From NCBI GenBank assembly GCA_913061145.1, contig CAJXUQ010000010.1, positions 1-64,000 on the forward strand: DNA of 64,000 bases. Direction: 5' to 3'. This DNA comes from an uncultured Haliea sp. Lineage in GTDB: Bacteria > Pseudomonadota > Gammaproteobacteria > Pseudomonadales > Halieaceae. Positions 1-64,000 of the stretch are shown in pieces. Every line of letters starts with the position of its first letter. Positions within the stretch are counted from its first letter, which is position 1. The notes under the pieces are model-generated. The model saw only the letters and a program-made list of their open reading frames with translations, ran no database searches and was not told the DNA's origin. A program made the position numbers and the translations under genes.

Positions 1-66
1 GGTCGCGCGCCGCAGCAGCTGCGGCAGATAGCGTTTGATGCCGAGGCGTTGCTGGCGGTACGCTGA
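1..66 (+). CDS. C-terminal fragment of an unidentified protein (partial)
   Basis: Frame 1 is open from the first base to a TGA at 64-66. It reads as a 21-residue tail ending in FDAEALLAVR, with GC-rich third positions like the rest of the window. The gene would begin outside the window. The fragment is too short to assign to a family, and it could be a chance open frame. The assignment rests only on the open frame and codon use. Confidence 0.3.
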   Translation, partial: GRAPQQLRQIAFDAEALLAVR

Positions 67-436
67 ACGGAAGAGCTTGAACGCCGATTCTCATCCATCA
101 CTGCGCGGGCTCCATTCAGGCGCAGCTGGAGCGCCGACTTCCAGAGATGCCGCTCCATGAGCTTAGCCATTCAGCGCAAAAGAGCGCTGCACGCGTGGGG
201 AGACCTGCGGAGAGCGGTTGACTCGGTTTGAACTGCCCCGTTAACCTCAATGGGTCTTCCACTCTTGGTGAGGACACTACGGGGGTGAGTGCCCGGCACG
301 GTGGGAGCGTCCCGCGCGTCCGACACAGTACAAGCCTGGTCGATACGGTTGCGGCGATGGCAGCTGGCTCAGGTGCGCCACTGTCCAGGCGGTATCTGGA
401 AGTTACCGAAGGTAGCCTGATGGAGGAAGAATCGGC
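67..436. other. 370-bp stretch with no supported gene
   Basis: Short open frames exist on both strands here but none has a ribosome-binding site, codon bias or a recognisable domain. The only functional signal I can point to is the strong Shine-Dalgarno sequence GGAGGAAGAA at the right end, which serves the lipoprotein gene starting at 437. I find no tRNA-like fold and no convincing terminator. Confidence 0.4.
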
Positions 437-2641
437 ATGCGCGTAACGCTTCAGCGGGCACTGTTCATACCGCTGCTTTTTTGTACCCTGTGCGCCTGTG
501 ATGATGCCAGTCAAGCGAACGCGCAAGATGCGGACGTCGCGCAGTCATTCAGGCAGGTGCTGACAACGCGGTTTGAAGGCATTGTGGCGGAGAGAACGGC
601 CTACCGTCCAGTAAGCCTGACACTGCAACAAGAGGGGGAAGCCGTCGCCGGCACGTTGCTCTTGGGCGACAGCGTTGACCCGGGATACCTGAAACTCCCG
701 CTTGCCACCGCGATTCCGGTGCAGGGCACATTTGATCCTGTGCTGGGGTACCTGCGCCTGACAACACAGTCGGGGGCGCGCACGGGCGAAGTTCTGCTGG
801 AAATTGCGCAAACGCCTGATGGGGCAGTGGGCGCTTTTGCAGAGATCAGCCGTCACGGTACAAAGGGCGCCAGACGCGGGAAAGCGGTTTTTGTCCCGGC
901 CGCGCAGGTTGAGCAGCTCAAGCACCTCACGGAAACCCTGGCCGGTTTGAACACACGTGAGAAGCTCGAGGCCGCTGCGGCGCAGTGTCCGCGCGCTGTG
1001 GAGCGATGGATCGACAAGTCCAGTGACATCCGCCAGAACGCCAGACAACCGGCGGATAACCTTGCTGTGTTGAGTATCCCGGAATTCGGAGATGCATTTG
1101 GCGCGACCTACGACAGGATTGACGCAGCAGGTTTGAAGCAAGCCCGTGCATTGCTCGGGGATGTGTGCAATGCCCGGCCCCTGTCGCACCTCGTGCACGA
1201 TGCCAAAACCTATAAAGACGTACACTACAGGCGCCTCGAAGCCCCTATCGTCACGGCGTGGTGGGATGCCATCAAAGCCCTTGTTGCGAGTGACACGAAA
1301 CTGCATCCCGCCAGGCTGGACGCCATACAGCCCCATTTTCAGACCTTTCAACTCGGCCAGTACCATGCGAATTACCGCACTGAGCTCGCGCCGCAGATCG
1401 CAGCACGGAAGAAAGACCTTCGCGAGGAAGAACTGCGGCTCGCCCGGATCGAGAACATGGACAAGCACCAGGATCGTATTGATCTCCTGTTCATTAATGC
1501 GCGCGCGCAGTTGCAGGAGTATCCCGAAACGAAGGATCTTGTGACCGATAAACTCGATGCCTATGCACTGCAGGCTGCGCAGGCCTATGTCGAGAGCGCC
1601 AAACGCATTGATGAATTGCAGTACATGGTCTCGTTTTCCACCATGGTCGACAACGGTGTCGATTGCCTGATGTCCAGCCAGCGGCGATGTCGGGCCATTG
1701 CCAGCATTTTTGAAGACAAGGCCGATGCACTGTCCCATGAACTCGATGATCAGCTCGAGGAGAGAGCCGCAAGGGCCATCTCCGATCAACGTGATCTGCA
1801 CGCATTGGCCGAGCAGGTGACCTTCGCACAACGGATGCAGAGCCGATACGGCAACGCGCTCGACATCGGCGGCCTGGCAGACGTGTGGCAGGACATCACG
1901 GAAGAGCGCCGCAGTCTGCAACGGGAATTGTCTGATGAAATCCTTGCGCTTGTCGAGCAGAGCAACAGCGCACGACCTGTCGTTCAGATCGAGCAGCAGT
2001 ATTTCTTTCAGGATGATATCAAACAGATGAAAAAGCTGGATGCGCTGCTCTCGGAGAAGCTGGAGCAACTGGCGCCGTTCCGGCATTTGCGTGGTGGGGA
2101 TTACCTCAATGCGCTGATTTCCAGAGATTATCCAACCCTCAAGGAACTCGATCAGGACTATACGCAAGCCTACAAGCCCTTTTTCGCGCTGGCTGGCGAA
2201 GCCATGTCGATGATCAGCCCGTCTGCCAGACAGGACTTTTCCTCTCTGGCCAACGACCTGCGCGCTGTAAATGTCGTGTTCGCCACGTACCTGCTGGACT
2301 ACCAGAGCAGATATCCGGATTGCCTGGGCGCGAACCCTGTTACCGCAACGGTAAGCACAACGACGACCGAAACCCGAAAAGACGGGTATGGCCTGGTTCT
2401 GTCACGCACGGCCTGGACGAGCGAGGATCAATACACGGTGCCGGCCCGTCTGGCGCCTCATCTTGAAAAGCTCTGGCGCGCGGATTTCGAAGGCGATTCC
2501 GTTGCCGTGGATGCGCTCGTCAATGATCAGAAGCTCGGAACACTGGTGAGCGCGATGCGTGAGGTCACAAAGACGCTGCCGTGCGACCATCCGCATGTCA
2601 GGGCACTGGAAGCGGGGATGATTGCCTACTACTCCCGATAA
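437..2641 (+). CDS. Large putative lipoprotein of unknown function
   Basis: This 734-residue protein begins with a short hydrophobic signal and a lipobox LCAC (residues 18-21), so Cys21 is probably lipidated after signal peptidase II cleavage. The start at 437 is set by GGAGGAAGAA just upstream. The mature part is mostly charged and probably helical, with long Glu/Lys/Arg-rich stretches around residues 310-560 that could form coiled coils. An N-terminal segment of about 130 residues looks more beta-rich. I recognise no catalytic motif or named domain. It stands alone: the upstream gene is unidentified and the next gene is 240 bp away. A structural or regulatory envelope role is only a guess. 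Confidence 0.75.
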   Translation: MRVTLQRALFIPLLFCTLCACDDASQANAQDADVAQSFRQVLTTRFEGIVAERTAYRPVSLTLQQEGEAVAGTLLLGDSVDPGYLKLPLATAIPVQGTFDPVLGYLRLTTQSGARTGEVLLEIAQTPDGAVGAFAEISRHGTKGARRGKAVFVPAAQVEQLKHLTETLAGLNTREKLEAAAAQCPRAVERWIDKSSDIRQNARQPADNLAVLSIPEFGDAFGATYDRIDAAGLKQARALLGDVCNARPLSHLVHDAKTYKDVHYRRLEAPIVTAWWDAIKALVASDTKLHPARLDAIQPHFQTFQLGQYHANYRTELAPQIAARKKDLREEELRLARIENMDKHQDRIDLLFINARAQLQEYPETKDLVTDKLDAYALQAAQAYVESAKRIDELQYMVSFSTMVDNGVDCLMSSQRRCRAIASIFEDKADALSHELDDQLEERAARAISDQRDLHALAEQVTFAQRMQSRYGNALDIGGLADVWQDITEERRSLQRELSDEILALVEQSNSARPVVQIEQQYFFQDDIKQMKKLDALLSEKLEQLAPFRHLRGGDYLNALISRDYPTLKELDQDYTQAYKPFFALAGEAMSMISPSARQDFSSLANDLRAVNVVFATYLLDYQSRYPDCLGANPVTATVSTTTTETRKDGYGLVLSRTAWTSEDQYTVPARLAPHLEKLWRADFEGDSVAVDALVNDQKLGTLVSAMREVTKTLPCDHPHVRALEAGMIAYYSR

Positions 2642-2768
2642 ACAGTCCCTGTCACCCAGCTGTCCGGCCCACTTTTTGCCTCCAATCCAGGGCTTGGTAA
2701 AACCGGACGCAAACCTGGCTTCGCAACCGGACAGAATATGAGCTACCAACACCCGGATTATCGACTGC

Positions 2769-2796
2769 TTGACAGTCTCGCGGTGGGAACTAACGT
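2769..2796 (+). promoter_or_regulatory. Candidate sigma70 promoter for the ThDP enzyme gene
   Basis: A perfect -35 box TTGACA (2769-2774) is followed after 16 bp by TAACGT (2791-2796), a moderate -10 match. It lies about 85 bp upstream of the start codon at 2882. The -10 match is weak, so this is tentative. Confidence 0.35.
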
Positions 2797-2881
2797 AGTC
2801 TCTCGACACTCGGGGCTGCCATGGGGCAACCCTTCCCGCGGATACGTCGCCATCGAGGGCGACAGGCAATAAGGAATCGCC

Positions 2882-4453
2882 ATGAACGGTGCAGAGAGTC
2901 TGATTCAAACCCTTGTCAACGGTGGTGTGGATGTCTGTTTCACCAACCCGGGCACGTCCGAAATGCACTTTGTGGCTGCCCTGGATGAAGTGGATGGCAT
3001 GCGCTGCGTGCTGTGCCTGTTTGAGGGCGTCGCCAGCGGGGCAGCGGCGGGTTACGCCGCGATAGCGGGCAAGCCTGCATCCACCTTGTTGCACCTTGGG
3101 CCGGGGCTGGGAAATGCGCTGGCCAATGTGCACAACGCGAAAAAAGGCAACCTGCCCATGGTGAATATCGTGGGCGATCACGCCACCTACCACCTGCAGT
3201 ACGATGCGCCGCTGACGTCCGATATCGCAGGCGTCGCCGGCCCGGTGTCGCACTGGGTGCATACTTCCTGTGCATCAGCAGACATCGCCCGGGATGGCGC
3301 CGAGGCGATTCGCCAGGCCGGTCGAGGCCAGGTAGCTACCCTCGTGCTGCCGGCTGATGTGTCCTGGGGTGACAACCTCTCCGGTGCAGCTGATGCGCCG
3401 GTTCTGGATGCCGCAACTCCAGTACCTGAGGACCGGCTGGACAAGGCCGCCAGCATGCTCGAGAACGGCAAGGCTACCGTCATCATGCTGGGCGGCCGTT
3501 GCGTCAGCCAGGCGCAAGGGGAACTGGCCAGCAGATTGGCTCAGGCCACGGGCGCCCGCGTGCTGACCGAGACTTTCCCGGCCCGGGTGCGCCGCGGTGC
3601 GGGAACCGCGGTGATTGAGCGTCTGCCCTATCTGGCGGAGCTGGCGATCGCGGAACTGGAGGGTACTGAACAGTTGCTCCTGCTGGGCGCCAAAGCGCCG
3701 GTGTCCTTTTTCGCCTACCCGAATGTGGCCAGCGTGCTCTCGCCGGAGGGTTGCGACATCCTCAGCCTCGCAGGCCCCAACGACGATATTGAGGGCGCAT
3801 TGCAGGCCCTCGTCACGCGTGTTGGTGCCGCCAGTCAGGCGGCGCCAGCGCTGCGCGAGCTGCAATTGCCCGAGGCGCCCACGGGCGAGCTCAATGCAGG
3901 CACCGTCGCGCAGGCGCTGGCCTGCTACCTGCCGGAGGACGCCATCGTAGTCGATGAGGGCATCACCTCCGGTTTGGCCTGTTTCCCTGCGACGGCGCAG
4001 GCCCGGCCCCATGACTGGCTGAATCTGACCGGTGGCTCGATTGGCTGGGGCTTGCCGGCTGCGGTGGGTGCCGCGGTTGCCGCGCCGTCGAGGAAAGTGG
4101 TTTGCCTGGAGGGTGACGGCAGCGCAATGTATACCGTGCAGGCGCTGTGGACCATGGCACGCGAGGAGCTCGATGTCACCGTGGTGCTGTTCAATAATCG
4201 CAAGTACAGCGTGCTCGAGGTGGAATTTGCACGCACCGGCGCGCGCGGTGGCAAGCCTGGCCCGAAAGCGGCCAGCTCACTGGCCATCGGCAAGCCCGAC
4301 ATGGATTTCCAGGCGCTCGCTGCCGGCATGGGCGTGCGGGCGAGCGTGGCCACAACGGCGGAAGAGTTCAGTCAGCAACTGGCGTCCGCGATGGCGGGTA
4401 AGGGCCCGTGCCTGATCGACGCCCGCATTCCACCGCTGGAACTCAACTGGTAG
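2882..4453 (+). CDS. Thiamine-diphosphate-dependent enzyme, acetolactate synthase large-subunit-like
   Basis: This 523-residue protein has the layout of the pyruvate-decarboxylase/acetolactate-synthase superfamily. The N-terminal ThDP domain carries the conserved Glu (E48 in LFEGVASGAAAGYA) that activates the cofactor. A central domain follows, then a C-terminal ThDP domain with the GDGS...NN metal-diphosphate motif at about residues 411-437 (EGDGSAMYT and LFNNRKY). The start is supported by AAGGAA eight bases upstream. The sequence resembles the acetolactate synthase or benzoylformate-decarboxylase-like proteins of unproven substrate, rather than biosynthetic IlvB. There is no small regulatory subunit gene beside it and no other branched-chain amino-acid gene. 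The likely reaction is decarboxylation or carboligation of a 2-oxo acid, and the substrate cannot be read from context. Confidence 0.85.
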   Translation: MNGAESLIQTLVNGGVDVCFTNPGTSEMHFVAALDEVDGMRCVLCLFEGVASGAAAGYAAIAGKPASTLLHLGPGLGNALANVHNAKKGNLPMVNIVGDHATYHLQYDAPLTSDIAGVAGPVSHWVHTSCASADIARDGAEAIRQAGRGQVATLVLPADVSWGDNLSGAADAPVLDAATPVPEDRLDKAASMLENGKATVIMLGGRCVSQAQGELASRLAQATGARVLTETFPARVRRGAGTAVIERLPYLAELAIAELEGTEQLLLLGAKAPVSFFAYPNVASVLSPEGCDILSLAGPNDDIEGALQALVTRVGAASQAAPALRELQLPEAPTGELNAGTVAQALACYLPEDAIVVDEGITSGLACFPATAQARPHDWLNLTGGSIGWGLPAAVGAAVAAPSRKVVCLEGDGSAMYTVQALWTMAREELDVTVVLFNNRKYSVLEVEFARTGARGGKPGPKAASSLAIGKPDMDFQALAAGMGVRASVATTAEEFSQQLASAMAGKGPCLIDARIPPLELNW

Positions 4454-4583
4454 CGCCTCCCGGCGTCAAACTGGCGCATGGGCAAAAGGTCTACAGGGCA
4501 GGTCCGTGCCCCCTCGCTGCTCGTAGGTTGCAATGATGTTGAGTCGCCGACTCGACACATCTGGCAACCTGCGAGGCTTCATT

Positions 4584-5102
4584 ATGCGATTCGTCACGAA
4601 ATATCTGTCCCTGGCGGCCCTTGGCGGTCTGCTGCTAACGTCTTTCGCTGCTACGGCCGGCGATCATGGGCATCACGAGTCAACGGCCAAGCCGACCATC
4701 GTCGAGATAGCGGTCGGCAATCCCGACTTCTCCACACTGGTGGCTGCGCTGCAGGCGGCTGACCTGGTAGACGCTCTCTCGGGCGAAGGCCCGTTCACCG
4801 TGTTTGCGCCGACCAATGCCGCGTTTGCAGCCCTGCCCGCCGGTACCCTGGACGATCTGCTCAAGCCCGAGAACAAGGACCAGCTGACGGCTATCCTCAC
4901 CTACCACGTGGTATCGGGCAAGGTGATGGCAGCTGATGTAGTTGCCTTGACGGAAGCCACCAGCCTGCAGGGCGACACCATTGCCGTGTCGGCATCTGAG
5001 GCCGGCGTGAAAGTGGATGCCGCAAACGTCACAGCGACGGATATCAGCGCCTCCAATGGCGTGATTCATGTCATCGATGCGGTGATCCTGCCCAACAGCT
5101 AG
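4584..5102 (+). CDS. Secreted fasciclin (FAS1) domain protein
   Basis: This is a 172-residue protein with a signal peptide (about residues 1-24, ending near FAATAG) and a single FAS1 domain. The domain is recognisable from FTVFAPTNAAFAALP, LTYHVVSGKV and the C-terminal NGVIHVIDAVILP. I chose the ATG at 4584 because it starts directly with the signal peptide; an in-frame ATG at 4533 would add 17 residues without signal character. FAS1 domains in bacteria mediate adhesion or ligand binding at the cell surface or in the periplasm. Single-FAS1 secreted proteins are often seen near ECF sigma/RskA anti-sigma pairs, and such a pair lies 5 kb downstream. A strong hairpin follows the stop codon. Confidence 0.88.
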   Translation: MRFVTKYLSLAALGGLLLTSFAATAGDHGHHESTAKPTIVEIAVGNPDFSTLVAALQAADLVDALSGEGPFTVFAPTNAAFAALPAGTLDDLLKPENKDQLTAILTYHVVSGKVMAADVVALTEATSLQGDTIAVSASEAGVKVDAANVTATDISASNGVIHVIDAVILPNS

Positions 5103-5110
5103 CATCTGCT

Positions 5111-5142
5111 GCTACCGATGGTCTGTCGGGACCATCGGTAGC
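5111..5142 (+). terminator. Strong hairpin downstream of the fasciclin gene, terminator-like
   Basis: A perfect 13-bp inverted repeat (5111-5123 with 5130-5142, loop TGTCGG) begins 8 bp after the fasciclin stop. There is no T-run after it, so it may act as a mRNA 3' stabiliser or Rho-associated end rather than a canonical intrinsic terminator. Confidence 0.5.
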
Positions 5143-5272
5143 GCACCCTCCCTGTTCACTGGTCGCTCGGCGAATCGACGTTCCCCGTGCATCAGGGCAT
5201 TTTCCTCTGGTTTTGTGGTCAAGCGCCTCGCGGCGTATCATGGGGCGTCGCAACACGGCTGGAGGGAGAAGG

Positions 5273-6292
5273 ATGCCCAGACCCCGATATCTCCTTGTTT
5301 TACTTTGTACTGCCGTATTAGGTGCGTGCAAGATCTCCATCTCGGTGCCTGAAGGGGGTTCCGTCACCACCCGCTCCGGTTCACTCAGCTGCCCCGGCGG
5401 CGATACCTGCGTGGTGAACGTGGTGGACCTTCTGTTTGACGAAACCTTTGTCGCCCGGCCTGCGGACGGCTACCGCTTCGAAGGCTGGCGCAAGCAACAC
5501 CGGGGTTTATGCGGTGGCTCGATGGCCCCCTGTCGTCTGTTCACCTCGGGGTTTGCGGGCAATGATGCGCTGATGGCCTTCCTCGCCAGCGACGAGGTCT
5601 TCTTCCTCAACCCGGTGTTCGAGGCCGCCTCAGGCAATGACTACGGTACACAGCCGCTAAGTGCCTGCTTCAGCCCGGATTTATTCAGGCAAGGTACGCG
5701 GTTCGTGTCTGAATATCGCAGGCCGGGCCCCGGTGGCGGCCAATTTGTTGCCGAGTTCGATCAGGTGATTGACGGTACGGGGCTGTTCCAGGGAAACCCT
5801 GCCATCCGCATGCGGCTGGAGCAGCGCAGCGGGGGGGAGTTATTGGCCACCAATTTGACCTGGTTCTCGATCAACGCGGGAGCCCAGCGTTTACGCTACT
5901 ACGGCAGCGAGGTGGAAACCGCTCGGCCTCCACTGACGTCGGCGACAGTGACACTGGCGCCGTTCAAACTCAACCGTTGGGATTTGGCCGCAGGGCAGAG
6001 CTTTCAGCAGAGCTATTCGTCGACGCTGCAGGACAGTCGAGGCAACTCCTCCAGTGACACCGTCGAACTGAAGACCACTTACCTGGGCACCGAGACCATC
6101 ACCGTGCCGGCAGGCACGTACACGGCCTGCCGGGTACTCGAGGAGTCGGTGGAAACGGGCGGTTCAGGCGTTCCCGCTCGCTCCTCGGAAACACAGTGGT
6201 ATGCAGTGGGCACCGGAATATTGTTGCGCTCGGAATCCGAGGATTCGTATCAGGAGTTTTTACGCGGCGCGATCAATGGGGTCCCCCAGTGA
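5273..6292 (+). CDS. Putative lipoprotein of unknown function
   Basis: The 339-residue product starts with a lipoprotein signal whose lipobox is LGAC, with Cys19 as the predicted lipidated residue. The ATG at 5273 is preceded by GGAGGGAGAAGG; the in-frame codons further upstream have no ribosome-binding site and would bury the signal peptide. After the lipidation site comes a short segment resembling the bacterial repeat domain that contains a YRFEGW core. Two CxGG-type cysteine-containing loops follow. The rest is predicted to be beta-rich (for example TETITVPAGTYTACRVLE). I recognise no enzymatic motif. Its place between the fasciclin gene and the DUF4331 operon suggests an envelope function. 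Confidence 0.8.
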   Translation: MPRPRYLLVLLCTAVLGACKISISVPEGGSVTTRSGSLSCPGGDTCVVNVVDLLFDETFVARPADGYRFEGWRKQHRGLCGGSMAPCRLFTSGFAGNDALMAFLASDEVFFLNPVFEAASGNDYGTQPLSACFSPDLFRQGTRFVSEYRRPGPGGGQFVAEFDQVIDGTGLFQGNPAIRMRLEQRSGGELLATNLTWFSINAGAQRLRYYGSEVETARPPLTSATVTLAPFKLNRWDLAAGQSFQQSYSSTLQDSRGNSSSDTVELKTTYLGTETITVPAGTYTACRVLEESVETGGSGVPARSSETQWYAVGTGILLRSESEDSYQEFLRGAINGVPQ

Positions 6293-6402
6293 GTCGTTCG
6301 CTTCCCACGGGCCGCATCGGCTGAGAGGGCACCGTGTGCGCACCCCGTTGCGCGGAGGCGAGTGCCCATGCCTCACGTTTGAGAAATTTTTAAGCATGCT
6401 TT

Positions 6403-6430
6403 GCATCTTTTGGTCCCGCGAGGGACGTAA
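6403..6430 (+). promoter_or_regulatory. Candidate ECF-type promoter upstream of the DUF4331 operon
   Basis: GCATCT (6403-6408) and CGTAA (6426-6430) are separated by 17 bp, an ECF-like arrangement with a CGT-type -10. A perfect palindrome AAGCATGCTT (6392-6401) sits immediately upstream, and the inverted repeat GTCCC-GCGA-GGGAC (6413-6426) lies in the spacer. The operon downstream encodes its own ECF sigma factor, so autoregulation is plausible. No second copy of the motif was found to support it. Confidence 0.3.
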
Positions 6431-6465
6431 CCCCGGTGAAACCCTGGAGTTAGAAGGAGAGGCAC

Positions 6466-8061
6466 ATGCAAAAACTGATACTGGCGGCTTCTGTCGCCAT
6501 GACCCTATCGCTCCCCGCTGGCGCGTCGAGCCACCGCGAGGCCCCGTTCATCACGAAATATCCGCAGGTCGACGCGACGGATTTTTATCTCTTCATGAGT
6601 TACGAGCCCGATCGTTCGGGTTACGTCACGATGATTGCCAATTACATACCGCTGCAAGCGGCGTATGGGGGACCAAATTACTTTCCCCTGGACAGTAACG
6701 CACTCTACGAGATTCACATCGACAATGACGGGGATGCGGTCGAGGACAGGACTTTCCAGTTTCGCTTCAGCAGCAATGTGCCCGCTGGTGGCGTAGTTCC
6801 CCTGACCATTGGTGACAAATCTGTCACTTCGGTACTGCGCAATATCGGGCCGGTATCCGCTGACAACTCGCCCGGTTTAAGCCACTTCGACACGTATAGC
6901 GTCGATGTTGTGGAAGGCGCGCGCCGCACCGGCGGCGAGTCAGTCATTGATGCACGCAACGGTAGCGCAGAGTTTGGCAAGCCATTCGACTACGCGGGGA
7001 CCAAGACGTTTGGCGGTCCCGGCAATTACGAAACGTATGCGCGCAGCTTTGTGCACATGATTGATATCCCGGGCTGCAATCAACAGGGACGGGTGTTCGT
7101 TGGACAGAGGTACGAGGCCTTCAAACTGGCGCTGGGGGAAGTTTTTGATCTCGTCAATTTTGTGCCCGTGGAGGGCGACAGTGCACCGGGAGCCGGTGAT
7201 GGCGGGGGATTTCCGGGTGGCATAACCCAGGATCCGGCGCGCAACGTCCTGTCACGCAACAACGTCACCTCTATCTCGCTGGAGGTGCACCGCGACTGTC
7301 TTGCAGGAGACGAGGGAATCATTGGTGCATGGACGACGGCGAGCCTGCCTCAGGCAACGATCCTCAATCCCCAAGCGACGCTCGAAAAACCCGAGGTTGG
7401 TGGCGGGGCATGGACCCAGGTTTCAAGGCTCTCAGCACCGCTCGTGAATGAACTGGTCATCGGTTACGACCAGAAAGACAGGTTTAACGGTAGCCAACCT
7501 GCTGACGATGGACAGTTTGCAGACTTTGTCACGAATCCGGTGCTCCCCGCGATTATTGATACGCTGTTTCGCGATGCCGTCAACGCAGCGCTGGGCACAT
7601 CGCTGACAACCCTTGCGCCGGTCAATCTTCCCCGCACAGACCTTGTCGCGGCTTTCCTCACCGGATTCGCCGATGTGAACCAGTTCTCCGATGGCGTGCC
7701 CGCGGAAATGCTGCGGCTCAACACCATGGTTGAAGCCACGCCGCGTTCGCAGCAGCAGCCACTGGGGCTCGCAGCGGGTGATCTTGCGGGGTTTCCCAAT
7801 GGCAGGCGGCCTGGCGACGATGTGGTGGATATCGCATTGCGCGTGGTGATGGGCGCGCTGTGCCACGACTTGCCGCTGGGGCCTGATGGTTCAGGTGTGA
7901 ACCTGGGGTTCTGTATGCCAGAGGACGCGGCCATCGGAAATGTCGCCCTGACCGACGGTGCGCCGCTTTCTGCGTCGGAACTCGACAACCGCTTTCCGTA
8001 TCTGCTGGAACCGTATCCCGGTAGTCCCGCTGACGCGCCGCTGCCAACCCCAACGTCCTGA
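6466..8061 (+). CDS. DUF4331 family secreted protein
   Basis: This 531-residue protein has a cleavable signal peptide (about residues 1-21, ending near PAGASS) and the hallmark DUF4331 opening SSHREAPFITKYPQVDATDFY. That segment is followed by a beta-rich domain with NDGDAVEDRTFQFRF. The start is supported by AGAAGGAGAG just upstream. DUF4331 proteins are exported and have no established biochemical role. This is the first gene of an operon in which a small lipoprotein, a TPR protein, an ECF sigma factor and an anti-sigma factor follow with overlaps or short gaps. That context suggests it is an output, or a sensed component, of an envelope response. Confidence 0.9.
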   Translation: MQKLILAASVAMTLSLPAGASSHREAPFITKYPQVDATDFYLFMSYEPDRSGYVTMIANYIPLQAAYGGPNYFPLDSNALYEIHIDNDGDAVEDRTFQFRFSSNVPAGGVVPLTIGDKSVTSVLRNIGPVSADNSPGLSHFDTYSVDVVEGARRTGGESVIDARNGSAEFGKPFDYAGTKTFGGPGNYETYARSFVHMIDIPGCNQQGRVFVGQRYEAFKLALGEVFDLVNFVPVEGDSAPGAGDGGGFPGGITQDPARNVLSRNNVTSISLEVHRDCLAGDEGIIGAWTTASLPQATILNPQATLEKPEVGGGAWTQVSRLSAPLVNELVIGYDQKDRFNGSQPADDGQFADFVTNPVLPAIIDTLFRDAVNAALGTSLTTLAPVNLPRTDLVAAFLTGFADVNQFSDGVPAEMLRLNTMVEATPRSQQQPLGLAAGDLAGFPNGRRPGDDVVDIALRVVMGALCHDLPLGPDGSGVNLGFCMPEDAAIGNVALTDGAPLSASELDNRFPYLLEPYPGSPADAPLPTPTS

Positions 8062-8082
8062 CAGGCAGAAGGAGTTATGTTT

Positions 8083-8340
8083 ATGAGACATTCATGTGCG
8101 ATTCTGCTCGTTTCCCTGTTCCTGGTTGCTTGCTCAGACGGCGGTGACCGGGTGGTAGTCCCGGCTCCACCGCCGGGCGGACAGCCGCCCGTGGCGCCCG
8201 AGCCGCCGCGCCTGCAGAGTTTTTCCGCCTTTGTGCGCGATGTGTTTGCCGATCCTGCAGACGCGTCGCCGCGTGACATCAACGATCTGGAGTTTGTTTC
8301 TGATGCTGAGGATGACGATTTCGCCGACCTGTTGCGTTAG
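8083..8340 (+). CDS. Small proline-rich lipoprotein
   Basis: This 85-residue protein has a lipobox LVAC with Cys17 lipidated, then a proline-rich linker (VVVPAPPPGGQPPVAPEPP). It ends in an acidic tail rich in Asp (DAEDDDFADLLR). The ATG at 8083 is preferred over the in-frame ATG at 8077. GGAG (8071-8074) is eight bases from 8083 but only two from 8077. The gene follows the DUF4331 gene by 21 bp and its 3' end overlaps the TPR gene. The Pro-rich part may span periplasmic space or envelope layers, while the acidic end may bind a partner or cations; both are inferences. Confidence 0.75.
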   Translation: MRHSCAILLVSLFLVACSDGGDRVVVPAPPPGGQPPVAPEPPRLQSFSAFVRDVFADPADASPRDINDLEFVSDAEDDDFADLLR

Positions 8341-9301
8341 CCTTGTCGCGCTTCTCCTGCTCGTTCTCGTCCAGCCGGAGGCTGATGCGCACAGTGTGCA
8401 TCGACACACTGGCGCGGAAGCAGACTCGACGACCGGTGCGGCTACGCCACGGGATCTGCTGCAACGCTACTCGGTGTCTGGTGACGATCATTTGCTGGCC
8501 GTGGCCAGGCAGGCACTGGCAGACAGCACGGGTGCAAGTGCCGCAGAAAAACTGCTGTACCTCGCCTGGCTGGCGCAGGCGGAACACGATTTTAAGCAGG
8601 CCAGCGTTCTCCTGGGACGTTTGCTGGCCGAGCAACCCGGCAATGGCCAGGCATGGTTGTTGGAGGCTGCCGTCGCCCAGGTTGTGGGGGATATTGATCG
8701 GTATCGAAGGGCGTGTTCGCGAGTGGCACTGAGTGTTTCGCCCATGGCCTCGGTCACCTGCTTTTCGCGTCAGGCTGTTTCGCTGGAAGAGTGCAGACGC
8801 GCCTACGAGAGGCTGCAGGACCTGAACGCAAACACCGATGACGTCAACCTTATGGCGTGGCACTTTTCGGTGAGAGCTGAACTGGCGTGGAGTCTGGGCG
8901 AGATGGCTGCGGCAGAGCGGGACCTCCGCTACGCGATCGCGGCAGTTCCCTCAGTACAACGGCGTGCCGCACTGATGGATTTGTTGTTGCAGCAGCAGCG
9001 CTACACAGACGCACTCGCGGTTGATCCCGCGGCACACGCCGTCCCGGCGATTGCGGTGCGACAGGTGCTCGCAAAGCGCGGCCTTGGATTTCCCGTTGAT
9101 CTCACTGTGCGCACTATGGATCTGCGCTTCAAAGAATGGCTGGACGCAAGCGATTACCGGCACGCTCGTGAGATCGCGATGTTTTATCTGGATGTCCTGC
9201 CTGATCCGGAGCTGGCCTATGATGTTGCGCGCAGAAATGCGAGACTGCAGCGCGAGGCCGAGGATATGGCGCTTCTCGCCAGGGCAGAGGGCATGCAGTA
9301 G
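8303..9301 (+). CDS. Exported TPR-repeat protein
   Basis: This protein of about 332 residues has an N-terminal signal or anchor (CVSLVALLLLVLV) followed by helical repeats of TPR character, for example AWLAQAEHDFKQASVLLGRL and the following LLAEQPGNGQAWLLEAAVAQ. The start codon is uncertain. ATG 8303 has GGAG ten bases upstream, ATG 8312 is also possible, and both overlap the preceding lipoprotein gene. TPR proteins act as scaffolds. Translational overlap with a lipoprotein gene and a gap of only 3 bp to the ECF sigma gene make a role in the same signalling or assembly pathway likely. The DUF4331 protein or the lipoprotein could be its partner. Confidence 0.78.
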   Translation: MLRMTISPTCCVSLVALLLLVLVQPEADAHSVHRHTGAEADSTTGAATPRDLLQRYSVSGDDHLLAVARQALADSTGASAAEKLLYLAWLAQAEHDFKQASVLLGRLLAEQPGNGQAWLLEAAVAQVVGDIDRYRRACSRVALSVSPMASVTCFSRQAVSLEECRRAYERLQDLNANTDDVNLMAWHFSVRAELAWSLGEMAAAERDLRYAIAAVPSVQRRAALMDLLLQQQRYTDALAVDPAAHAVPAIAVRQVLAKRGLGFPVDLTVRTMDLRFKEWLDASDYRHAREIAMFYLDVLPDPELAYDVARRNARLQREAEDMALLARAEGMQ

Positions 9302-9304
9302 CGG

Positions 9305-9832
9305 ATGACACATCAGGCTGAGTTGGAAGTCATGCTGGCGCGGAGCGCGCTGGGGGACAGAGACGCCTTTCAGAGGCTCTACGAGGCGACGGCACCGCGC
9401 GTCTACGCCGTGCTGCTCAGCATGCTTCGTGACTCAGCCCTGGCCCAGGATGTGATGCAGGACGCTTACGTCAAGGTGTGGGGGCAGTCGCGCGACTACC
9501 ACGCCGACCGCGGTCTGGTACTCTCCTGGATCATCGCCATCGCTCGCTATCGTGCGCTGGACTTGCTCCGGGCCTCGAAGCGACGGGATGCCCTGGAAAT
9601 GGAAGCTGTACAGCAGCAGTCGCTGACTGAGCCCACTCAGGAAGGGTTTTCGGACCTTCTTCAGGAATGCCTCGGCAAACTGGCAGACTTGCAGCGCCGG
9701 AGTATAGTCGCCGCATTTGTTAACGGCTTCACCCATGAAGAACTGGCGGCCAGGGAAGCGACCCCTGTGGGTACGGTAAAGAGCCGGATTCGGCGCGGCA
9801 TGCAGCGGCTGAGAGAGTGTTTGCAACAGTGA
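9305..9832 (+). CDS. ECF-family RNA polymerase sigma factor
   Basis: This 175-residue protein is the size of an ECF sigma factor. Region 2 includes FQRLYEATAPRVYAVLLSML, DVMQDAYVKVW and the DNA-melting segment SWIIAIARYRALDLLR. Region 4 ends with an HTH in which EELAAREATPVGTVKSRIRR is the recognition unit. It begins 3 bp after the TPR gene and its stop TGA overlaps the GTG start of the anti-sigma gene, the usual arrangement for sigma/anti-sigma pairs. The SigK/RskA-type context predicts that a membrane-bound anti-sigma factor holds it inactive. Because it is the fourth gene of the DUF4331 operon, it probably directs its own transcription. Confidence 0.93.
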   Translation: MTHQAELEVMLARSALGDRDAFQRLYEATAPRVYAVLLSMLRDSALAQDVMQDAYVKVWGQSRDYHADRGLVLSWIIAIARYRALDLLRASKRRDALEMEAVQQQSLTEPTQEGFSDLLQECLGKLADLQRRSIVAAFVNGFTHEELAAREATPVGTVKSRIRRGMQRLRECLQQ

Positions 9833-10530
9833 ACTACGATAGCGCAAGGCTGGTCGACCTCCTCGCTGGTGAATATGTTTTGGGGACTCTCCGCGGTGGC
9901 GCACGACGCCGTTTTGAGCGCCTGCTGCACCAGCGGCCGGATGTGCGTAGCGCTGTGTGGCGTTGGGAGTCCTCTCTGGGTGAACTCGGCCTCACGCTGG
10001 CTCCCGTGTCACCACCCTCGGCTGTGTGGTCGGCCGTTGCGCGCCGCATTGAGCCTGCGGATCTGCACCCTGCCTGGTGGCGATCAATAGGACTCTGGCG
10101 TGCCTGGAGCCTGGCAGCCAGCACAGCGCTGGTTGTTCTCCTGGTGGTGTCTTCCCCGTTCACCACGTCACCGCCGCCTCCTGATTCTGCGCCCGATCAC
10201 GTCAGTGTGATCGGGGATGGCAGCGAGCCCCTCTGGTTACTCAGTGCAAACCTGGAGACAGGGGCAATCACAGCACGTGCGGTAAACGCCGTAGCGGCCG
10301 ATGTCGATAAAGTCTTCGAATTGTGGATGCTGCCCGAGTCCGGACCTCCAATTTCAATGGGGCTGCTGCCGGTGGGTGGTGAATCAGTGACCCGCTCGCT
10401 GCCCGCGGGACTGCGAGCGCTGCTCAGGCAGTCCAAGGGTATTGCGGTTAGTATCGAGCCTGCCGGGGGTTCGCCGACCGGCGCGCCGACCGGCCCAGTG
10501 GTGCACACGGCCCGGGTAGTCTCTCTGTAG
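9829..10530 (+). CDS. RskA-like membrane anti-sigma factor
   Basis: The protein is 233 residues from GTG 9829, whose bases overlap the sigma-factor stop (GTGA). An in-frame GTG at 9817 would add four residues. The N-terminus has the anti-sigma zinc-finger-like helical domain typical of RskA proteins lacking Cys ligands (LVDLLAGEYVLGTLRGGARR, then a conserved Trp pair). One transmembrane segment follows (about residues 92-106, SLAASTALVVLLVVS). The C-terminal periplasmic domain contains KVFELWMLPESGPPISMGLL, the characteristic anti-sigma-K motif. It should sequester the ECF factor at the inner membrane until an envelope signal triggers proteolysis. Confidence 0.9.
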   Translation: MNYDSARLVDLLAGEYVLGTLRGGARRRFERLLHQRPDVRSAVWRWESSLGELGLTLAPVSPPSAVWSAVARRIEPADLHPAWWRSIGLWRAWSLAASTALVVLLVVSSPFTTSPPPPDSAPDHVSVIGDGSEPLWLLSANLETGAITARAVNAVAADVDKVFELWMLPESGPPISMGLLPVGGESVTRSLPAGLRALLRQSKGIAVSIEPAGGSPTGAPTGPVVHTARVVSL

Positions 10531-10722
10531 CCCTTGGAACCCGTGGTGCACCAAAAGTGTGCAATTCGGGTCGATAAAGCATACCGCCAGTGGGCATACA
10601 CATGCGCTGATAGGCAGAGCGGAGTGCTACATTGAGTCCCGTTGCCGTCCGCTCACCGAGGGTCGCAACAGACACTGTTAACGAGACCCGGTTTGTAGCC
10701 GGGCGAGTGAAGGGATCTCTGT

Positions 10723-11967
10723 ATGCCACGCCCCAACAACCCTATCAGCACCGACGAACAGCGCGCCCACGAATTGCTGGCGCTGGAGTATTTCGACCAC
10801 CCGGAGATTGTCAGCGCACGTGAGGCGGTGCGGACATTCTGGTTGGAGCACGCTGCACCCAGTGATGCCATGCGTCGCGCATTTGCATGGGCGTTTGAGG
10901 AAGTCATGTTCGGCGCCACGGTCTGGGCGCTGAACCAGGACCCACTGTATCCCAAGGTCATCACCATCAGCCGCCTGCCGCACACGGTAGCGGGAAAGCG
11001 TATCCCCGGCAGCCGCTGGGGCATCGACAATCCTGACTCGGTGTACCGGGTGATTCCCATCAGCGGTGCGGAGCGCTACGTGATTCGAGGCCGGGTTTCC
11101 GAGCCGCGTCTGGTGGAAAACTACTTCACACTGTGGGATCCCACCATGAAAACGGTAGGACTGCTGGATGGCAAACAGCTGAAGGTGGATCCGGAGGGAT
11201 ATTTCGAGATCACCGTGGACGGGAGTCCGGCGGATGGGCGTGCCAATCACGTACAGGCGCCGCCGGAGAGCCATGAATTCTACATACGCGATGTGATCGC
11301 CCGCTGGGGAGAAGACCGCGTCAATGAGTTGTCTATCGAGCGGCTCGGTTCGCCGCCCGCGCGGGCACCGTTCAGCGAAGCGGAAAACCTCGAGCGCATC
11401 AAGACCTACATGCGTCGCTGGGCCACAGAGACCACACGCTGGAATCGTCAGGCGATGGACAAGCCCGCCAATGGTTTTGAGTTCACGATTGATCGCGACA
11501 GTGACGGCGCGTTACGCAACCAGATTTATATCATGGGCTACTTCCGGCTGCCGGACGCCGAAACCGCCATGGTGCTGGATATCAACCTGGGTGGCGCGGA
11601 CTACTTCATCGCACCCATCACCAATATCTGGGGCACGACCAATCGCATCACCGACCGCAATGGCTGCCTGAATCGGCATCAGTCCCTGGCCAATCCGGAC
11701 GGCACCTTGACCTATGTCCTGAGTCTGACAGACCCGGGCGTACACAACTGGCTCGACCCCTCCGACCTTGACGAGGGTATTCTGACCCTGCGCTGGGCGG
11801 AGTTCGCCGGTGGGGAGCCAGGTGCTGATCTGTCTGTGCAACAGCGGCTGGTACCCCTGGCCGACGTGCAGCAGCATGTCTGTGAGAATCAGCGCATGAC
11901 CGCGGCGCAGCGCGCGGAGCAGCTGCGCGAGCGGGCCGCGAGTTATGCCTGGCGCCTGGAGGAATGA
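10723..11967 (+). CDS. DUF1214-like protein of unknown function (copy 1)
   Basis: This 414-residue protein has no signal peptide, and its start is supported by AAGGGA. The C-terminal half has features I associate with DUF1214 proteins: NIWGTTN, an N-D-G-T-L strand, and a DPGVHNWLDPSD block before a final LRWAEF strand. It is homologous to the protein encoded at 44140-45522, which shares NLWG...NxH, DPGVANW and MRWTYPE at equivalent positions. Both copies are directly followed by an SDR gene. DUF1214 proteins lack a firm biochemical role. The repeated pairing with an SDR points to a metabolic function, perhaps on a hydrophobic substrate, by inference. Confidence 0.75.
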   Translation: MPRPNNPISTDEQRAHELLALEYFDHPEIVSAREAVRTFWLEHAAPSDAMRRAFAWAFEEVMFGATVWALNQDPLYPKVITISRLPHTVAGKRIPGSRWGIDNPDSVYRVIPISGAERYVIRGRVSEPRLVENYFTLWDPTMKTVGLLDGKQLKVDPEGYFEITVDGSPADGRANHVQAPPESHEFYIRDVIARWGEDRVNELSIERLGSPPARAPFSEAENLERIKTYMRRWATETTRWNRQAMDKPANGFEFTIDRDSDGALRNQIYIMGYFRLPDAETAMVLDINLGGADYFIAPITNIWGTTNRITDRNGCLNRHQSLANPDGTLTYVLSLTDPGVHNWLDPSDLDEGILTLRWAEFAGGEPGADLSVQQRLVPLADVQQHVCENQRMTAAQRAEQLRERAASYAWRLEE

Positions 11968-12833
11968 AGATGCCCGTATTGCAGGATTCAGTGTGGTTGA
12001 TTTCCGGGTGTTCCACCGGCTTTGGGCGTGAAATAGCGCGGACGGCTCTGGAGCGTGGTGCACGCGGGGCAGTGACGGCGCGGCGCCCCGAATCGGTTGC
12101 CGATCTGGTGAACGCCTGGCCGGAACGCGCCATTGCGCTGGCGCTGGATGTGACCGATGAAGGTTCCATTGCCGCAGCGGTTGCGGACACCGTCAGCACC
12201 TTTGGTCGTATCGATGTGCTGGTCAATAACGCCGGCTATGGCTATGTGGCGGCCGTGGAGGAGGGCGAGGATGCGGCGGTTCGCGCCATGTTTGAGGCCA
12301 ATTTCTTCGGTGCGCTCGCGCTCACACGGGCTGTGCTTCCCCATCTGCGCGAGCAGGGCAGCGGCCATATCATCAACAACTCCTCCCAGGCTGGCATCAT
12401 GGCCAACCCGGGCACGGGCTACTACAGCGCCTCAAAGCACGCTCTGGAGGGTTTGATGGAGGCGCTGGCGAAGGAAGTGGCGCCGCTGGGGATCCGGGTG
12501 ACCTCGGTGCAGCCGGGCGCATTTCGCACCGACTGGTCCGGCCGCTCCATGCAGCGCAGCAGCGTGCGGCTGCCCGCCTACGAAGAGCATGTGCACAGCC
12601 GCCTCGATATGATCGCGCAGATGGATGGCAAGCAACCGGGCGATCCCGTGCGCGCTGCCAGGATCATGGTCGACCTGTATGCAATGGAGGATCCGCCGGT
12701 GCAGCTGCTGCTGGGCGCTGGTGTACTGGCGGCGTACCGGGACAAACTTGACGCGCAGCACGCCAATCTGGAGCGTTGGCAGGCGCTGACTCAGGCGGCG
12801 GATTTTCCGGCGGATGAGGGTCAGGGCACATAG
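11964..12833 (+). CDS. Short-chain dehydrogenase/reductase
   Basis: This classical SDR of 289 residues has the cofactor motif GCSTGFG near residue 15, the NNAG structural motif (VLVNNAGYG), the catalytic Ser in NNSSQAG and the YxxxK pair in YYSASKHALEG. The start ATG overlaps the stop of the upstream DUF1214-like gene (ATGA), so the two are translationally coupled; a second ATG six bases on is also possible. It resembles the oxidoreductases annotated as NADP-dependent reductases of ketones or retinal-like substrates, but SDR substrate cannot be read from sequence. It is the first of five SDRs in the window. Confidence 0.88.
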   Translation: MKMPVLQDSVWLISGCSTGFGREIARTALERGARGAVTARRPESVADLVNAWPERAIALALDVTDEGSIAAAVADTVSTFGRIDVLVNNAGYGYVAAVEEGEDAAVRAMFEANFFGALALTRAVLPHLREQGSGHIINNSSQAGIMANPGTGYYSASKHALEGLMEALAKEVAPLGIRVTSVQPGAFRTDWSGRSMQRSSVRLPAYEEHVHSRLDMIAQMDGKQPGDPVRAARIMVDLYAMEDPPVQLLLGAGVLAAYRDKLDAQHANLERWQALTQAADFPADEGQGT

Positions 12834-12914
12834 CGTCAAAGGTGTCCGGGAGTTGGCGGCACCGCAAAGCTGTATTAAGCTGGAATTAGTCCATTCACAG
12901 GAGAGCAGTGCCCC

Positions 12915-13250
12915 ATGGCCGGTAAATTTGACCTGAAGAAAAGCCCCAGTGGAAAGTTCATGTTCAACCTGAAGAGCGGCAATGGGCAGATTGTCCTCAC
13001 CAGCCAGCTCTACGACAGCCGCGCCGCGGCGGAAAAAGGCATTGCCTCGGTGCGCAAGAATTCACCGGAGGATGGCCGCTATGAGCGCAAGGTGGCGACC
13101 AGCGGCGAAACCTACTTCGTCCTGAAATCCGGCAACAGCCAGGTGATTGGCAAGAGCCAGATGTACAAGAGCAAGGCTGCGATGGAGAACGGTATTGCCT
13201 CGGTGAAGAAGAACGGCGCCGAGGCCGGCGTGGTCGATAATACCGCCTGA
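12915..13250 (+). CDS. yegP: YegP family protein (two DUF1508 repeats)
   Basis: At 111 residues it matches the family length. It consists of two tandem DUF1508 repeats of about 50 residues: KFMFNLKSGNGQIVLTSQLY then GIASVRKN, and TYFVLKSGNSQVIGKSQMY then GIASVKKN. The start is preceded by AGGAGAG. YegP-type proteins are small soluble homodimers of unknown biological role. The gene is monocistronic and convergent with the EAL-HDOD gene; the two stop codons are 2 bp apart. Confidence 0.92.
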   Translation: MAGKFDLKKSPSGKFMFNLKSGNGQIVLTSQLYDSRAAAEKGIASVRKNSPEDGRYERKVATSGETYFVLKSGNSQVIGKSQMYKSKAAMENGIASVKKNGAEAGVVDNTA

Positions 13251-13252
13251 GG

Positions 13253-14464
13253 CTACTCCAGCCCGGCCTGGCGGGCGGCGATATCGGCCCATTGCACGGC
13301 TGACATGTAAATGTCGGCCAGCTCCAGCGCGTCCAGGTTGCGAAAATCCACGGCGCCCGCTTCACCGGCCTCCAGACTGAGGGCGCAGCTAACGGCTTCT
13401 CCCCGATCGCCAAGGCGCTGTACCAGCGCTTCCTGCAGTTCCTCGGGCAGGGGCAGGTATTTCAGCGCCTCTTCCAGCGGAACATCAAGTAGTGCGTCCA
13501 ACACGGAAAACAGGCCGACTGTGAAGTAGCTGTCGGCGTTGGGCAGGCCACAGTGCTGCGCCAGCAGTTCGCAGAGCCGTCCACGCACCAGACCCATGGT
13601 GACAATCTCGTCGGCTTTGCCCTCAACCCCGCTCATGATGTAGAGCACCACCCAATTGCGGATGGTGCCGCGTCCCAGGTATACGATCGCCTCCCTGATG
13701 GAGTCGATCTTGCGGTTCAACGCGTTGGCGGCGGAGTTCACGTAGGCCAGGGCCCTGACGCTGAGGCCGACGTCCTGACTGATCAGGGTCTGCAACTCTT
13801 CCAGGTCGGTGTCCGGGTCGCTGATACGCGACAGCAGGCGCAGCAGCGCAATCTTGTTGGTGGGCAGTCGCTTGCCGCTGACGATGCGCGGGCGCGCAAA
13901 GAAATAACCCTGGAAGTAATCCACCCCCAGCGCCTTCAGGGTCTGGAACTCCTCTTCGGTTTCCACCTTTTCCGCCAGGACCTTGCAGCCATATTGCTTG
14001 ATGCGATTGATCTGCGTTTCCCAGTTCGCCTCCGGCATGGCGCGAATATCGATCTTCACGGTGTCGATGTGCGGCATCAGGCGGTCATAGGCTTCCGACT
14101 CGACGACGTCATCGAGGGCGATCTTGAAGCCGGTTTCACGCAGGGACTGGACCCCCGCCATAACATCATCGTCAGGCACGACATCTTCGAGAATCTCCAG
14201 CATCACCCGCACCGGGTCGATAGGCAGCAGGTCGGGGTCCAGCAGGAACTGGCGCGGCAGGTTGATGAAGGTGATGTGCCCGCGTGACAGGCGATCAATG
14301 CCGATTTCCATGGCATTGGTGAGCACCTGAGCGGTGGCGACGTCGTCGTCGAGATCGCTCGGGGCGCTGTTCTCCTCCGACGAACGGAACAGCAACTCGT
14401 AGGCGTAGAGCTTCAGATTCCGGTCCAGAATGGGCTGTCGCGCGAGGAAGAAATGATTCTTCAA
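13253..14464 (-). CDS. EAL-HDOD (YuxH family) signalling protein
   Basis: The protein has an N-terminal degenerate EAL domain (ARQPILDRNLKLYAYELLFR, with ELL in place of EAL and DDVVES in place of DDFGTG) and a C-terminal HDOD domain (SQDVGLSVRALAYVNSAAN). I place the start at the TTG at 14462-14464. It is preceded by GGGAGGAG at ideal spacing and the family opens with F-L-A-R-Q-P, whereas an in-frame ATG at 14557 lacks a ribosome-binding site and adds 31 low-complexity residues. This gives about 403 residues. The missing EAL catalytic residues argue that it binds rather than cleaves c-di-GMP. HDOD proteins serve as regulatory scaffolds. Confidence 0.88.
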   Translation of the reverse strand: MKNHFFLARQPILDRNLKLYAYELLFRSSEENSAPSDLDDDVATAQVLTNAMEIGIDRLSRGHITFINLPRQFLLDPDLLPIDPVRVMLEILEDVVPDDDVMAGVQSLRETGFKIALDDVVESEAYDRLMPHIDTVKIDIRAMPEANWETQINRIKQYGCKVLAEKVETEEEFQTLKALGVDYFQGYFFARPRIVSGKRLPTNKIALLRLLSRISDPDTDLEELQTLISQDVGLSVRALAYVNSAANALNRKIDSIREAIVYLGRGTIRNWVVLYIMSGVEGKADEIVTMGLVRGRLCELLAQHCGLPNADSYFTVGLFSVLDALLDVPLEEALKYLPLPEELQEALVQRLGDRGEAVSCALSLEAGEAGAVDFRNLDALELADIYMSAVQWADIAARQAGLE

Positions 14465-14582
14465 GAAACTCCTCCCTGTGTTTCCGTTGGCGTAAGGTGC
14501 GGCGAAGTATAGCTCAACGGGGCTGTCTGCGCCGTTGGCGTGCCGGGACTGCGACACAGATCACGCGCCGGGGCTGCGCCCT

Positions 14583-16889
14583 TCAGGGCGCGGGCCCCGT
14601 GACGATCTCGACGCGGCGCAGGCTGGCGCCCGCAAGCGGGTAGCCGATGGGACTGTCGGCGGGGTAAGTCCCGGCGGGCGAGCCGGTATCTACACCCACA
14701 TCGAAGGTCTCATCGATGGAGAAGTAGCTCGGCGGCGTTGCAGCAATGCGACCCTGGTCGACGCGCTGTCCGTCAACCAGCAGGCTGAATTCACCTCCGC
14801 GGGCGTAGCCGCCACCGTCGTAGGCGAAGTCCACTGACAGCTGCACATCACCGTCCACAGCGTTATCGCCCTGCAGGATGATCTCGCCCACTTCAAAGCT
14901 GCGATAGCGGAAAACCGGCCGCGAGTGATTGTCGAGATACAGGCTCCATCCCGCGACGGTGCCCCCCATGGTCGCGATAACGCCCCGGGGCGCGGGCCCG
15001 GTCAGGGTGGCGTCCAGTGTCCAGGAGCGATTGAACAGCGGTGGACCCTGTGCTTCAGGTATGCCCACGGCATCGGGCCCGTAGCTGAACGCGCTGCGAT
15101 CGCCGCGCAGGTTTGGCAGTGGGTGACTGTTCATGGTGTCCATGGCGCTGCGCAGTGGCAGTATGCCCAGGCGCTCCGCCTCCTGCTGGAACAGGGCCTG
15201 CAACTCGACCAGCTTGCCAGGCTCGGCGCTGGCGAGGTTGTTTGCCTGGCTGAAGTCTTCATTGAGGTTGTACAACTCCCAGCGGTCGTCTTCCATGGGG
15301 CTTGGCGCGGTGCGCACGCCCACGGTCCAGGGCAGGCGCTGGTGAAACGCCGAAGCCATCCAGCCTTCGTGGTAAATGGCCCGGTTGCCGTTCACCTCGA
15401 ACAGCTGGGTGCTGTGGTGCTCTGCTGCATCGGCCCGTGTGAGGCTGGCCAGGAAGCTGCTGCCGTCCATCGGCCGCTGGGGGACGCCTCGCACTGTTTC
15501 CGGGACGCCGATGTTCAGTGCATCGAGTATGGTGGGTACCACGTCGTTCACATGGGTGAACTGCGAGCGCAACCCGCCCGCCTCATCGCCGATCACCCGC
15601 GGCCAGCTGACTACCGCGCCGACGCGCGTGCCGCCCAGGTGTGACGCCACCTGCTTTACCCACTGGAAGGGGGAGGTCAACGCCCAGGCCCACCCCGCGG
15701 GATACTGCGGGTAGGTTGTTTCATCACCGATGCGCTCCAGGGCGGCCAACTGCTGTTCCAGGCTCTCGGGCAGGCCCTGCAGCGCGCCCATGTAATTGAT
15801 GCTGCCGCCCAGTCCGCCCTCGGCGCTGCTACCGTTGTCCCCGGCGATGTACACAAACAGCGTGTTATCGAACTGCCCGCGCTGCCGCAGCGCACTGGCG
15901 AGTCGGCCGATCTGGGCATCCGTGTGTTCCAGAAAGCCGGCATAGGTCTCCATCAGTCGTTCAGCCACCCGCTTTTGGTCTGCGCTCAGGCTGTCCCAGG
16001 CAGGCAGTGCCTCCGGGGCGGGGGTCAGCACGGTGTCGGCGGGCACCACGCCAAGCGCCTTCTGCCGGTCCAGAATGGTCTCGCGCATGCGGTCCCATCC
16101 GTCGGCGAAGCGGCCTTCGTAGCGGCGAATCCAGGGGGCGGGTACCTGCAGCGGCGCATGGGCTGCGCCGGGTGCCAGGTAGACGAAAAACGGTTTGCCG
16201 GGTGAGATGGACTGCACGAGGTCGACCCAGCCGATCGCCTCGTCCACGATGTCCTCTGTCACATGGTAGCTTTCCCCGGCCGGGCGCCGGACAGCGGCTG
16301 TGCCGCGGTAGAGGGTGGGTTCGTACTGGTCTGTCTCGCCGCCGAGGAAACCGTAGAACGTATCGAAGCCGACACCCGTCGGCCAGCGGTCGAAGGGCCC
16401 CAGCGGGGAGGACTCCCAGTTCGGCGTCAGGTGCCATTTGCCAAACGCGCCAGTGCTGTACCCCTGCTCACGCAGGATCTCCGCGATGGTGGCGGTTTCT
16501 GGGCGCAGCACACCCTGATAGCCCGGGATGGTGCTGGCAGAGTTCAGCACAGCGCCGACGTTCGCGGCATGGGCGTCGCGGCCGGTGAGCAGAGCGGCCC
16601 GCGTGGGGGAGCAGATCGCGGTGGTGTGAAAGCGGTTGAAGCGCAGGCCAACCTGGGCCAGTGCGTCGAGTGCGGGCGTATCCACCGGGCCCCCGAAGGT
16701 GCTGGTGGCACCGAAGCCCACATCATCCAGCAGTACGATGACAATGTTCGGGGCATTCTCAGGGGGCTCTGGCAGGGTGATTGCGGCGGCGGGGTTCGGG
16801 AACAACAGTGCAGTGACCAGTAGCCACGCTGCGGGAGAAAAGACGTTCAGATCTCTAGCTTTCATCGTGAACACTGACGCTGGCCACAT
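14583..16889 (-). CDS. Secreted arylsulfatase, long AtsA-like type
   Basis: This 768-residue protein has an N-terminal signal peptide, a sulfatase domain and a C-terminal beta-sandwich extension (about residues 600-768), as in the long arylsulfatases. Asp55-Asp56 of VLLDDVGFG are metal ligands. C93-S-P-T-R97 is the CxPxR motif whose Cys is oxidised to formylglycine, followed by AALLTG. The maturation enzyme is not in the window. The start is ambiguous: ATG 16889 has GAGGA ten bases upstream, while ATG 16865 gives a more typical signal peptide. It is the last gene of a three-gene minus-strand unit, 36 bp after the EthD gene. A GC-rich hairpin (14576-14591) covers the stop codon. Confidence 0.9.
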   Translation of the reverse strand: MWPASVFTMKARDLNVFSPAAWLLVTALLFPNPAAAITLPEPPENAPNIVIVLLDDVGFGATSTFGGPVDTPALDALAQVGLRFNRFHTTAICSPTRAALLTGRDAHAANVGAVLNSASTIPGYQGVLRPETATIAEILREQGYSTGAFGKWHLTPNWESSPLGPFDRWPTGVGFDTFYGFLGGETDQYEPTLYRGTAAVRRPAGESYHVTEDIVDEAIGWVDLVQSISPGKPFFVYLAPGAAHAPLQVPAPWIRRYEGRFADGWDRMRETILDRQKALGVVPADTVLTPAPEALPAWDSLSADQKRVAERLMETYAGFLEHTDAQIGRLASALRQRGQFDNTLFVYIAGDNGSSAEGGLGGSINYMGALQGLPESLEQQLAALERIGDETTYPQYPAGWAWALTSPFQWVKQVASHLGGTRVGAVVSWPRVIGDEAGGLRSQFTHVNDVVPTILDALNIGVPETVRGVPQRPMDGSSFLASLTRADAAEHHSTQLFEVNGNRAIYHEGWMASAFHQRLPWTVGVRTAPSPMEDDRWELYNLNEDFSQANNLASAEPGKLVELQALFQQEAERLGILPLRSAMDTMNSHPLPNLRGDRSAFSYGPDAVGIPEAQGPPLFNRSWTLDATLTGPAPRGVIATMGGTVAGWSLYLDNHSRPVFRYRSFEVGEIILQGDNAVDGDVQLSVDFAYDGGGYARGGEFSLLVDGQRVDQGRIAATPPSYFSIDETFDVGVDTGSPAGTYPADSPIGYPLAGASLRRVEIVTGPAP

Positions 16890-16925
16890 GGCATTGGAGT
16901 CCTCAAAAATGTGTTTCTAGGTTGG

Positions 16926-17585
16926 CTAGCCGGCATCCGGCTGATAGAGCTCGCGCAGAAGCTCGGGCGGGCTCTCACACACCTCCGTGAGCAGTGTGCT
17001 CGCCAATTCGATGCCTGCCGGTGGTGCGCCCGGTGTCGGAGGTTCCTCGCTTTCCAGCCAGAGGCTCAGCAGTGCCTGGTAGGGAAAGGCGTTGTCGCCG
17101 CCCGGTAGCGGGCTCATGGTCTGGTCCAGGGTCACCCGCAGCACACTGCCATCTGCCGCAAGCTGTTGGCCCCAGGCCGCTACGCTGGCGGCGAAGTCGC
17201 CACCGGCGCCCGTGATGGGGTTCAGGAGCAGCATCAGGCGCAGGCGCCCCGGTGCCTCCACGCCACGCGGTGCGCCTGTCACCAGTGTCTCCTCGGCGCC
17301 CGCCGGCCGGATCAGCCGCTGGTCCATGAAGCGGCGCTCGTCGGCGTCCAGTATTTCCCGTACGCGGCCACTGTGCACGCCCGCCACATCCAGGTCCGGT
17401 GCGAAGAAAAACTCCGTGATGACATCAAAATTCACAGCAGGTGACGCCGAGACGACGTGGTTGCGCACGTATTTCACGAAGGGGAAGTAGCGACTACCCA
17501 GCCGCGAGTGGTTGTTCTCGTAGTAGTCTCGGAAGCCCTCCGGTGTGGTGCCCGGCAGGCGACTCAACAGGCATACTGATTTCAT
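16926..17585 (-). CDS. EthD-domain protein
   Basis: This 219-residue protein opens with an EthD-like dimeric alpha-beta barrel signature: CLLSRLPGTTPEGFRDYYE, then HSRLGSRYFPFVKYVRNHVV. A second half of similar length (RLRLMLLLNPITGAGGDFAA) may be a second ferredoxin-like fold. EthD domains occur in proteins linked to ether and aromatic-compound metabolism, and in small stand-alone proteins of unknown function. The gene lies between two arylsulfatase genes, 17 bp after one and 36 bp before the other, so the three are likely co-transcribed. It has no signal peptide although both neighbours are exported. That suggests it acts in the cytoplasm on the desulfated product. Confidence 0.8.
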   Translation of the reverse strand: MKSVCLLSRLPGTTPEGFRDYYENNHSRLGSRYFPFVKYVRNHVVSASPAVNFDVITEFFFAPDLDVAGVHSGRVREILDADERRFMDQRLIRPAGAEETLVTGAPRGVEAPGRLRLMLLLNPITGAGGDFAASVAAWGQQLAADGSVLRVTLDQTMSPLPGGDNAFPYQALLSLWLESEEPPTPGAPPAGIELASTLLTEVCESPPELLRELYQPDAG

Positions 17586-17602
17586 GGGCAGAGCGGGGCG
17601 CC

Positions 17603-19147
17603 TTAGCGTCCCCCCTCCCGGAATTTCTCCATTTCCTGGTCTATCGTGAACGATGCCGGGCGCTGCCGAGGGGGGAATTCCTCAAACGTTGCGAGAAACT
17701 GCCGGACCAGGATGGCGCCGGGAATACCGCGTGCTGCGATCTTTTTGTCCCACCAGCTGTTGTACATGTTGGAATCTGTATCAGCGCGCTCGAAGGGGTC
17801 CTGCCGCAGGTTGAACACCTTGGGGATGCGCAGGGAGACAAACGGATCCCGCCAGACATCGAAGGAGTGCGCGCGCTGCTCGGCGAAGACCAGTTTCCAG
17901 TCGCCATCCCGCACCGCGAGCATGTCGCCGTCGTCACTGGCGTAGAAAAACAGCTTGCGCGGGCCCTGCTCCTCGCTGCCGGTCAGGTAGGGCAGGAAGT
18001 TGTAGCCATCCAGGTGCACCCGGAAGTTTTTGCCGCCCACGTTGTGGCCCTTCAGCAGCTTGTTTTTGATCTCGCTGTCGCCGGCGGCGGCCATCAGTGT
18101 GGGCACCCAGTCGAGGTGTGACATGATGTCGTTGGAGATGGTGTTGGACGGTACCTTGCCGGGCCAGCGCACAATGGCTGGTACCCGGAAGCCGCCTTCC
18201 CAGTTGGTGTTTTTCTCGCCGCGGAAGGGCGTGATACCGGCGTCCGGCCACTGATTGTAGTGCACCCCGTTGTCGGTGGTGTAGATGACGATGGTATTGT
18301 CGGCAATGCCCAGTTCGTCCAGCTTGGCCAGCAGTGCGCCCACGTGGTTGTCGTGTTCCACCATGCCGTCGTTGTAAAAGCCCTGGCCTGACAGGCCGCT
18401 GCTTTCGCTTTTCAGGTGCGTGTAGTAGTGCATACGCGTGGAGTTGAACCAGACGAAGAAAGGCTGTTCCCTGGCGTGGGCGCGGTCCATGAAGTTGAGT
18501 GACGCGGCGAGGAATTCCTCGTCCACGGTCTCCATACGCTTGCGGTTGAGGGGGCCGAGGTCCTCAATCTTGCCGTCGGCGCTGGAGCGGATAACCCCTC
18601 GCGGCGTCACCAGGCGCGTGATGTTGGGGTCGGTAGGCCAGGCTGGATCCTCCGGCGCTTCCTCCGCGTTCAGGTGGTACAGATTGCCGAAGAACTCATC
18701 GAAGCCGTGGTTGGTGGGCAGGAACTCGTCGCGGTCGCCCAGATGGTTCTTGCCGAACTGCCCCGAGGTGTACCCCAGGGGTTTCAGCAATTCGGCGAGG
18801 GTCGGATCCTGGGGCTGGATGCCGATTGCGGCGCCGGGTACGCCGACCTTGGTCAGCCCGGTACGCAGCGGGTGTTGGCCGGTGATGAATGCGGAGCGGC
18901 CGGCGGTGCAGCTCTGTTCACCGTAATAATCGGTGAACATCATGCCCTCGTTGGCAATACGGTCGATGTTGGGCGTTTGGTAACCCATCATGCCATGGCT
19001 GTATTTGCTGATGTTGGTGATGCCGATGTCATCGCCCATGATGACGAGAATATTGGGTCGCTCCGCCGCTGCCGCGCTCATGGCAAGGGACAGGGCTGAG
19101 CAGAGCAAAAGCAGATAGCGGTAAGGGCGCTGGCGACGCGGATTCAT
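17603..19147 (-). CDS. Secreted arylsulfatase
   Basis: This 514-residue protein has a signal peptide (LLLLCSALSLAMSAAAAE) and a complete sulfatase domain. GDD at residues 38-40 supplies metal ligands. C80-T-A-G-R84, the CxAxR variant of the formylglycine motif, is followed by SAFITG. GQFGKNHLGD and the TTDNGVHYNQWPDAG block provide further active-site residues. It belongs to a different branch from the 768-residue enzyme two genes downstream, since it lacks the beta-sandwich extension and uses CxAxR rather than CxPxR. It is the promoter-proximal gene of the sulfatase-EthD-sulfatase unit. The natural substrate is not evident. Confidence 0.92.
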   Translation of the reverse strand: MNPRRQRPYRYLLLLCSALSLAMSAAAAERPNILVIMGDDIGITNISKYSHGMMGYQTPNIDRIANEGMMFTDYYGEQSCTAGRSAFITGQHPLRTGLTKVGVPGAAIGIQPQDPTLAELLKPLGYTSGQFGKNHLGDRDEFLPTNHGFDEFFGNLYHLNAEEAPEDPAWPTDPNITRLVTPRGVIRSSADGKIEDLGPLNRKRMETVDEEFLAASLNFMDRAHAREQPFFVWFNSTRMHYYTHLKSESSGLSGQGFYNDGMVEHDNHVGALLAKLDELGIADNTIVIYTTDNGVHYNQWPDAGITPFRGEKNTNWEGGFRVPAIVRWPGKVPSNTISNDIMSHLDWVPTLMAAAGDSEIKNKLLKGHNVGGKNFRVHLDGYNFLPYLTGSEEQGPRKLFFYASDDGDMLAVRDGDWKLVFAEQRAHSFDVWRDPFVSLRIPKVFNLRQDPFERADTDSNMYNSWWDKKIAARGIPGAILVRQFLATFEEFPPRQRPASFTIDQEMEKFREGGR

Positions 19148-19246
19148 TATTGTTCTCCTGATGCGTGAGCGGTGAATAGCCGGCGCTAGGCTACCGGAAA
19201 GATGCAGCGGCTACCCGTTTGAGGTTATGGGCAGATCCCCCGGGTG

Positions 19247-19690
19247 TCAATGCGGCGGCGGCCCCGGGTGCGTGGTCACCAGTTCCTGTAGGGCCACGCC
19301 GAAGGCGCGCGACAGCGCTGCCGTGGACACGCCGATCATGAGTGCGCCGTTGATGGCTTCCAGCGGGCCGAGTAGCCGATGCTCCGCTGACATCACAACA
19401 TCGCCATAGCCCAGCGTGGCGAAATTGACCGCAGAGTGATAGATGGCCTCATTGAGGGTGGAAAACTCTCCCAGCCAGTAGAACAAGAGCGCCCAGGCGG
19501 TAAACTGCAGCGTGTTGCCGGCAATGAGAATCAGCATCAGCGCACCGGTGACCCGCATGGAGGCCAGAAACCGCGAGGGCATCGCGTGCCGTTGACGGGC
19601 GTAATAGCGCAGGGCAGCGACGACCAGTATGCCCTGCAGCAGCAGGCAGATACTCATCATCGTCAGGCCCAGCAACAGATTCTGCAGCAC
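19247..19690 (-). CDS. Two-pore-helix potassium channel family protein
   Basis: From the GTG at 19690 the protein is 147 residues with two or three transmembrane segments. A pore loop contains NFATLGYGDVV, and TLGYGD is the K+ selectivity filter (about residues 92-97). The GTG start is chosen because AAGGAG lies seven bases upstream. An upstream in-frame ATG at 19717 would overlap the preceding gene and has no ribosome-binding site. There is no cytoplasmic RCK/TrkA-N domain. It lies 19 bp after the DUF2955 permease gene of the efflux operon, an unusual neighbour that may relate to membrane-potential or ion balance during export. Confidence 0.85.
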   Translation of the reverse strand: MLQNLLLGLTMMSICLLLQGILVVAALRYYARQRHAMPSRFLASMRVTGALMLILIAGNTLQFTAWALLFYWLGEFSTLNEAIYHSAVNFATLGYGDVVMSAEHRLLGPLEAINGALMIGVSTAALSRAFGVALQELVTTHPGPPPH

Positions 19691-19709
19691 TGGAATACTC
19701 CTTTCAGTT

Positions 19710-20765
19710 TCAACCACTTTCTGCGGTACGCGGCGGCCGCTGCGCGGCGAGCGCAGCGCGCACCCTTTCCAGCAACGTCATGGCCAACACGGCGTACAGG
19801 GTGACGGCAAAGAACAGTGCCATGCGCACGGCGAAGGCCTGGAACACGTCCTTGCCCTGGTCGCTGTCGGCAACGGATGCTCCCAGCAGAATGATCAGTG
19901 TGGTGAGTGTGTTGATCCAGAACGTGGGCGGCCAACGGCTTTTCCACACGCCGTAGATACGGCTGCCCAGGACGAGGCTGATCAGGCTCATCCAGCCGAC
20001 AAAGAACCACAGGTTGACGGCCAGTTGCAGACAGAACCAGACAAGGACGGCGCAGGCGCCACCCAGCGCGGTCGATCCCAACAGTTCGCGGCTGGCGTAA
20101 CGCAGCGAGACGGTTGTTGACTCACGGCCGAGGAGGATGCTCTTGACCGCTACGGGCACGTACAGCGCCGGGTTGACGAGTGTCAATAAAAAAGCGGGTA
20201 GCACGATGAGTGTGGCGCGCAGTGACAGCCAGTTCGCAGCAGCGGGGGCTGGCGGTTTGTCCTGGGCGGGCGCGGCATCCGCGTCTTCCGGGAACAGCAG
20301 GAAGGCGATCCAGTGGGTGAAGACCGCGCTCGCAATGCCGACCACCAGTGCGGCGATAACGGCACTTGCCAGTGCCTGACTGAGCACGCTGGTAGCCGGA
20401 ATGACGGTCAGTCCCATGGCGACGAGCGTCGCGGGGGCCTGCTGGCCATGCGCCAGTGCCAGGCGGTTGCTGAAAAACAGCCCGAGCAGAATGATCAGCA
20501 GGGCAGAAGCTGCGGCGTATTGCAGCATGGGGCCGAGTACCACGCCGATGCCCAGGGAGGCCATTACGAACAGAAGCAGCACCAGTAATTTGCGGGGTCC
20601 CGGGGGTGGCCCGGGCAGGGCGCCAAGCATGACGGCGAACAGGGGTGCGATGTAGGCAATGGTCAGGCCCGAGCCGTAGCCCAGGGCCAGCGACAGACCA
20701 ACGCTTGTCGCCAGCCGGAAGGTCCGGCGCGCTGTAATTGGCAGGGTGTGAGTACGGCCCATCAT
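19710..20765 (-). CDS. DUF2955 family membrane permease (FUSC/AaeB-like)
   Basis: This 351-residue polytopic protein has roughly nine to ten hydrophobic segments in two halves separated by a short cytoplasmic linker with PEDADAAPAQDKPPAPAA. The pattern and the N-terminal LSLALGYGSGLTIAYIAPLF match DUF2955, a relative of the aromatic-acid exporter permeases. Its first codon overlaps the stop of the HlyD gene (TGATG), so the two are translationally coupled. With the HlyD adaptor and the NodT outer-membrane protein it should form a tripartite exporter, the DUF2955 subunit being the inner-membrane pump. Aromatic acids or hydrophobic weak acids are the likely cargo by analogy with AaeAB. Confidence 0.82.
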   Translation of the reverse strand: MMGRTHTLPITARRTFRLATSVGLSLALGYGSGLTIAYIAPLFAVMLGALPGPPPGPRKLLVLLLFVMASLGIGVVLGPMLQYAAASALLIILLGLFFSNRLALAHGQQAPATLVAMGLTVIPATSVLSQALASAVIAALVVGIASAVFTHWIAFLLFPEDADAAPAQDKPPAPAAANWLSLRATLIVLPAFLLTLVNPALYVPVAVKSILLGRESTTVSLRYASRELLGSTALGGACAVLVWFCLQLAVNLWFFVGWMSLISLVLGSRIYGVWKSRWPPTFWINTLTTLIILLGASVADSDQGKDVFQAFAVRMALFFAVTLYAVLAMTLLERVRAALAAQRPPRTAESG

Positions 20766-21913
20766 CAGTAGGCGTAGGACAACAGACTGAGGAAGCGTAT
20801 GTAGAGCTTGCCCAGCATCCCGAGTATGCCGTGGCCCTCGGTGTAGGCGATGACCGAGGCCTGCCCGCCGATGCGCAGCTGTGCCCTGACCTCCTCCTGT
20901 AGCGGCAGTTCCAGCGCCACCTGCACCGGGAATCGCTGCGCCTGGCGCAGCCAGTCACGGCTGTTCTGCACAGTGGGTAGCGCGCCGGGTGGCGGTTTGC
21001 TGCTGGCGCTGACGCCCACCCCGATATTGCGAACCGTACCGCTGAGCACGCGCCCCGGGAGCGCATCGAGGACAATCTCCACGGGCGTTCCAGGGCGCAG
21101 GTTGCCCAGGTTGTTCTCGGTGTAGGCGGCGTTGATCCAGACATCCGCCACGGCGATCAGCGTCATCACCGGGGTTCCGGCACCGGCAAACTGGCCCACC
21201 TCGGCGCGCAGATCGGTAATGACACCGTCGGATTCGGCCACCACAGTGGTGTTGTCGAAGTCCAGCTGGGCGCGGGCGACACCGGTGCGGGCGGATTGCA
21301 GCATGGTGTTCTCGGCGAGGGAGTCGCCGCCCTTCTGCTCGATGGCGCGCTGGATGTCGGCCTCTGCAGCGGCGACGCGAGCGCTGGCCTGCTCCAGGCT
21401 GGCCGCTGATACCTCGAGTCGACGTTCGGAGAGGGTTCCCGGATCCTCCTCGCGCAGGCGCTTGAGGCGGGTATAGTCCTGCAGCGCCTGGGTCTCGCTC
21501 GCCAGCGCTGCACGCAGGTTGGCGCGTGCCGAAGTCACTGCGGCATCACCGGCATCTACCTGCTTTTCCGCGTTGGCCAGCTCCGCCTGTGCCCGCTGCA
21601 GGGCGAGCTCGTACTGCGACTGGTCAATGGTGAACAATGGCTGCCCTGCAGTTACCCGGCTGTTGTTCTCTACGGCGACGTGGGTAACGATGCCGGCAAC
21701 CTTGGGTGCCACGCCGACCACATACCCCTCAATGCGCGCCTGGGAGGTGTAGGGCGTAAACCGGTCGGCCAGCAGGTACCAGCACAGGCTCACCAGTAGC
21801 AGGGCCAGCAGGCCCAGGCTGCCCCTGGTGACAGTGCCTGCTGCCGATGTGTCTGCCGCTGGCGTTTGGGTCGAATCCGCTGTATCGCTTGCGGCCTGCG
21901 CTTGTTCGCTCAT
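20765..21913 (-). CDS. HlyD/EmrA-family periplasmic adaptor
   Basis: This 382-residue membrane-fusion protein has a short cytoplasmic N-terminus rich in Ala/Thr/Asp, one transmembrane segment (about residues 33-48, LGLLALLLVSLCWYLL) and a lipoyl-like half (EGYVVGVAPKVAGIVTHV). A long coiled-coil hairpin (about residues 95-210, rich in Ala/Glu/Gln) precedes the second lipoyl half with GVITDLRAEVGQFAGAGTPV and a beta-barrel domain. It couples the DUF2955 pump to the NodT channel. The start overlaps the NodT stop by four bases and the stop overlaps the DUF2955 start. Confidence 0.92.
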   Translation of the reverse strand: MSEQAQAASDTADSTQTPAADTSAAGTVTRGSLGLLALLLVSLCWYLLADRFTPYTSQARIEGYVVGVAPKVAGIVTHVAVENNSRVTAGQPLFTIDQSQYELALQRAQAELANAEKQVDAGDAAVTSARANLRAALASETQALQDYTRLKRLREEDPGTLSERRLEVSAASLEQASARVAAAEADIQRAIEQKGGDSLAENTMLQSARTGVARAQLDFDNTTVVAESDGVITDLRAEVGQFAGAGTPVMTLIAVADVWINAAYTENNLGNLRPGTPVEIVLDALPGRVLSGTVRNIGVGVSASSKPPPGALPTVQNSRDWLRQAQRFPVQVALELPLQEEVRAQLRIGGQASVIAYTEGHGILGMLGKLYIRFLSLLSYAY

Positions 21914-23430
21914 TGTGTGGAATCCGGCTCTTGGGCAAGGGGGGGGTGCAACAGGTCGCCCCAGTCGGTGCGCCGCTGCATGGTGTCGCGAATGTCGGGG
22001 GGTAGCAGCGTATCCATGGTGGCCGGTGTCCAGCCACCGCCGAGCGCCCGGTACAGGTCGATGACGGCGTTGACATGCTGCCCCCGGTTGAGAACGGCTC
22101 GGTCAGACTGCGCGAATGTCACCGCCTGCGCGTCGAGCACCCGTTGAAACCCCGAATAGCCCTCCTGATAGCGACGGGTCGCAATGTCCAGTGAGCGCTC
22201 CGCTGCCTGCAGTGACTGATCGAGGATGTCCTGCGTGTCCCGGGTGCGAGTGATGCGGTTGGCGGCATCATCGATCTCGCGGGCGGCATTCAGGGTGACG
22301 CCGCGAAAGCCCTCGAGGGCCTGCTGCAGGCGCGCGTCCTGGATGCGCACGGCGTTTTCCAGTCGCCCGTAGTTGAACAGGTTCCAGCTGAAGCTGGGCC
22401 CGATGGCCAGCTGGGATGTCTCGCTGACCAGGTTAAGACTGTTGTCGCTCCAACTCAGTGTGCCAAACAGCGAAATTGCCGGGTACAGATCTGCCCTCGC
22501 GATACCGATTTGCGCCGACTGCGCAGCAGCCTGCCAGGCCGCTGTTCGCACGTCGGGTCGACGCAACAGCAGCCGTGCGGGGATGTTCTCCAGCATGCGG
22601 GGAGTGAGCGTGGGCAGTGTGCTGTCGACGGCCTCCAGTTCCGGCACATCTCCGGGCGCGCGTCCCAGTGAGGCCGCCAGTGCATTGCGCGTCTGGGTCA
22701 GCGTAAGTTTGAGTCCGGGTATCGTTGCCAGCGTCGACAGGTACTGTGACTTCGCCTGTTGCAGGTCCAGTTCCGAATCCTGGCCGCGCAGGTACAGGCG
22801 TTCGGTGATCTCGAAGCTGCGCTCCTGCAGTGCCACGTTGCGCTCGGCAATCTCGATGCGCTGCAGCGTGGTCTTGTAATTGAAGTAGAGTGAGGCAATT
22901 TGTGCGGTCAGGAGAACCTGGGCATCACGCTGGGCGGCGATGGAGGCAAAGTAGGCGGCATCGGCCGACTCAATGCCGCGCCGGAAGCGGCCCCAGAAAT
23001 CCAGCTCCCAGCCCAGGCTGAAGGCGAGTTCCCCGGCGCTGAAATCGCTGGTGCCGCCGCCGGCGCGATGCTGGTTGACCCACGCCGCGTTACCGCCCAG
23101 GGTCTGCACCTGTGGATAGTTCAGGCCGGAGGCGATGCCCGCCAATGCGCGGCTCTCAAGAACGCGCAGCCCCGCCACGCGCAGCGACACGCTCTCCGTG
23201 CGCGCCGCGGCGAGCAGTTGATTGAGCACCGGATCCTCCAGCTGCCGCCACCAGTCATCGAGGCTTGCCCCGCTGTCCGGCGCAGTGCCGCCCGCGGAGC
23301 CGTACAGCTCAGGCTGCCACTCGGCCAGCCAGGCCTGTTCAGGTTCCTGAAAATCCGGGCCGAGGGGTGCACAGGCCGCCACGGCCAGCGCCAGCACCAG
23401 GGCGAACGAAATTCTGCCGGAGAGGGTCAC
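21910..23430 (-). CDS. NodT-family outer-membrane efflux lipoprotein
   Basis: This 506-residue TolC-like outer-membrane factor has a lipoprotein signal (lipobox VAAC, Cys20) followed by PLGPDFQEPE, the typical NodT N-terminus. Two OEP repeats follow, with ARTESVSLRVAGLRVLESRA in the first and PDVRTAAWQAAAQSAQIGIA in the second. It forms a trimeric channel through the outer membrane for the HlyD/DUF2955 pump. It overlaps the HlyD gene by four bases and follows the AI-2E-type permease gene by 9 bp, so all five genes are probably one transcript. Confidence 0.93.
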   Translation of the reverse strand: MTLSGRISFALVLALAVAACAPLGPDFQEPEQAWLAEWQPELYGSAGGTAPDSGASLDDWWRQLEDPVLNQLLAAARTESVSLRVAGLRVLESRALAGIASGLNYPQVQTLGGNAAWVNQHRAGGGTSDFSAGELAFSLGWELDFWGRFRRGIESADAAYFASIAAQRDAQVLLTAQIASLYFNYKTTLQRIEIAERNVALQERSFEITERLYLRGQDSELDLQQAKSQYLSTLATIPGLKLTLTQTRNALAASLGRAPGDVPELEAVDSTLPTLTPRMLENIPARLLLRRPDVRTAAWQAAAQSAQIGIARADLYPAISLFGTLSWSDNSLNLVSETSQLAIGPSFSWNLFNYGRLENAVRIQDARLQQALEGFRGVTLNAAREIDDAANRITRTRDTQDILDQSLQAAERSLDIATRRYQEGYSGFQRVLDAQAVTFAQSDRAVLNRGQHVNAVIDLYRALGGGWTPATMDTLLPPDIRDTMQRRTDWGDLLHPPLAQEPDSTQ

Positions 23431-23439
23431 CCGCTGCGC

Positions 23440-24537
23440 TCAGTCGTTGAATTCTTTGGTGAAATCCGTCGCGCGTGTTTCGTTTACCCAGGCCATGAAG
23501 ACCTGGTAAGCGATGGCCAGAATCACGGCGCCGGTAAACAGGCCGATAATACCACTGATCAACATGCCGCCCAGGGCGCCGAGCAGGATCACCGGCATGG
23601 GTGCGGCCACGCCGCGTCCCAGCAGCATCGGCTTCAACACATTGTCCGCGAGGCCGGCAATCACCAGGTAGATCGTAAGCAGACTATTCACCACATTGGA
23701 GCCGTCACCGGTGGTCCAGATATAGATGATGGCGGGCACGGTGAAAATCAGCGCGGGTACCTGCATGATGCCCAGGATCAGCGCCGCGACAGCAAAGATG
23801 CCGGGCGCCGGGATGCCGGCGAGCAGGAAGCCCACGCCAAAGAGCACGGCCTGTATAAAGGCCACCCCGAGTATCCCTGTAGCCACGGAGCGTACGGTGG
23901 CCACAGAGAGCTGGTGCAACTCGTCGCCGAACTCTGCACCGCAGATGCGCCGGAAAATGCGCGTGCTGGTGGCAGCGCCCGGCTGTGCATAGGCCATAAA
24001 AATACCCGCGATCACCAGCGCGAAGAGGAAAGCCAGCAGGCTGCCAAGGCCGCCGAGCAGCAGCGACGCGGCCTGCTCGGAAGCGGTGCGAATTTGCCCG
24101 GCATGCTGCTGCAGGAACTCGCTCAGGTTGCTGGAGGCGGCCAGCCAACCCTCGTAAACTCGCGGGCCGACCACCGGCCAGCCTGCCACGTTTTCGCCGG
24201 GAGGCGGAACGTGCAGTGTGCCCTCCATGAGCGCGGTGTAGGTGCGCAGCATGTCTTCGGTAAAGGACATGCCCAGCATGACAGTGGGTGTTCCCAGCAG
24301 CGCCAGGCCCAACACCACCAGCAGCGTGGAGGCGCGACCGGTGCTGGTGCCGAGTTTGTCTGCCAGCCCGCGGGTAAGTGGGTACAGGGCGATGGCAAGC
24401 ACTGTCGACCAGATCATCAGGGAGAGAAACGGCGCAAAAACGCGCATGGCGAGCCAAACCAGGATGGCGGCCATGCCAAGGCGTACGGCAAGATCGACCG
24501 CTGGCGTCTGGGGGGAACGGTTATCGGTATTGGTCAT
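23440..24537 (-). CDS. AI-2E transporter family permease
   Basis: From ATG 24537 the protein has 365 residues and about eight hydrophobic segments. These include LAMRVFAPFLSLMIWSTVLA near the N-terminus and the family-typical GVGFLLAGIPAPGIFAVAAL. It ends with GALGGMLISGIIGLFTGAVI. The open frame extends upstream to 24783, but that part is unlike the family and lacks a start context; MTNTD at 24537 with AGGA upstream fits. Members of this family have been linked to autoinducer-2 export, Na+/H+ exchange or small-molecule export, so the name is not proof of substrate. Its co-operonic position with a tripartite exporter suggests a transport role in the same process. Confidence 0.85.
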   Translation of the reverse strand: MTNTDNRSPQTPAVDLAVRLGMAAILVWLAMRVFAPFLSLMIWSTVLAIALYPLTRGLADKLGTSTGRASTLLVVLGLALLGTPTVMLGMSFTEDMLRTYTALMEGTLHVPPPGENVAGWPVVGPRVYEGWLAASSNLSEFLQQHAGQIRTASEQAASLLLGGLGSLLAFLFALVIAGIFMAYAQPGAATSTRIFRRICGAEFGDELHQLSVATVRSVATGILGVAFIQAVLFGVGFLLAGIPAPGIFAVAALILGIMQVPALIFTVPAIIYIWTTGDGSNVVNSLLTIYLVIAGLADNVLKPMLLGRGVAAPMPVILLGALGGMLISGIIGLFTGAVILAIAYQVFMAWVNETRATDFTKEFND

Positions 24538-24659
24538 CGGGGCGCATCCTGGCGGTTTGTTATTGGCGTGTGCCAGCGGCTGAGGCCTGTCACGCTTGCA
24601 ACATAGCGAAAAATGCTGCTCGATACCACGCCGACAAGACCGATTCGCAAGGACACACC

Positions 24660-25958
24660 ATGAAAAATGCGCTTCTTTCAGAGGCTCTGCAACTGCCCTG
24701 CGGTGTAGAGCTGCCAAACCGCTTGGCGAAAGCCGCCATGACGGAGGGGCTGGCGACGCCGGAGGGTGTGCCCACCCCGGCACTGAACACCCTCTATCGC
24801 CACTGGTCTGCTGGCGGCGCAGGCCTGTTGCTGACGGGTAACGTCATTGTCGACCGCGATCACCTGGAGCGACCGGGTAACGTGGTGATTGATCGTGAGC
24901 CGGACCCCGAGATGGCCCAGGCGTTGGCCGCATGGGCGCAGGCCTGCACCGTTGGCGGGAATCAGGCCTGGGTGCAGCTCAGTCATGCCGGGCGCCAGAC
25001 CATGAAAACCGTCAATCCGCACCCGCGGGCGCCTTCAGCCGTCAAGCTGGGACTGCCGGGCGGACAGTTCGGCGTCCCCGTGGCGCTGACCGTGGAGGAG
25101 ATAGCCGGGCTGGTCGAGCGCTTCGCGGTCGCCGCCCGCGCTGTGTGCAGTGCGGGCTTCACGGGCATTCAGGTCCATGCGGCGCATGGCTACCTGCTTT
25201 CCCAGTTCCTCAGCCCGCGCAGCAACCAGCGGCGCGACGCGTATGGGGGCAGCCTGGAAAACCGGTCGCGGCTGCTGTTACAGGTCGTGGCGGCGGTGCG
25301 CGACGCGGTTGGCCCGGCGGTGGCGGTGGCGGTGAAACTGAACAGCGCGGATTTTCAGCGCGGCGGTTTTGATTTCGGGGAGAGTCTGCGCGTGGCGAAG
25401 TGGCTGGAAGCAGCCGGCGTCGACCTGATCGAAATCTCTGGCGGTACCTACGAACAGCCCCGGCTGCTGGGTGTGGAGGGGCTGGAGGCTCCAGATCCAC
25501 AAAAAGTGGCGGCATCAACCCTGGAGCGGGAGGCGTATTTCGTCGACTTTGCCCTCGCCATGCGCCGCGAGGTCAGCGTGCCGCTGATGGTCACGGGCGG
25601 TTTTCGTACCCGCGAGGCCATGCAGGAGGCGCTGGCGTCGGGTGGCGTGGATGTCATTGGCCTGGGGCGGCCGATGTGTCTGCAAACCGATGCGCCCGCG
25701 CGGCTGCTGGCGGGCGCGGTCGACGTGCCCCGCTATGAGCAGGGCCTCGGCCTGCTGCCTGATTGGCTGGGTTTTCTGAAACGCGTCAAAACGGTGCGCA
25801 CGCTGGATACCTTCGCGGGCCAGTACTGGTTTTACGCGCAACTGGACGCGCTGGGCAAGCGCGGCGAGGCAGAGCCGGAACTCTCGGTGTTGCGTGCAGC
25901 CCTGCGGGTGGCCGTCGAGCAGCGGCGTTTGCTGCGTGGGCGCACGCTCAGGCCTTGA
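24660..25958 (+). CDS. Old yellow enzyme family NADH:flavin oxidoreductase
   Basis: This 432-residue FMN-dependent ene-reductase-like TIM barrel shows VQLSHAGRQT on the FMN-binding side. It also has the substrate-binding pair in HAAHGYLLSQFLSP and the signature RRDAYGGSLENR, followed by a phosphate-binding end MVTGGFRTREAM and GRP. It lacks the C-terminal Cys cluster of the 2,4-dienoyl-CoA reductase type, so it is likely a single-cofactor enzyme. The start ATG at 24660 is the first Met aligned with the family; the open frame extends 282 bp further upstream without family similarity. It is transcribed divergently from the AI-2E permease gene. Confidence 0.9.
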   Translation: MKNALLSEALQLPCGVELPNRLAKAAMTEGLATPEGVPTPALNTLYRHWSAGGAGLLLTGNVIVDRDHLERPGNVVIDREPDPEMAQALAAWAQACTVGGNQAWVQLSHAGRQTMKTVNPHPRAPSAVKLGLPGGQFGVPVALTVEEIAGLVERFAVAARAVCSAGFTGIQVHAAHGYLLSQFLSPRSNQRRDAYGGSLENRSRLLLQVVAAVRDAVGPAVAVAVKLNSADFQRGGFDFGESLRVAKWLEAAGVDLIEISGGTYEQPRLLGVEGLEAPDPQKVAASTLEREAYFVDFALAMRREVSVPLMVTGGFRTREAMQEALASGGVDVIGLGRPMCLQTDAPARLLAGAVDVPRYEQGLGLLPDWLGFLKRVKTVRTLDTFAGQYWFYAQLDALGKRGEAEPELSVLRAALRVAVEQRRLLRGRTLRP

Positions 25959-25977
25959 GTAACAGTGAGGGCGTGTT

Positions 25978-26051
25978 TGGAGCGGGTGATGGGAATCGAA
26001 CCCACGCTATCAGCTTGGGAAGCTGAAGTTCTGCCATTGAACTACACCCGC
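25978..26051 (-). tRNA. tRNA-Gly (anticodon CCC)
   Basis: On the minus strand the gene folds into a full cloverleaf. The 7-bp acceptor GCGGGTG pairs with CACCCGC, and the anticodon stem TCAGC/GCTGA encloses the loop TTCCCAA. The T-arm reads GTGGGTTCGATTCCCAT. The anticodon is CCC, reading GGG. The discriminator base is T and the 3' CCA is encoded (74 nt in all). Overlapping open frames here are spurious. No integrase or attachment-site duplication is seen beside it. Confidence 0.97.
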
Positions 26052-26064
26052 GAAGACGTCGAAG

Positions 26065-26093
26065 ATGGTAGCCCGAAGCGCAGGCGGCGTCAA
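26065..26093 (-). promoter_or_regulatory. Sigma70 promoter of tRNA-Gly
   Basis: Read on the minus strand, TTGACG (26088-26093) and TACCAT (26065-26070) are separated by exactly 17 bp and end 13 bp before the tRNA 5' end, a textbook stable-RNA promoter. No GC-rich discriminator stands out between the -10 box and the gene. Confidence 0.65.
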
Positions 26094-26119
26094 AGCCGCA
26101 GTGGAGGTTCCGCGGGTGG

Positions 26120-27034
26120 TTACTGCAACTGCTCGTCCTGCTGCACTTCCACAATGCCCGCCGGATCCTGGTGGATCACCACGTCCGCGCCGGGCATGGC
26201 GGCGATAACCGCAGCCTCCACCTCATCCGAGATGCGATGTGCCTTGACCAGCGGCATGCTGCCATCCAGCTCCAGATGCATCTCCACAAAGTCGATGCGT
26301 CCTGCGCTGCGCGTGCGCAGGTCATGCACGCCCCGCACCTCCGGGTGGCCTTCGGCGATGGCGATGATCCGCGCGCGCTGACTGTCGGGCAACTCCCGGT
26401 CCACCAGCTCGTTGAAGGCCGAACCCATAATGCTGCGCGCCGACCAGAGAATGTACAGCGCGGCACCGATGGCGAACAGCGGGTCCGTGCCAGGCCAGCC
26501 AAACTGCGCCAGCAACAGTGCGACCACAACCCCGGAGTTGGTCAACAGGTCGGTGCGATAGTGCAGGGCATCCGCGCGGATGGCCGCGGATTGGGTGCGG
26601 CGGATGACATAGCCCTGGAACAGCAGCAGTACCGCCGTTGCCGCGATGGTCAACAGCATGACCGCCAGCCCGACCCCGAAGGCGCCGATGGGCTCGGGGT
26701 TGAGCAGGCGTCGGGTGGCTTCTACCAGCAGTAATACACCGGAGACGATGATAAATGCGCTTTGCGCAAGGGCCGCTATCGACTCCGCCTTGCCGTGTCC
26801 AAAACGGTGCTGGCGGTCGGCGGGCTCCAGTGCGTAGCGCACGGCGAACAGGTTGAGCAGCGATGCCCCGGAATCCATCAGCGAGTCCACCAACGAGGCG
26901 AGAATACTGACTGACGAGGTCTGCCAGTAGGCCATGGTCTTGGCCAGGATGAGCACGGCTGCTACGGAAACCGAGGCGTAGGTAGCCAGTTTCATCAGGC
27001 GCGCCGCTTGCGCGGGTGAAGCCGGGGATGTCAT
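26120..27034 (-). CDS. fieF: FieF-type cation diffusion facilitator (Fe/Zn exporter)
   Basis: This 304-residue protein has six transmembrane segments and a cytoplasmic C-terminal domain. The tetrahedral site A ligands of FieF/YiiP are all present as D50-x3-D54 (DSLMD) and H158-x3-D162 (HYRTD). The linker RQHRFGHGKAESIAALAQS is diagnostic. It exports Zn2+, Fe2+ or Cd2+ in exchange for protons, as a homodimer in the inner membrane. The gene stands alone between the tRNA and the DUF429 gene. Its family assignment is secure; the preferred metal is not determined by sequence alone. Confidence 0.94.
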   Translation of the reverse strand: MTSPASPAQAARLMKLATYASVSVAAVLILAKTMAYWQTSSVSILASLVDSLMDSGASLLNLFAVRYALEPADRQHRFGHGKAESIAALAQSAFIIVSGVLLLVEATRRLLNPEPIGAFGVGLAVMLLTIAATAVLLLFQGYVIRRTQSAAIRADALHYRTDLLTNSGVVVALLLAQFGWPGTDPLFAIGAALYILWSARSIMGSAFNELVDRELPDSQRARIIAIAEGHPEVRGVHDLRTRSAGRIDFVEMHLELDGSMPLVKAHRISDEVEAAVIAAMPGADVVIHQDPAGIVEVQQDEQLQ

Positions 27035-27103
27035 GGGTCTGGATGTCCACTGCGGGGATAAACGAACAGCAGGATAGAGCAGCGGCGGGGTATTGGCAAA
27101 GCG

Positions 27104-27925
27104 TCAGGGTTGGCTGTGAGGCTGCAGCCCCGGGTCCGCGATCCAGCCTTCAGCCGCCACCGCGGATGTTCCGAAGTCCGGCGGACCCTGACGCCAGGCC
27201 CATGCAGCCTGTACCGCGCACAACAGTGCATCCAGTGTGTCTGCACCCGGGTCTTCTGCGAGGTCGTCCGGGGCGTTCACCTGCAACCCGTAGCGTGCCA
27301 GCACGGGTTCGCCACAGACCGCTCGCAGCAGGTCCTGTCGTGCACGCCGCTGTGCCTCGGTCTGTTTGCTGCGCGTATCCTGTTTGTAGCTGCGCCTGCC
27401 GATGCAGTGCCTGGCGAGCAGGGCGGGGTACGCTTCGACTGCAATTCGCGCAGGATCGCCTGCTTGCAGGCCGGGAATCGATACGCCGCAGGTCAGCAGC
27501 CGCGGCGCGCCCTCGAAGAACATCAGCCCCACGGGAACGCCGTAGAGTTTCTGCGGGCTGATGGCGCCTGCCAGACTGTCGGCCTGCCGCCGGTGTTCGC
27601 GGTCGCCCGCCGGCCTGCCGCTGCGGTAGTCGTCCAGCGCACTGCGGAACCCCGCCCGCCCCAGGCTTTGGGCGAATCGCACGTAATCCGCCCATGCGGG
27701 CGGCCAGCCGATGTTGTGGACAAACCGGCTGGATTGGCCGAAGGGGAAGTCCAGCCCCGCGACCCACGGTCCGGGGCGGCGCAGCAGCCCCTCGAAGGCG
27801 TCAAAATGCTCAAGGCGAAAAAGCTCGCCGGCGGTCAGCCGGTTTCCCTGCAACGTGCACTGCAGGGCCGTGATCGGTTTTCCCCGGCGCGGCCGGCTGG
27901 TGAAATCGATGCCCCAGATCTGCAT
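27104..27925 (-). CDS. DUF429 family protein
   Basis: This 273-residue soluble protein starts with the DUF429 signature WGIDFTS. It contains the acidic block GLDFPFG, EAYPALLAR and the C-terminal DTLDALLCAVQAAWA. The conserved acidic residues (in IDFTS, LDFPF, EAYP and DTLDA) resemble RNase H-like nuclease centres, and the family is predicted, not shown, to be nuclease-like. It is a single-gene unit on the minus strand with no diagnostic neighbours. Confidence 0.85.
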   Translation of the reverse strand: MQIWGIDFTSRPRRGKPITALQCTLQGNRLTAGELFRLEHFDAFEGLLRRPGPWVAGLDFPFGQSSRFVHNIGWPPAWADYVRFAQSLGRAGFRSALDDYRSGRPAGDREHRRQADSLAGAISPQKLYGVPVGLMFFEGAPRLLTCGVSIPGLQAGDPARIAVEAYPALLARHCIGRRSYKQDTRSKQTEAQRRARQDLLRAVCGEPVLARYGLQVNAPDDLAEDPGADTLDALLCAVQAAWAWRQGPPDFGTSAVAAEGWIADPGLQPHSQP

Positions 27926-28061
27926 GGCAAAGGGTGTCTCTTCGTGTCGGGTAAGCGCCTGCCATATTAAACCGATCTGTCCCCAGTTTCAGAGCAACAT
28001 CGCGGTGCTCTGCTGTCGGGAGTAAGATGGTGCGGGATCCACAATAACAGGACTGTCCGCC

Positions 28062-29306
28062 ATGGCTTCGACCTCAACCCCCACGCCTTTCGACCCCGTC
28101 ACCATCGGGCCCATCACCCTGCGCAATCGCTTTATCAAGTCTGGCGCCAATGAAGCGATGTGCCTGGAGGGCAAGCCGACCAAGGCGCTGGTCAAGCATC
28201 ACCGGGACCTGGCGGCGGGCGGTGTGGGCATGACCACGGTGGCCTATATGGCAGTGGCGAAGGTGGGGCGGACGCTGCCCAATCAGATCTGGATGCGGCC
28301 CGAGGTGATCCCCGACCTGCGTGTGCTCACCCAGGCGGTGCACGCTGAGGGCGCGGCGATCTCGGCCCAGATCACCCACGGTGGTTCGTTTGTCACTGGC
28401 ATGAAAGTGCCCGGGCGTACCATCAGTTCCTCCTCGGGCTTCAACCCCGCCGGCCTGATGAAAGGCAATATCCTCCAGCGTGCGATGAACGAGGACGATA
28501 TGGCGCGGGTGGAGGCGGAATTCGTGCAGGCCGCGGAACTGGCCCGGGAAGGTGGCTTTGACGCCGTGGAGTTGCACATGGGCCATGGTTACCTGCTCAA
28601 CCAGTTTATTTCGCCCCTGAGCAACCGTCGCACTGATGAGTACGGCGGCAGCGCGGAGAACCGGGTCCGTTTTCCGGCCCGGGTGCTGGCGGCGGTGAAG
28701 CGCGCGGTTGGCAAAGACATGGCGGTGCTGGCCAAGATCAACGTGGCTGATGGCACCCGGCGCGGCGCCACGGCGGAGGACGGTGTCGTCACCGCAGGTG
28801 CGCTGCAGGCGGCCGGTGCTGACATGCTGGTGTTGTCCGGTGGCCGCAACGTGGAATCCACCTGGTTCATGTTCGGCAGCAATATGAACCGGGAGATCAT
28901 CGCCCGGGTGCTGAAGCAACAGGGTGAGTGGATCACGGCGCTGATGATGAAGGCGGCGGCCTCCAGCGAACCCAAGATCGACTTCAAGCCCATGTATTTT
29001 CTGGAGTATTCGCGCAAGATTCGCGCCGCGGTCGACATGCCGCTAGCGTATCTGGGTGGCGCGCGTTCGCTGGCCCATGCCGAGCAGTCGCTGGCGGAAG
29101 GTTTTGACTGCGTGGTGATGGCGCGGCCGCTGATTCACGACCCGGCGCTGGTGAACAAGCTGCGCAGCGGTGAAGTGACTGAATCCGGTTGTGACAACTG
29201 TAACGGCTGTGTCGCCTATATTTACCATCCTGCCGGCACCTGGTGCGTGCACAACCCGCCGAACGATCCCGTGCTGAACACCATCCCCGCTGCGGCGGTG
29301 CAATAA
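28062..29306 (+). CDS. OYE/2,4-dienoyl-CoA reductase-like flavoprotein with C-terminal Fe-S motif
   Basis: This 414-residue protein has an OYE-type FMN barrel with ISAQITHGGSF, the ligand motif HMGHGYLLNQFISP and RRTDEYGGSAENR. Unlike the neighbour at 24660 it ends with a Cys cluster (CDNCNGC, then Cys after 11 residues), the spacing used by the 2,4-dienoyl-CoA reductase family to bind a [4Fe-4S] cluster. The second FAD/NAD domain of that family is missing, so it needs a separate electron donor. It is followed after 22 bp by an SDR gene, which may act on the same substrate. AGGA lies 10 bases before the start. Confidence 0.87.
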   Translation: MASTSTPTPFDPVTIGPITLRNRFIKSGANEAMCLEGKPTKALVKHHRDLAAGGVGMTTVAYMAVAKVGRTLPNQIWMRPEVIPDLRVLTQAVHAEGAAISAQITHGGSFVTGMKVPGRTISSSSGFNPAGLMKGNILQRAMNEDDMARVEAEFVQAAELAREGGFDAVELHMGHGYLLNQFISPLSNRRTDEYGGSAENRVRFPARVLAAVKRAVGKDMAVLAKINVADGTRRGATAEDGVVTAGALQAAGADMLVLSGGRNVESTWFMFGSNMNREIIARVLKQQGEWITALMMKAAASSEPKIDFKPMYFLEYSRKIRAAVDMPLAYLGGARSLAHAEQSLAEGFDCVVMARPLIHDPALVNKLRSGEVTESGCDNCNGCVAYIYHPAGTWCVHNPPNDPVLNTIPAAAVQ

Positions 29307-29328
29307 TCTCACCACTCAGGAGCCAATC

Positions 29329-30123
29329 ATGGGCAGTATTCTCGATCGTTTCCGTCTCGACGGGCAGGTGGCACTCATCACTGGAGCGGGGCGCGGTATC
29401 GGTGCCGCTACCGCGCTGGCCTATGCGGATGCCGGCGCCGACGTCGCCATTTCAGCGCGTACCCTGAGTGAGTTGGAGGCGGTTGCGGAGCAGGTGCGGT
29501 CACGCGGCCGGCGCGCGCTGGTGGTCACCTGTGATGTGACCGATGGTGCACAGCGTGCAGCGCTGGTGGAGCGCACAGTGGCGGAGTTTGGTCGCCTGGA
29601 CATCCTGGTCAACAATGCGGGCGGTTGGGGCCCCAAGCCGGCGCTGGAGACCACGGATGAGGACTTCGATGCCTGCTTCCACTTCAACGTGACTTCGGCG
29701 TTTTCCCTGTCCCGTCTCAGCGCGCCGCACATGGTGGCGACCGCGGGCAAGGGCGCTATCGTCAATATTTCGTCTGTGGCGGGCAGCCTGCCCCAGGCCG
29801 GTTTTGCCGCCTACGGCACCGGTAAGGCCGCGCTGTCCTGGCTGACACGGGCGCTGGCGCAGGACTTCGCGCCCAAGGTGCGCGTCAACGGCATCGGCGT
29901 GGGCGCGACCGTGACTACCGCGCTGGAAAACTTCATGACGCCGGAAATGGAGCAGACCATGTCCGCGCGCACACCGCTGGCGCGTCTGGGCGAGGCGGAG
30001 GATATCGCCGCCTGTGCGCTGTACCTGGCGTCGCCCGCGGCGGCCTATGTCACGGGTGAAATCTGCGGTGTGAACGGCGGGCTGACCTATTCGCAGGTGG
30101 AGATGCCCCGGGCGCAGTTCTAG
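29329..30123 (+). CDS. Short-chain dehydrogenase/reductase
   Basis: This 264-residue SDR has the cofactor motif GAGRGIG, VNNAGG, catalytic Ser in VNISSVAG and Y-G-T-G-K as YxxxK. AGGAG before the ATG supports the start. The C-terminal GEICGVNGGLTY is typical of SDRs annotated as 3-oxoacyl-ACP reductases or gluconate dehydrogenases. Twenty-two bp separate it from the OYE-like gene upstream, so it is probably the second gene of a two-gene operon and could reduce or oxidise a ketone in the same pathway. Confidence 0.88.
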   Translation: MGSILDRFRLDGQVALITGAGRGIGAATALAYADAGADVAISARTLSELEAVAEQVRSRGRRALVVTCDVTDGAQRAALVERTVAEFGRLDILVNNAGGWGPKPALETTDEDFDACFHFNVTSAFSLSRLSAPHMVATAGKGAIVNISSVAGSLPQAGFAAYGTGKAALSWLTRALAQDFAPKVRVNGIGVGATVTTALENFMTPEMEQTMSARTPLARLGEAEDIAACALYLASPAAAYVTGEICGVNGGLTYSQVEMPRAQF

Positions 30124-30127
30124 CCGC

Positions 30128-30149
30128 GGCGCGCTTTTTTACGCGCGCC
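30128..30149. other. GC-rich hairpin between SDR and diguanylate cyclase genes
   Basis: GGCGCGC (30128-30134) pairs perfectly with GCGCGCC (30143-30149) around an 8-base loop containing six T. It lies 5 bp after the SDR stop. The T-run is in the loop, not after the stem, so intrinsic termination is uncertain. Confidence 0.35.
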
Positions 30150-30220
30150 TGACCTCGACGCATTGACCCCCGCAACGGGCACGCGCACCATGGCAGCTCA
30201 CGTTTCCGAACGGGGGCGGC

Positions 30221-31357
30221 ATGAACTCGCTCAGTGTGCCCACTCTGTATCTGGTCATCGCCATGGTGTCAGCAATGTGTACGCTGATCACCCTGATCCT
30301 GTGGCGCATCAACCGGGACATGGCGGGGGTTTTTCCCTGGTTCCTCGCAACGCTGGCCAACACCATCGCGTTTCTGGTCGCTTTTCCGTTCGCTGATCGC
30401 GGGGGCATCGAGCAATACCTCACCGTTATCAACAACAGTCTGGCGCTGATCGGCGCCGCGCTGCTGCTGGAGGGGGCGCTGCAGTTCCGCGGCCATCTCT
30501 CCCGCTGGCGTTGGCGTGCAGGTTTGCTGCTCATACCGGTATTCGTCTCGATTGCCTGGGTGAACCGTCTGGATCCGGTGGCGCGCCACCTCGCCCACGA
30601 CCTGCTGTCCGCACCGCTGATGCTGGCGGTGGCGCTGGTGATGGTCTGGCGTACCCGGGGGGCGGCTTTCAGGGTGTATGGACTGGCGGCACTTTTCCCG
30701 GCCTTGCTGGGCCTGGTGCTGCTGTACCGGGGTGTCTGGGCACTGCAGGAAACCCTCAGCCCCGGTCAGGGCATTGAAGCGCCGCGCGCGCTCGCGTTCC
30801 TGGCGGTCATGCTCTGCCTCATGGGCTGGACCTTCGGCATCACCGTGACCTGCTATTTTCGCGCCCATCTCAGTACGCTGCAGCTGGCTACCGAGGATGT
30901 GCTGACAGGCTTACCCAACCGCCGGCAGATTGACGCTACGCTGCAGCGCAGCCTGCGCCGGGCGAAGCGCTATGCCGAGCATTTTGCCGTGTTGCTGATC
31001 GACCTCAATGAGTTCAAGCAGGTGAACGATCGCTTCGGTCATCAGGCCGGGGATCAGTTGCTGAAGGCGGTGGCACAACGCCTGCGCGGGTTTCTGCGGG
31101 AGGCGGATTTCGCCGGGCGTTTGGGAGGAGATGAGTTTCTCGTCATCCTGCACGGGGTTGGCGACAGCATTTCTGCGCAGGCTGCCCGCGATCGACTGCG
31201 CCGGGCGCTTGACGGTCCCCTGGAACTGCGCGGGACATCGGTCCTGGTGCGCAGCGCTATCGGCGTCGCTTTGTGGCCGGCACAGGGTGACAGCGCCGAC
31301 GCCCTGATGCGCGCAGCCGACGCAGATATGTACAGGGATAAAACCGGGCATTCTTGA
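30221..31357 (+). CDS. Membrane-bound diguanylate cyclase (GGDEF)
   Basis: This 378-residue protein has an N-terminal region of six to seven hydrophobic segments (residues about 8-215) followed by a GGDEF domain. The active site GGDEF is intact at about residues 302-306 (RLGGDEFLVIL), and a RxxD inhibitory site (READ) sits five residues upstream, so c-di-GMP product inhibition is expected. It should make c-di-GMP from two GTP in response to a membrane signal. The upstream SDR is 97 bp away. The -35 box of the downstream acyl-CoA dehydrogenase promoter overlaps its stop codon. Confidence 0.92.
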   Translation: MNSLSVPTLYLVIAMVSAMCTLITLILWRINRDMAGVFPWFLATLANTIAFLVAFPFADRGGIEQYLTVINNSLALIGAALLLEGALQFRGHLSRWRWRAGLLLIPVFVSIAWVNRLDPVARHLAHDLLSAPLMLAVALVMVWRTRGAAFRVYGLAALFPALLGLVLLYRGVWALQETLSPGQGIEAPRALAFLAVMLCLMGWTFGITVTCYFRAHLSTLQLATEDVLTGLPNRRQIDATLQRSLRRAKRYAEHFAVLLIDLNEFKQVNDRFGHQAGDQLLKAVAQRLRGFLREADFAGRLGGDEFLVILHGVGDSISAQAARDRLRRALDGPLELRGTSVLVRSAIGVALWPAQGDSADALMRAADADMYRDKTGHS

Positions 31358-31382
31358 ACGTTAGCAAAACATACTGTATGTT
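31354..31382 (+). promoter_or_regulatory. Promoter of the acyl-CoA catabolic operon
   Basis: TTGAAC (31354-31359) and TATGTT (31377-31382) are spaced by 17 bp, a good sigma70 match. The start codon of the first operon gene lies 67 bp downstream. The -10 box is inside the palindrome at 31368-31382, the geometry expected for repression by steric exclusion of RNA polymerase. Confidence 0.5.
31368..31382. promoter_or_regulatory. Palindromic operator candidate
   Basis: AACATAC-T-GTATGTT is a perfect 7-1-7 inverted repeat covering the -10 region of the operon promoter. Its size and symmetry suit a TetR dimer, and a TetR gene lies at the far end of the operon (42155-42799). A partial relative, TACTGTAT, lies near the sulfotransferase promoter (42941-42948). 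Confidence 0.5.
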
Positions 31383-31449
31383 CAAATCTGCGCTGGGCGA
31401 TCTGCTGCCCGTCCATTCATGCGTTGTTTCGATCTGAAGAGGTGCCCTA

Positions 31450-32628
31450 GTGAGCGACCTGGAAAAATTTCGTGCCGACACCCGCGCCTGGCTCGAGGAA
31501 AATTGCCCCCCGGCCATGCGCGAGCCGGTGCGCGGCTTCGACGATCTTTACATGGGTGGGCGCAACCCGGAAGTTGACCACCCTGACCAGCAGGTCTGGT
31601 GCCAGCGCATGGCGGAGCGCGGCTGGACAGTGCCGCACTGGCCGCGTGAGTACGGCGGTGGCGGATTGAACAAGGAAGAGGCGAAGATCCTGCAGCAGGA
31701 GATGGCGCGGATAGGCGCGCGCCGACCGCTGGAGAGCTTCGGCATTTCCATGCTCGGCCCGGCGCTGCTCAAGTTCGGCACCGAGGCACAGAAGCAGGAA
31801 CACCTGCCGCCCATCTGCCGCGGCGAGATCCGCTGGTGCCAGGGCTATTCGGAGCCGAACGCAGGGTCCGACCTGGCCAGTCTGCAAACCCGCGCCGAGG
31901 ACCGTGGCGATCACTACCTGATCAATGGGCAGAAGGTCTGGACCTCGTACGCCGACAAGGCGGACTGGATATTCTGCCTGGTGCGCACCGACAACAGCGG
32001 CAGCAAGCATGAGGGCATCAGCTTCGTATTGTTCGACATGGCCAGCGAGGGCGTGACCACACGCCCGATCAAGCTGATCAGTGGCTCCTCGCCCTTCTGC
32101 GAGACGTTTTTTGACAACGTGCGTGCCGAAAAGCGCAACCTCGTTGGTGAAGAGGGCAAGGGCTGGGCAATCGCCAAGTACCTTCTGACGCACGAACGGG
32201 AAATGATTTCCGGCTTCGGTACGGCGCCGAAGAAGTCGCTGGGCTCTGTGGCCGTCGAGACCTACGGAGCGGATGCCAGCGGGCGGCTGCGCAACGGCAT
32301 CCTGCGCCACACCATCGCCCAATATCAGCTGGATGCGCTGGCTTTCGGCGCCACCATGAGCCGCGTGGGCGACGAAGCCAAGGCGGGCCAGGGCCTGGGC
32401 GCCGCCTCATCCATTTTCAAGTATTACGGCACCGAGCTGAACAAGCGACGCAACGAGCTCAACCTGGCCATCGGCGGTGAACCGGCGCTGGGCTGGGACG
32501 GTGATGTGTATGAGGGTGGCGCCACCAGTCGGGACTGGCTGCGCTCCAAGGGCAACTCCATTGAGGGCGGCACCTCCGAGGTGCAGCTGAACATTATTGC
32601 CAAGCGCGTACTGGGCTTGCCGGACTGA
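31450..32628 (+). CDS. Acyl-CoA dehydrogenase, catalytic subunit-like
   Basis: This 392-residue flavoprotein starts at a GTG with GAAGAGG upstream. It has the FAD motifs GYSEPNAGSDLASLQTRAE and QKVWTSYADKADW, and near the C-terminus IEGGTSEVQLNIIAKRVLG. The Glu of IEGG aligns with the usual catalytic base. It is the first gene of the operon, 18 bp from a second dehydrogenase that lacks this Glu. That arrangement matches the heteromeric acyl-CoA dehydrogenases used for bulky steroid-type CoA substrates in Actinobacteria. It would introduce the alpha-beta double bond into an acyl-CoA, passing electrons to ETF. Confidence 0.92.
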   Translation: MSDLEKFRADTRAWLEENCPPAMREPVRGFDDLYMGGRNPEVDHPDQQVWCQRMAERGWTVPHWPREYGGGGLNKEEAKILQQEMARIGARRPLESFGISMLGPALLKFGTEAQKQEHLPPICRGEIRWCQGYSEPNAGSDLASLQTRAEDRGDHYLINGQKVWTSYADKADWIFCLVRTDNSGSKHEGISFVLFDMASEGVTTRPIKLISGSSPFCETFFDNVRAEKRNLVGEEGKGWAIAKYLLTHEREMISGFGTAPKKSLGSVAVETYGADASGRLRNGILRHTIAQYQLDALAFGATMSRVGDEAKAGQGLGAASSIFKYYGTELNKRRNELNLAIGGEPALGWDGDVYEGGATSRDWLRSKGNSIEGGTSEVQLNIIAKRVLGLPD

Positions 32629-32646
32629 GCGGGAGAGGACACTGAC

Positions 32647-33786
32647 ATGGCACTGGTACTGACAGAAGAACAGGTGATGCTTAAAGAGTCGGCAGCCGGG
32701 CTGCTGGCGGAGAAAGCGGGCGTGGCGCAGCTGCGCGCGCTGCGCGATGCTGATGATGCACTGGGTTTTGCGCCCGATGTGTGGCGCGACATCGCCGGGA
32801 TGGGCTGGCCCGGTATCGCCATTCCGGAATCCTACGGTGGCCTGGGCTACGGCTACATCGGGCTGGGCCTGGTGCTGGAGCAGGCGGGCCGCCACTTGAG
32901 CCCGGTGCCGCTGCAGTCAACCGTGCTGCTTGGCGCAACCCTGCTTAACGCGCTCGGCAGCGAGGCGCAGAAGCAGGCGCTGCTGGCACCCCTGGCAGCG
33001 GGCGAGCTGCACGTCACCCTGGCACTACAGGAAGGGCCGCTGCACGCGCCGGAGGATACGGCACTGAAGGCGGAGGCAGACGGCGCGGGGTATCGCCTGC
33101 ATGGCAGCAAGTGCCTGGTGCTTGATGCGCTGGCGGCGCAGCAGTTTGTGGTGATTGCGCGGACCTCCGGGGAACCCGGTGACAGTGCCGGGCTGACGGC
33201 TTTCCTGGTGCCGGCGGACGCTGCGGGCCTCACGGTGGAGCGTCGCAGCCTGGTGGATGCCCGCGGTGTGGGCGCGCTGCAGCTGGATGCGGTGCAGGTG
33301 CCTGCCGATGCGGTTCTGGGTGATGTGGATGGCGCCTGGGACGGGCTCAGCCGCAGCCTCGATATCGCCTATATCGGGCTTGCAGCAGAGTTGCTGGGTA
33401 TCGCATCAGAGGCCTTCGAACGCACCGTGGGGTACCTCAAGGAGCGCAAGCAGTTCGGCAAGGTTATCGGGTCCTTCCAGGGCTTGCAGCACCGCGCCGC
33501 GGAGCTGTTTGCCGAACTGGAGCTGTCCCGCTCACTGGTGCTCAAGGCGCTGCAGGCGATTGATGCAGATGACCCCCAGTTGCCCGTGCTTGCGAGCGCG
33601 GCGAAGGCCAAGCTCTGTGAGGTGGCCCAGCGCGCGACCAACGAGGGTATCCAGATGCATGGCGGTATCGGCATGACGGATGAGTACGACATCGGTTTTT
33701 TCATCAAACGCGCGCGGGTGGCGCAGCATTGTTTCGGTGACTACAACTACCACCTCGACCGTTTCGCCAGGCTGAGCGGTTTCTGA
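32647..33786 (+). CDS. Acyl-CoA dehydrogenase, partner subunit without the usual catalytic Glu
   Basis: This 379-residue protein has an acyl-CoA-dehydrogenase fold: IAGMGWPGIAIPESYGGLGY, a middle domain with shortened FAD-binding loops, and FGKVIGSFQGLQHRAAELFA plus MHGGIGMTDEYDI in the C-terminal helices. The segment that normally carries the catalytic Glu reads AQHCFGDYNYH, with Phe at that position. It is therefore likely the non-catalytic half of an alpha2-beta2 enzyme with the preceding gene product. GGAGAGG lies upstream of the start; 17 bp separate it from the CoA ligase gene. Confidence 0.9.
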   Translation: MALVLTEEQVMLKESAAGLLAEKAGVAQLRALRDADDALGFAPDVWRDIAGMGWPGIAIPESYGGLGYGYIGLGLVLEQAGRHLSPVPLQSTVLLGATLLNALGSEAQKQALLAPLAAGELHVTLALQEGPLHAPEDTALKAEADGAGYRLHGSKCLVLDALAAQQFVVIARTSGEPGDSAGLTAFLVPADAAGLTVERRSLVDARGVGALQLDAVQVPADAVLGDVDGAWDGLSRSLDIAYIGLAAELLGIASEAFERTVGYLKERKQFGKVIGSFQGLQHRAAELFAELELSRSLVLKALQAIDADDPQLPVLASAAKAKLCEVAQRATNEGIQMHGGIGMTDEYDIGFFIKRARVAQHCFGDYNYHLDRFARLSGF

Positions 33787-33803
33787 GGCGCATAGCCGCC
33801 GCT

Positions 33804-35513
33804 ATGCAGACATCTGACGATCTGTTCGCCGCCCGGGTTGCCGCATTGACGGCGCCCGGCCAGCCCTTTGCCCTGGAAACGGTCACGGTGGGTGGCGTGG
33901 CGTATCGCTCCTACTGCAACATGCCCCGTAACCTTGGGCAGTACTGCGCGTTGATGCGCCAGCATGGCGACCGCTGTTTCGCTGTCTACCGCGAGCAGCG
34001 CTACAGCTTCGAGGAGGCCTGGACGCACAGTGCAGCGCTTGCCACGGCGCTGCAGCAGCGCTTTGGCGTGACCCACGGCGACCGTGTTGCCATCGTCGGT
34101 CGCAACAACCCGGAATGGATGATGGCATTCATCGCGATTGTCTCGATCGGGGCGGTGGCGGTGCCGATGAACGCCTGGTGGACGAGCGAGGAACTGGATT
34201 ACGGCATCGAGGACAGCGGCAGTCGCGTGGTGATTGCCGATCCCGAACGGGTCAGCCGTCTGGCGCCAATCGCGGCGCGCCACGCGCTGTCGATCATCGC
34301 GGTGGGCGATTGCAGCGGTATCCCCGTGGAATCCGTTGCCTTCGACACCTTGCTACAGTCCTTCCGGGGTGTGGACATGCCCGAGGTTGCGGTGGCCCCC
34401 GACGACGACGCCACCATCATGTATACCTCCGGTTCGACCGGGCATCCCAAGGGGGCCGTTTCCACGCACCGCGCGATTCTGGCGGCACTCTGGAGCTGGT
34501 TGCTGCAGGGTACTGTGAACAAGCAGCTGGCGGGTGCGGCAACCAGGCCGCCTTATCCGCCCGCAGGCCTGCTGACCATTCCGCTGTTTCACTGCACCGC
34601 CAGCCACTCGGCCTTTCTGCTCTCGCTATTGGTGGGCCGAAAACTGGTGATCATGCACAAGTGGGATGCGCAGGAGGCCCTGCGGTTGATCGAGGCGGAG
34701 CGGATTACCTGGTTCAACGGTGTGCCCACCATGTCGGCGGAACTGCAGGCCGCTGCCGCCGAGAGCGCGTATGATCTATCCTCGCTGGCCGAAATCTTCT
34801 CAGGGGGCGCGGCCCGGCCCCCCGATCAGGTGGGGAAAATTGCGGGAACCTTTCCGGGGTCGGCACCGGGCATTGGCTACGGACTCACCGAGACCAATGC
34901 CCTCGGCGCCGTAAATGCGGGTGCTGCATACGTTGCGCGGCCTTCGAGTACCGGGCGCGCGGTGCCCGCAGTCACCGAGTTCAAGGTGATTGACGGCGCA
35001 GGCCACACCTTGCCCGCCGGTGAGCGTGGCGAGCTGTGCATCAAGTCCACGGCGAATGTCCGCGGCTACTGGAACAAACCGGAAGCCACCCGCGAGGCCT
35101 TCGTCGACGGTTGGTTCCACACCGGTGATGTGGCCCGCCTGGATGACGAGGGCTTTCTCTACATCGTCGACCGCATCAAGGACATCATTATCCGCGGCGG
35201 AGAGAACATCAGCTGCATCGAAGTGGAAGCGGCGATACATCGGCACCCCGCGGTGCGTGAGGCCGCGGTGTTCGGTCTGCCCGACGCACGTCTCGGTGAA
35301 AGTGTGGGGGCGGTTGTTACGGTGCGTGCCGGGGCAGCACTGGAAGCGGAGCAGCTGCAGGGCTTCCTGCGCGAACACCTGGCGGCCTTCAAGGTGCCGG
35401 AGCGAATCTGGCTGCAGGAGCAGCCCCTGCCGCGTATCGCCTCGGGCAAGATTTTCAAGCGTCAGCTGAAGGCCCAGTACAGTGCCGGGTTGACGCAGGC
35501 GGCCAAAGACTAA
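33804..35513 (+). CDS. AMP-forming acyl-CoA synthetase
   Basis: This 569-residue member of the ANL superfamily has the P-loop YTSGSTGHPKG at about residues 207-217, GYGLTETNA, the adenylate-binding GWFHTGDVARLDDEGFL and the C-terminal PRIASGKIFKRQL with the catalytic Lys. It activates a carboxylic acid with ATP and CoA, which would feed the adjacent dehydrogenases. The start at 33804 is 17 bp after the preceding gene. Substrate choice is not readable, but the position between a dehydrogenase pair and a third dehydrogenase makes it the entry enzyme of the pathway. Confidence 0.92.
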   Translation: MQTSDDLFAARVAALTAPGQPFALETVTVGGVAYRSYCNMPRNLGQYCALMRQHGDRCFAVYREQRYSFEEAWTHSAALATALQQRFGVTHGDRVAIVGRNNPEWMMAFIAIVSIGAVAVPMNAWWTSEELDYGIEDSGSRVVIADPERVSRLAPIAARHALSIIAVGDCSGIPVESVAFDTLLQSFRGVDMPEVAVAPDDDATIMYTSGSTGHPKGAVSTHRAILAALWSWLLQGTVNKQLAGAATRPPYPPAGLLTIPLFHCTASHSAFLLSLLVGRKLVIMHKWDAQEALRLIEAERITWFNGVPTMSAELQAAAAESAYDLSSLAEIFSGGAARPPDQVGKIAGTFPGSAPGIGYGLTETNALGAVNAGAAYVARPSSTGRAVPAVTEFKVIDGAGHTLPAGERGELCIKSTANVRGYWNKPEATREAFVDGWFHTGDVARLDDEGFLYIVDRIKDIIIRGGENISCIEVEAAIHRHPAVREAAVFGLPDARLGESVGAVVTVRAGAALEAEQLQGFLREHLAAFKVPERIWLQEQPLPRIASGKIFKRQLKAQYSAGLTQAAKD

Positions 35514-35556
35514 TTGTTGGCTAATCTTAATCACACACAGCAAGAGCGAGCATGCC

Positions 35557-36807
35557 ATGGATCTTGGAATCAGTGACAAACTACAACCCCTGCTGGCGCA
35601 GGTAAGGGCTTTCGTAGCGGAGGAAATCGAGCCGCTGGAAGCGGAGTACATTCACGAGATCGGTGTGGGAGACCGCTGGCAGTTCACCCCCCGTCAGACC
35701 GAGATCATGGAAACGCTGAAGGGCAAGGCGAAAGCGGCCGGCCTGTGGAACTTCTTCCTGACCGACGGCGAGCATGGCTCCGGCCTGACCACCGTGGAAT
35801 ATGCCTATCTTGCCGAGGAAATGGGCAAGTCGCATATCGCCGCCGAGGTGTTCAACTGTGCCGCCCCGGACACCGGCAACATGGAGGTGCTGCACAAGTA
35901 CGGCAGCGAGGCGCAAAAACGCGAGTGGCTTGAGCCGCTGCTGAATGGCGAGATTCGCTCCGCCTACGCCATGACCGAGCCCGGCGTGGCCTCATCGGAT
36001 GCCACCAACATTAGCACATCCGCGGTGCTTGACGGTGACGAGTGGGTCATCAACGGCGAGAAGCACTATATCTCCGGCGCCGGTGACCCGCGCTGCAAGA
36101 TCATGATTGTGATGGTCAAGACCGATCCCGATGCGCCCAAGCACCTGCAGCAGTCCCAGATACTGGTGCCCATGGATACGCCCGGCGTAGAGAACCTGCG
36201 CGCGATGAACGTGTTTTCCATGGACGATGCGCCCCACGGCCACATGCACCAGCGCTACACCAACGTTCGGGTACCCAAGGAAAACATGATCCTGGGGCCG
36301 GGCCGCGGTTTCGAGATCTCCCAGGGGCGGCTGGGCCCCGGTCGTATTCACCACTGCATGCGTGCCATCGGGGCGGCGGAGAAGGCGCTCCAGCTCCTCT
36401 GTGAGCGCGCGGTTTCCCGCACGGCGTTTGGCAAGCCTCTGGCGCGTCTCGGCGGCAATGTCGATATCATCGCCAACGCGCGCATGGATATCGAAATGGC
36501 CCGCCTGCTCACCCTGAAAACCGCGTGGATGATGGATAACGTGGACCCGAAGGAAGCCCGGATCTGGATCTCCATGATCAAGACCGCGGTGCCCAATATC
36601 TCCATTCGCATTGTCGACCAGGCAATCCAGATGTACGGTGCACTCGGCGTCTCCCAGGATACGCCGCTGGCCACCATGTACATGGGCCAGCGCACCCTGC
36701 GCCTGGCGGACGGCCCGGACGAGGTGCATCGCATGGTGGTGGGCCGTAACGAGCTCAGGCGCTACATGGAGCAACAGGAGGTCAACGCGACTTTCCGCGA
36801 CGGCTGA
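35557..36807 (+). CDS. Acyl-CoA dehydrogenase, ACAD10/11-like
   Basis: This 416-residue flavoprotein has AMTEPGVASSDATNISTSAV for FAD binding, the insert NFFLTDGEHGSGLTTVEYAY, FGKPLARLGGN and a C-terminal LADGPDEVHRM. The base position in that last motif reads D-G-P-D-E, the arrangement of the ACAD10/11-type dehydrogenases, which favour long or branched substrates. It is the third dehydrogenase of the operon, 43 bp after the CoA ligase. It could act on a different chain length or a later turn of the cycle than the heteromeric pair. Confidence 0.9.
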   Translation: MDLGISDKLQPLLAQVRAFVAEEIEPLEAEYIHEIGVGDRWQFTPRQTEIMETLKGKAKAAGLWNFFLTDGEHGSGLTTVEYAYLAEEMGKSHIAAEVFNCAAPDTGNMEVLHKYGSEAQKREWLEPLLNGEIRSAYAMTEPGVASSDATNISTSAVLDGDEWVINGEKHYISGAGDPRCKIMIVMVKTDPDAPKHLQQSQILVPMDTPGVENLRAMNVFSMDDAPHGHMHQRYTNVRVPKENMILGPGRGFEISQGRLGPGRIHHCMRAIGAAEKALQLLCERAVSRTAFGKPLARLGGNVDIIANARMDIEMARLLTLKTAWMMDNVDPKEARIWISMIKTAVPNISIRIVDQAIQMYGALGVSQDTPLATMYMGQRTLRLADGPDEVHRMVVGRNELRRYMEQQEVNATFRDG

Positions 36808-36862
36808 GGGTCAAGCCCTGGCAGATTTCACAACCGATACACGTAACCGCAAGGACATACAC

Positions 36863-37327
36863 ATGACCATGAAAGTCGTTCCCAACAGCGAAATGGTGAA
36901 CCAGAAGGGCCTGAAGCTGGAGCCCGGCCCCTGGGTTACCCTGGGCCAGGACCGCATCAACGCGTTTGCCGATGTCACCGAGGATCACCAGTTCATTCAC
37001 ATCGATGAAGAAAAAGCCGCGCAAACGCCTTTTGGTGGCACGATTGCACACGGTTTTCTCACGCTCTCCATGCTGGTGAAGATGTGCGAGGGTGTCGGGA
37101 TCATGCCCGAGAAAGTGCTGATGGGTATCAACTACGGCTTCGACAAGGTGCGTTTCCTGACGCCGGTGCGCGCCGGCAAGCGTGTACGCGCGCACGTCGA
37201 GATTGTGGATGTGCAGCCGAAGGACGGCAACCGGTTCCTGATCAAGCAGGCCATTTCGGTCGAGATCGAGGGCGAGGACAACCCCGCACTGATCGCTGAA
37301 TGGCTGTCCATGGTGGTTGCGGGCTGA
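36863..37327 (+). CDS. MaoC-family enoyl-CoA hydratase
   Basis: This 154-residue single hot-dog protein has the hydratase-2 motif EDHQFIHIDEEKA, with the catalytic Asp-His pair, followed by FGGTIAHGFLTLSM. It would add water across the 2-enoyl-CoA made by the dehydrogenases, giving the 3R-hydroxy product. The ATG at 36863 has AAGGA upstream, 56 bp after the dehydrogenase stop; an open frame further upstream is only a shadow. The next gene is an SDR that can oxidise such a product. Confidence 0.9.
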   Translation: MTMKVVPNSEMVNQKGLKLEPGPWVTLGQDRINAFADVTEDHQFIHIDEEKAAQTPFGGTIAHGFLTLSMLVKMCEGVGIMPEKVLMGINYGFDKVRFLTPVRAGKRVRAHVEIVDVQPKDGNRFLIKQAISVEIEGEDNPALIAEWLSMVVAG

Positions 37328-37333
37328 ATTGAC

Positions 37334-37352
37334 GTGCCCGCTGGGCGGGCAC
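37334..37352 (+). other. Intercistronic hairpin in the catabolic operon
   Basis: GTGCCCGC (37334-37341) pairs perfectly with GCGGGCAC (37345-37352) around a 3-base loop, 6 bp after the MaoC stop. No T-run follows. It may protect mRNA or tune expression between operon genes. Confidence 0.4.
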
Positions 37353-37385
37353 ACGACATTGATTGAATGAAGGGAGAGTAGAGTG

Positions 37386-38306
37386 ATGAGTATTCGCTAT
37401 GACGGTAAGGTCGCCATTGTCACCGGAGCGGGCCAGGGGCTGGGCCGCTGTCACGCCATCGCACTGGCCGCCCGCGGCGCCAAGGTGGTGGTGAACGACC
37501 TGGGTGGTGCAAAGGATGGTACTGGTGCCTCCAGCGACGCGGCACGCGCGGTGGTCGCCGAGATTGAAGCGGCCGGTGGCGAAGCGATTGCCAACGGCGC
37601 CAACGTGGCGCAATACGCCGAAGTGGAAGGCATGGTGCAGCAGGCCATGGAGAAGTGGGGCCGCGTGGACATTCTGGTCAACAATGCCGGCATCCTGCGC
37701 GACAAAAGCTTTACCAAGGGTGGGCTGGATGATTTCCAGCTGGTACTCGACGTGCACCTCATGGGCACCGTGAACTGCACCAAGGCGGTGTGGGACATTA
37801 TGCGCGATCAATCCTACGGCCGCATTGTGGTCACCACGTCCTCCAGTGGTCTCTACGGCAACTTTGGTCAGAGCAACTACGGCGCCGCGAAAATGGGTGT
37901 GATCGGGCTGATGAATACGCTGGTGCAGGAAGGCGCCAAGTACAACATCCGGGTCAACGCACTGGCACCCACCGCGGGTACGCGCATGACAGAGGGGTTG
38001 CTGCCGGAGAAAGCCTTTGAACTGCTGACGCCGGAAACCGTCACCCCGGCGGTGCTTTACCTGGTCAGTGAAGACGCACCGAACCGCACCATCCTCGCGG
38101 CGGGTGCCGGCGCCTTTGCCGTGTCGCGTATCGTGGAAACCGAAGGTGCCTGGTTGCCGGTTGAAGAGCAGACGCCGGAGGGCATTGCCGCACACTGGGA
38201 CGAAATCAGCAGCCGGGAAGGCGAGCGTGAGCTCACCGCGGGCTTTGAGCAAAGCATCAAGATGGTGGGCAAAGCCGCGGAAAACCTCGGCATCAAACTC
38301 GATTGA
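37386..38306 (+). CDS. MFE-2-type SDR 3-hydroxyacyl-CoA dehydrogenase
   Basis: This SDR of about 306 residues is longer than a classical one and resembles the dehydrogenase part of peroxisomal multifunctional enzyme type 2. GAGQGLGRCHAIALAARGAK is the dinucleotide-binding site, VVNDLGGAKDGTGASSDAA is the family insert, VNNAGILRDKSF is diagnostic and YGAAKMG supplies YxxxK. It oxidises 3R-hydroxyacyl-CoA to 3-oxoacyl-CoA with NAD+, matching the MaoC product. A GTG three bases upstream (37383) is an alternative start. GGGAGAG precedes the ATG. Confidence 0.92.
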   Translation: MSIRYDGKVAIVTGAGQGLGRCHAIALAARGAKVVVNDLGGAKDGTGASSDAARAVVAEIEAAGGEAIANGANVAQYAEVEGMVQQAMEKWGRVDILVNNAGILRDKSFTKGGLDDFQLVLDVHLMGTVNCTKAVWDIMRDQSYGRIVVTTSSSGLYGNFGQSNYGAAKMGVIGLMNTLVQEGAKYNIRVNALAPTAGTRMTEGLLPEKAFELLTPETVTPAVLYLVSEDAPNRTILAAGAGAFAVSRIVETEGAWLPVEEQTPEGIAAHWDEISSREGERELTAGFEQSIKMVGKAAENLGIKLD

Positions 38307-38308
38307 TA

Positions 38309-38332
38309 CGCCCCCTTCACACAACAGGGGCG
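38309..38332 (+). other. Second intercistronic hairpin in the catabolic operon
   Basis: CGCCCC (38309-38314) pairs with GGGGCG (38327-38332) around a 12-base loop immediately after the SDR stop and before the thiolase gene. It has no T-run. Together with the hairpin at 37334 it flanks the SDR gene. Confidence 0.35.
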
Positions 38333-38360
38333 CGCGTCTGTTATGCCCCGGGAGAACATT

Positions 38361-39539
38361 ATGAAAGAAGCCGTAATTGTCGCCACTGCCCGTACGCCGA
38401 TCGCCAAGGCGTTTCGGGGCGGTTTTAACAACCTTGGTGGCGCCAGCCTGGGCGCTGCCTCCGTGGCCGAGGCCGTGCGTCGCGCCGGCATTGATCCCGC
38501 CCGGGTGGACGACGTGATCATGGGCAGCGCCCTGCAGCAGGGCGCCACGGGCTCCAACGTGGCACGGCAGATTGCGCTGCGTGCCGGCCTGCCGGTCACC
38601 GTCTCCGGCATGACCCTTGACCGGCAGTGCTCCTCCGGCCTGATGGCCGTGGCGACGGCGGCCAAGCAGATCATGTACGACGGTATGAGCTGTGTTGTGG
38701 GTGGCGGGCTGGAATCCATCTCGCTGGTGCAGAACGAGCACATGAACCTGCACCGGATGGTCGACGAGGAACTCATGGCTATGCATCCCAATATCCACAT
38801 GCCCATGCTGCAAACCGCGGAAGTGGTGGCCAAGCGCTATGGTATTTCCCGTGAAGCCATGGATGAGTATGGACTGCAGTCACAGCAGCGCACTGCCGAG
38901 GCTTATGCCGACGGCCGCTACGAGGCGGAGCTGGTGCCGGTCACGTGCAAGCGCATCGTGTGGAACAAGGAAACCGGGGAGCAGTCCGAGGCGGAGGCCA
39001 CGGTGAGTGCGGACGAGGGTGTGCGCGCGACAACTGCGGAAGGTCTCGCCGGCCTGAAAACGGTGATTGAAGGCGGCACCATCACTGCGGGTAACGCGTC
39101 GCAGCTCTCCGACGGCTCATCTGCACAGGTGCTGATGGACGCCAAACTGGCAGAGCAGGAGGGCCTGCAGCCACTGGGCCTGTACCGTGGTATCGCGGTG
39201 GCCGGCTGTGAACCGGACGAAATGGGCATCGGCCCGGTCTTCGCCGTGCCCAAGCTGCTCAAGCAGCACGGCCTGTCGGTGGATGATATCGGCCTGTGGG
39301 AGCTCAATGAAGCCTTTGCCGTGCAGGTGCTGTACTGCCGCAACCGGCTGGGAATCGATAACGAGAAGCTCAACGTCAGCGGTGGCGCGATTTCCATCGG
39401 TCACCCCTACGGTATGAGCGGTTCGCGGATGATTGGCCACGCCCTGCTGGAAGGCAAACGGCGCGGGGTGAAATATGTGGTGATCACTATGTGCGTCGGC
39501 GGCGGCATGGGTGCTGCCGGCCTGTTCGAGGTGCTGTGA
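38361..39539 (+). CDS. Thiolase (acetyl-CoA acyltransferase)
   Basis: This 392-residue thiolase has all catalytic features: the acylated Cys90 in [15 protein letters not shown], the GHP motif in [10 protein letters not shown], and the second Cys in [12 protein letters not shown]. The start at 38361 is chosen because GGGAGAAC lies upstream and [20 protein letters not shown] is the family N-terminus. It cleaves 3-oxoacyl-CoA with CoA to release acetyl-CoA or propionyl-CoA and completes one beta-oxidation turn with the three preceding enzymes. Confidence 0.94.
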
Positions 39540-39540
39540 T

Positions 39541-40518
39541 ATGAAAGCGATTGTCTGCAAGGAGCACGGACTGCCCGATAAACTGTCTCTGGAGACCGCG
39601 TGGCCCGACCCCGAAATGGGCGACGACGATGTGCTGATTGATGTCAAGGCGGCGGGGCTCAACTTCCCCGACGTGCTGATCATCCAGAACAAGTACCAGA
39701 CCAAACCCGATCTGCCCTTCATCCCCGGGGGCGAGTGCTCGGGCGTGGTCGCGGCCGTGGGCAGCAAGGTCAAACGCCTGAAGCCCGGTGACAAGGTGAT
39801 CTCCATGGGGGCACACGGTGCGTTCTGTTCGCGCATTGCAGCGAACCAGCACAGCGTGTTTCCCATGCCTGAGGGCCTGAGCTTTGAGCAGGCTGCCGGT
39901 ATTGCGATCACCTATTTCACCTCCTACCACGCGCTCAAGCAGCGCGCCAACCTGCAGCCGGGCGAAACCCTCCTGGTGCTGGGTGCGGCGGGTGGAGTCG
40001 GCACGACGGCGGTCGAGCTGGGCAAGTTGATGGGTGCGCGGGTGATTGCGGCTGCGAGCACCGACGAGAAGCTGGCGCTGTGCAAGCAACTCGGTGCCGA
40101 CGAACTGATCAACTACAGCGACGTATCGCTCAAGGACGCGCTGAAAGAGCTGACCGGCGGCAAGGGTGTGGATGTGGTGTACGATCCGGTCGGCGGTGAC
40201 TACGCGGAACCCGCCCTGCGCAGTATGGCCTGGAAGGGTCGCTATCTGGTGATTGGTTTCGCCAGCGGCCCCATTCCAAGCATCCCGCTCAACCTGACGC
40301 TGCTCAAGGGCTGTTCGATTGTGGGTGTATTCTGGGGCCGCTTCATGGGCGAGGAGCCCGAGGTGAATCTGCAGAACATCCATGAGCTCTGGGCACTGTT
40401 TGCCGAGGGTAAACTGAAGCCGGTGGTGACCGATCTGTTTGCGCTGGAGGACTATGAGGCCGCCTACGCCTGCATGATGGAACGACGGGCGCGCGGCAAG
40501 GTGATTCTCACGCTGTAG
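39541..40518 (+). CDS. Zinc-independent MDR family oxidoreductase (NADPH:quinone oxidoreductase-like)
   Basis: This 325-residue medium-chain dehydrogenase/reductase of the quinone-reductase type has PGGECSGVVAAVGSKVKRL, LGAAGGVGTTAVELGKLMGA for NADPH binding and a C-terminal YEAAYACMMERRARGKVIL. It lacks the catalytic and structural zinc Cys sets. Members reduce quinones, or enoyl thioesters in the case of trans-2-enoyl-CoA reductases. The operon context makes enoyl-CoA or a ring-enone plausible. It starts 1 bp after the thiolase stop, so it is almost certainly co-transcribed. Confidence 0.88.
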   Translation: MKAIVCKEHGLPDKLSLETAWPDPEMGDDDVLIDVKAAGLNFPDVLIIQNKYQTKPDLPFIPGGECSGVVAAVGSKVKRLKPGDKVISMGAHGAFCSRIAANQHSVFPMPEGLSFEQAAGIAITYFTSYHALKQRANLQPGETLLVLGAAGGVGTTAVELGKLMGARVIAAASTDEKLALCKQLGADELINYSDVSLKDALKELTGGKGVDVVYDPVGGDYAEPALRSMAWKGRYLVIGFASGPIPSIPLNLTLLKGCSIVGVFWGRFMGEEPEVNLQNIHELWALFAEGKLKPVVTDLFALEDYEAAYACMMERRARGKVILTL

Positions 40519-40527
40519 GAGTACAGG

Positions 40528-41691
40528 ATGCAGCCCTTCGTCTTCAACACCGTGCCGCAGCTGGTGTGCCAGCCGGGTAGCGCGCTGGCGCTGGCTGAGC
40601 GTTGCCGGAGCCTGGGCATCCGCCGGCCCTTGCTGGTGACTGATCCCGGCTTGCTGGCAATCGGTCTGGTGCAGCCCGTGCAGGCAGCGCTGGAAGCGGC
40701 CGGCGTGCAGGTTACGCTCTACGACCAGGTGCGTGAGGACCCGCCGGAGGCCACCGTTGAGGCGGCGGCTGCTCGGGGTCGCAGCGCTGACGTCGATGGT
40801 GTGATCGCGGTAGGCGGGGGCAGCTCCATGGACGTCGCCAAGGTGGTGGCGGTGCTGCTCGCAGGATCGCAGCCTTTGCGCGCCTTGTACGGTGTTGATC
40901 AGGTCAGTGGTGGGCGTCTGCCCCTGATCCTGGTGCCGACGACCGCAGGCACCGGCTCCGAGGTGACGCCTGTCGCGGTCATCACCACCGGTGAGACAAC
41001 CAAGGCCGGTGTGTCCTCGCCCGTTCTCTTGCCGGATATTGCGCTGCTCGACGCCGACCTGACGCTGGGCCTGCCGCCGCGGGTGACGGCCATGACTGGC
41101 GTTGATGCCATGGTGCATGCCATCGAAGCCTACACGTCCAAACTCAAGAAGAACCCGTTGTCAGATATCCTGGCGCGCGAGGCGCTGCGGCTGCTGGCAG
41201 CCAACATCCGCACGGCCGTCAGCGACGGGGCCAACCGGGAGGCCCGTGCGGCCATGCTGCTGGGCGCCTGCCTTGCGGGGCAGGCATTTGCCAACGCCCC
41301 GGTCGCTGCAGTGCATGCGCTGGCCTATCCGCTGGGGGGGCACTACCACATTCCCCACGGTCTCAGTAACTCGCTGGTATTGCCCTCTGTGCTGGCCTAC
41401 AACATGCCGACAGCCGAGACGCTGTATGCAGAACTTGCCGAGATCATCGTGCCGGCCGCCACGGGCAGCGCCGGCGCCCGCGCCGCCGCACTGGTGCAGG
41501 CCCTGCAGCAGCTGATTGCCGACGTGGGCCTGCCCGCCACGCTGGCGGATACCGGAGTGCCGGCGGCAGACCTGCCGATGCTGGCGGCGGAGGCCATGCA
41601 GCAGCAGCGCTTGCTGGTGAACAATCCCCGTGAGGTGAGTGAAGAGGATGCGCTGGCGATCTATCGCGCGGCCTATGGAGAGGGCGCATGA
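40528..41691 (+). CDS. Iron-containing alcohol dehydrogenase
   Basis: This 387-residue type III ADH has VGGGSSMDVAKVVAVL for NAD(P) binding and TTAGTGSEVTPVAVI. The metal ligands come from an Asp in LLPDIALLDAD-type context and three His in DAMVHAIEAY and HALAYPLGGHYHIPHG. It would oxidise an alcohol or reduce an aldehyde. In the operon it may supply the aldehyde or acid substrate of the CoA ligase, or regenerate redox balance. It begins 9 bp after the MDR gene and overlaps the thioesterase gene at its end. Confidence 0.9.
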   Translation: MQPFVFNTVPQLVCQPGSALALAERCRSLGIRRPLLVTDPGLLAIGLVQPVQAALEAAGVQVTLYDQVREDPPEATVEAAAARGRSADVDGVIAVGGGSSMDVAKVVAVLLAGSQPLRALYGVDQVSGGRLPLILVPTTAGTGSEVTPVAVITTGETTKAGVSSPVLLPDIALLDADLTLGLPPRVTAMTGVDAMVHAIEAYTSKLKKNPLSDILAREALRLLAANIRTAVSDGANREARAAMLLGACLAGQAFANAPVAAVHALAYPLGGHYHIPHGLSNSLVLPSVLAYNMPTAETLYAELAEIIVPAATGSAGARAAALVQALQQLIADVGLPATLADTGVPAADLPMLAAEAMQQQRLLVNNPREVSEEDALAIYRAAYGEGA

Positions 41692-42119
41692 GCAAACGTC
41701 CCGGGCGTGATGCCTACGCTGTGTTCTACCCCATCAGCACCCGCTGGTCCGACAACGACACCTACGGCCACATCAACAATGTGGTCTATTACTCCTACTT
41801 CGACTCGGTGGCCAACCGGTACCTGATCGAGGAGGGCGGGCTGGATATCAACGATGGCAGGGTGGTCGGCTACGTGGTGCAGTCCGGTTGTGACTACCAT
41901 GCCCCGGCCAGCTACCCGGAGGCGATTGAAGGCGGGTTGCGGGTGGACCGGTTGGGCAACAGTTCAGTGCAATACGGTATTGCCATATTTCGCGAGGGTG
42001 AGCAGGAGGCGCTGGCCCACGGGCATTTCGTGCATGTCTTCGTGGACCGGGCCAGCAACCGGTCGGTGCCCATACCCGAAGACTTGCGGGTGGCGTTGGA
42101 CAAGTTGCGTAGGGGTTGA
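41688..42119 (+). CDS. 4-hydroxybenzoyl-CoA-thioesterase-like (hot-dog) thioesterase
   Basis: This 143-residue hot-dog protein has the YbgC/4HBT motif RWSDNDTYGHINNVVYYSYF, in which the Asp is catalytic, then VNRYLIEEGG-type elements. It hydrolyses acyl-CoA to free acid and CoA, and may relieve CoA trapping or release a dead-end product. Its ATG overlaps the stop of the Fe-ADH gene (ATGA). It is the last gene of the ten-gene operon and is convergent with the TetR gene, 35 bp away. Confidence 0.88.
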   Translation: MSKRPGRDAYAVFYPISTRWSDNDTYGHINNVVYYSYFDSVANRYLIEEGGLDINDGRVVGYVVQSGCDYHAPASYPEAIEGGLRVDRLGNSSVQYGIAIFREGEQEALAHGHFVHVFVDRASNRSVPIPEDLRVALDKLRRG

Positions 42120-42154
42120 TCCTGGAGCGAGCGCGCCGCGCACGTCGGGTTAGG

Positions 42155-42799
42155 CTACTGCAACAGGTAACGCAGCAGAAGGCTGAGCAATTCCCTGCGG
42201 AACGCCGGGTCCTCCAGCGCCTGCGGGCGCTCTGCCAGTGCGGATTGCAGACAGGCATCGAGGCTGCGGCGGGCGATGAACGCCATCTGATCGATGTTCC
42301 CTGCCCGCAGTTGTGCGCGGTGCCGGCGCAGGAAGCCCGGGAACCATTGCTCCCACGACGGATTGGACAGTGACTGGGTCAACTCGTTGACCCGCGAACG
42401 GATGTCCAGGCTCTGCTGGTACTGCAGGTAGAAATCCGGGTACATGCGGTAGAGCTGCAGCAGCAGTGTGGCCTCGAGCTCGATGATCGCCGCAAGCGTT
42501 GCCTCCAGCCCCTGGTCGGTCAGTGCATGGATGCGCGCGAACTCGCCTTCGGTTTGCGCCAGCAGTTCCACCATTCGCTCTTCGTAGACCTCCGCCAGCA
42601 CCGCTTCCTTGTTCGGAAAATACTGGTACAGGGAGGCAATGTTCACCCCCGCCACGTCGGCGATGCGCGCGGTGGTCAGCCGGTCGGGGCCCTCTTCCTC
42701 AAGAATTTTCAGGCAGGCTTCGCGGATGGCCTCGACCAGCGCGCGGGAGCGCTGCTGGCGCGGGCGTTTGCGCGGGGCGGGCAGCTCGTTACCGGGCAC
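42155..42799 (-). CDS. TetR-family transcriptional regulator
   Basis: This 214-residue protein has the TetR N-terminal helix-turn-helix RIADVAGVNIASLYQYFPNK followed by a helical ligand-binding domain. The start is GTG at 42799; no clear Shine-Dalgarno precedes it, so the transcript could be leaderless or the start could be elsewhere. It converges with the catabolic operon and is divergent from the sulfotransferase gene. It is the obvious candidate repressor of one or both, and the palindrome at 31368-31382 is a possible site. The ligand would then be a pathway acyl-CoA or acid, by inference. Confidence 0.88.
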   Translation of the reverse strand: MPGNELPAPRKRPRQQRSRALVEAIREACLKILEEEGPDRLTTARIADVAGVNIASLYQYFPNKEAVLAEVYEERMVELLAQTEGEFARIHALTDQGLEATLAAIIELEATLLLQLYRMYPDFYLQYQQSLDIRSRVNELTQSLSNPSWEQWFPGFLRRHRAQLRAGNIDQMAFIARRSLDACLQSALAERPQALEDPAFRRELLSLLLRYLLQ

Positions 42800-42854
42800 A
42801 GCACTGCGCCTGTGGTGAAAAATGTAAGGATCTGTGCATGCGTATCCTGTATGG

Positions 42855-42876
42855 CTTTAAAAACGCTCTAAAAACA
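42855..42876. repeat. Tandem 11-bp direct repeat in the TetR/sulfotransferase intergenic region
   Basis: CTTTAAAAACG and CTCTAAAAACA lie head to tail at 42855-42865 and 42866-42876, matching at 9 of 11 positions. An 11-bp period places both copies on the same face of the helix. They sit between the divergent start codons. Confidence 0.45.
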
Positions 42877-42913
42877 ATAGGTTGTATTCTGTCTTCGGCG
42901 CTGGAAACCGCAG

Positions 42914-42941
42914 TTGCCAGCGGCCCCCAAGCGGCTAGAGT
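42914..42941 (+). promoter_or_regulatory. Candidate promoter of the sulfotransferase operon
   Basis: TTGCCA (42914-42919) and TAGAGT (42936-42941) are spaced 16 bp and end 31 bp before the start codon. TACTGTAT, the core of the operator at 31368, overlaps the -10 end (42941-42948). Neither box is a perfect match. Confidence 0.3.
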
Positions 42942-42972
42942 ACTGTATTCCTGACGTTGGGCAAGGCACACC

Positions 42973-44127
42973 ATGTATTTCGATTTTGATTACTACCGGC
43001 GCCTGCTGCGCCATGTCTGGGGGTTGAAACAGTGGCCCGGACGCCGTCGCCTGCTGCTGCGCCTGCTGCTGGTCACGCCGCTCGCCACTCTGTTCAATAC
43101 CCTGTGTTTTCTACTCGATTACATCTTCTTCCCCCGGCTGTGGACTCAGCGCGTCGTCACGCCGGTGTTCATTGTGGGGCATGCGCGCAGTGGCACAACG
43201 CTCATGCATCGCCTGCTGTCGGCGGATGGCGAGCGCTTCAGCTATTTCCTCTACTGGGAAACACTGTTCCCGTCGCTGTTGCAGAAGCGGGTCATTCGCT
43301 GGTTGGGTGCCGTGGACAGTGGTCTGCTGGGCGGCGCCCTGTATCGACGGATCAAGGCCTGGGATGACAAGACCTTCGGTCCGTTTCGCCATATTCACAA
43401 TATGAGTCTGTGGACTTCAGAGGAAGACCAGTTCGCCATGCGTGCGGCCTTCGTGACCCAGCAGTGGGCGACGGACCTGCCAGTGATGGATGTGCTGGAC
43501 CTGTTCCATCTGGATCAGATGCCCGCCAAACGCCGGCGCTGGATGCACCATTACCGGGAGCTGATCAAGCGTCAGCTCCTGCTCAATGGCGGAGACCGTG
43601 TGCACCTGAGCAAGAATCCGGTGATGAGCGGCTGGGTGGCTTCGCTGATCGAATACTTCCCGGATGCACGTATCGTCGTCATGGTGCGGGACCCGGCCGA
43701 GTGCGTGCCCAGCCTGCTCAAGCTGGTGGAGATTTCCTGGAAGAGCAAGGGCTGGCGCGCGGAGGATTACGCGCGCTCCCTGGACCTGTTGCTGGAAACC
43801 TCCTTCGAGAGCTTCCACAATCCTGCCCGGCAGCTGGCCGCGCACCCTGACACGCTCCGCGCCGTAGTGGACTACCGCGAGCTGACAGCACATCCGCGGG
43901 AGACGGTGCACGCCGCCTACCAGGCCCTGGGCATGACGGTGAGCCCGGAATTCGACGCGTTCCTGCAGGCCAATGCGGAACGTGAAAAGAGCCATCACTC
44001 CAAATTCGAATACAGCCTTGGGGACTACGCCCTGTCGCGGGAGCTGCTCGAGGAGCGCCTCGCTGACTTCTACGCACGGTATGCATGGCCCACCAGTACA
44101 CAGGAAAGTGTTTCCACTCGGTCATAA
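42973..44127 (+). CDS. Sulfotransferase family protein
   Basis: This 384-residue protein has the PAPS 5'-phosphosulfate-binding loop GHARSGTT at about residues 69-76, and the 3'-phosphate-binding region VMVRDPAECVPSLLKLVEIS. It has a hydrophobic N-terminal segment (about residues 28-55) that may anchor it to the membrane. It would move sulfate from PAPS to a hydroxyl or sugar acceptor. It begins a three-gene unit with a DUF1214-like and an SDR gene, 12 bp from the next. The presence of two arylsulfatases elsewhere in the window makes sulfation and desulfation of related molecules conceivable. Confidence 0.88.
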   Translation: MYFDFDYYRRLLRHVWGLKQWPGRRRLLLRLLLVTPLATLFNTLCFLLDYIFFPRLWTQRVVTPVFIVGHARSGTTLMHRLLSADGERFSYFLYWETLFPSLLQKRVIRWLGAVDSGLLGGALYRRIKAWDDKTFGPFRHIHNMSLWTSEEDQFAMRAAFVTQQWATDLPVMDVLDLFHLDQMPAKRRRWMHHYRELIKRQLLLNGGDRVHLSKNPVMSGWVASLIEYFPDARIVVMVRDPAECVPSLLKLVEISWKSKGWRAEDYARSLDLLLETSFESFHNPARQLAAHPDTLRAVVDYRELTAHPRETVHAAYQALGMTVSPEFDAFLQANAEREKSHHSKFEYSLGDYALSRELLEERLADFYARYAWPTSTQESVSTRS

Positions 44128-44139
44128 GAGGAACAGGAC

Positions 44140-45522
44140 ATGTCCCAGCAAGACAGCAACCACGCCACCCGCGCAGCATTGCGCCAGGCCTTCGATGACA
44201 TGATCCAGGGCTTCCAGGAGGCGCGCGATGCCATCGATGATCCAGCGCTGTATCCGCCGCCCCCCAGCGACCGCAATCTGGCGGAGGGCTACCGCTATGT
44301 GCTGGGTTTCATGCTCGCCGGCATTGAGCGCGCCCTGGGCGATCCACTGTACCCGCGGTTTCGCCGCGCCATCCAGCCCATGAACCGTTCAACGATCGAT
44401 AACGCTGACGCGGTTTACCTGGGCGTGGAGATCGACGGCAATCACAGCTATCGCATTCGCGGCCGCGCGGCTGACACCCGACACTGGCGCGGGGAGCCCG
44501 CCGCGCCGGGCAGGACGGCCCCGCAGTACGTGATTTTCGAGCTGGCCAGCGGCTACGCGGGCGACAGCGGTGAGCTGTCGGAAATGACCCCGGGCACCCG
44601 CATCAACACCGGCACCCTGGACAGCACGGCGCTGCAAGTGGCGGAGGACGGCAGCTTCGATATTCTGATCGCCCCGGAGAAACCCGACGGATACACGGGC
44701 AATTTTATCCTCAGCAAGCGCAGCAGCCGTGGTGTGGAACACGTTGGTCGCTTCCTCACCTGCCGCGAGCTGTTTCACGACTGGGAAAACCAGGATCTCC
44801 TGGACCTGGAAATCCTGCGCATCGGCTGTGAGCAGGAGCCGCGTCCACCGATAGACCCGGCTGCTGCTTTGCAGATGCTGCGTGAGGTGGGTCGTATCGC
44901 GCGCAACCAGGTGCATTTCTGGAACGCTTTCAACGCGATCACGCTGGAGACCTACGGCCAGGTACCGGGTGGCCTCAGTGAGCGCATGGGCCTGGACAAG
45001 CCGTTCATGCCGGTGAACGACATGAACCCGCCGAACGCGCTGGGGTTGGCCACGGGCGGCGGGCAGAGCAGCAATATCTACGCCGGTGGTACCTATCTGC
45101 TGGATGACGACCAGGCGCTGATTATCGAAACCCGCACCCCGGTGGAGCCACACTTTCTCGGTTTCCACCTCGCTAATCTGTGGGGAGAATCCCTCGATTT
45201 CGAGAGCTATCCCAGTAATATCAACGCCCACTTCGTCGAAACCGACCCCGATGGCGCCCGGCGTTGGGTGGTTTGCCACCGTGACCCGGGTGTGGCCAAC
45301 TGGGTCAGTACCACCGGGGTCCCGCACGGCTATACCAGCATGCGCTGGACGTATCCGGAGCCCCCGCCGAAGGAGGAGTGGCCGCAGCTGAAGGTGACGC
45401 TGGTGGCGTTCGATGCCATCAGCGAGCACCTGCCGCATGCACGCAGGGTCGGCCCTGAGGAGCGCGCTGCACAGCGGCTGCTGCGTCATCGGCATGTGCA
45501 GCGGCGCTACCGTCAGTATTGA
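44140..45522 (+). CDS. DUF1214-like protein of unknown function (copy 2)
   Basis: This 460-residue protein is homologous to the product at 10723-11967. Both share FxHW/NLWG-type strands, ETDPDGARRWVVCHRDPGVA and the terminal TSMRWTYPEPP. The copy here has an extra N-terminal portion of helices (LRQAFDDMIQGFQEARDAID). AGAGGAACAGG precedes the start. No catalytic residues are known for the family. It lies between a sulfotransferase and an SDR gene, again with an SDR directly downstream, so a partnership with SDR chemistry seems conserved. Confidence 0.78.
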   Translation: MSQQDSNHATRAALRQAFDDMIQGFQEARDAIDDPALYPPPPSDRNLAEGYRYVLGFMLAGIERALGDPLYPRFRRAIQPMNRSTIDNADAVYLGVEIDGNHSYRIRGRAADTRHWRGEPAAPGRTAPQYVIFELASGYAGDSGELSEMTPGTRINTGTLDSTALQVAEDGSFDILIAPEKPDGYTGNFILSKRSSRGVEHVGRFLTCRELFHDWENQDLLDLEILRIGCEQEPRPPIDPAAALQMLREVGRIARNQVHFWNAFNAITLETYGQVPGGLSERMGLDKPFMPVNDMNPPNALGLATGGGQSSNIYAGGTYLLDDDQALIIETRTPVEPHFLGFHLANLWGESLDFESYPSNINAHFVETDPDGARRWVVCHRDPGVANWVSTTGVPHGYTSMRWTYPEPPPKEEWPQLKVTLVAFDAISEHLPHARRVGPEERAAQRLLRHRHVQRRYRQY

Positions 45523-45551
45523 TAATCGATAACAACACAAAGGAGCCTGTG

Positions 45552-46394
45552 ATGGGACAACTTAAAGGCAAGACGGCGCTGATTACCGGTGCCAGTCGCG
45601 GTATCGGACGAGCCATAGCAACCCGCTTTGCGGCGGAGGGCGCGGCGGTGGTCCTGGTGGCATCACGCCTGGGCGCACACGGCAATCTGCCCGGCACCCT
45701 GGAGGAGGCCGTGGCGGAGATCAACGCCGCGGGCGGACGCGCGGCGGCGGAGGTCTGCAGCCTGCTTGACACAGAGGCCCGGGCAGATCTGGTGCAGCGT
45801 GCCGCCACACATTTCGGGCCGATCGATATTCTGGTGAACAATGCCGCCATGCAGCGCGCCGACATGCCCAGCCGGGTGAACACCGAGCAGCGCAACCAGA
45901 TGTTCGACCTGAACGTCAATGTGCCCGTGGAGCTGGCAGCCCAGGCCCTGCGAGGCATGCGCGAGCGTGGGCGGGGTTGGATCCTGAGCATCAGCAGTGC
46001 CACGGTGCAGCAGCCGGTGGTGCCCTACCGTCATACCCGCGAAAGTGCGCTGGTGATTGCCGCCTACGGGGCCAGCAAGGCGGCGCTGAACCGCTACAGT
46101 GAGGGGCTGGCGCACGAACTCGCGCCGGAGAATATCTACGTCAACACGCTGGCACCGGAGAGCATTGTGCTGACGCCGGGCGCCGAGTATGTACGCGATA
46201 TCGCCCGCCAGTTCCCCGACTGGGCGGAGCCTGTGGAGATGATGGCGGAAGCGGCGCTTTCGCTGTGCTCGGGCACCCATGTGGGGCACACGGCCTACAG
46301 TCGGCAGTGGGTGCTGGGGCAGGGCCTTGCGGTGCGCAGCCTGGATGGCAAGACTGTGCTGGGTGATGCGTTCCTGCCTGTCGATCTCGGCTAG
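45552..46394 (+). CDS. Short-chain dehydrogenase/reductase
   Basis: This 280-residue SDR has GASRGIGRAIATRFA for the cofactor, VNNAAMQRADMP, catalytic Ser in LSISSATVQ and YGASKAALNRY as YxxxK. AGGAG lies six bases before the ATG; an upstream in-frame TTG at 45519 has no support. An insert around residues 150-165 (QQPVVPYRHTRESALV) is longer than usual before the catalytic Tyr. It is 29 bp after the DUF1214-like gene. Its stop codon shares the tetranucleotide CTAG with the stop of the convergent MFS gene. Confidence 0.87.
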   Translation: MGQLKGKTALITGASRGIGRAIATRFAAEGAAVVLVASRLGAHGNLPGTLEEAVAEINAAGGRAAAEVCSLLDTEARADLVQRAATHFGPIDILVNNAAMQRADMPSRVNTEQRNQMFDLNVNVPVELAAQALRGMRERGRGWILSISSATVQQPVVPYRHTRESALVIAAYGASKAALNRYSEGLAHELAPENIYVNTLAPESIVLTPGAEYVRDIARQFPDWAEPVEMMAEAALSLCSGTHVGHTAYSRQWVLGQGLAVRSLDGKTVLGDAFLPVDLG

Positions 46395-47599
46395 TTTACT
46401 GCACTCCCGCGCCGTTCCCGCTGCACCAGCAGCATCAGCACCACGAAAAACACGCTGGCGCTGAACAGCGGCGCCAGGGTGGGGTGTATCTGGTACAGCG
46501 CGCCGGCGCACAGTGGCCCGGCAACAAAGCCGATCGCGGGGCAGGCAGCGACCAGCCCGGCCACCGAACCCTGTTCCTCGGCGGACACCGCGAGTGATGC
46601 GCCTGCGGAAACGGAGGGCATGGTCAGGCCCAGGCCGGTGCCGAGGAAGGCCATACCCAGCGCCAGCAGCGGAAAATGATCGGCACTGGCCAGGATGGCG
46701 GCGCCGCAGAGCATCGCCAGCAGGCCCAGGCGAATGAATTGCCCCGGTTCCAGTTTCACCCGTTGCATCACCGTAATCTGCACCAGGAAGGTGAACAGGG
46801 CCGACACCATTAGCGCTGCGCCGGTCATCTGTGCGGTCTGGATGCCGTTCAGCGCCAGTTTGTCCTGCAGCGTGAAGCCCAGTGTCTGCTGGATCCCGGA
46901 AAAGCCCACGAACAGCCCGACGGCGGTGGCCAGCAGGTGGCGCACCCGCCGGTCGGTAAAGCGCAGGCGTATGCGCAGGTGTCGCGGGACACGTTCGCGG
47001 CGCGGCGTTTTCGGCAATTGTCGCCACACCAGCAGTGCCGCTGAGGCCGCCAGCGCCGCGGCAAAATACAGCGGTGCCAGCAGGCCGAAGGTCGCCAGAG
47101 CGCCACTCACTGCGGGGCCCAGGATAGTGCCCATGCTGTTGGCGGTTCCCAGGCGCGCCATGGTTCGCGTGCGGTGCTCCGGCCCGCTGTTGTCTGCGGC
47201 ATAGGCCGTTGTGGCGGGGTTGGTGGCAGACATCACGACTGACTGTCCGCAGCGCGCCAGCAGCGCCACGGCGTAGAGCAGGGTGCCGCCCAGAATACCG
47301 GCCAGTCCGAGAGAGAACACGCTGGTAAAGACCAGCGTGCCCACGGTGTAACCCAGCAGGCCGGTGATGATGATGGGTTTGCGGCCTACCCGGTCACTCA
47401 GGCGGCCCCAGTGTGGAGAGGCGAGGGCGAACACCAGTGCCGAGATGGCGATAATGGAGGTGATCTGCAGTTCCGCGAGCGCGACTTCGCGGCCCAATGG
47501 GGCCAGTATCGCAAACACCAGCGATTGGCCCATGCCGGTTGCCATCAGGGCCATAATGAGCACGGTCAACTGCCCGCCAGAGAGCCTGCCCGTGGTCAT
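46391..47599 (-). CDS. MFS transporter (DHA1-type efflux)
   Basis: This 402-residue permease has 12 predicted segments. Signatures are GRLSDRVGRKPIIITGLLGY in the loop between helices 2 and 3 and, in the central part, GPAVSGALATFG, a motif C-like helix 5 typical of drug:H+ antiporters. It probably exports a hydrophobic compound. It is convergent with the SDR gene (stop codons overlap) and follows the SDR at 47622-48443 by 22 bp, so it is likely the second gene of a two-gene operon with it. Confidence 0.86.
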   Translation of the reverse strand: MTTGRLSGGQLTVLIMALMATGMGQSLVFAILAPLGREVALAELQITSIIAISALVFALASPHWGRLSDRVGRKPIIITGLLGYTVGTLVFTSVFSLGLAGILGGTLLYAVALLARCGQSVVMSATNPATTAYAADNSGPEHRTRTMARLGTANSMGTILGPAVSGALATFGLLAPLYFAAALAASAALLVWRQLPKTPRRERVPRHLRIRLRFTDRRVRHLLATAVGLFVGFSGIQQTLGFTLQDKLALNGIQTAQMTGAALMVSALFTFLVQITVMQRVKLEPGQFIRLGLLAMLCGAAILASADHFPLLALGMAFLGTGLGLTMPSVSAGASLAVSAEEQGSVAGLVAACPAIGFVAGPLCAGALYQIHPTLAPLFSASVFFVVLMLLVQRERRGSAVN

Positions 47600-47621
47600 G
47601 GCACCTTCCGCCCGGATGCGC

Positions 47622-48443
47622 TCAAGCGCTGTCCTGTCCGATCTTGCCCAGGCCCGGCATAAAACGGGGATAGCTGACGGGAAACAGGCGCGTCAGCAGA
47701 TTGATGAACCTGGCGTCGTTGCCGATCAGCAGGCGCGGCTGCCGCTTTTCCACGGCACGGATGATCTGCGCCGCGGCCGACTCTGCGCTGGTGCGCACAT
47801 GCTGTGCGAACATCGCGGCCTTGTCCTCCTCGGTGACGTCGGCACCGCCGCCGCGGCTGCGACGGGCAATGTTGGTGCCGACGCCGCCGGGGTGCACGCA
47901 GCACACGTGCACGTTGCTGCCCTGCATTTCCAGGCGCAGGGCCTCGGTGTAGCCGCGCACGGCGAACTTGGAGGCGTTGTAGGCGGACTGCGTCGGCACA
48001 CCAATCATGCCGAATATGGAGGAAATGTTGACCAGGTGGCCCTGGGTCGCGCGCCTGAGCAGGGGCAGGAAGGCCATGGTGCCGTGGACAACCCCCCAGA
48101 AATTGATGCCCATCAGCCACTGCACGTTGGCATAGTCACAGGCGTCGACTCGGTCGCTGTAGCCCACGCCGGCATTGTTGATCACGATGTCCACCGCGGG
48201 CTGTTGCGCAGCGATGGCGGCGGCCCAGGCGTCCATTGCCTGCTTGTCGGCGACGTCCACGCACTGTTGCTGTACCGGCACATCTGACCGCTCCAGCCCC
48301 GCGACGGTGTCTGCCAGGCCCGCGGCGTCGATATCGCTCAGAAACAGGGTGCAGCCCTCGCGGTTGAGTTGCTGCGCCAGGGCGCGCCCGATACCGGAGC
48401 CAGCGCCGGTGATCACGGCGGTTTTTCCGCTGCTGTAGGTCAT
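47622..48443 (-). CDS. Short-chain dehydrogenase/reductase
   Basis: This SDR of about 273 residues from ATG 48443 has GAGSGIGRALAQQLNREGC, INNAGVGYSDRVDA, catalytic Ser in NISSIFGMIG and YNASKFAVRGY as YxxxK. The open frame begins further upstream at 48479, but its extra 12 residues (MALTLDNRTVPD) are unlike the family; AGGA lies upstream of 48443. It resembles acetoin-reductase/retinol-type SDRs that are common in actinobacterial and proteobacterial lipid metabolism clusters. It precedes an MFS exporter by 22 bp. Confidence 0.86.
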   Translation of the reverse strand: MTYSSGKTAVITGAGSGIGRALAQQLNREGCTLFLSDIDAAGLADTVAGLERSDVPVQQQCVDVADKQAMDAWAAAIAAQQPAVDIVINNAGVGYSDRVDACDYANVQWLMGINFWGVVHGTMAFLPLLRRATQGHLVNISSIFGMIGVPTQSAYNASKFAVRGYTEALRLEMQGSNVHVCCVHPGGVGTNIARRSRGGGADVTEEDKAAMFAQHVRTSAESAAAQIIRAVEKRQPRLLIGNDARFINLLTRLFPVSYPRFMPGLGKIGQDSA

Positions 48444-48624
48444 GTCGGGAACGGTCCTGTTGTCCAGTGTGAGCGCCACATCATAGAAAACCCGGGGTGC
48501 AGCGCAACTGTTTTTTCCGGCGCGGCAGACCAGCGGGCCCGGTACTGCGCCGCCGGGGCCGTCATCTGCGCTACACTATGCGCCCCCCGCAGAGCGGACG
48601 CTATCAGGACTCCCCACCATCTTT

Positions 48625-49809
48625 ATGAACCAGGCTTCAGGTATTTCGCTTCCGGTGATATTCGCCCTCGGCTTCACGATGATGCTGGGGCCTTTCGCCA
48701 TTGATACCTACCTGCCCGCGTTTCCCCTGATTGCGGCAGCACTGGGCGTCACCATTCACGATGTGTCGCTCAGCATTTCGGTGTACATGATGGGCTTCGC
48801 CGTGGGGCAGCTGACCGGTGGCGCCCTGTCGGACCGCTACGGCCGCCGGCGCGTGCTGGCGACCGGACTGGCCGTATTTGCGCTGGCCAGCTTTGCGCTG
48901 GCACAGGCGGCGTCGCTGGAAGCGCTGCTCTGGGGGCGTCTGTTGCAGTCTATCGGTGGTGGCTGGATTGGTGTATCGGTCCCGGCCCTGGTGCGCGATC
49001 GAGTGCAGGGTGTGCAGGCCGCCAAACTGTTTTCAATGATTGGCATGGTTGCCATTGTGGCACCGGCTATTGCGCCGGCAATCGGCGCCCTGCTGCTGCA
49101 GGTGGGAGATTGGGGACTGGTGTTCCTGTTCCTCGGCGCCTATGCCCTGTTCCTGTTGCCACTGCTGCAGGCCACGGTGTTTCGCGGGCCGCACAGGCCA
49201 CCCGGGGGCGCTGATGGCCTCGGGTTTCTGGCGCGCTACCTCGGGGTGCTGCAAACCCGCAGTGCGCGGCCGTACATCTTCTGGCAGACGGCCTCCTTCG
49301 GCGGCCTGATCATATTCGTCACCTATGCCTCGTATATCTACCTCGGGCATTTCGCCCAGTCCCGGGCGGCCTTCACCGGCCTGTTCGCCTGCAACATTGT
49401 GGCAATTTTTGCCTGTAACCTGGCCAATCGGGTGCTCCTGAACCGCTTGCAGCCGCGTCAGATCATGGTGGCGGCTACCTGGGTGCAGGCCGCCAGCGGT
49501 CTTGCGCTGCTGCTGATTGTGTTGCTTGATGGGCCGGTGCAGGCGTTTCTGCCCGCCATGATGGTGTACGCCGGCATGCTGGGCGCGATCAGCCCGAACA
49601 TCCAGGCCTGCTATCTGGAATCCTTCCCGCGCAGTGCCGCTTCAGCGGCTGCGGTGATGGGTGCCACCCAGTTCGGCCTGGGCGGCGCGGCGAGCGCCCT
49701 GAGCAACCTGCTGCCCGAGGCGCTGCTGAGCGTGGTTGCCTGTATCGCGGCCTGTGCGTTCGCGAGCCTGGGCTGCATGTTGTGGTCGCGACGCAGTGCC
49801 GGCCAGTAA
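48625..49809 (+). CDS. Bcr/CflA-type MFS drug efflux transporter
   Basis: This 394-residue 12-TM protein opens with the Bcr/CflA signature GPFAIDTYLPAFPLIAAALG. It has QLTGGALSDRYGRRRVLATG in the first loop and the helix-5 stretch MIGMVAIVAPAIAPAIGALL. Such pumps expel bicyclomycin, chloramphenicol and similar compounds in exchange for protons. It is divergently transcribed from the SDR gene and has a weak ribosome-binding site. It ends about 47 bp before the carA promoter, so it probably does not read into carA. Confidence 0.9.
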   Translation: MNQASGISLPVIFALGFTMMLGPFAIDTYLPAFPLIAAALGVTIHDVSLSISVYMMGFAVGQLTGGALSDRYGRRRVLATGLAVFALASFALAQAASLEALLWGRLLQSIGGGWIGVSVPALVRDRVQGVQAAKLFSMIGMVAIVAPAIAPAIGALLLQVGDWGLVFLFLGAYALFLLPLLQATVFRGPHRPPGGADGLGFLARYLGVLQTRSARPYIFWQTASFGGLIIFVTYASYIYLGHFAQSRAAFTGLFACNIVAIFACNLANRVLLNRLQPRQIMVAATWVQAASGLALLLIVLLDGPVQAFLPAMMVYAGMLGAISPNIQACYLESFPRSAASAAAVMGATQFGLGGAASALSNLLPEALLSVVACIAACAFASLGCMLWSRRSAGQ

Positions 49810-49855
49810 GGCACCGGCCGACGGCAGGCGGGCGGCGCATCGCCGCGGTGTTTGC

Positions 49856-49884
49856 TGGACAGGGGCGGGGGTATCCCCTACAAT
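49856..49884 (+). promoter_or_regulatory. carAB promoter
   Basis: TGGACA (49856-49861) and TACAAT (49879-49884) are separated by exactly 17 bp, each matching consensus at five of six positions. It predicts a transcript start near 49891 and a leader of about 155 nt before carA. No ARG-box or PurR-like site was recognised. Confidence 0.6.
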
Positions 49885-49901
49885 TCTGCCCCAGTTTTCA
49901 T

Positions 49902-50030
49902 ATGCCGGGGCCGCGCTCCTGGCATCGGTTTTGTCTGCGAGTAACCAGAGCTGATTCTATGAGAAAAAGCGAGATGTGGTGTCCCCCATCTCGCTTTTTT
50001 TCAGCGCGCGCAGCAAAGGTTCGCCGCTGA
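49902..50030 (+). CDS. Candidate carA leader peptide spanning the attenuator
   Basis: A 42-codon ORF begins with ATG at 49902, about 11 nt after the predicted transcript start. It runs through the intrinsic terminator and stops 15 bp before the carA start. A shorter in-frame start at 49959 gives 23 codons. Neither start has a good Shine-Dalgarno sequence. The layout matches the E. coli pyrBI leader, in which translation up to the terminator prevents hairpin formation. Whether it is translated is unproven. Confidence 0.35.
   Translation: MPGPRSWHRFCLRVTRADSMRKSEMWCPPSRFFSARAAKVRR
49964..50001 (+). terminator. Intrinsic terminator/attenuator in the carA leader
   Basis: AAAAAGCGAGATG (49964-49976) pairs with CATCTCGCTTTTT (49987-49999) across a 10-base loop, and the T-run extends to 50001. 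It lies downstream of the predicted promoter and 45 bp upstream of carA, so it is placed to attenuate carA rather than to end the preceding gene. Confidence 0.85.
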
Positions 50031-50045
50031 ATCTTGGAGGTGTTC

Positions 50046-51188
50046 TTGTCCAGCCCAGCCCTTTTGGCCCTTGAAGATGGCACCGTTTTCAGAGGTGTGG
50101 CGATTGGAGCGGATGGTGCCTCCGTTGGTGAGGTGGTGTTCAACACCGCGATGACCGGGTACCAGGAGATCCTCACGGATCCCTCCTACGCGCGCCAGAT
50201 TGTCACCCTGACCTACCCCCACATCGGCAACACCGGGACTAACGCGGAAGACGAGGAATCCTCCGCGATCTGGGCCGCGGGGCTGGTGATTCGGGATCTG
50301 CCCCTGATGGCGAGCAATTACCGCAATCAGGAAGACCTGCAGAGTTACCTGCGGCGGCGCAATATTGTGGGCATTGCCGACATCGACACCCGGCGCCTGA
50401 CCCGCATACTGCGCGACAAGGGCGCACAGAACGGCTGCATCATGGCCGGTGAACAGGTGGATGAAGCCGCGGCTCTGGCCCGGGCGCGCGGGTTTGCCGG
50501 GCTCAAGGGCATGGACCTGGCGAAGGAAGTCAGTGTGGACGCGCGCTACACCTGGCGCGAGGGCAGCTGGGTACTGGGCTCTGGTTACAGCGAACGGCCC
50601 GACACGGAACTGCCCTGGCACGTGGTGGCTTACGACTACGGCGTCAAGCGCAACATCCTGCGCATGCTGGTCGACCGCGGCTGCCGCCTCACGGTGGTGC
50701 CGGCGCAAACTCCGGCCAGCGAGGTGCTTGCCCTGCAACCGGACGGGGTGTTCCTGTCCAACGGTCCGGGCGACCCCGAGCCCTGCGACTACGCCATCAC
50801 TGCCATCCGCGACATTCTCGAGACCGACATACCGGTGTTCGGTATTTGCCTGGGACACCAGCTGCTGGCACTGGCCAGCGGCGCCCGGACCCTGAAAATG
50901 GGTCACGGGCACCACGGCGCGAACCACCCGGTGCAGAACCTCGATGACGGCACGGTGCTGATCACCAGCCAGAACCACGGGTTTGCGGTGGATGAGGCCG
51001 GCCTGCCGGGCACGCTGCGGGTCACCCACAAATCGCTGTTCGACGGCACCTTGCAGGGTATCCACCGCACCGACAAGGCCGCTTTCGGCTTCCAGGGGCA
51101 CCCGGAGGCCAGCCCGGGTCCGCACGATGCCGCCCCACTGTTTGACCATTTCATCGCCTTGATGACCGCCAGAACCGGGAGCCGCTGA
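50046..51188 (+). CDS. carA: Carbamoyl-phosphate synthase small subunit (glutaminase)
   Basis: The protein is 380 residues from a TTG start at 50046. I chose it because GGAGG (50035-50039) is six bases upstream and the sequence then reads [20 protein letters not shown] as in other CarA proteins; an in-frame TTG at 50034 lies in the ribosome-binding site. The C-terminal class I glutamine amidotransferase has Cys268 in GICLGHQ, and His352 with Glu354 in [10 protein letters not shown] completes the triad. It hydrolyses glutamine and channels ammonia to CarB. It is regulated at least in part by the leader terminator upstream, as the sequence suggests. Confidence 0.97.
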
Positions 51189-51194
51189 ACCGCC

Positions 51195-54100
51195 ATGCCC
51201 AAGAGAACCGACATCCAGAGCATTTTGATCCTCGGCGCAGGCCCCATCGTCATCGGCCAGGCCTGTGAGTTTGACTATTCCGGAGCCCAGGCCTGCAAGG
51301 CGCTGCGCGAGGAGGGTTACCGGGTCATCCTGGTGAACTCCAACCCGGCCACCATCATGACCGACCCGTCGATGGCGGATGCCACCTACATCGAGCCCAT
51401 TGTCTGGCAGACCGTGGCGCGGATTATCGAAGAAGAGCGCCCGGACGCGATATTGCCCACCATGGGCGGACAGACCGCGTTGAACTGCGCACTGGATCTG
51501 GCGCGCGAGGGTGTGCTGGAAAAGTTCGGTGTGGAGATGATCGGTGCGACCAAGGAAGCCATCGACAAGGCCGAGGACCGCCAGCTGTTTGGCCTGGCCA
51601 TGAAGCGCATCGGCCTCGAAACTCCCCGCGCGGCGCTGGCCCACAGCATGGAAGAGGCTTTCCAGGTGCTGGACCAGATCGGCTTCCCCTGCATTATCCG
51701 CCCCTCCTTCACTATGGGTGGCTCGGGCGGTGGTATCGCCTACAACCGTGACGAGTTCGAGCAGATCTGTACCCGCGGCCTGGACCTGTCGCCGACCAAG
51801 GAGCTGCTGATTGACGAATCCCTGATCGGTTGGAAAGAGTATGAAATGGAGGTGGTGCGCGACAAGAACGACAACTGCATCATCGTCTGCTCCATCGAGA
51901 ACTTCGACGCCATGGGCGTGCACACGGGTGACTCCATCACGGTGGCGCCGGCGCAGACCCTGACCGACAAGGAATACCAGATCATGCGCAACGCCTCGCT
52001 GGCGGTGTTGCGTGAAATCGGCGTGGAGACCGGCGGTTCCAACGTGCAGTTCGGTATCGACCCCAAAACCGGGCGCATGGTCATAATCGAGATGAACCCG
52101 CGGGTGTCGCGCTCCTCGGCGCTGGCCTCCAAGGCCACCGGTTTCCCCATCGCCAAAGTGGCGGCCAAGCTGGCCATTGGCTACACGCTGGATGAGCTGC
52201 AGAACGACATTACCGGCGGCGTCACACCGGCTTCTTTCGAGCCGGCGATCGACTACGTGGTTACCAAGATTCCGCGCTTCGCCTTCGAGAAGTTCGGCGC
52301 CGCAGATCCGCGTCTGACCACCCAGATGAAGTCGGTGGGCGAGGTGATGGCGATCGGGCGCACCTTCCAGGAATCCCTGCAGAAGGCGCTGCGCGGGCTG
52401 GAAGTGGGTTCAGCGGGCTTTGAGCACAGGATCGACGTGGACAACCCGGACCTGCGCGAAGAGCTGGTGTCGGAGTTGACCAACCCCGGAGCGGATCGCA
52501 TCTGGTATATCGGTGACGCCTTTCGCGCCGGCATGACCGTCGATCAGGTGTATCAGTACACCGGCGTGGACCCCTGGTTCCTGGTGCAGATCGAGGACAT
52601 CATCGCCACCGAGGACGCACTGAAGCCTGTGGCCCTGCTGGATATTGACCGCGAGCGCATGTTCCGCCTCAAGCGCAAGGGCTTCTCCGACGCCCGCCTG
52701 GCGGTGCTGCTGGGCGTGAGCGAGCGCGAGCTGCGCAAGCACCGGCACGCGCTGGGTATCCGTCCGGTCTATAAGCGGGTGGATACCTGTGCTGCGGAAT
52801 TCACCTCCGCCACGGCCTACATGTATTCCACCTACGAGGAGGAATGCGAAGCCGCGCCCTCCGATCGCGACAAGATCCTGGTGCTGGGTGGCGGACCGAA
52901 CCGCATCGGCCAGGGCATCGAATTCGACTACTGCTGTGTGCACGCGGCACTCGCGATGCGCGAGGATGGCTATGAAGCCATCATGGTGAACTGTAACCCG
53001 GAGACGGTCTCCACCGACTACGACACCTCGGATCGCCTGTATTTCGAGCCGGTGACGCTGGAAGATGTGCTGGAGATTATCGATCTCGAGCAGCCCAAGG
53101 GCGTTATTGTGCAGTTCGGCGGGCAGACCCCGCTGAAGCTGGCGCGCGACCTGGAGGCCCACGGTGTGCCCATTATCGGCACGACGCCGGACGCCATTGA
53201 TCGCGCGGAAGACCGCGAGCGCTTCCAGAAAATGATCCAGAAGCTCGGCCTGCGGCAGCCCGCCAACACCACCGTGCGCAGCGTGGAAGAGGCGCTGGAA
53301 GCGGCGTCGCGTATCGGCTACCCGCTGGTGGTGCGCCCGTCCTACGTGCTGGGTGGTCGCGCCATGGAGATCGTCTACCGCGAGGAAGACCTGTTGCGCT
53401 ACATGCGCGATGCGGTGCAGGTTTCCAACGATGCACCGGTGCTGCTGGACTCTTTCCTCAGCGCCGCGATTGAAGTGGATATCGATGCGGTCAGCGATGG
53501 CGAGCAGGTGGTGATCGGCGCCATCATGCAGCACATCGAGCAGGCCGGCGTGCACTCCGGTGACTCCGCCTGTTCCCTCCCGCCCTACAATCTGGCCCCG
53601 GAGGTGCAGGATGCCATGCGCGAGCAGGTGCGGCAGATGGCGCTGGAGCTGGGTGTGAAGGGGCTGATGAACGTGCAGCTGGCCTGGCAGGACGACGAGA
53701 TCTACGTGATCGAGGTGAACCCGCGCGCATCGCGTACTGTGCCTTTCGTATCCAAGTGCATCGGTGTGTCACTGGCGAAAGTGGCGGCGCGCTGCATGGC
53801 AGGCCAGAGCCTGGCATCGCAGAATTTTACCCGCGAGATCGTCCCTCCCTACTTCTCGGTGAAGGAGGCGGTGCTGCCCTTCAACAAATTCCCGGGTGTA
53901 GATCCCATACTTGGCCCGGAAATGCGCTCCACCGGCGAGGTGATGGGTACCGGTGACACCTTCGCCGGCGCCTTTGCCAAGGCCCAGCTGGGCGCCGGGG
54001 AGCCGCCACCGCGCAGCGGCATGGCGCTGATGAGCGTGCGCGATGTCGACAAACCCGGCGCAGTGCGGGTGGCCCGTGAACTGGTGGCGCTGGGCTTCAC

Positions 54101-54416
54101 CCTGGCAGCGACCAGTGGCACGGCCAAGGCACTGGAAGACGCCGGCCTGCAGGTGCGGCGTGTGAATAAAGTGCTGGAGGGCCGGCCGCATATCGTCGAC
54201 ATGATCAAGAACGATGAGGCCGACCTGATCATCAACACTACTGAAGGGCGTCGTGCGACCACCGACTCGGCGCCGATTCGCGCCAGTGCCGAGCAGCACC
54301 GGGTGTTCTACACCACCACGCTGGCGGCAGCGGAAGCGATGACCATGTCCCTGAAACTGGAGACGGACAAAACGGTACGCAGGCTGCAGGACCTGCACAG
54401 GAGCATCGTGCAATGA
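51195..54416 (+). CDS. carB: Carbamoyl-phosphate synthase large subunit
   Basis: This 1073-residue protein has the two homologous ATP-grasp halves of CarB and a C-terminal allosteric domain. The first half opens with [20 protein letters not shown] and the second, near residue 560, with [20 protein letters not shown]. The last 140 residues ([20 protein letters not shown] and following) bind UMP, IMP or ornithine in relatives. It uses ammonia, bicarbonate and two ATP to make carbamoyl phosphate for pyrimidine and arginine synthesis. It starts 6 bp after carA with little ribosome-binding sequence, consistent with coupling, and its stop overlaps greA by four bases. Confidence 0.98.
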
Positions 54417-54889
54417 GTAAAGTTCCCATGACCGTCAGCGGTGAACGTCTGCTGCGGGAAGAACTGGACCGCCTCAAGCGTGTTGAGCGGCCGCGCATTG
54501 TCGCGGCCATCGCCGAGGCCCGCGAGCACGGCGATCTGAAAGAAAACGCGGAGTATCACGCCGCCCGCGAACAGCAGAGTTTTGCGGAAGGGCGTATCCA
54601 GGAGATCGAAAGCAAACTGGCCAACGCCCAGGTGATCGATGTGACCGCGATTGCGCGCACGGGCAAGGTGATCTTCGGTGTCACGGTCGACCTGATCAAT
54701 GTCGATACCGACGCCACGGTCACCTACCGCATCGTGGGGGAGGATGAGGCCGACGTGAAGAACAACCTGATATCCGTTGGCTCGCCCATCGCACGCGCGT
54801 TGATCGGCAAAGAGGAGGGTGATGTCGTCGTGGTCCGTGCACCGGCCGGCGATATCGAATACGAGATAGGCGAGGTGCGCCATATCTAG
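54413..54889 (+). CDS. greA: Transcription elongation factor GreA
   Basis: The 158-residue product matches the usual length of GreA. The N-terminal coiled-coil hairpin has [20 protein letters not shown], and its tip carries the acidic pair seen in [20 protein letters not shown]. It is followed by the C-terminal RNA-polymerase-binding domain ([20 protein letters not shown]). It stimulates transcript cleavage in backtracked complexes through the RNA polymerase secondary channel. It overlaps carB by ATGA, and the carA-carB-greA order is common in gammaproteobacteria. Confidence 0.97.
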
Positions 54890-54915
54890 CGCGTATCCTC
54901 CGGCGGTCGCGCCAG

Positions 54916-55986
54916 ATGGATGACGACCGCCGGGTGCGCTCTCTGCAGTTTCTGCCGCTGCTGTGCCTTGCAGCAGGCTTGTTTTACGCTTCTCTGGTCT
55001 CCGCCACCGCAATACCGGCGGAGTATCCTGACCGAACAGGTCACACAGTCACCCTGCACTTGTCGGCACAGGGCACCGGTGTCCTGAACCTCGCCTGCCC
55101 GGTGTCAGCGCAGCTGCTGCATGTGCGCGTCGATCGAGGTGACCTACTGAGCGCAGTGGCGCTGCAGCGGCTGTCGACGCGGCCCGCAGAGCATCGCAGG
55201 GAGGTGTTGAGCGGTCCCTTCAGCGGCGGCACGTTGCAGCTGCCCCTTCCCGCGCCCAGGACCGGGGAGCTGGCAGATTCGCGCTGCCGCATGCAGGTGC
55301 AGGGGCGGCCGGGGGCGCGGCTGACCTTCAGCGCGTTTGTGTGGCAACCCGTCACCTTGGGGTCGCGCCTGCGCGGTATGTGGAGCGACTGGACCGGCTA
55401 TCGTTCCTGGCAGCAGTATTCCATCAACGCTCATGCAGCAGTGGTGCAGACGTGGCACGGCCTGTCCCCCAACGTGCTGCTCGGCGCGGTTTTCCTGCTG
55501 GTTGGGCTGCTGGGCTTCAGGCGCTGGCGCACACGTTTTCTGTTGGGGTGGATGCTGGCCTGCTGGCTGGTACTGGATCTGCCCTGGCAATGGCGCCTCC
55601 TGCAACAGGCGGAGGCAACCCGAGCGGTGTTTGCCGGGGTGGCGGCCGAGCGCCGCCCCGGGCTGACCGAAGACGCCGCGCTCTGGGCCTTTGCCGAACA
55701 GGTCCGCACACGGGTACCCGCGCTGGAGTCCCGATTCTTCGTCGCCAGTGCCAGCGATTACGCCGGGATGCGTATGGCCTATTACCTGTATCCGCGGAAT
55801 GTGTACTGGCGTCGCGATGGTCCTGAGCTGCCCCCGGGGTATGCCCTGCACGGCGGGGACTATGTGGTAGTGGTCCAGCCAAGCGAATTGCGCCGCGAGC
55901 CGCAGTCTGGTGACCTGGTGCTGGCGGGTTTGCAGGCGCGGGTGCTGCTTGACGTGGGCGGCATTGCCCTGTTCGAGGTGCGCTGA
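54916..55986 (+). CDS. Membrane protein of unknown function, polysaccharide cluster
   Basis: This 356-residue protein has a hydrophobic N-terminus (residues about 10-30), a periplasmic-looking region with beta strands and Cys60/Cys123-type residues, and then two hydrophobic segments near residues 187-205 and 208-227. The C-terminal portion contains DYAGMRMAYYLYPRNVYWRR, a pattern I have seen in uncharacterised proteins of exopolysaccharide loci but cannot name. Its ATG at 54916 is 26 bp after greA, and its stop is directly followed by the start of the GT-C-like gene. It is likely the first gene of the surface-glycan operon. Confidence 0.75.
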   Translation: MDDDRRVRSLQFLPLLCLAAGLFYASLVSATAIPAEYPDRTGHTVTLHLSAQGTGVLNLACPVSAQLLHVRVDRGDLLSAVALQRLSTRPAEHRREVLSGPFSGGTLQLPLPAPRTGELADSRCRMQVQGRPGARLTFSAFVWQPVTLGSRLRGMWSDWTGYRSWQQYSINAHAAVVQTWHGLSPNVLLGAVFLLVGLLGFRRWRTRFLLGWMLACWLVLDLPWQWRLLQQAEATRAVFAGVAAERRPGLTEDAALWAFAEQVRTRVPALESRFFVASASDYAGMRMAYYLYPRNVYWRRDGPELPPGYALHGGDYVVVVQPSELRREPQSGDLVLAGLQARVLLDVGGIALFEVR

Positions 55987-57378
55987 GTGGACTGGCTGCG
56001 CCTGACGCTCGCTTTGCTCCTGCCGCTGCTGGTGGGCGTTCAGTGGGTCGCGCGGCTGATACCGGCGTCGCCCGGCCGGCCCTGGCTGGTGGCCGGCTAC
56101 GGGCTGTTCGCTGGCCTCATGTTCTGGCCCCTGCTGTTGCGGTTGTGGTCGGCCTGCGGGCTGCCGCTGGGATTCTGGTCGCCACTGTGGGTCGCCGCGC
56201 TGTTGCTTGTGGCTCTGCGCTGGTGGCCGCAAACGGCACTTCCGACCGTCAGGCCGGTGGCACACTCACGCCCGTTGCCGGTGATCCGTCTGCTCTGCGG
56301 CGTGTTGCTGGCGTTACTCTGCCTGCGCCTGCTGTCGCTCGGCGCTGAGGTCATCTGGCGCCCGCTGTTTCCCTGGGATGCGACGATGCACTGGGCGACC
56401 AAGGCGCGCACCTGGTTTGAATGGCAGCGCCTGGTTCCCTTCGTGTCTAACGAGGCGTGGCTGCAGCTGGGCGGACAGGACGTGTTTACCGACCACCACC
56501 CCGATTACCCGGTGACCGTGCCGCTCTGGCAGTACTGGCTGGCCACGGCGCTGGCGCGCTGGGATCCGGCGCTGATCAACCTGCCCTGGCTGGTCTGCTA
56601 CTGCAGCCTGGGCATGGCATTCTTCGGTCAGGCCAGGGCGGCGGCAGCATCCGCCCCGGAAGCGCTGGTGTTCACCTTTTTCCTGCTGACGCTCCCCTTG
56701 CTCAACACCCATGTCGCACTCGCCGGCTATGCAGACCTGTTCCTCGCGACAGCCTTCGGCCTTGCGCTCATGGCCTTGCACAACAGCAGTGTGGGCGGTC
56801 AGCGGTGGCAGTGGCCCCTGCTGGCGTTTTCTGCATTGAGCTGTTTGCTCATCAAGAATGAAGGTTTTTTCTGGATGCTGGCCCTGCTCCCCGGCCTCTG
56901 GGTCGCGCGGCGTCGCGACGCCCGGCGCGTCTTGCTGGCGATAGCCGGCATCGCGGTTGCTGTGCCTCTGGTGCTGTGGCTGTTCCCGCCGGACATTACC
57001 GTCGCGGGGCATTCGCTGCACAGCCTTGACCTGGGATACCGCCCGGGCGCTTTGTCCGGTATTCTCAGGAGCTTTCTGGTGCTGGGCAATTGGCATATGT
57101 CGCTGTGGTATCTGATACTCCTGGTGGCTCTCGCCGTGTGGCAACGCCCCGGCCTTCTGGTGGCAGCCGGTCCACTGGTCACAGCGCTGTGCGTCGCCTT
57201 CCTGCTGTTCCTGTGGCTGTTCACGGTGACTGAATTTGCCATCGGTGCGATTCGCCAGACGGCAGTAGGGCGGATCGGTCTGCACCTGATGCCGGGCGTG
57301 CTGTTCCTGTTGTTGGTGATGCACGGCCAGCTGCGCAGGTCGGCGCCGCGACCGGCCTCCACTGAGTTGGCCGGTTAG
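55987..57378 (+). CDS. Polytopic membrane protein, GT-C-type glycosyltransferase-like
   Basis: This 463-residue protein starts with a GTG directly after the preceding stop and has about ten hydrophobic helices. The first large loop carries FPWDATMHWATKARTWFEWQ, an acidic motif after the first helices as in GT-C glycosyltransferases that use lipid-linked sugar donors. A second element, DHHPDYPVTVPLWQYWLATA, also resembles the loop of such enzymes. The family is not certain. Its position between a membrane protein and a hydroxylase gene in a glycosyltransferase cluster supports a role in glycan assembly or modification at the periplasmic face. Confidence 0.72.
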   Translation: MDWLRLTLALLLPLLVGVQWVARLIPASPGRPWLVAGYGLFAGLMFWPLLLRLWSACGLPLGFWSPLWVAALLLVALRWWPQTALPTVRPVAHSRPLPVIRLLCGVLLALLCLRLLSLGAEVIWRPLFPWDATMHWATKARTWFEWQRLVPFVSNEAWLQLGGQDVFTDHHPDYPVTVPLWQYWLATALARWDPALINLPWLVCYCSLGMAFFGQARAAAASAPEALVFTFFLLTLPLLNTHVALAGYADLFLATAFGLALMALHNSSVGGQRWQWPLLAFSALSCLLIKNEGFFWMLALLPGLWVARRRDARRVLLAIAGIAVAVPLVLWLFPPDITVAGHSLHSLDLGYRPGALSGILRSFLVLGNWHMSLWYLILLVALAVWQRPGLLVAAGPLVTALCVAFLLFLWLFTVTEFAIGAIRQTAVGRIGLHLMPGVLFLLLVMHGQLRRSAPRPASTELAG

Positions 57379-57380
57379 CC

Positions 57381-58325
57381 GTGGTCGCGGCAGAACGGGG
57401 ATGGCACCTTGCCTGGCTGCTGCTGGGCGGCCTATGCCTGATTCCGGCGACGCTGCCCCTGTCGTCGTTGCCCTTGTTGAATGATGTGTTGCCTGCGCTC
57501 GCGCACCATGTCCTGCCGGAGAAGGCGCGTTATTCGCCCCTGGGTTACTGGCTGCTGTTGACGCTGGTCTGGCAGGCGCAGCGCCGGTGGCCAGTGGTTT
57601 CTGGACCGTTCCTCTCGCTGGCATTGCGCCAGGACATGCTCTGGTATGTCACGACGATGGGGCTGCGCCTGCTGTTCCTCGGTGCCTGGGCGCATGCGGT
57701 GGTGGCGTTGTACACGCATTACCTGGGCTTCCTGACGCTACCCGGTGTGGCCCACTGGCACCCCGCGGCCCAGTTCGTCCTCGGGGTGCTGTTGGCGGAC
57801 TTCACCCGCTGGCTCAGCCACCTGATTCGCCACAAGGTCCCGCTGTTCTGGGCGTTTCATTCGGTGCACCATTCCCAGCGCGATCTCAACCTGTTCACTG
57901 ACGCCCGGGTGCACCCTGTGGACCGCATGGTGTCCTCGCTGATCACCAGCTTTGCGCTGCTGATTACCGGCAATGGTGTACCGGCGGTGATTCTCTGGAT
58001 GCTGATTGAGACCCTGTACCCGAAGTTCTACCACGCCAACGTCCGGTTGGATCTGGGGCCGCTGCGTTACCTGCTGGTCACTCCGCAGTCTCACCGCGTA
58101 CACCATGGCGTGGAGCACCGCTACCACGACTGCAATTTCGGTTTCCTGTTTTCAGTGTGGGACCGGCTTTTCGGCACCCAGCACCCCGAACATCGCATCT
58201 GGCCGGCTACCGGCATTCCCGACGCGGATTTTCCCGTGGAGCGCGAGGACGGCGTGATCGGCCTGCTGAAGACCCTCGGCCGCCAGCTCGTGTATCCATT
58301 TCTGTCGCTGCACCGTCGGGCATGA
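57381..58325 (+). CDS. Sterol desaturase/fatty-acid hydroxylase family protein
   Basis: This 314-residue membrane di-iron enzyme has the characteristic His boxes: LSHLIRHK, FHSVHHSQRD, and HRVHHGVEHRYHDCNFGF. About five hydrophobic segments flank them. The family hydroxylates or desaturates lipids at the membrane, with electrons from ferredoxin or cytochrome b5. The GTG start lies 2 bp after the previous stop, and the stop overlaps the next gene by ATGA. A lipid hydroxylase in a polysaccharide cluster suggests a modified lipid carrier or lipid anchor, which is inference. Confidence 0.87.
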   Translation: MVAAERGWHLAWLLLGGLCLIPATLPLSSLPLLNDVLPALAHHVLPEKARYSPLGYWLLLTLVWQAQRRWPVVSGPFLSLALRQDMLWYVTTMGLRLLFLGAWAHAVVALYTHYLGFLTLPGVAHWHPAAQFVLGVLLADFTRWLSHLIRHKVPLFWAFHSVHHSQRDLNLFTDARVHPVDRMVSSLITSFALLITGNGVPAVILWMLIETLYPKFYHANVRLDLGPLRYLLVTPQSHRVHHGVEHRYHDCNFGFLFSVWDRLFGTQHPEHRIWPATGIPDADFPVEREDGVIGLLKTLGRQLVYPFLSLHRRA

Positions 58326-59473
58326 AGATCGGCTTCCTGATCCAGCACTTTCCACCCCATCTCGGAGGGGCGGAATGCCAGGCACGCGATCTCGCCGAGG
58401 CGCTGGTGCGCGCCGGACACGGGGTCGAGGTTGCGACCACGCGTTGTGACCGGACACAGCTCGCACGGGAGATGCGTGGCGGCGTTGCGATACGCCGCTG
58501 TATCAGCCCCGCGCCCCGCTGGCTGAAGCTGCCCTGGAACCTGGTGGCCGGTTTCCTGTTGGGCTGGCGCCTCGCCGGGAACTGTGAGCTTCTGCACGGA
58601 CACTGCCTGTCGCCCTTCGTGCTCGGTGGCCTGCTCGCCGCACACTGTCGTGGACGCCCCGTGGTGCTTAAGATCTGCTCCGTTGGGCCGATGGGAGACG
58701 TTGCGCGTCTGCGACACCCCGGGCTGTTTGGTGTGCCTTGGCGTATCGCGTCTTCAGCGGACGGGTTTCTGGTGCCCACCCGCGCGGTGGGGGATGAGTT
58801 GCAGGCAGCCGGGATCTCCCCCGCCATTATCCACCGGGTGCCGTCCCTGTTCCCGCAGGCGGTTTCGCCGCCCACCGAAATCCGGGCTGAAGACCGTCAG
58901 GGTGTTCGCGAGGTGCTTTTCGTCGGCCGCCTGCATCCGCAGAAGGGTCTGCACACCCTGATGAGGGCCTGGTCGGCGTTGGGTGGGGCCGCGGGCTGGC
59001 GCTGGGTTATTGTCGGGGATGGGCCGATGCGCCAGGAAATAGGGGACTGGATCGTGCGCGAGGGCCTGCAGTCCTCGGTCGTGCTGGCCGGCTACCAGCC
59101 AGATCCCGCCCCCTGGTTCCAGCGGGCCGATGTCTTCGTTTTCCCCTCCCATTCGGAGTCTTTTGGCAATGTGCTGGTAGAGGCGCTTGCACACGGCTGT
59201 CACGTGCTGACAACAGAGGTTGGTGTCGTGCAGGATTGGCCGGATCACGCTCCCGTGGTGCGGCTGCCTGTGGAACAGCCAGCGGCCTGGGAGCGCGCGC
59301 TGCGAGACTGGGCCGAGATGTCGAGCGGGGAGCGGGAGCGCCGTTGTCGGCTGGCCAGGTCTTTCGCGGCGGAGCAGCACCACCCCGATGCCGTGCTGTC
59401 CTGCCTGCAGAACCTGTACGCCAGCATGCTGTCGTTTGGGGACGGGCGGCATGGGGCAGGGGGCAGCTGTTGA
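58322..59473 (+). CDS. GT4-family glycosyltransferase
   Basis: This 383-residue GT-B enzyme has the N-terminal IGFLIQHFPPHLGGAECQAR motif of GT4 enzymes, with a G-G-AE acceptor loop. The C-terminal half has LFVGRLHPQKGLHTLMRAW and VFVFPSHSESFGNVLVEALA, where the Glu of SESFG binds the sugar nucleotide. It starts at ATG 58322, which overlaps the hydroxylase stop, and ends by overlapping the next gene (TTGA). It transfers a sugar from a nucleotide donor to a growing glycan. The donor and acceptor are not readable from sequence. Confidence 0.9.
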   Translation: MKIGFLIQHFPPHLGGAECQARDLAEALVRAGHGVEVATTRCDRTQLAREMRGGVAIRRCISPAPRWLKLPWNLVAGFLLGWRLAGNCELLHGHCLSPFVLGGLLAAHCRGRPVVLKICSVGPMGDVARLRHPGLFGVPWRIASSADGFLVPTRAVGDELQAAGISPAIIHRVPSLFPQAVSPPTEIRAEDRQGVREVLFVGRLHPQKGLHTLMRAWSALGGAAGWRWVIVGDGPMRQEIGDWIVREGLQSSVVLAGYQPDPAPWFQRADVFVFPSHSESFGNVLVEALAHGCHVLTTEVGVVQDWPDHAPVVRLPVEQPAAWERALRDWAEMSSGERERRCRLARSFAAEQHHPDAVLSCLQNLYASMLSFGDGRHGAGGSC

Positions 59474-61119
59474 ACGCCGGTCTGCGCCTGCAACGCCTCT
59501 GGTGGCAACTGCGCTACCTGCGCCCACGGCAGGTGGCGCAGAGGCTGCACTTGCGGCTGCGCCGTCCCGGTCGTCTGGCGCAGGTGGCCACCCCGGCGTG
59601 GCAAGCGCCCCGGCAGCCCTGGGTGACGCCGGCGCCGCTCACCGCCAGCTGGGATGAAGGGGGGTTCTTCCGGCTGCTGGGTGGCGAATTGCGCTGGTCC
59701 CCTGCATCCCTCTGGGGCGACCGGTCGCCGGGCAAAAAGCGCCTCATGGAACTGAACACCTGCAACTGGTTATGGAGCGCGGGTCCGTCCTCGGGGAGGC
59801 GGCTGCTGGCGGACTGGGTGGAGACCCAGTCCCGGCCGGACGGGCCAGGGTGGCACCCGTACATCACGTCCCAGCGCATCGTGAACTGGGTCAAATGGGG
59901 GCTGGCGGGACATGAACTCGACAGCGCGCTGCGCGCGAGCCTGGCGCAGCAGTTGCGTTACCTGGAGCCGCGGCTGGCCTTTGACGAATGTGATCACAAG
60001 CTCATCAACAATGCCAAGGCACTGCTGTTCGCGGGGCACAGCCTGGCTGACCCGCAGGCCTCGCAGTGGCGGGCCCGTGGTCTGCGTTTGCTCGCGCAGT
60101 ATCTGCCCGAGCTGCTGCTCGACGATGGTGGCTACTCGGGGCGCAGCCCGATGTACCACAACGCCTTGCTGCTCGACCTGTTGGACATGATTAACCTGTT
60201 GCGCGCCTATGGTCAGCCTCTGCCTGACGGGTTGGAAACGCGTTGCAACGCCGCGCTGCGCTGGTCGCGTGCCCTCTGCCATGCGGACCATGAGCCAGCT
60301 CTGTTCAACGATGCGGCACTCGACGTGGTTCCCGGCGCGGATGCCCTCACGGCCTATGGCCGGCGACTCGGCCTGCAGGGTGCTGTGGATGACCAGGAGA
60401 CCGCCAGCTGTTGGCTGCCGGCGTCCGGTGTGGGCCGTCTGCGGGCGGGCCCCGCGCTTCTGCTTGCCGACCTCGGTCCTCTCGGGCCGGACCATGCGGC
60501 CAGTCACGGGCACGCGGGCACACTGGGTTTCGAGTTGTCGCTGGCGGATCAGCGGGTATTGGTCGATACGGGACTGTCGACCTACGAGGACCTTCGCTAT
60601 CGCGCCTACGAGCGCAGTACCGCCGCCCACAATACGGTGGTGGTGGACGGGAAAAACTCTTCCGATGTCTGGGGGCTGTTCAAGCTGGGACGGCGCGCAC
60701 GGATCGTCGCTGCGGGCTATGCGCCGGGTGACATGGGTGGTGTCCTGCATGCCTCGCACGACGGTTACTCGCGTGCCCGGTCGAGGCTGATTCATCACCG
60801 TGAGTGGTCACTCTGTGCCGATCGCCTGACGATCGATGATGTGCTGGAGGGCGCGGGTGAGCACCGTGTGGATGTCTACTTTCACCTGCACCCCGACCTT
60901 ACGGTTGAGCTGCGCGGATCCCATCTGGCCAGTATCGGTCTGCCGGATGGCCGGTGTCTTGAGCTGGCGGTGGATCCGCAGCTCACACTGGGCGTGGAGG
61001 ATGGCTACCGCGCTACCCGCTTCGGCGAGCGCCAGCCGAGCAAGGTGCTGCGCGCACAGGCAGAGCTCACATTCCCTGTGCGTCTGCGGCATGTGCTCAC
61101 GGGATGGCGCTGCAACTAA
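59470..61119 (+). CDS. Heparinase II/III family protein
   Basis: From the TTG at 59470, whose bases overlap the glycosyltransferase stop, the product is about 549 residues. A helical toroid domain (NTCNWLWSAGPSSGRRLLAD, then ERLAFDECDHKLINNAKALL-type helices) precedes a beta domain with ASHGHAGTLGFELSLADQRV and TAAHNTVVVDGKNSSDVWG. The His-containing loops match the heparinase II/III fold. No signal peptide is seen. Such lyases appear in bacterial exopolysaccharide clusters, where they trim or edit the polymer. The first 16 codons are uncertain, as no ATG start exists in frame nearby. Confidence 0.85.
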   Translation: MNAGLRLQRLWWQLRYLRPRQVAQRLHLRLRRPGRLAQVATPAWQAPRQPWVTPAPLTASWDEGGFFRLLGGELRWSPASLWGDRSPGKKRLMELNTCNWLWSAGPSSGRRLLADWVETQSRPDGPGWHPYITSQRIVNWVKWGLAGHELDSALRASLAQQLRYLEPRLAFDECDHKLINNAKALLFAGHSLADPQASQWRARGLRLLAQYLPELLLDDGGYSGRSPMYHNALLLDLLDMINLLRAYGQPLPDGLETRCNAALRWSRALCHADHEPALFNDAALDVVPGADALTAYGRRLGLQGAVDDQETASCWLPASGVGRLRAGPALLLADLGPLGPDHAASHGHAGTLGFELSLADQRVLVDTGLSTYEDLRYRAYERSTAAHNTVVVDGKNSSDVWGLFKLGRRARIVAAGYAPGDMGGVLHASHDGYSRARSRLIHHREWSLCADRLTIDDVLEGAGEHRVDVYFHLHPDLTVELRGSHLASIGLPDGRCLELAVDPQLTLGVEDGYRATRFGERQPSKVLRAQAELTFPVRLRHVLTGWRCN

Positions 61120-62615
61120 CGACGCAGGGACCGACCCTCACCCACTGCAGCAGGTCCGCCGCAGAGCTCGCTCAGGGTGGCCGCGATATCCAGGACGCTG
61201 CTGTCGGCGGGCAGCTGACCTGGCATCGTGCGCGGAGGAGCCAGGGGCTCGCGCAGGACAAGCATGGCGTGTTGATTGTGGGCGCCACTCCACTGCGGCG
61301 GGTGCGAGACCTCCAGCCGGGTCAGCCCCGACCCGGTTACGAAGCGCACGGGTGCGCGCTCGTTCCACTCCACCAACAGGTCCGGCATGGCACCCCTTTC
61401 GCCGCCCGGGTAGTGTTCGCAGGTTTTCAGAACACGGGTGACCAGAGGCTCGTCTGTCTCGGCGTTGCGCAGTCCGGCGAGCTGTCTGGCCAGGTGGTCC
61501 AGGTACGCCGGGTACGCCTGTGCGCTGACCTGGCCGTTCGCTTCCCGGCCTTCAAGGTTGATGCGCAGCCCCCCGATATTGTCGTTGGAACGCACCGGAA
61601 AGCAGCGCCGGTTGCTGAAATCTGCGCCCTGCAGTTTCTGGTCAGCCCAGTGTCCGGCGCTGAGCAGCTGCTTTCTCCAACCGGCGGGCAGTGTTCTCCA
61701 CAGTTGGGTCAGGGTTCGACGCAGTGTGCCGGCTCCCCGCGAAGGCGCGGGCTCCAGGGCGTCCAGCAGTTCACCCATCAGCGCCGGGTGCGCGTGGCTG
61801 GGCCCCATCCCGGGCCCGGCGAAGACCAGCAGCGCGCTATCGCCAGGCAGCTGCGCGATGATATCCCCCGCGGCACGGTCCAGTGCAGCATAGACCGAGA
61901 GCAGCGGGTCGCCCCGGGTACCGGCGGCATGGCCCGGATAGTCGGGATCATGGCAATGCCAGAGCTGATGCCCCGCGCAGTGTCCGGCGCCAAGGCCCGC
62001 GACCAGCAGATCCCAGTCGCAGCACCGCATCCGGTTCAGTACCAGGTCGCGGCTCCCGGCGATGCTGTCCAGCAGCTTGCTGGCCACCACCCCACCGTCA
62101 TGCGCGGTGCTGTGGGTAAAGCGTTGCGTGATACAGGGGCAGGCGTCGGGCTGTAACCCTGCTGCGGCGAGCTCATCCTGCAGGCTCTCGGGATACAGCG
62201 CCTTTTCCTCCCGGTAGTTGAAATGGCTGCGCCATCCAGAGACATAGCAGGCTTCCGATCCGCAGGGGGGCGGCGCCTTGGGCGCATCGAGCACGACCAC
62301 CCTGCGCCCCTGTGCGGCCAGCGCTGCCCAGAAAGGCGGGGCGTTGCTGTCGGTCTGGTGGCTTTTCAGGGTGCTGTAATCATCATCGCCAAGCTGCTGG
62401 TGGTAGAAGCGCCCGTGTGCCTGTGGGGGCAGGCCGGTATACAGCGATGGCAGCAGGGCGTTTGCACCGATACCGGGTAGCAGGTTGATATCGCCCTGCA
62501 CACCGCTTTCGCACAGGGCTGCCAGATGTGGCAGCTGTCCGCTTTGCATCCCGCTGCGCAACAGGTCCGGCTCTACGGCTTCCAGGATCAGCAGGCAGGC
62601 CCTGGCGGCGCTCAT
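61116..62615 (-). CDS. Alkaline-phosphatase-superfamily protein with eroded active site
   Basis: This 499-residue protein aligns by order with the type I phosphodiesterase/nucleotide-pyrophosphatase family, but several metal-binding and catalytic positions differ. Where relatives have a metal-binding Asp, E12 stands in LLILEAVEP. The nucleophile Thr/Ser position is Ala or Asn (GIGANALLPSLYTG). GHCAGHQLWH (211-220) keeps His residues, but the Asp-His of the second metal site reads Gly-Pro in AGPGMGPSHAH (266-276). It has no signal peptide. It may be a binding or regulatory relative. The gene converges with the heparinase gene; the two stop codons overlap at 61116-61119. Confidence 0.7.
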   Translation of the reverse strand: MSAARACLLILEAVEPDLLRSGMQSGQLPHLAALCESGVQGDINLLPGIGANALLPSLYTGLPPQAHGRFYHQQLGDDDYSTLKSHQTDSNAPPFWAALAAQGRRVVVLDAPKAPPPCGSEACYVSGWRSHFNYREEKALYPESLQDELAAAGLQPDACPCITQRFTHSTAHDGGVVASKLLDSIAGSRDLVLNRMRCCDWDLLVAGLGAGHCAGHQLWHCHDPDYPGHAAGTRGDPLLSVYAALDRAAGDIIAQLPGDSALLVFAGPGMGPSHAHPALMGELLDALEPAPSRGAGTLRRTLTQLWRTLPAGWRKQLLSAGHWADQKLQGADFSNRRCFPVRSNDNIGGLRINLEGREANGQVSAQAYPAYLDHLARQLAGLRNAETDEPLVTRVLKTCEHYPGGERGAMPDLLVEWNERAPVRFVTGSGLTRLEVSHPPQWSGAHNQHAMLVLREPLAPPRTMPGQLPADSSVLDIAATLSELCGGPAAVGEGRSLRR

Positions 62616-63760
62616 GGTGTACTCCGCTCGTTGGCGAGGATTGTCCGGGCAAGCTGGTGCCAGTCCTCTGTTCCGGCAGCGTCGCGCGCTGCCTGTTCCA
62701 TGGGCTGGCGAGGGGTGCCGTCAAAGAACTTCGCGATGGCAGCCGCCAGCGCCGCCGGGTCTTCTGCGGGTACGACATAGCCCGTGACCCTGTCGACGAC
62801 GGCGTCGGGCAGAGCGCCGCTGCGGGTGACGACCACCGGGCGGCCGTGGCTGTGGGCCATCCTGACCACACCCGAGCCGGTGGCAGAGCGATACGGCAGG
62901 ACCACAAGGTCAGCGCTGGCAAAGTAGATGGCGATGTCCTCTTCGGCAATGTAGCGGTTTTCCAGACGGACCTGTTCGCACAGGTCCAACTCGGTAATCA
63001 GTGTATCCCAGACCCCTGCATCGCCCCAGATCTCTCCGGCGACAACCAGCTGGCAGGGCAATTTGGGCCGGAGCAAGGCGAGTGCGTGGAGCAGGGTGTC
63101 CAGCCCCTTGTAGTGTCGAACAAAGCCGAAAAACAGCAGTGTGGGGGCGTCGGCGAGGCCGAGTTGCGCCCTGGCGTCGGCGCGGTCTGGCGGCTCGCGG
63201 TCTCCCAGCGGGTAGGCAGGGTGGGGCTGGTAGTGTACCGCCCTGGCGCCCAGCAGTGCCTGCAGCGTGTGCATCTCGCTGCGTGCGTGGACGATCCAGG
63301 CATCGCCGCGGCGCAACACAGTCCGGGCCAGCAGCCGGGCGAAGCGCTGCTCTTCGTGCCCCACCGTGTTGTGCACGAGAAAGACGATACGCGCAGCGGG
63401 GCAGCGCCTGCGCAGGAGCACCAGTAACGACCAGACCATGGGTGTCCAGAAGACATGCCACCAGGGAATGACGATGCAGCGGGGCCTGGCTCTGGCGATA
63501 ACCTTGGCGCCTGTCCACCAGGACAGCGGGGACAGCGGTGCCAGAAGGCGCTGCGCATCCTGCTCGTACAGTGTCAGGTTGTCGGGCGCGCGATCGTCAC
63601 CGCCCGGATACAGCCAGCGCGGGTACTGGTGCCGCAGGCTGATAAACAGCGTCGGGCCGAGATCCCGCAGGGCGCGGTACAGGTAGGTGGTGTGGCTCGC
63701 AATGCCTCCTTTGAATGGCCATCCGGGGCCAATCAGGACAACGCTGTCAGTGCTGCTCAT
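62612..63760 (-). CDS. GT4-family glycosyltransferase
   Basis: This 382-residue GT-B enzyme has GPGWPFKGGIASHTTYLYRA for the acceptor side, FFGFVRHYKGLDTLLHALAL for the nucleotide-sugar domain and VVLPYRSATGSGVVRMAHSH as the donor-binding block. Its stop overlaps the phosphatase-like gene (62612-62615), and its start overlaps the GT2 gene at its 5' end. All three genes are transcribed on the minus strand, convergent with the left half of the cluster. It should add a sugar to the same glycan. Confidence 0.9.
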   Translation of the reverse strand: MSSTDSVVLIGPGWPFKGGIASHTTYLYRALRDLGPTLFISLRHQYPRWLYPGGDDRAPDNLTLYEQDAQRLLAPLSPLSWWTGAKVIARARPRCIVIPWWHVFWTPMVWSLLVLLRRRCPAARIVFLVHNTVGHEEQRFARLLARTVLRRGDAWIVHARSEMHTLQALLGARAVHYQPHPAYPLGDREPPDRADARAQLGLADAPTLLFFGFVRHYKGLDTLLHALALLRPKLPCQLVVAGEIWGDAGVWDTLITELDLCEQVRLENRYIAEEDIAIYFASADLVVLPYRSATGSGVVRMAHSHGRPVVVTRSGALPDAVVDRVTGYVVPAEDPAALAAAIAKFFDGTPRQPMEQAARDAAGTEDWHQLARTILANERSTP

Positions 63761-64000
63761 GGGCGATCTGCGCTTGCCGGTCGCCGAGCTCGAGGCGGCG
63801 CACTTTCTCCAGGGTAAGCTCCTGGATCTGGCGGTTCTGGGAAATCAGGTCAGATAGCAGCCCCGCGACAAACAGCACGAAACCCATGGTCAGCAAGACG
63901 CCGCCCAGCAGCAGTGACTGGATATGGCCAGCCCCGTCGCCGCCTGCATAGCGAATCAGGAAGCGCAGCACGGGCAGCGAGCCTAGCGTCGAAAGCGTGA
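63747..64000 (-). CDS. GT2-family glycosyltransferase, C-terminal part (cut by the window edge)
   Basis: The open frame runs from the window's right edge to 63747 on the minus strand. It reads TLSTLGSLPVLRFLIRYAGG, then GHIQSLLLGGVLLTMGFVLF, and ends in a charged coiled tail (SQNRQIQELTLEKVRRLELG). This is the usual end of membrane-anchored DPM1-like GT2 enzymes, with the two C-terminal transmembrane segments visible here. The catalytic domain lies outside the window. It overlaps the GT4 gene by 14 bp. Confidence 0.82.
   Translation of the reverse strand, partial: TLSTLGSLPVLRFLIRYAGGDGAGHIQSLLLGGVLLTMGFVLFVAGLLSDLISQNRQIQELTLEKVRRLELGDRQAQIAHEQH

Follow-up and report, generated by a model that had tools for sequence, protein, structure and literature searches.

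Described systems closest to the locus

The FA_hydroxylase superfamily is recognised by eight histidines in the di-iron motifs HX3H, HX2HH, and HX2HH, and the alkaline phosphatase superfamily by a metal-binding Asp together with a DHG motif. A member of the former, the ornithine lipid hydroxylase OlsE, is reported to hydroxylate the ornithine part and thereby a polar head group, not the chain (PMC3972451). Among whole loci, the closest are Wzx-type O-antigen/exopolysaccharide loci that encode a cytosolic heparinase-like protein and occur in other families of the order (L149, L150, and L152). In all eight such loci examined, drawn from 15 matches to the heparinase-like protein (HEP) outside the cluster described here, a relative of about 550 amino acids is encoded beside glycan genes (a GT4 and a PF02397 initiator, a flippase or Wzz), and none of the eight has the hydroxylase that we describe below. 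Our locus differs from them in having no initiator and no bi-domain oxidoreductase, in sitting between greA and yhbY, and in the HEP clade itself, where Asp replaces the Asn of the NH motif.

A nine-gene locus between greA and yhbY

The window, a stretch of 64,000 nucleotides from an uncultured Haliea sp., ends inside the locus. Two membrane proteins, M1 (54916-55986, plus strand) and M2 (55987-57378, plus strand; about 12 hydrophobic segments), were delineated by ORF calling and a hydropathy scan and abut each other. They are followed on the same strand by a sterol desaturase family protein (FAH, 57381-58325; FA_hydroxylase, PF04116, E 8.2e-29), a family 4 type glycosyltransferase (GT4a, 58322-59473; PF13692, E 2e-27) and the heparinase II/III-like HEP, which has a TTG start (59470-61119; PF07940, E 6.4e-55). 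The minus strand carries a Phosphodiest protein of the alkaline phosphatase superfamily (PDE, 61116-62615; PF01663, E 2.8e-12), a second family 4 type glycosyltransferase (GT4b, 62612-63760; PF13692, E 2.3e-22) and a GT2 (PF00535, E 9.4e-24), of which the last 254 bases of the window (63747-64000) hold the 3' end; the whole GT2 gene (L003:1147-2121) reaches contig position 64721. All eight genes that the first-pass annotation had named from the sequence are thus present, from 54916 to 63760 plus the GT2 that crosses the edge. The overlapping starts and stops that it had remarked on are likewise real: FAH and GT4a share an ATGA and GT4a and HEP a TTGA, the convergent HEP and PDE overlap by 4 bases, PDE and GT4b by 4, and GT4b and GT2 by 14.

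Extension to the right had been proposed as a way to find exosortase, polymerase or export genes. The next gene there, the ninth of the set, encodes a Wzx-like flippase that belongs to the Polysacc_synt family (contig 64780-66204, minus strand; PF01943, E 6e-10, 39.4 bits against a cut-off of 28.2), followed by yhbY-ftsJ-ftsH. No exosortase, no recognised polymerase and no Wza/Wzc-type export or chain-length gene was detected among the locus genes and the ORFs of a scan that reached contig position 82600; housekeeping genes come after the locus. An exosortase/PEP-CTERM exopolysaccharide locus was rejected on the missing exosortase in the scanned ORFs and on the XrtA-type glycosyltransferase model TIGR03088, which scored 66.6 bits against a cut-off of 409. 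Together the nine occupy the space that separates the convergent greA and yhbY, and they form two convergent runs, not a single operon.

Conservation and co-inheritance

Comparison of synteny, also suggested at the outset, showed all nine genes in the same order and orientation in G000, G003, G001, and G024, the last three being other Halieaceae genomes, while in G006 the first four cluster genes are kept before the contig ends. Because the order and orientation recur in this way, the arrangement is not due to chance. A sixth genome, G789, encodes FAH-GT4a-HEP and the convergent PDE at another site, with identities of 54% (FAH), 46% (GT4a), 47% (HEP), and 39% (PDE). Judged from these sequences, the two GT4s, GT2, flippase, M1, M2, HEP, PDE and the di-iron-type hydroxylase are inherited together.

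None of the nine cluster genes occurs in the three same-genus genomes compared. Elsewhere in the family the greA-yhbY gap holds unrelated cargo, namely FeoA/FeoB, a TonB receptor or an endonuclease-family gene; G002, whose contig ends in greA, was left out of this site comparison, and its genome yielded no FAH orthologue either. The locus is most likely strain-variable. A scan of 84,980 species genomes with two strict peptide patterns returned four loci and was not exhaustive, since G789 escaped it.

In the G024 copy no cluster gene is better conserved than FAH and GT2 (74% each), as a fixed lipid substrate would weakly predict; the conservation of FAH could simply reflect its histidine sites.

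The hydroxylase forms a private clade

FAH is a member of the FA_hydroxylase superfamily (PF04116, 101.1 bits, cut-off 31), with HX3H, HX2HH, and HX2HH at residues 147, 160, and 238, and all eight histidines are present in the six orthologues. The window protein and its orthologues form a clade of their own (100/99) that was identified in 6 of 140 family genomes. In five of these FAH lies between M2 and GT4a, and in the relocated G789 copy it still directly precedes GT4a, so that the same GT4 follows it in 6/6 carriers. The search for FAH covered 58 relatives, 140 genomes of the family, and 390 of the order, and in the genomes covered no member of the clade occurred apart from the cluster. The observation that the first-pass annotation had named as fatal to its idea, a hydroxylase scattered outside such clusters in relatives, was therefore not made for the orthologous clade. 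Distant members of the superfamily are scattered over 53 of 58 genomes, and 39 short loci around outside FAH relatives (best matches with about 1.5 kb per side, two of them repeats of the same gene) contain no other cluster gene.

The reverse comparison supports the early impression that a hydroxylase is unusual in a glycan cluster: none of the 28 stretches that surround HEP, PDE, and M2 relatives contains FAH, a count that includes L096 as the continuation of L095 and loci without an established glycan context. Against PDB, FAH had no significant match. On plasmids, 234 records match FAH, but in none does a single place span 80% of the protein. The best NCBIfam match is OlsE, which shares the superfamily. 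FAH differs in scoring far under the equivalog cut-off (75.7 bits against 475; 90 bits for the G789 copy), in adjoining glycan genes, and in having no ornithine-lipid genes in its locus; its identification as OlsE was rejected on the score.

Glycosyltransferases, lyase, phosphodiesterase-like protein, and membrane pair

That the surroundings are those of a glycan cluster, as first proposed, is supported by the two GT4s, the GT2 and the flippase, and by relatives of HEP, PDE, and M1-M2 that stand beside glycan genes elsewhere. GT2 resembles, at the sequence level, transferases of the polyprenyl-phosphate-sugar type (DPM synthase, ArnC, AglJ). Its nearest PDB entries are DPM synthase (E 1.7e-11) and ArnC (E 9.6e-8), both aligning over most of the GT2 sequence, and the AglJ model gives 121.4 bits over residues 5-298, under the cut-off of 325. 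GT4a and GT4b match the glycolipid synthase model GlcN_PG_synth below cut-off, among many other GT4 models. No initiating sugar-phosphate transferase was detected among the locus genes; candidates are encoded elsewhere in the genomes (PF02397 in 7/8, PF00953 in 8/8), and G024, which has the cluster, gave no PF02397 match in its genome.

HEP (PF07940, 186.7 bits, cut-off 24; PF16889, 28.4 bits, cut-off 22) shares by sequence the fold family of heparinase III (PL12; PDB 4MMH and 5JMD; E 1.3e-8). Its Tyr229 and His346, found in 5/5 cluster copies, align with the catalytic Tyr and His of heparinase III (4MMH residues from PMC12088678). In place of the neutralising Asn240 of heparinase III, all five cluster copies have an Asp (Asp175), and some other lyases use Asp or Glu at this position, according to the same paper (PMC12088678). 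The HepC models scored 23.5 and 21.7 bits, against cut-offs of 600 and 700. Unlike heparinase III, HEP has no hydrophobic signal segment, and the hydropathy scan found no hydrophobic segment anywhere in it, which fits an intracellular protein.

PDE matches PF01663 with 47.3 bits (cut-off 23), but its metal site is altered in 5/5 cluster copies, with Glu12 and with GPG at residues 267-269. Phosphonoacetate hydrolase PhnA (1EI6) aligns with the first 112 residues (E 5.8e-4); in comparison, PDE has Glu for the first metal Asp and GPG at the position of the usual DHG, and the PhnA model scored 17.2 bits against a cut-off of 407.55. A profile of the PDE branch returned nothing from PDB at 1e-3. Beyond the cluster clade we found six relatives in 390 order genomes and five in 369 class genomes. 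The outside relatives retain the first Asp in 6/6 cases, the DHG in 0/6 and its His in 3/6. Among 12 loci of PDE relatives, the adjoining glycan gene was confirmed by Pfam in three and was recognised just by eye or weak BLAST in the others, and no further cluster gene occurred as an orthologue, only weak glycosyltransferase/flippase and carB-type chance matches.

Neither M1 nor M2 matches a Pfam or NCBIfam model at E 0.1, and their profiles found no significant match in PDB. M1 has an N-terminal hydrophobic segment and further ones in the hydropathy scan, is conserved in five genomes, and pairs with M2; its relatives elsewhere adjoin M2 relatives, and the pair stands beside glycan genes. AlphaFold models of M2 reached pLDDT values of 48.6 (one sequence) and 42.5 (five close rows) and were therefore unusable, so no fold search was made. 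Compared with what is expected of a Wzy, M2 offers its roughly 12 hydrophobic segments, no family match and unusable models, and we consider it a putative periplasmic-side sugar transferase or polymerase.

Possible role of the hydroxylase

The nine-gene set probably builds a surface sugar chain. The reading that we favour, with about evenly balanced confidence, is a locus for a surface glycan, variable between strains and of the flippase (lipid-linked) type, whose dedicated hydroxylase acts on the pathway's lipid or its lipid-proximal part. The chain would start on a polyprenyl carrier, through an initiator whose gene lies elsewhere; sugars would be added by GT4a and GT4b, and the flippase would turn the product outward. 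GT2 may supply a polyprenyl-phosphate sugar for use by M1-M2 on the outer side, and HEP may edit or clear uronic-acid-containing chains inside the cell. FAH would hydroxylate an acyl or prenyl chain of the lipid part, or an adjacent group, giving a hydroxylated lipid-linked product; the first-pass annotation had hinted at such a product or at a modified lipid carrier. Speaking against the favoured reading are the lack of an initiator, recognised polymerase or exporter among the locus genes, the cluster-bearing G024 without a PF02397 match, M1 and M2 with neither a family nor a structural match, and the unrelated cargo of the greA-yhbY gap in other family members. In a more specific version, which seems to us quite improbable, FAH would modify the carrier itself; the pathway would then own a hydroxylated polyprenyl (or other) lipid separate from the undecaprenyl phosphate that serves peptidoglycan and other glycans, and GT2, the flippase and M1-M2 would be adapted to it.

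The hydroxylase might instead target a general membrane lipid of the fatty acid, amino lipid, hopanoid or carotenoid type and merely travel with an ordinary glycan locus. The unrelated cargo that other family members carry in the greA-yhbY gap, the wide occurrence of the superfamily in other settings and the amino-lipid hydroxylase OlsE as closest named model, far under its cut-off, would suit this explanation. We nevertheless think it unlikely, given the fixed place of FAH between M2 and GT4a in five genomes and, in the sixth, directly before GT4a even at a different site, and a clade not seen apart from the cluster in the genomes searched.

Rather unlikely, too, is a free glycolipid without a polymer, in which GT4a and GT4b would glycosylate a membrane lipid hydroxylated by FAH for export by the flippase. 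A locus in which no gene for a polymerase, chain-length control or export is recognised is what this would predict, and the sub-cut-off GlcN_PG_synth matches point the same way; these GT4 matches are generic, however, and the heparinase-fold protein, with relatives in clusters that have Wzz and PF02397 initiators, argues for a polymer or oligosaccharide. That FAH acts on an acyl or amino-acyl group carried by a sugar of the glycan, not on a lipid, is very doubtful: superfamily members can target polar head groups, as described for OlsE on ornithine (PMC3972451), but none of the locus genes was recognised as encoding an acyltransferase that could add such a group.

Under the favoured reading of a hydroxylase dedicated to a lipid-linked glycan pathway, the kinds of components are known and their combination seems new, as no such cluster is named in the open-access literature searched. 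The locus brings to attention a branch of the phosphodiesterase fold whose metal site is altered, and M1-M2 as an unnamed membrane pair whose recurrence next to sugar-phosphate transferases spans several gammaproteobacterial families. The cluster is carried by a few marine bacteria and in every case has a private membrane hydroxylase of its own; co-inheritance that survived relocation and about 50% divergence ties this membrane di-iron-type hydroxylase to lipid-linked glycan synthesis.

Gene layout and genomic site

The nine-gene cluster spans the right-hand end of the window (G000:C10:1-64000, part of a contig 114135 bases long), and ORF and family searches placed the genes named so far where the first-pass annotation, which had proposed a surface glycan cluster with a hydroxylase, had put them. 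The overlapping starts and stops that it described were also recovered, as adjoining cluster genes abut or overlap at almost all junctions. The forward strand encodes two membrane proteins without Pfam or NCBIfam matches, M1 (54916-55986) and M2 (55987-57378), the hydroxylase FAH (57381-58325), the glycosyltransferase GT4a (58322-59473) and the heparinase-like protein HEP (59470-61119). The reverse strand encodes the phosphodiesterase-like protein PDE (61116-62615), GT4b (62612-63760) and GT2, which has its end at position 63747 and lies mostly beyond the window (L003:1147-2121, in the stretch of DNA examined there). The rightward extension suggested in that annotation, as a way to look for exosortase, polymerase or export genes, added a Wzx-like flippase (PF01943, L003:2180-3604, reverse strand), but no polymerase or exporter was recognised. 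Next come yhbY (PF01985, L003:3627-3941, reverse strand), ftsJ, ftsH, folP, glmM and tpiA. Since GT2 is followed by the flippase and then yhbY, the nine genes occupy the whole gap between the convergent greA and yhbY. The distances are 26 bases from greA to the M1 start and 22 bases from yhbY to the flippase start, and transcriptional read-through into the cluster may be possible from both housekeeping genes.

Elsewhere in the window, a sulfotransferase-family gene (PF13469, 42973-44127) precedes an ORF of 460 residues (44140-45522) that gave no Pfam match at 1e-4. Genes for a thiolase, an acyl-CoA dehydrogenase and a short-chain dehydrogenase lie nearby.

Distribution of the cluster

All nine genes are found at the greA-yhbY site of three compared genomes (G003, G001 and G024), with order and orientation unchanged, and G006 encodes greA-M1-M2-FAH-GT4a directly before a contig end. 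None of the nine was found between greA and ftsJ in the same-genus genomes G004, G005 and G007 or in six other Halieaceae genomes (G008, G010, G013, G018, G020 and G028); G002 was uninformative at this site. FAH orthologues (E 1e-30 or better) were identified in 6 of 140 family genomes, four of them from the genus of the window (eight genomes).

In other Halieaceae, different genes occupy this gap, namely FeoA/FeoB (L056, Pfam), a TonB receptor (L057) and an endonuclease-family gene (L060), so it is possible that some of the cluster genes are passengers at this site. FeoA/FeoB was also seen there in L055, judged by eye. The best evidence for a joint function of the genes comes from another genus: G789 encodes FAH-GT4a-HEP with PDE convergent to HEP (54, 46, 47 and 39% identity, respectively), and this relocated core keeps its order and convergent layout. 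Both greA and carB are absent from the 16 kb examined around it. An M1-like piece (35% identity over 48 residues) is present at the contig edge. The cluster is genuine and strongly conserved as one block, with parts of known kinds.

The hydroxylase FAH

FAH has an HX3H motif at residue 147 and HX2HH motifs at 160 and 238, and all eight histidines are kept in the six orthologues. A tree built from 45 rows (43 of them different) groups the six cluster copies into a single clade (support 100/99), whose stem measures 0.94 changes per column. The weakest orthologue scored 375 bits, whereas the best outside match among 390 order genomes scored 121 bits. The superfamily itself is common (some match in 53 of 58 relatives, own genome counted). 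OlsE is the nearest named model, but the FAH score falls far below its cut-off. A tblastn search at 1e-3 of 39 loci holding outside FAH relatives (best hits, 2.0-3.8 kb each, two repeats included) detected none of the other cluster genes, and the same search detected no FAH in 28 stretches around HEP, PDE and M2 relatives. The link between hydroxylase and glycan cluster is confined to one lineage and, as far as the open-access literature searched shows, is undescribed.

Three equal-scoring FA_hydroxylase-type matches were found in G226 (C6:5672-6175, C31:49337-49840 and C34:6193-6696) and the score recurs in G101, which may reflect duplication or a mobile copy.

The other cluster families

Among 369 class genomes, counting the own, 7 contain M2 relatives. 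M1 adjoins M2 in five of seven loci outside the cluster (L095, L098, L099, L101 and L103); L100 stops at a contig edge, and no M1 was detected in L102. A PF02397 initiator adjoins the pair in three of the seven (L095, L098 and L101). Comparison of these loci indicates that M1-M2 is a recurring pair; AlphaFold models of M2 were unusable. The own genome carries a second M2 copy on contig C2. There (G000:C2:200859-206552; L095:13966-19552), a second M1-M2 pair adjoins genes for a PF02397 initiator and for a WecG/TagA-type transferase (PF03808), and a phage-type integrase (PF00589) is encoded roughly 2 kb off. This neighbourhood is probably a second glycan locus.

Of 234 order genomes searched, 17 encode a HEP relative, the own genome and G024 among them. 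A Pfam-confirmed glycan gene lies near all eight examined of the remaining 15 (PF02397 in five, GT4 in L151, a flippase in L153 and Wzz in L147). HEP keeps Tyr229 and His346, aligned with the catalytic Tyr294 and His424 of heparinase III (numbering from an excerpt of PMC12088678). The position of heparinase III Asn240 is occupied by Asp175 in 5/5 cluster copies and by an NH motif in eight outside relatives, paired by eye, the MAFFT alignment being one residue off there.

The usual metal motif of the PDE superfamily is DHG. It is replaced by GPG in all five cluster copies and found in none of six aligned outside relatives, three of which keep its histidine; the first metal aspartate is glutamate in the cluster copies and kept in all six outside relatives. 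PDE belongs to a branch in which this motif is degenerate. A Pfam-confirmed GT2 adjoins the PDE relative in 3 of 12 loci (L074, L127 and L128), a transferase being suggested at others only by weak BLAST or by eye. The degenerate branch was seen in L073-L076 and L127-L132, often with adjoining transferase genes; in L073 and L075 its member has as partner a protein some 300 aa long with no assigned family.

The closest PDB entries to GT2 are dolichol-phosphate-mannose synthase and ArnC, and its nearest NCBIfam model is AglJ (score below cut-off), which places it with the polyprenyl-phosphate-sugar type. No initiating transferase was found within the cluster locus. PF02397 was detected in seven of eight genomes tested, the exception being the cluster carrier G024, and PF00953 in all eight (two or three copies per genome, one presumably MraY). 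An initiator is available in trans.

Proposed pathway

Beyond the observed gene linkage, motifs and family membership, we infer a pathway in which GT4a and GT4b would build a lipid-linked glycan that the flippase would turn across the membrane. M1-M2 may then extend or modify the glycan outside, using a polyprenyl-phosphate sugar made by GT2, and HEP may trim it. FAH would hydroxylate the lipid or a group beside it. Counting against this pathway are the lack of a recognised polymerase or exporter and the unrelated genes that fill the greA-yhbY gap in other Halieaceae. Best-hit identities in G024 are highest for FAH (74.3%) and GT2 (74.2%), with the other cluster genes at 60-68% and M1 at 47%, and FAH also ranks first in conservation among the cluster genes seen in G006 and G789; this lends slight further weight to the proposed pathway. 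In G001, however, GT2 (97%) exceeds FAH (92%), and in G003 GT4a equals FAH (98%).
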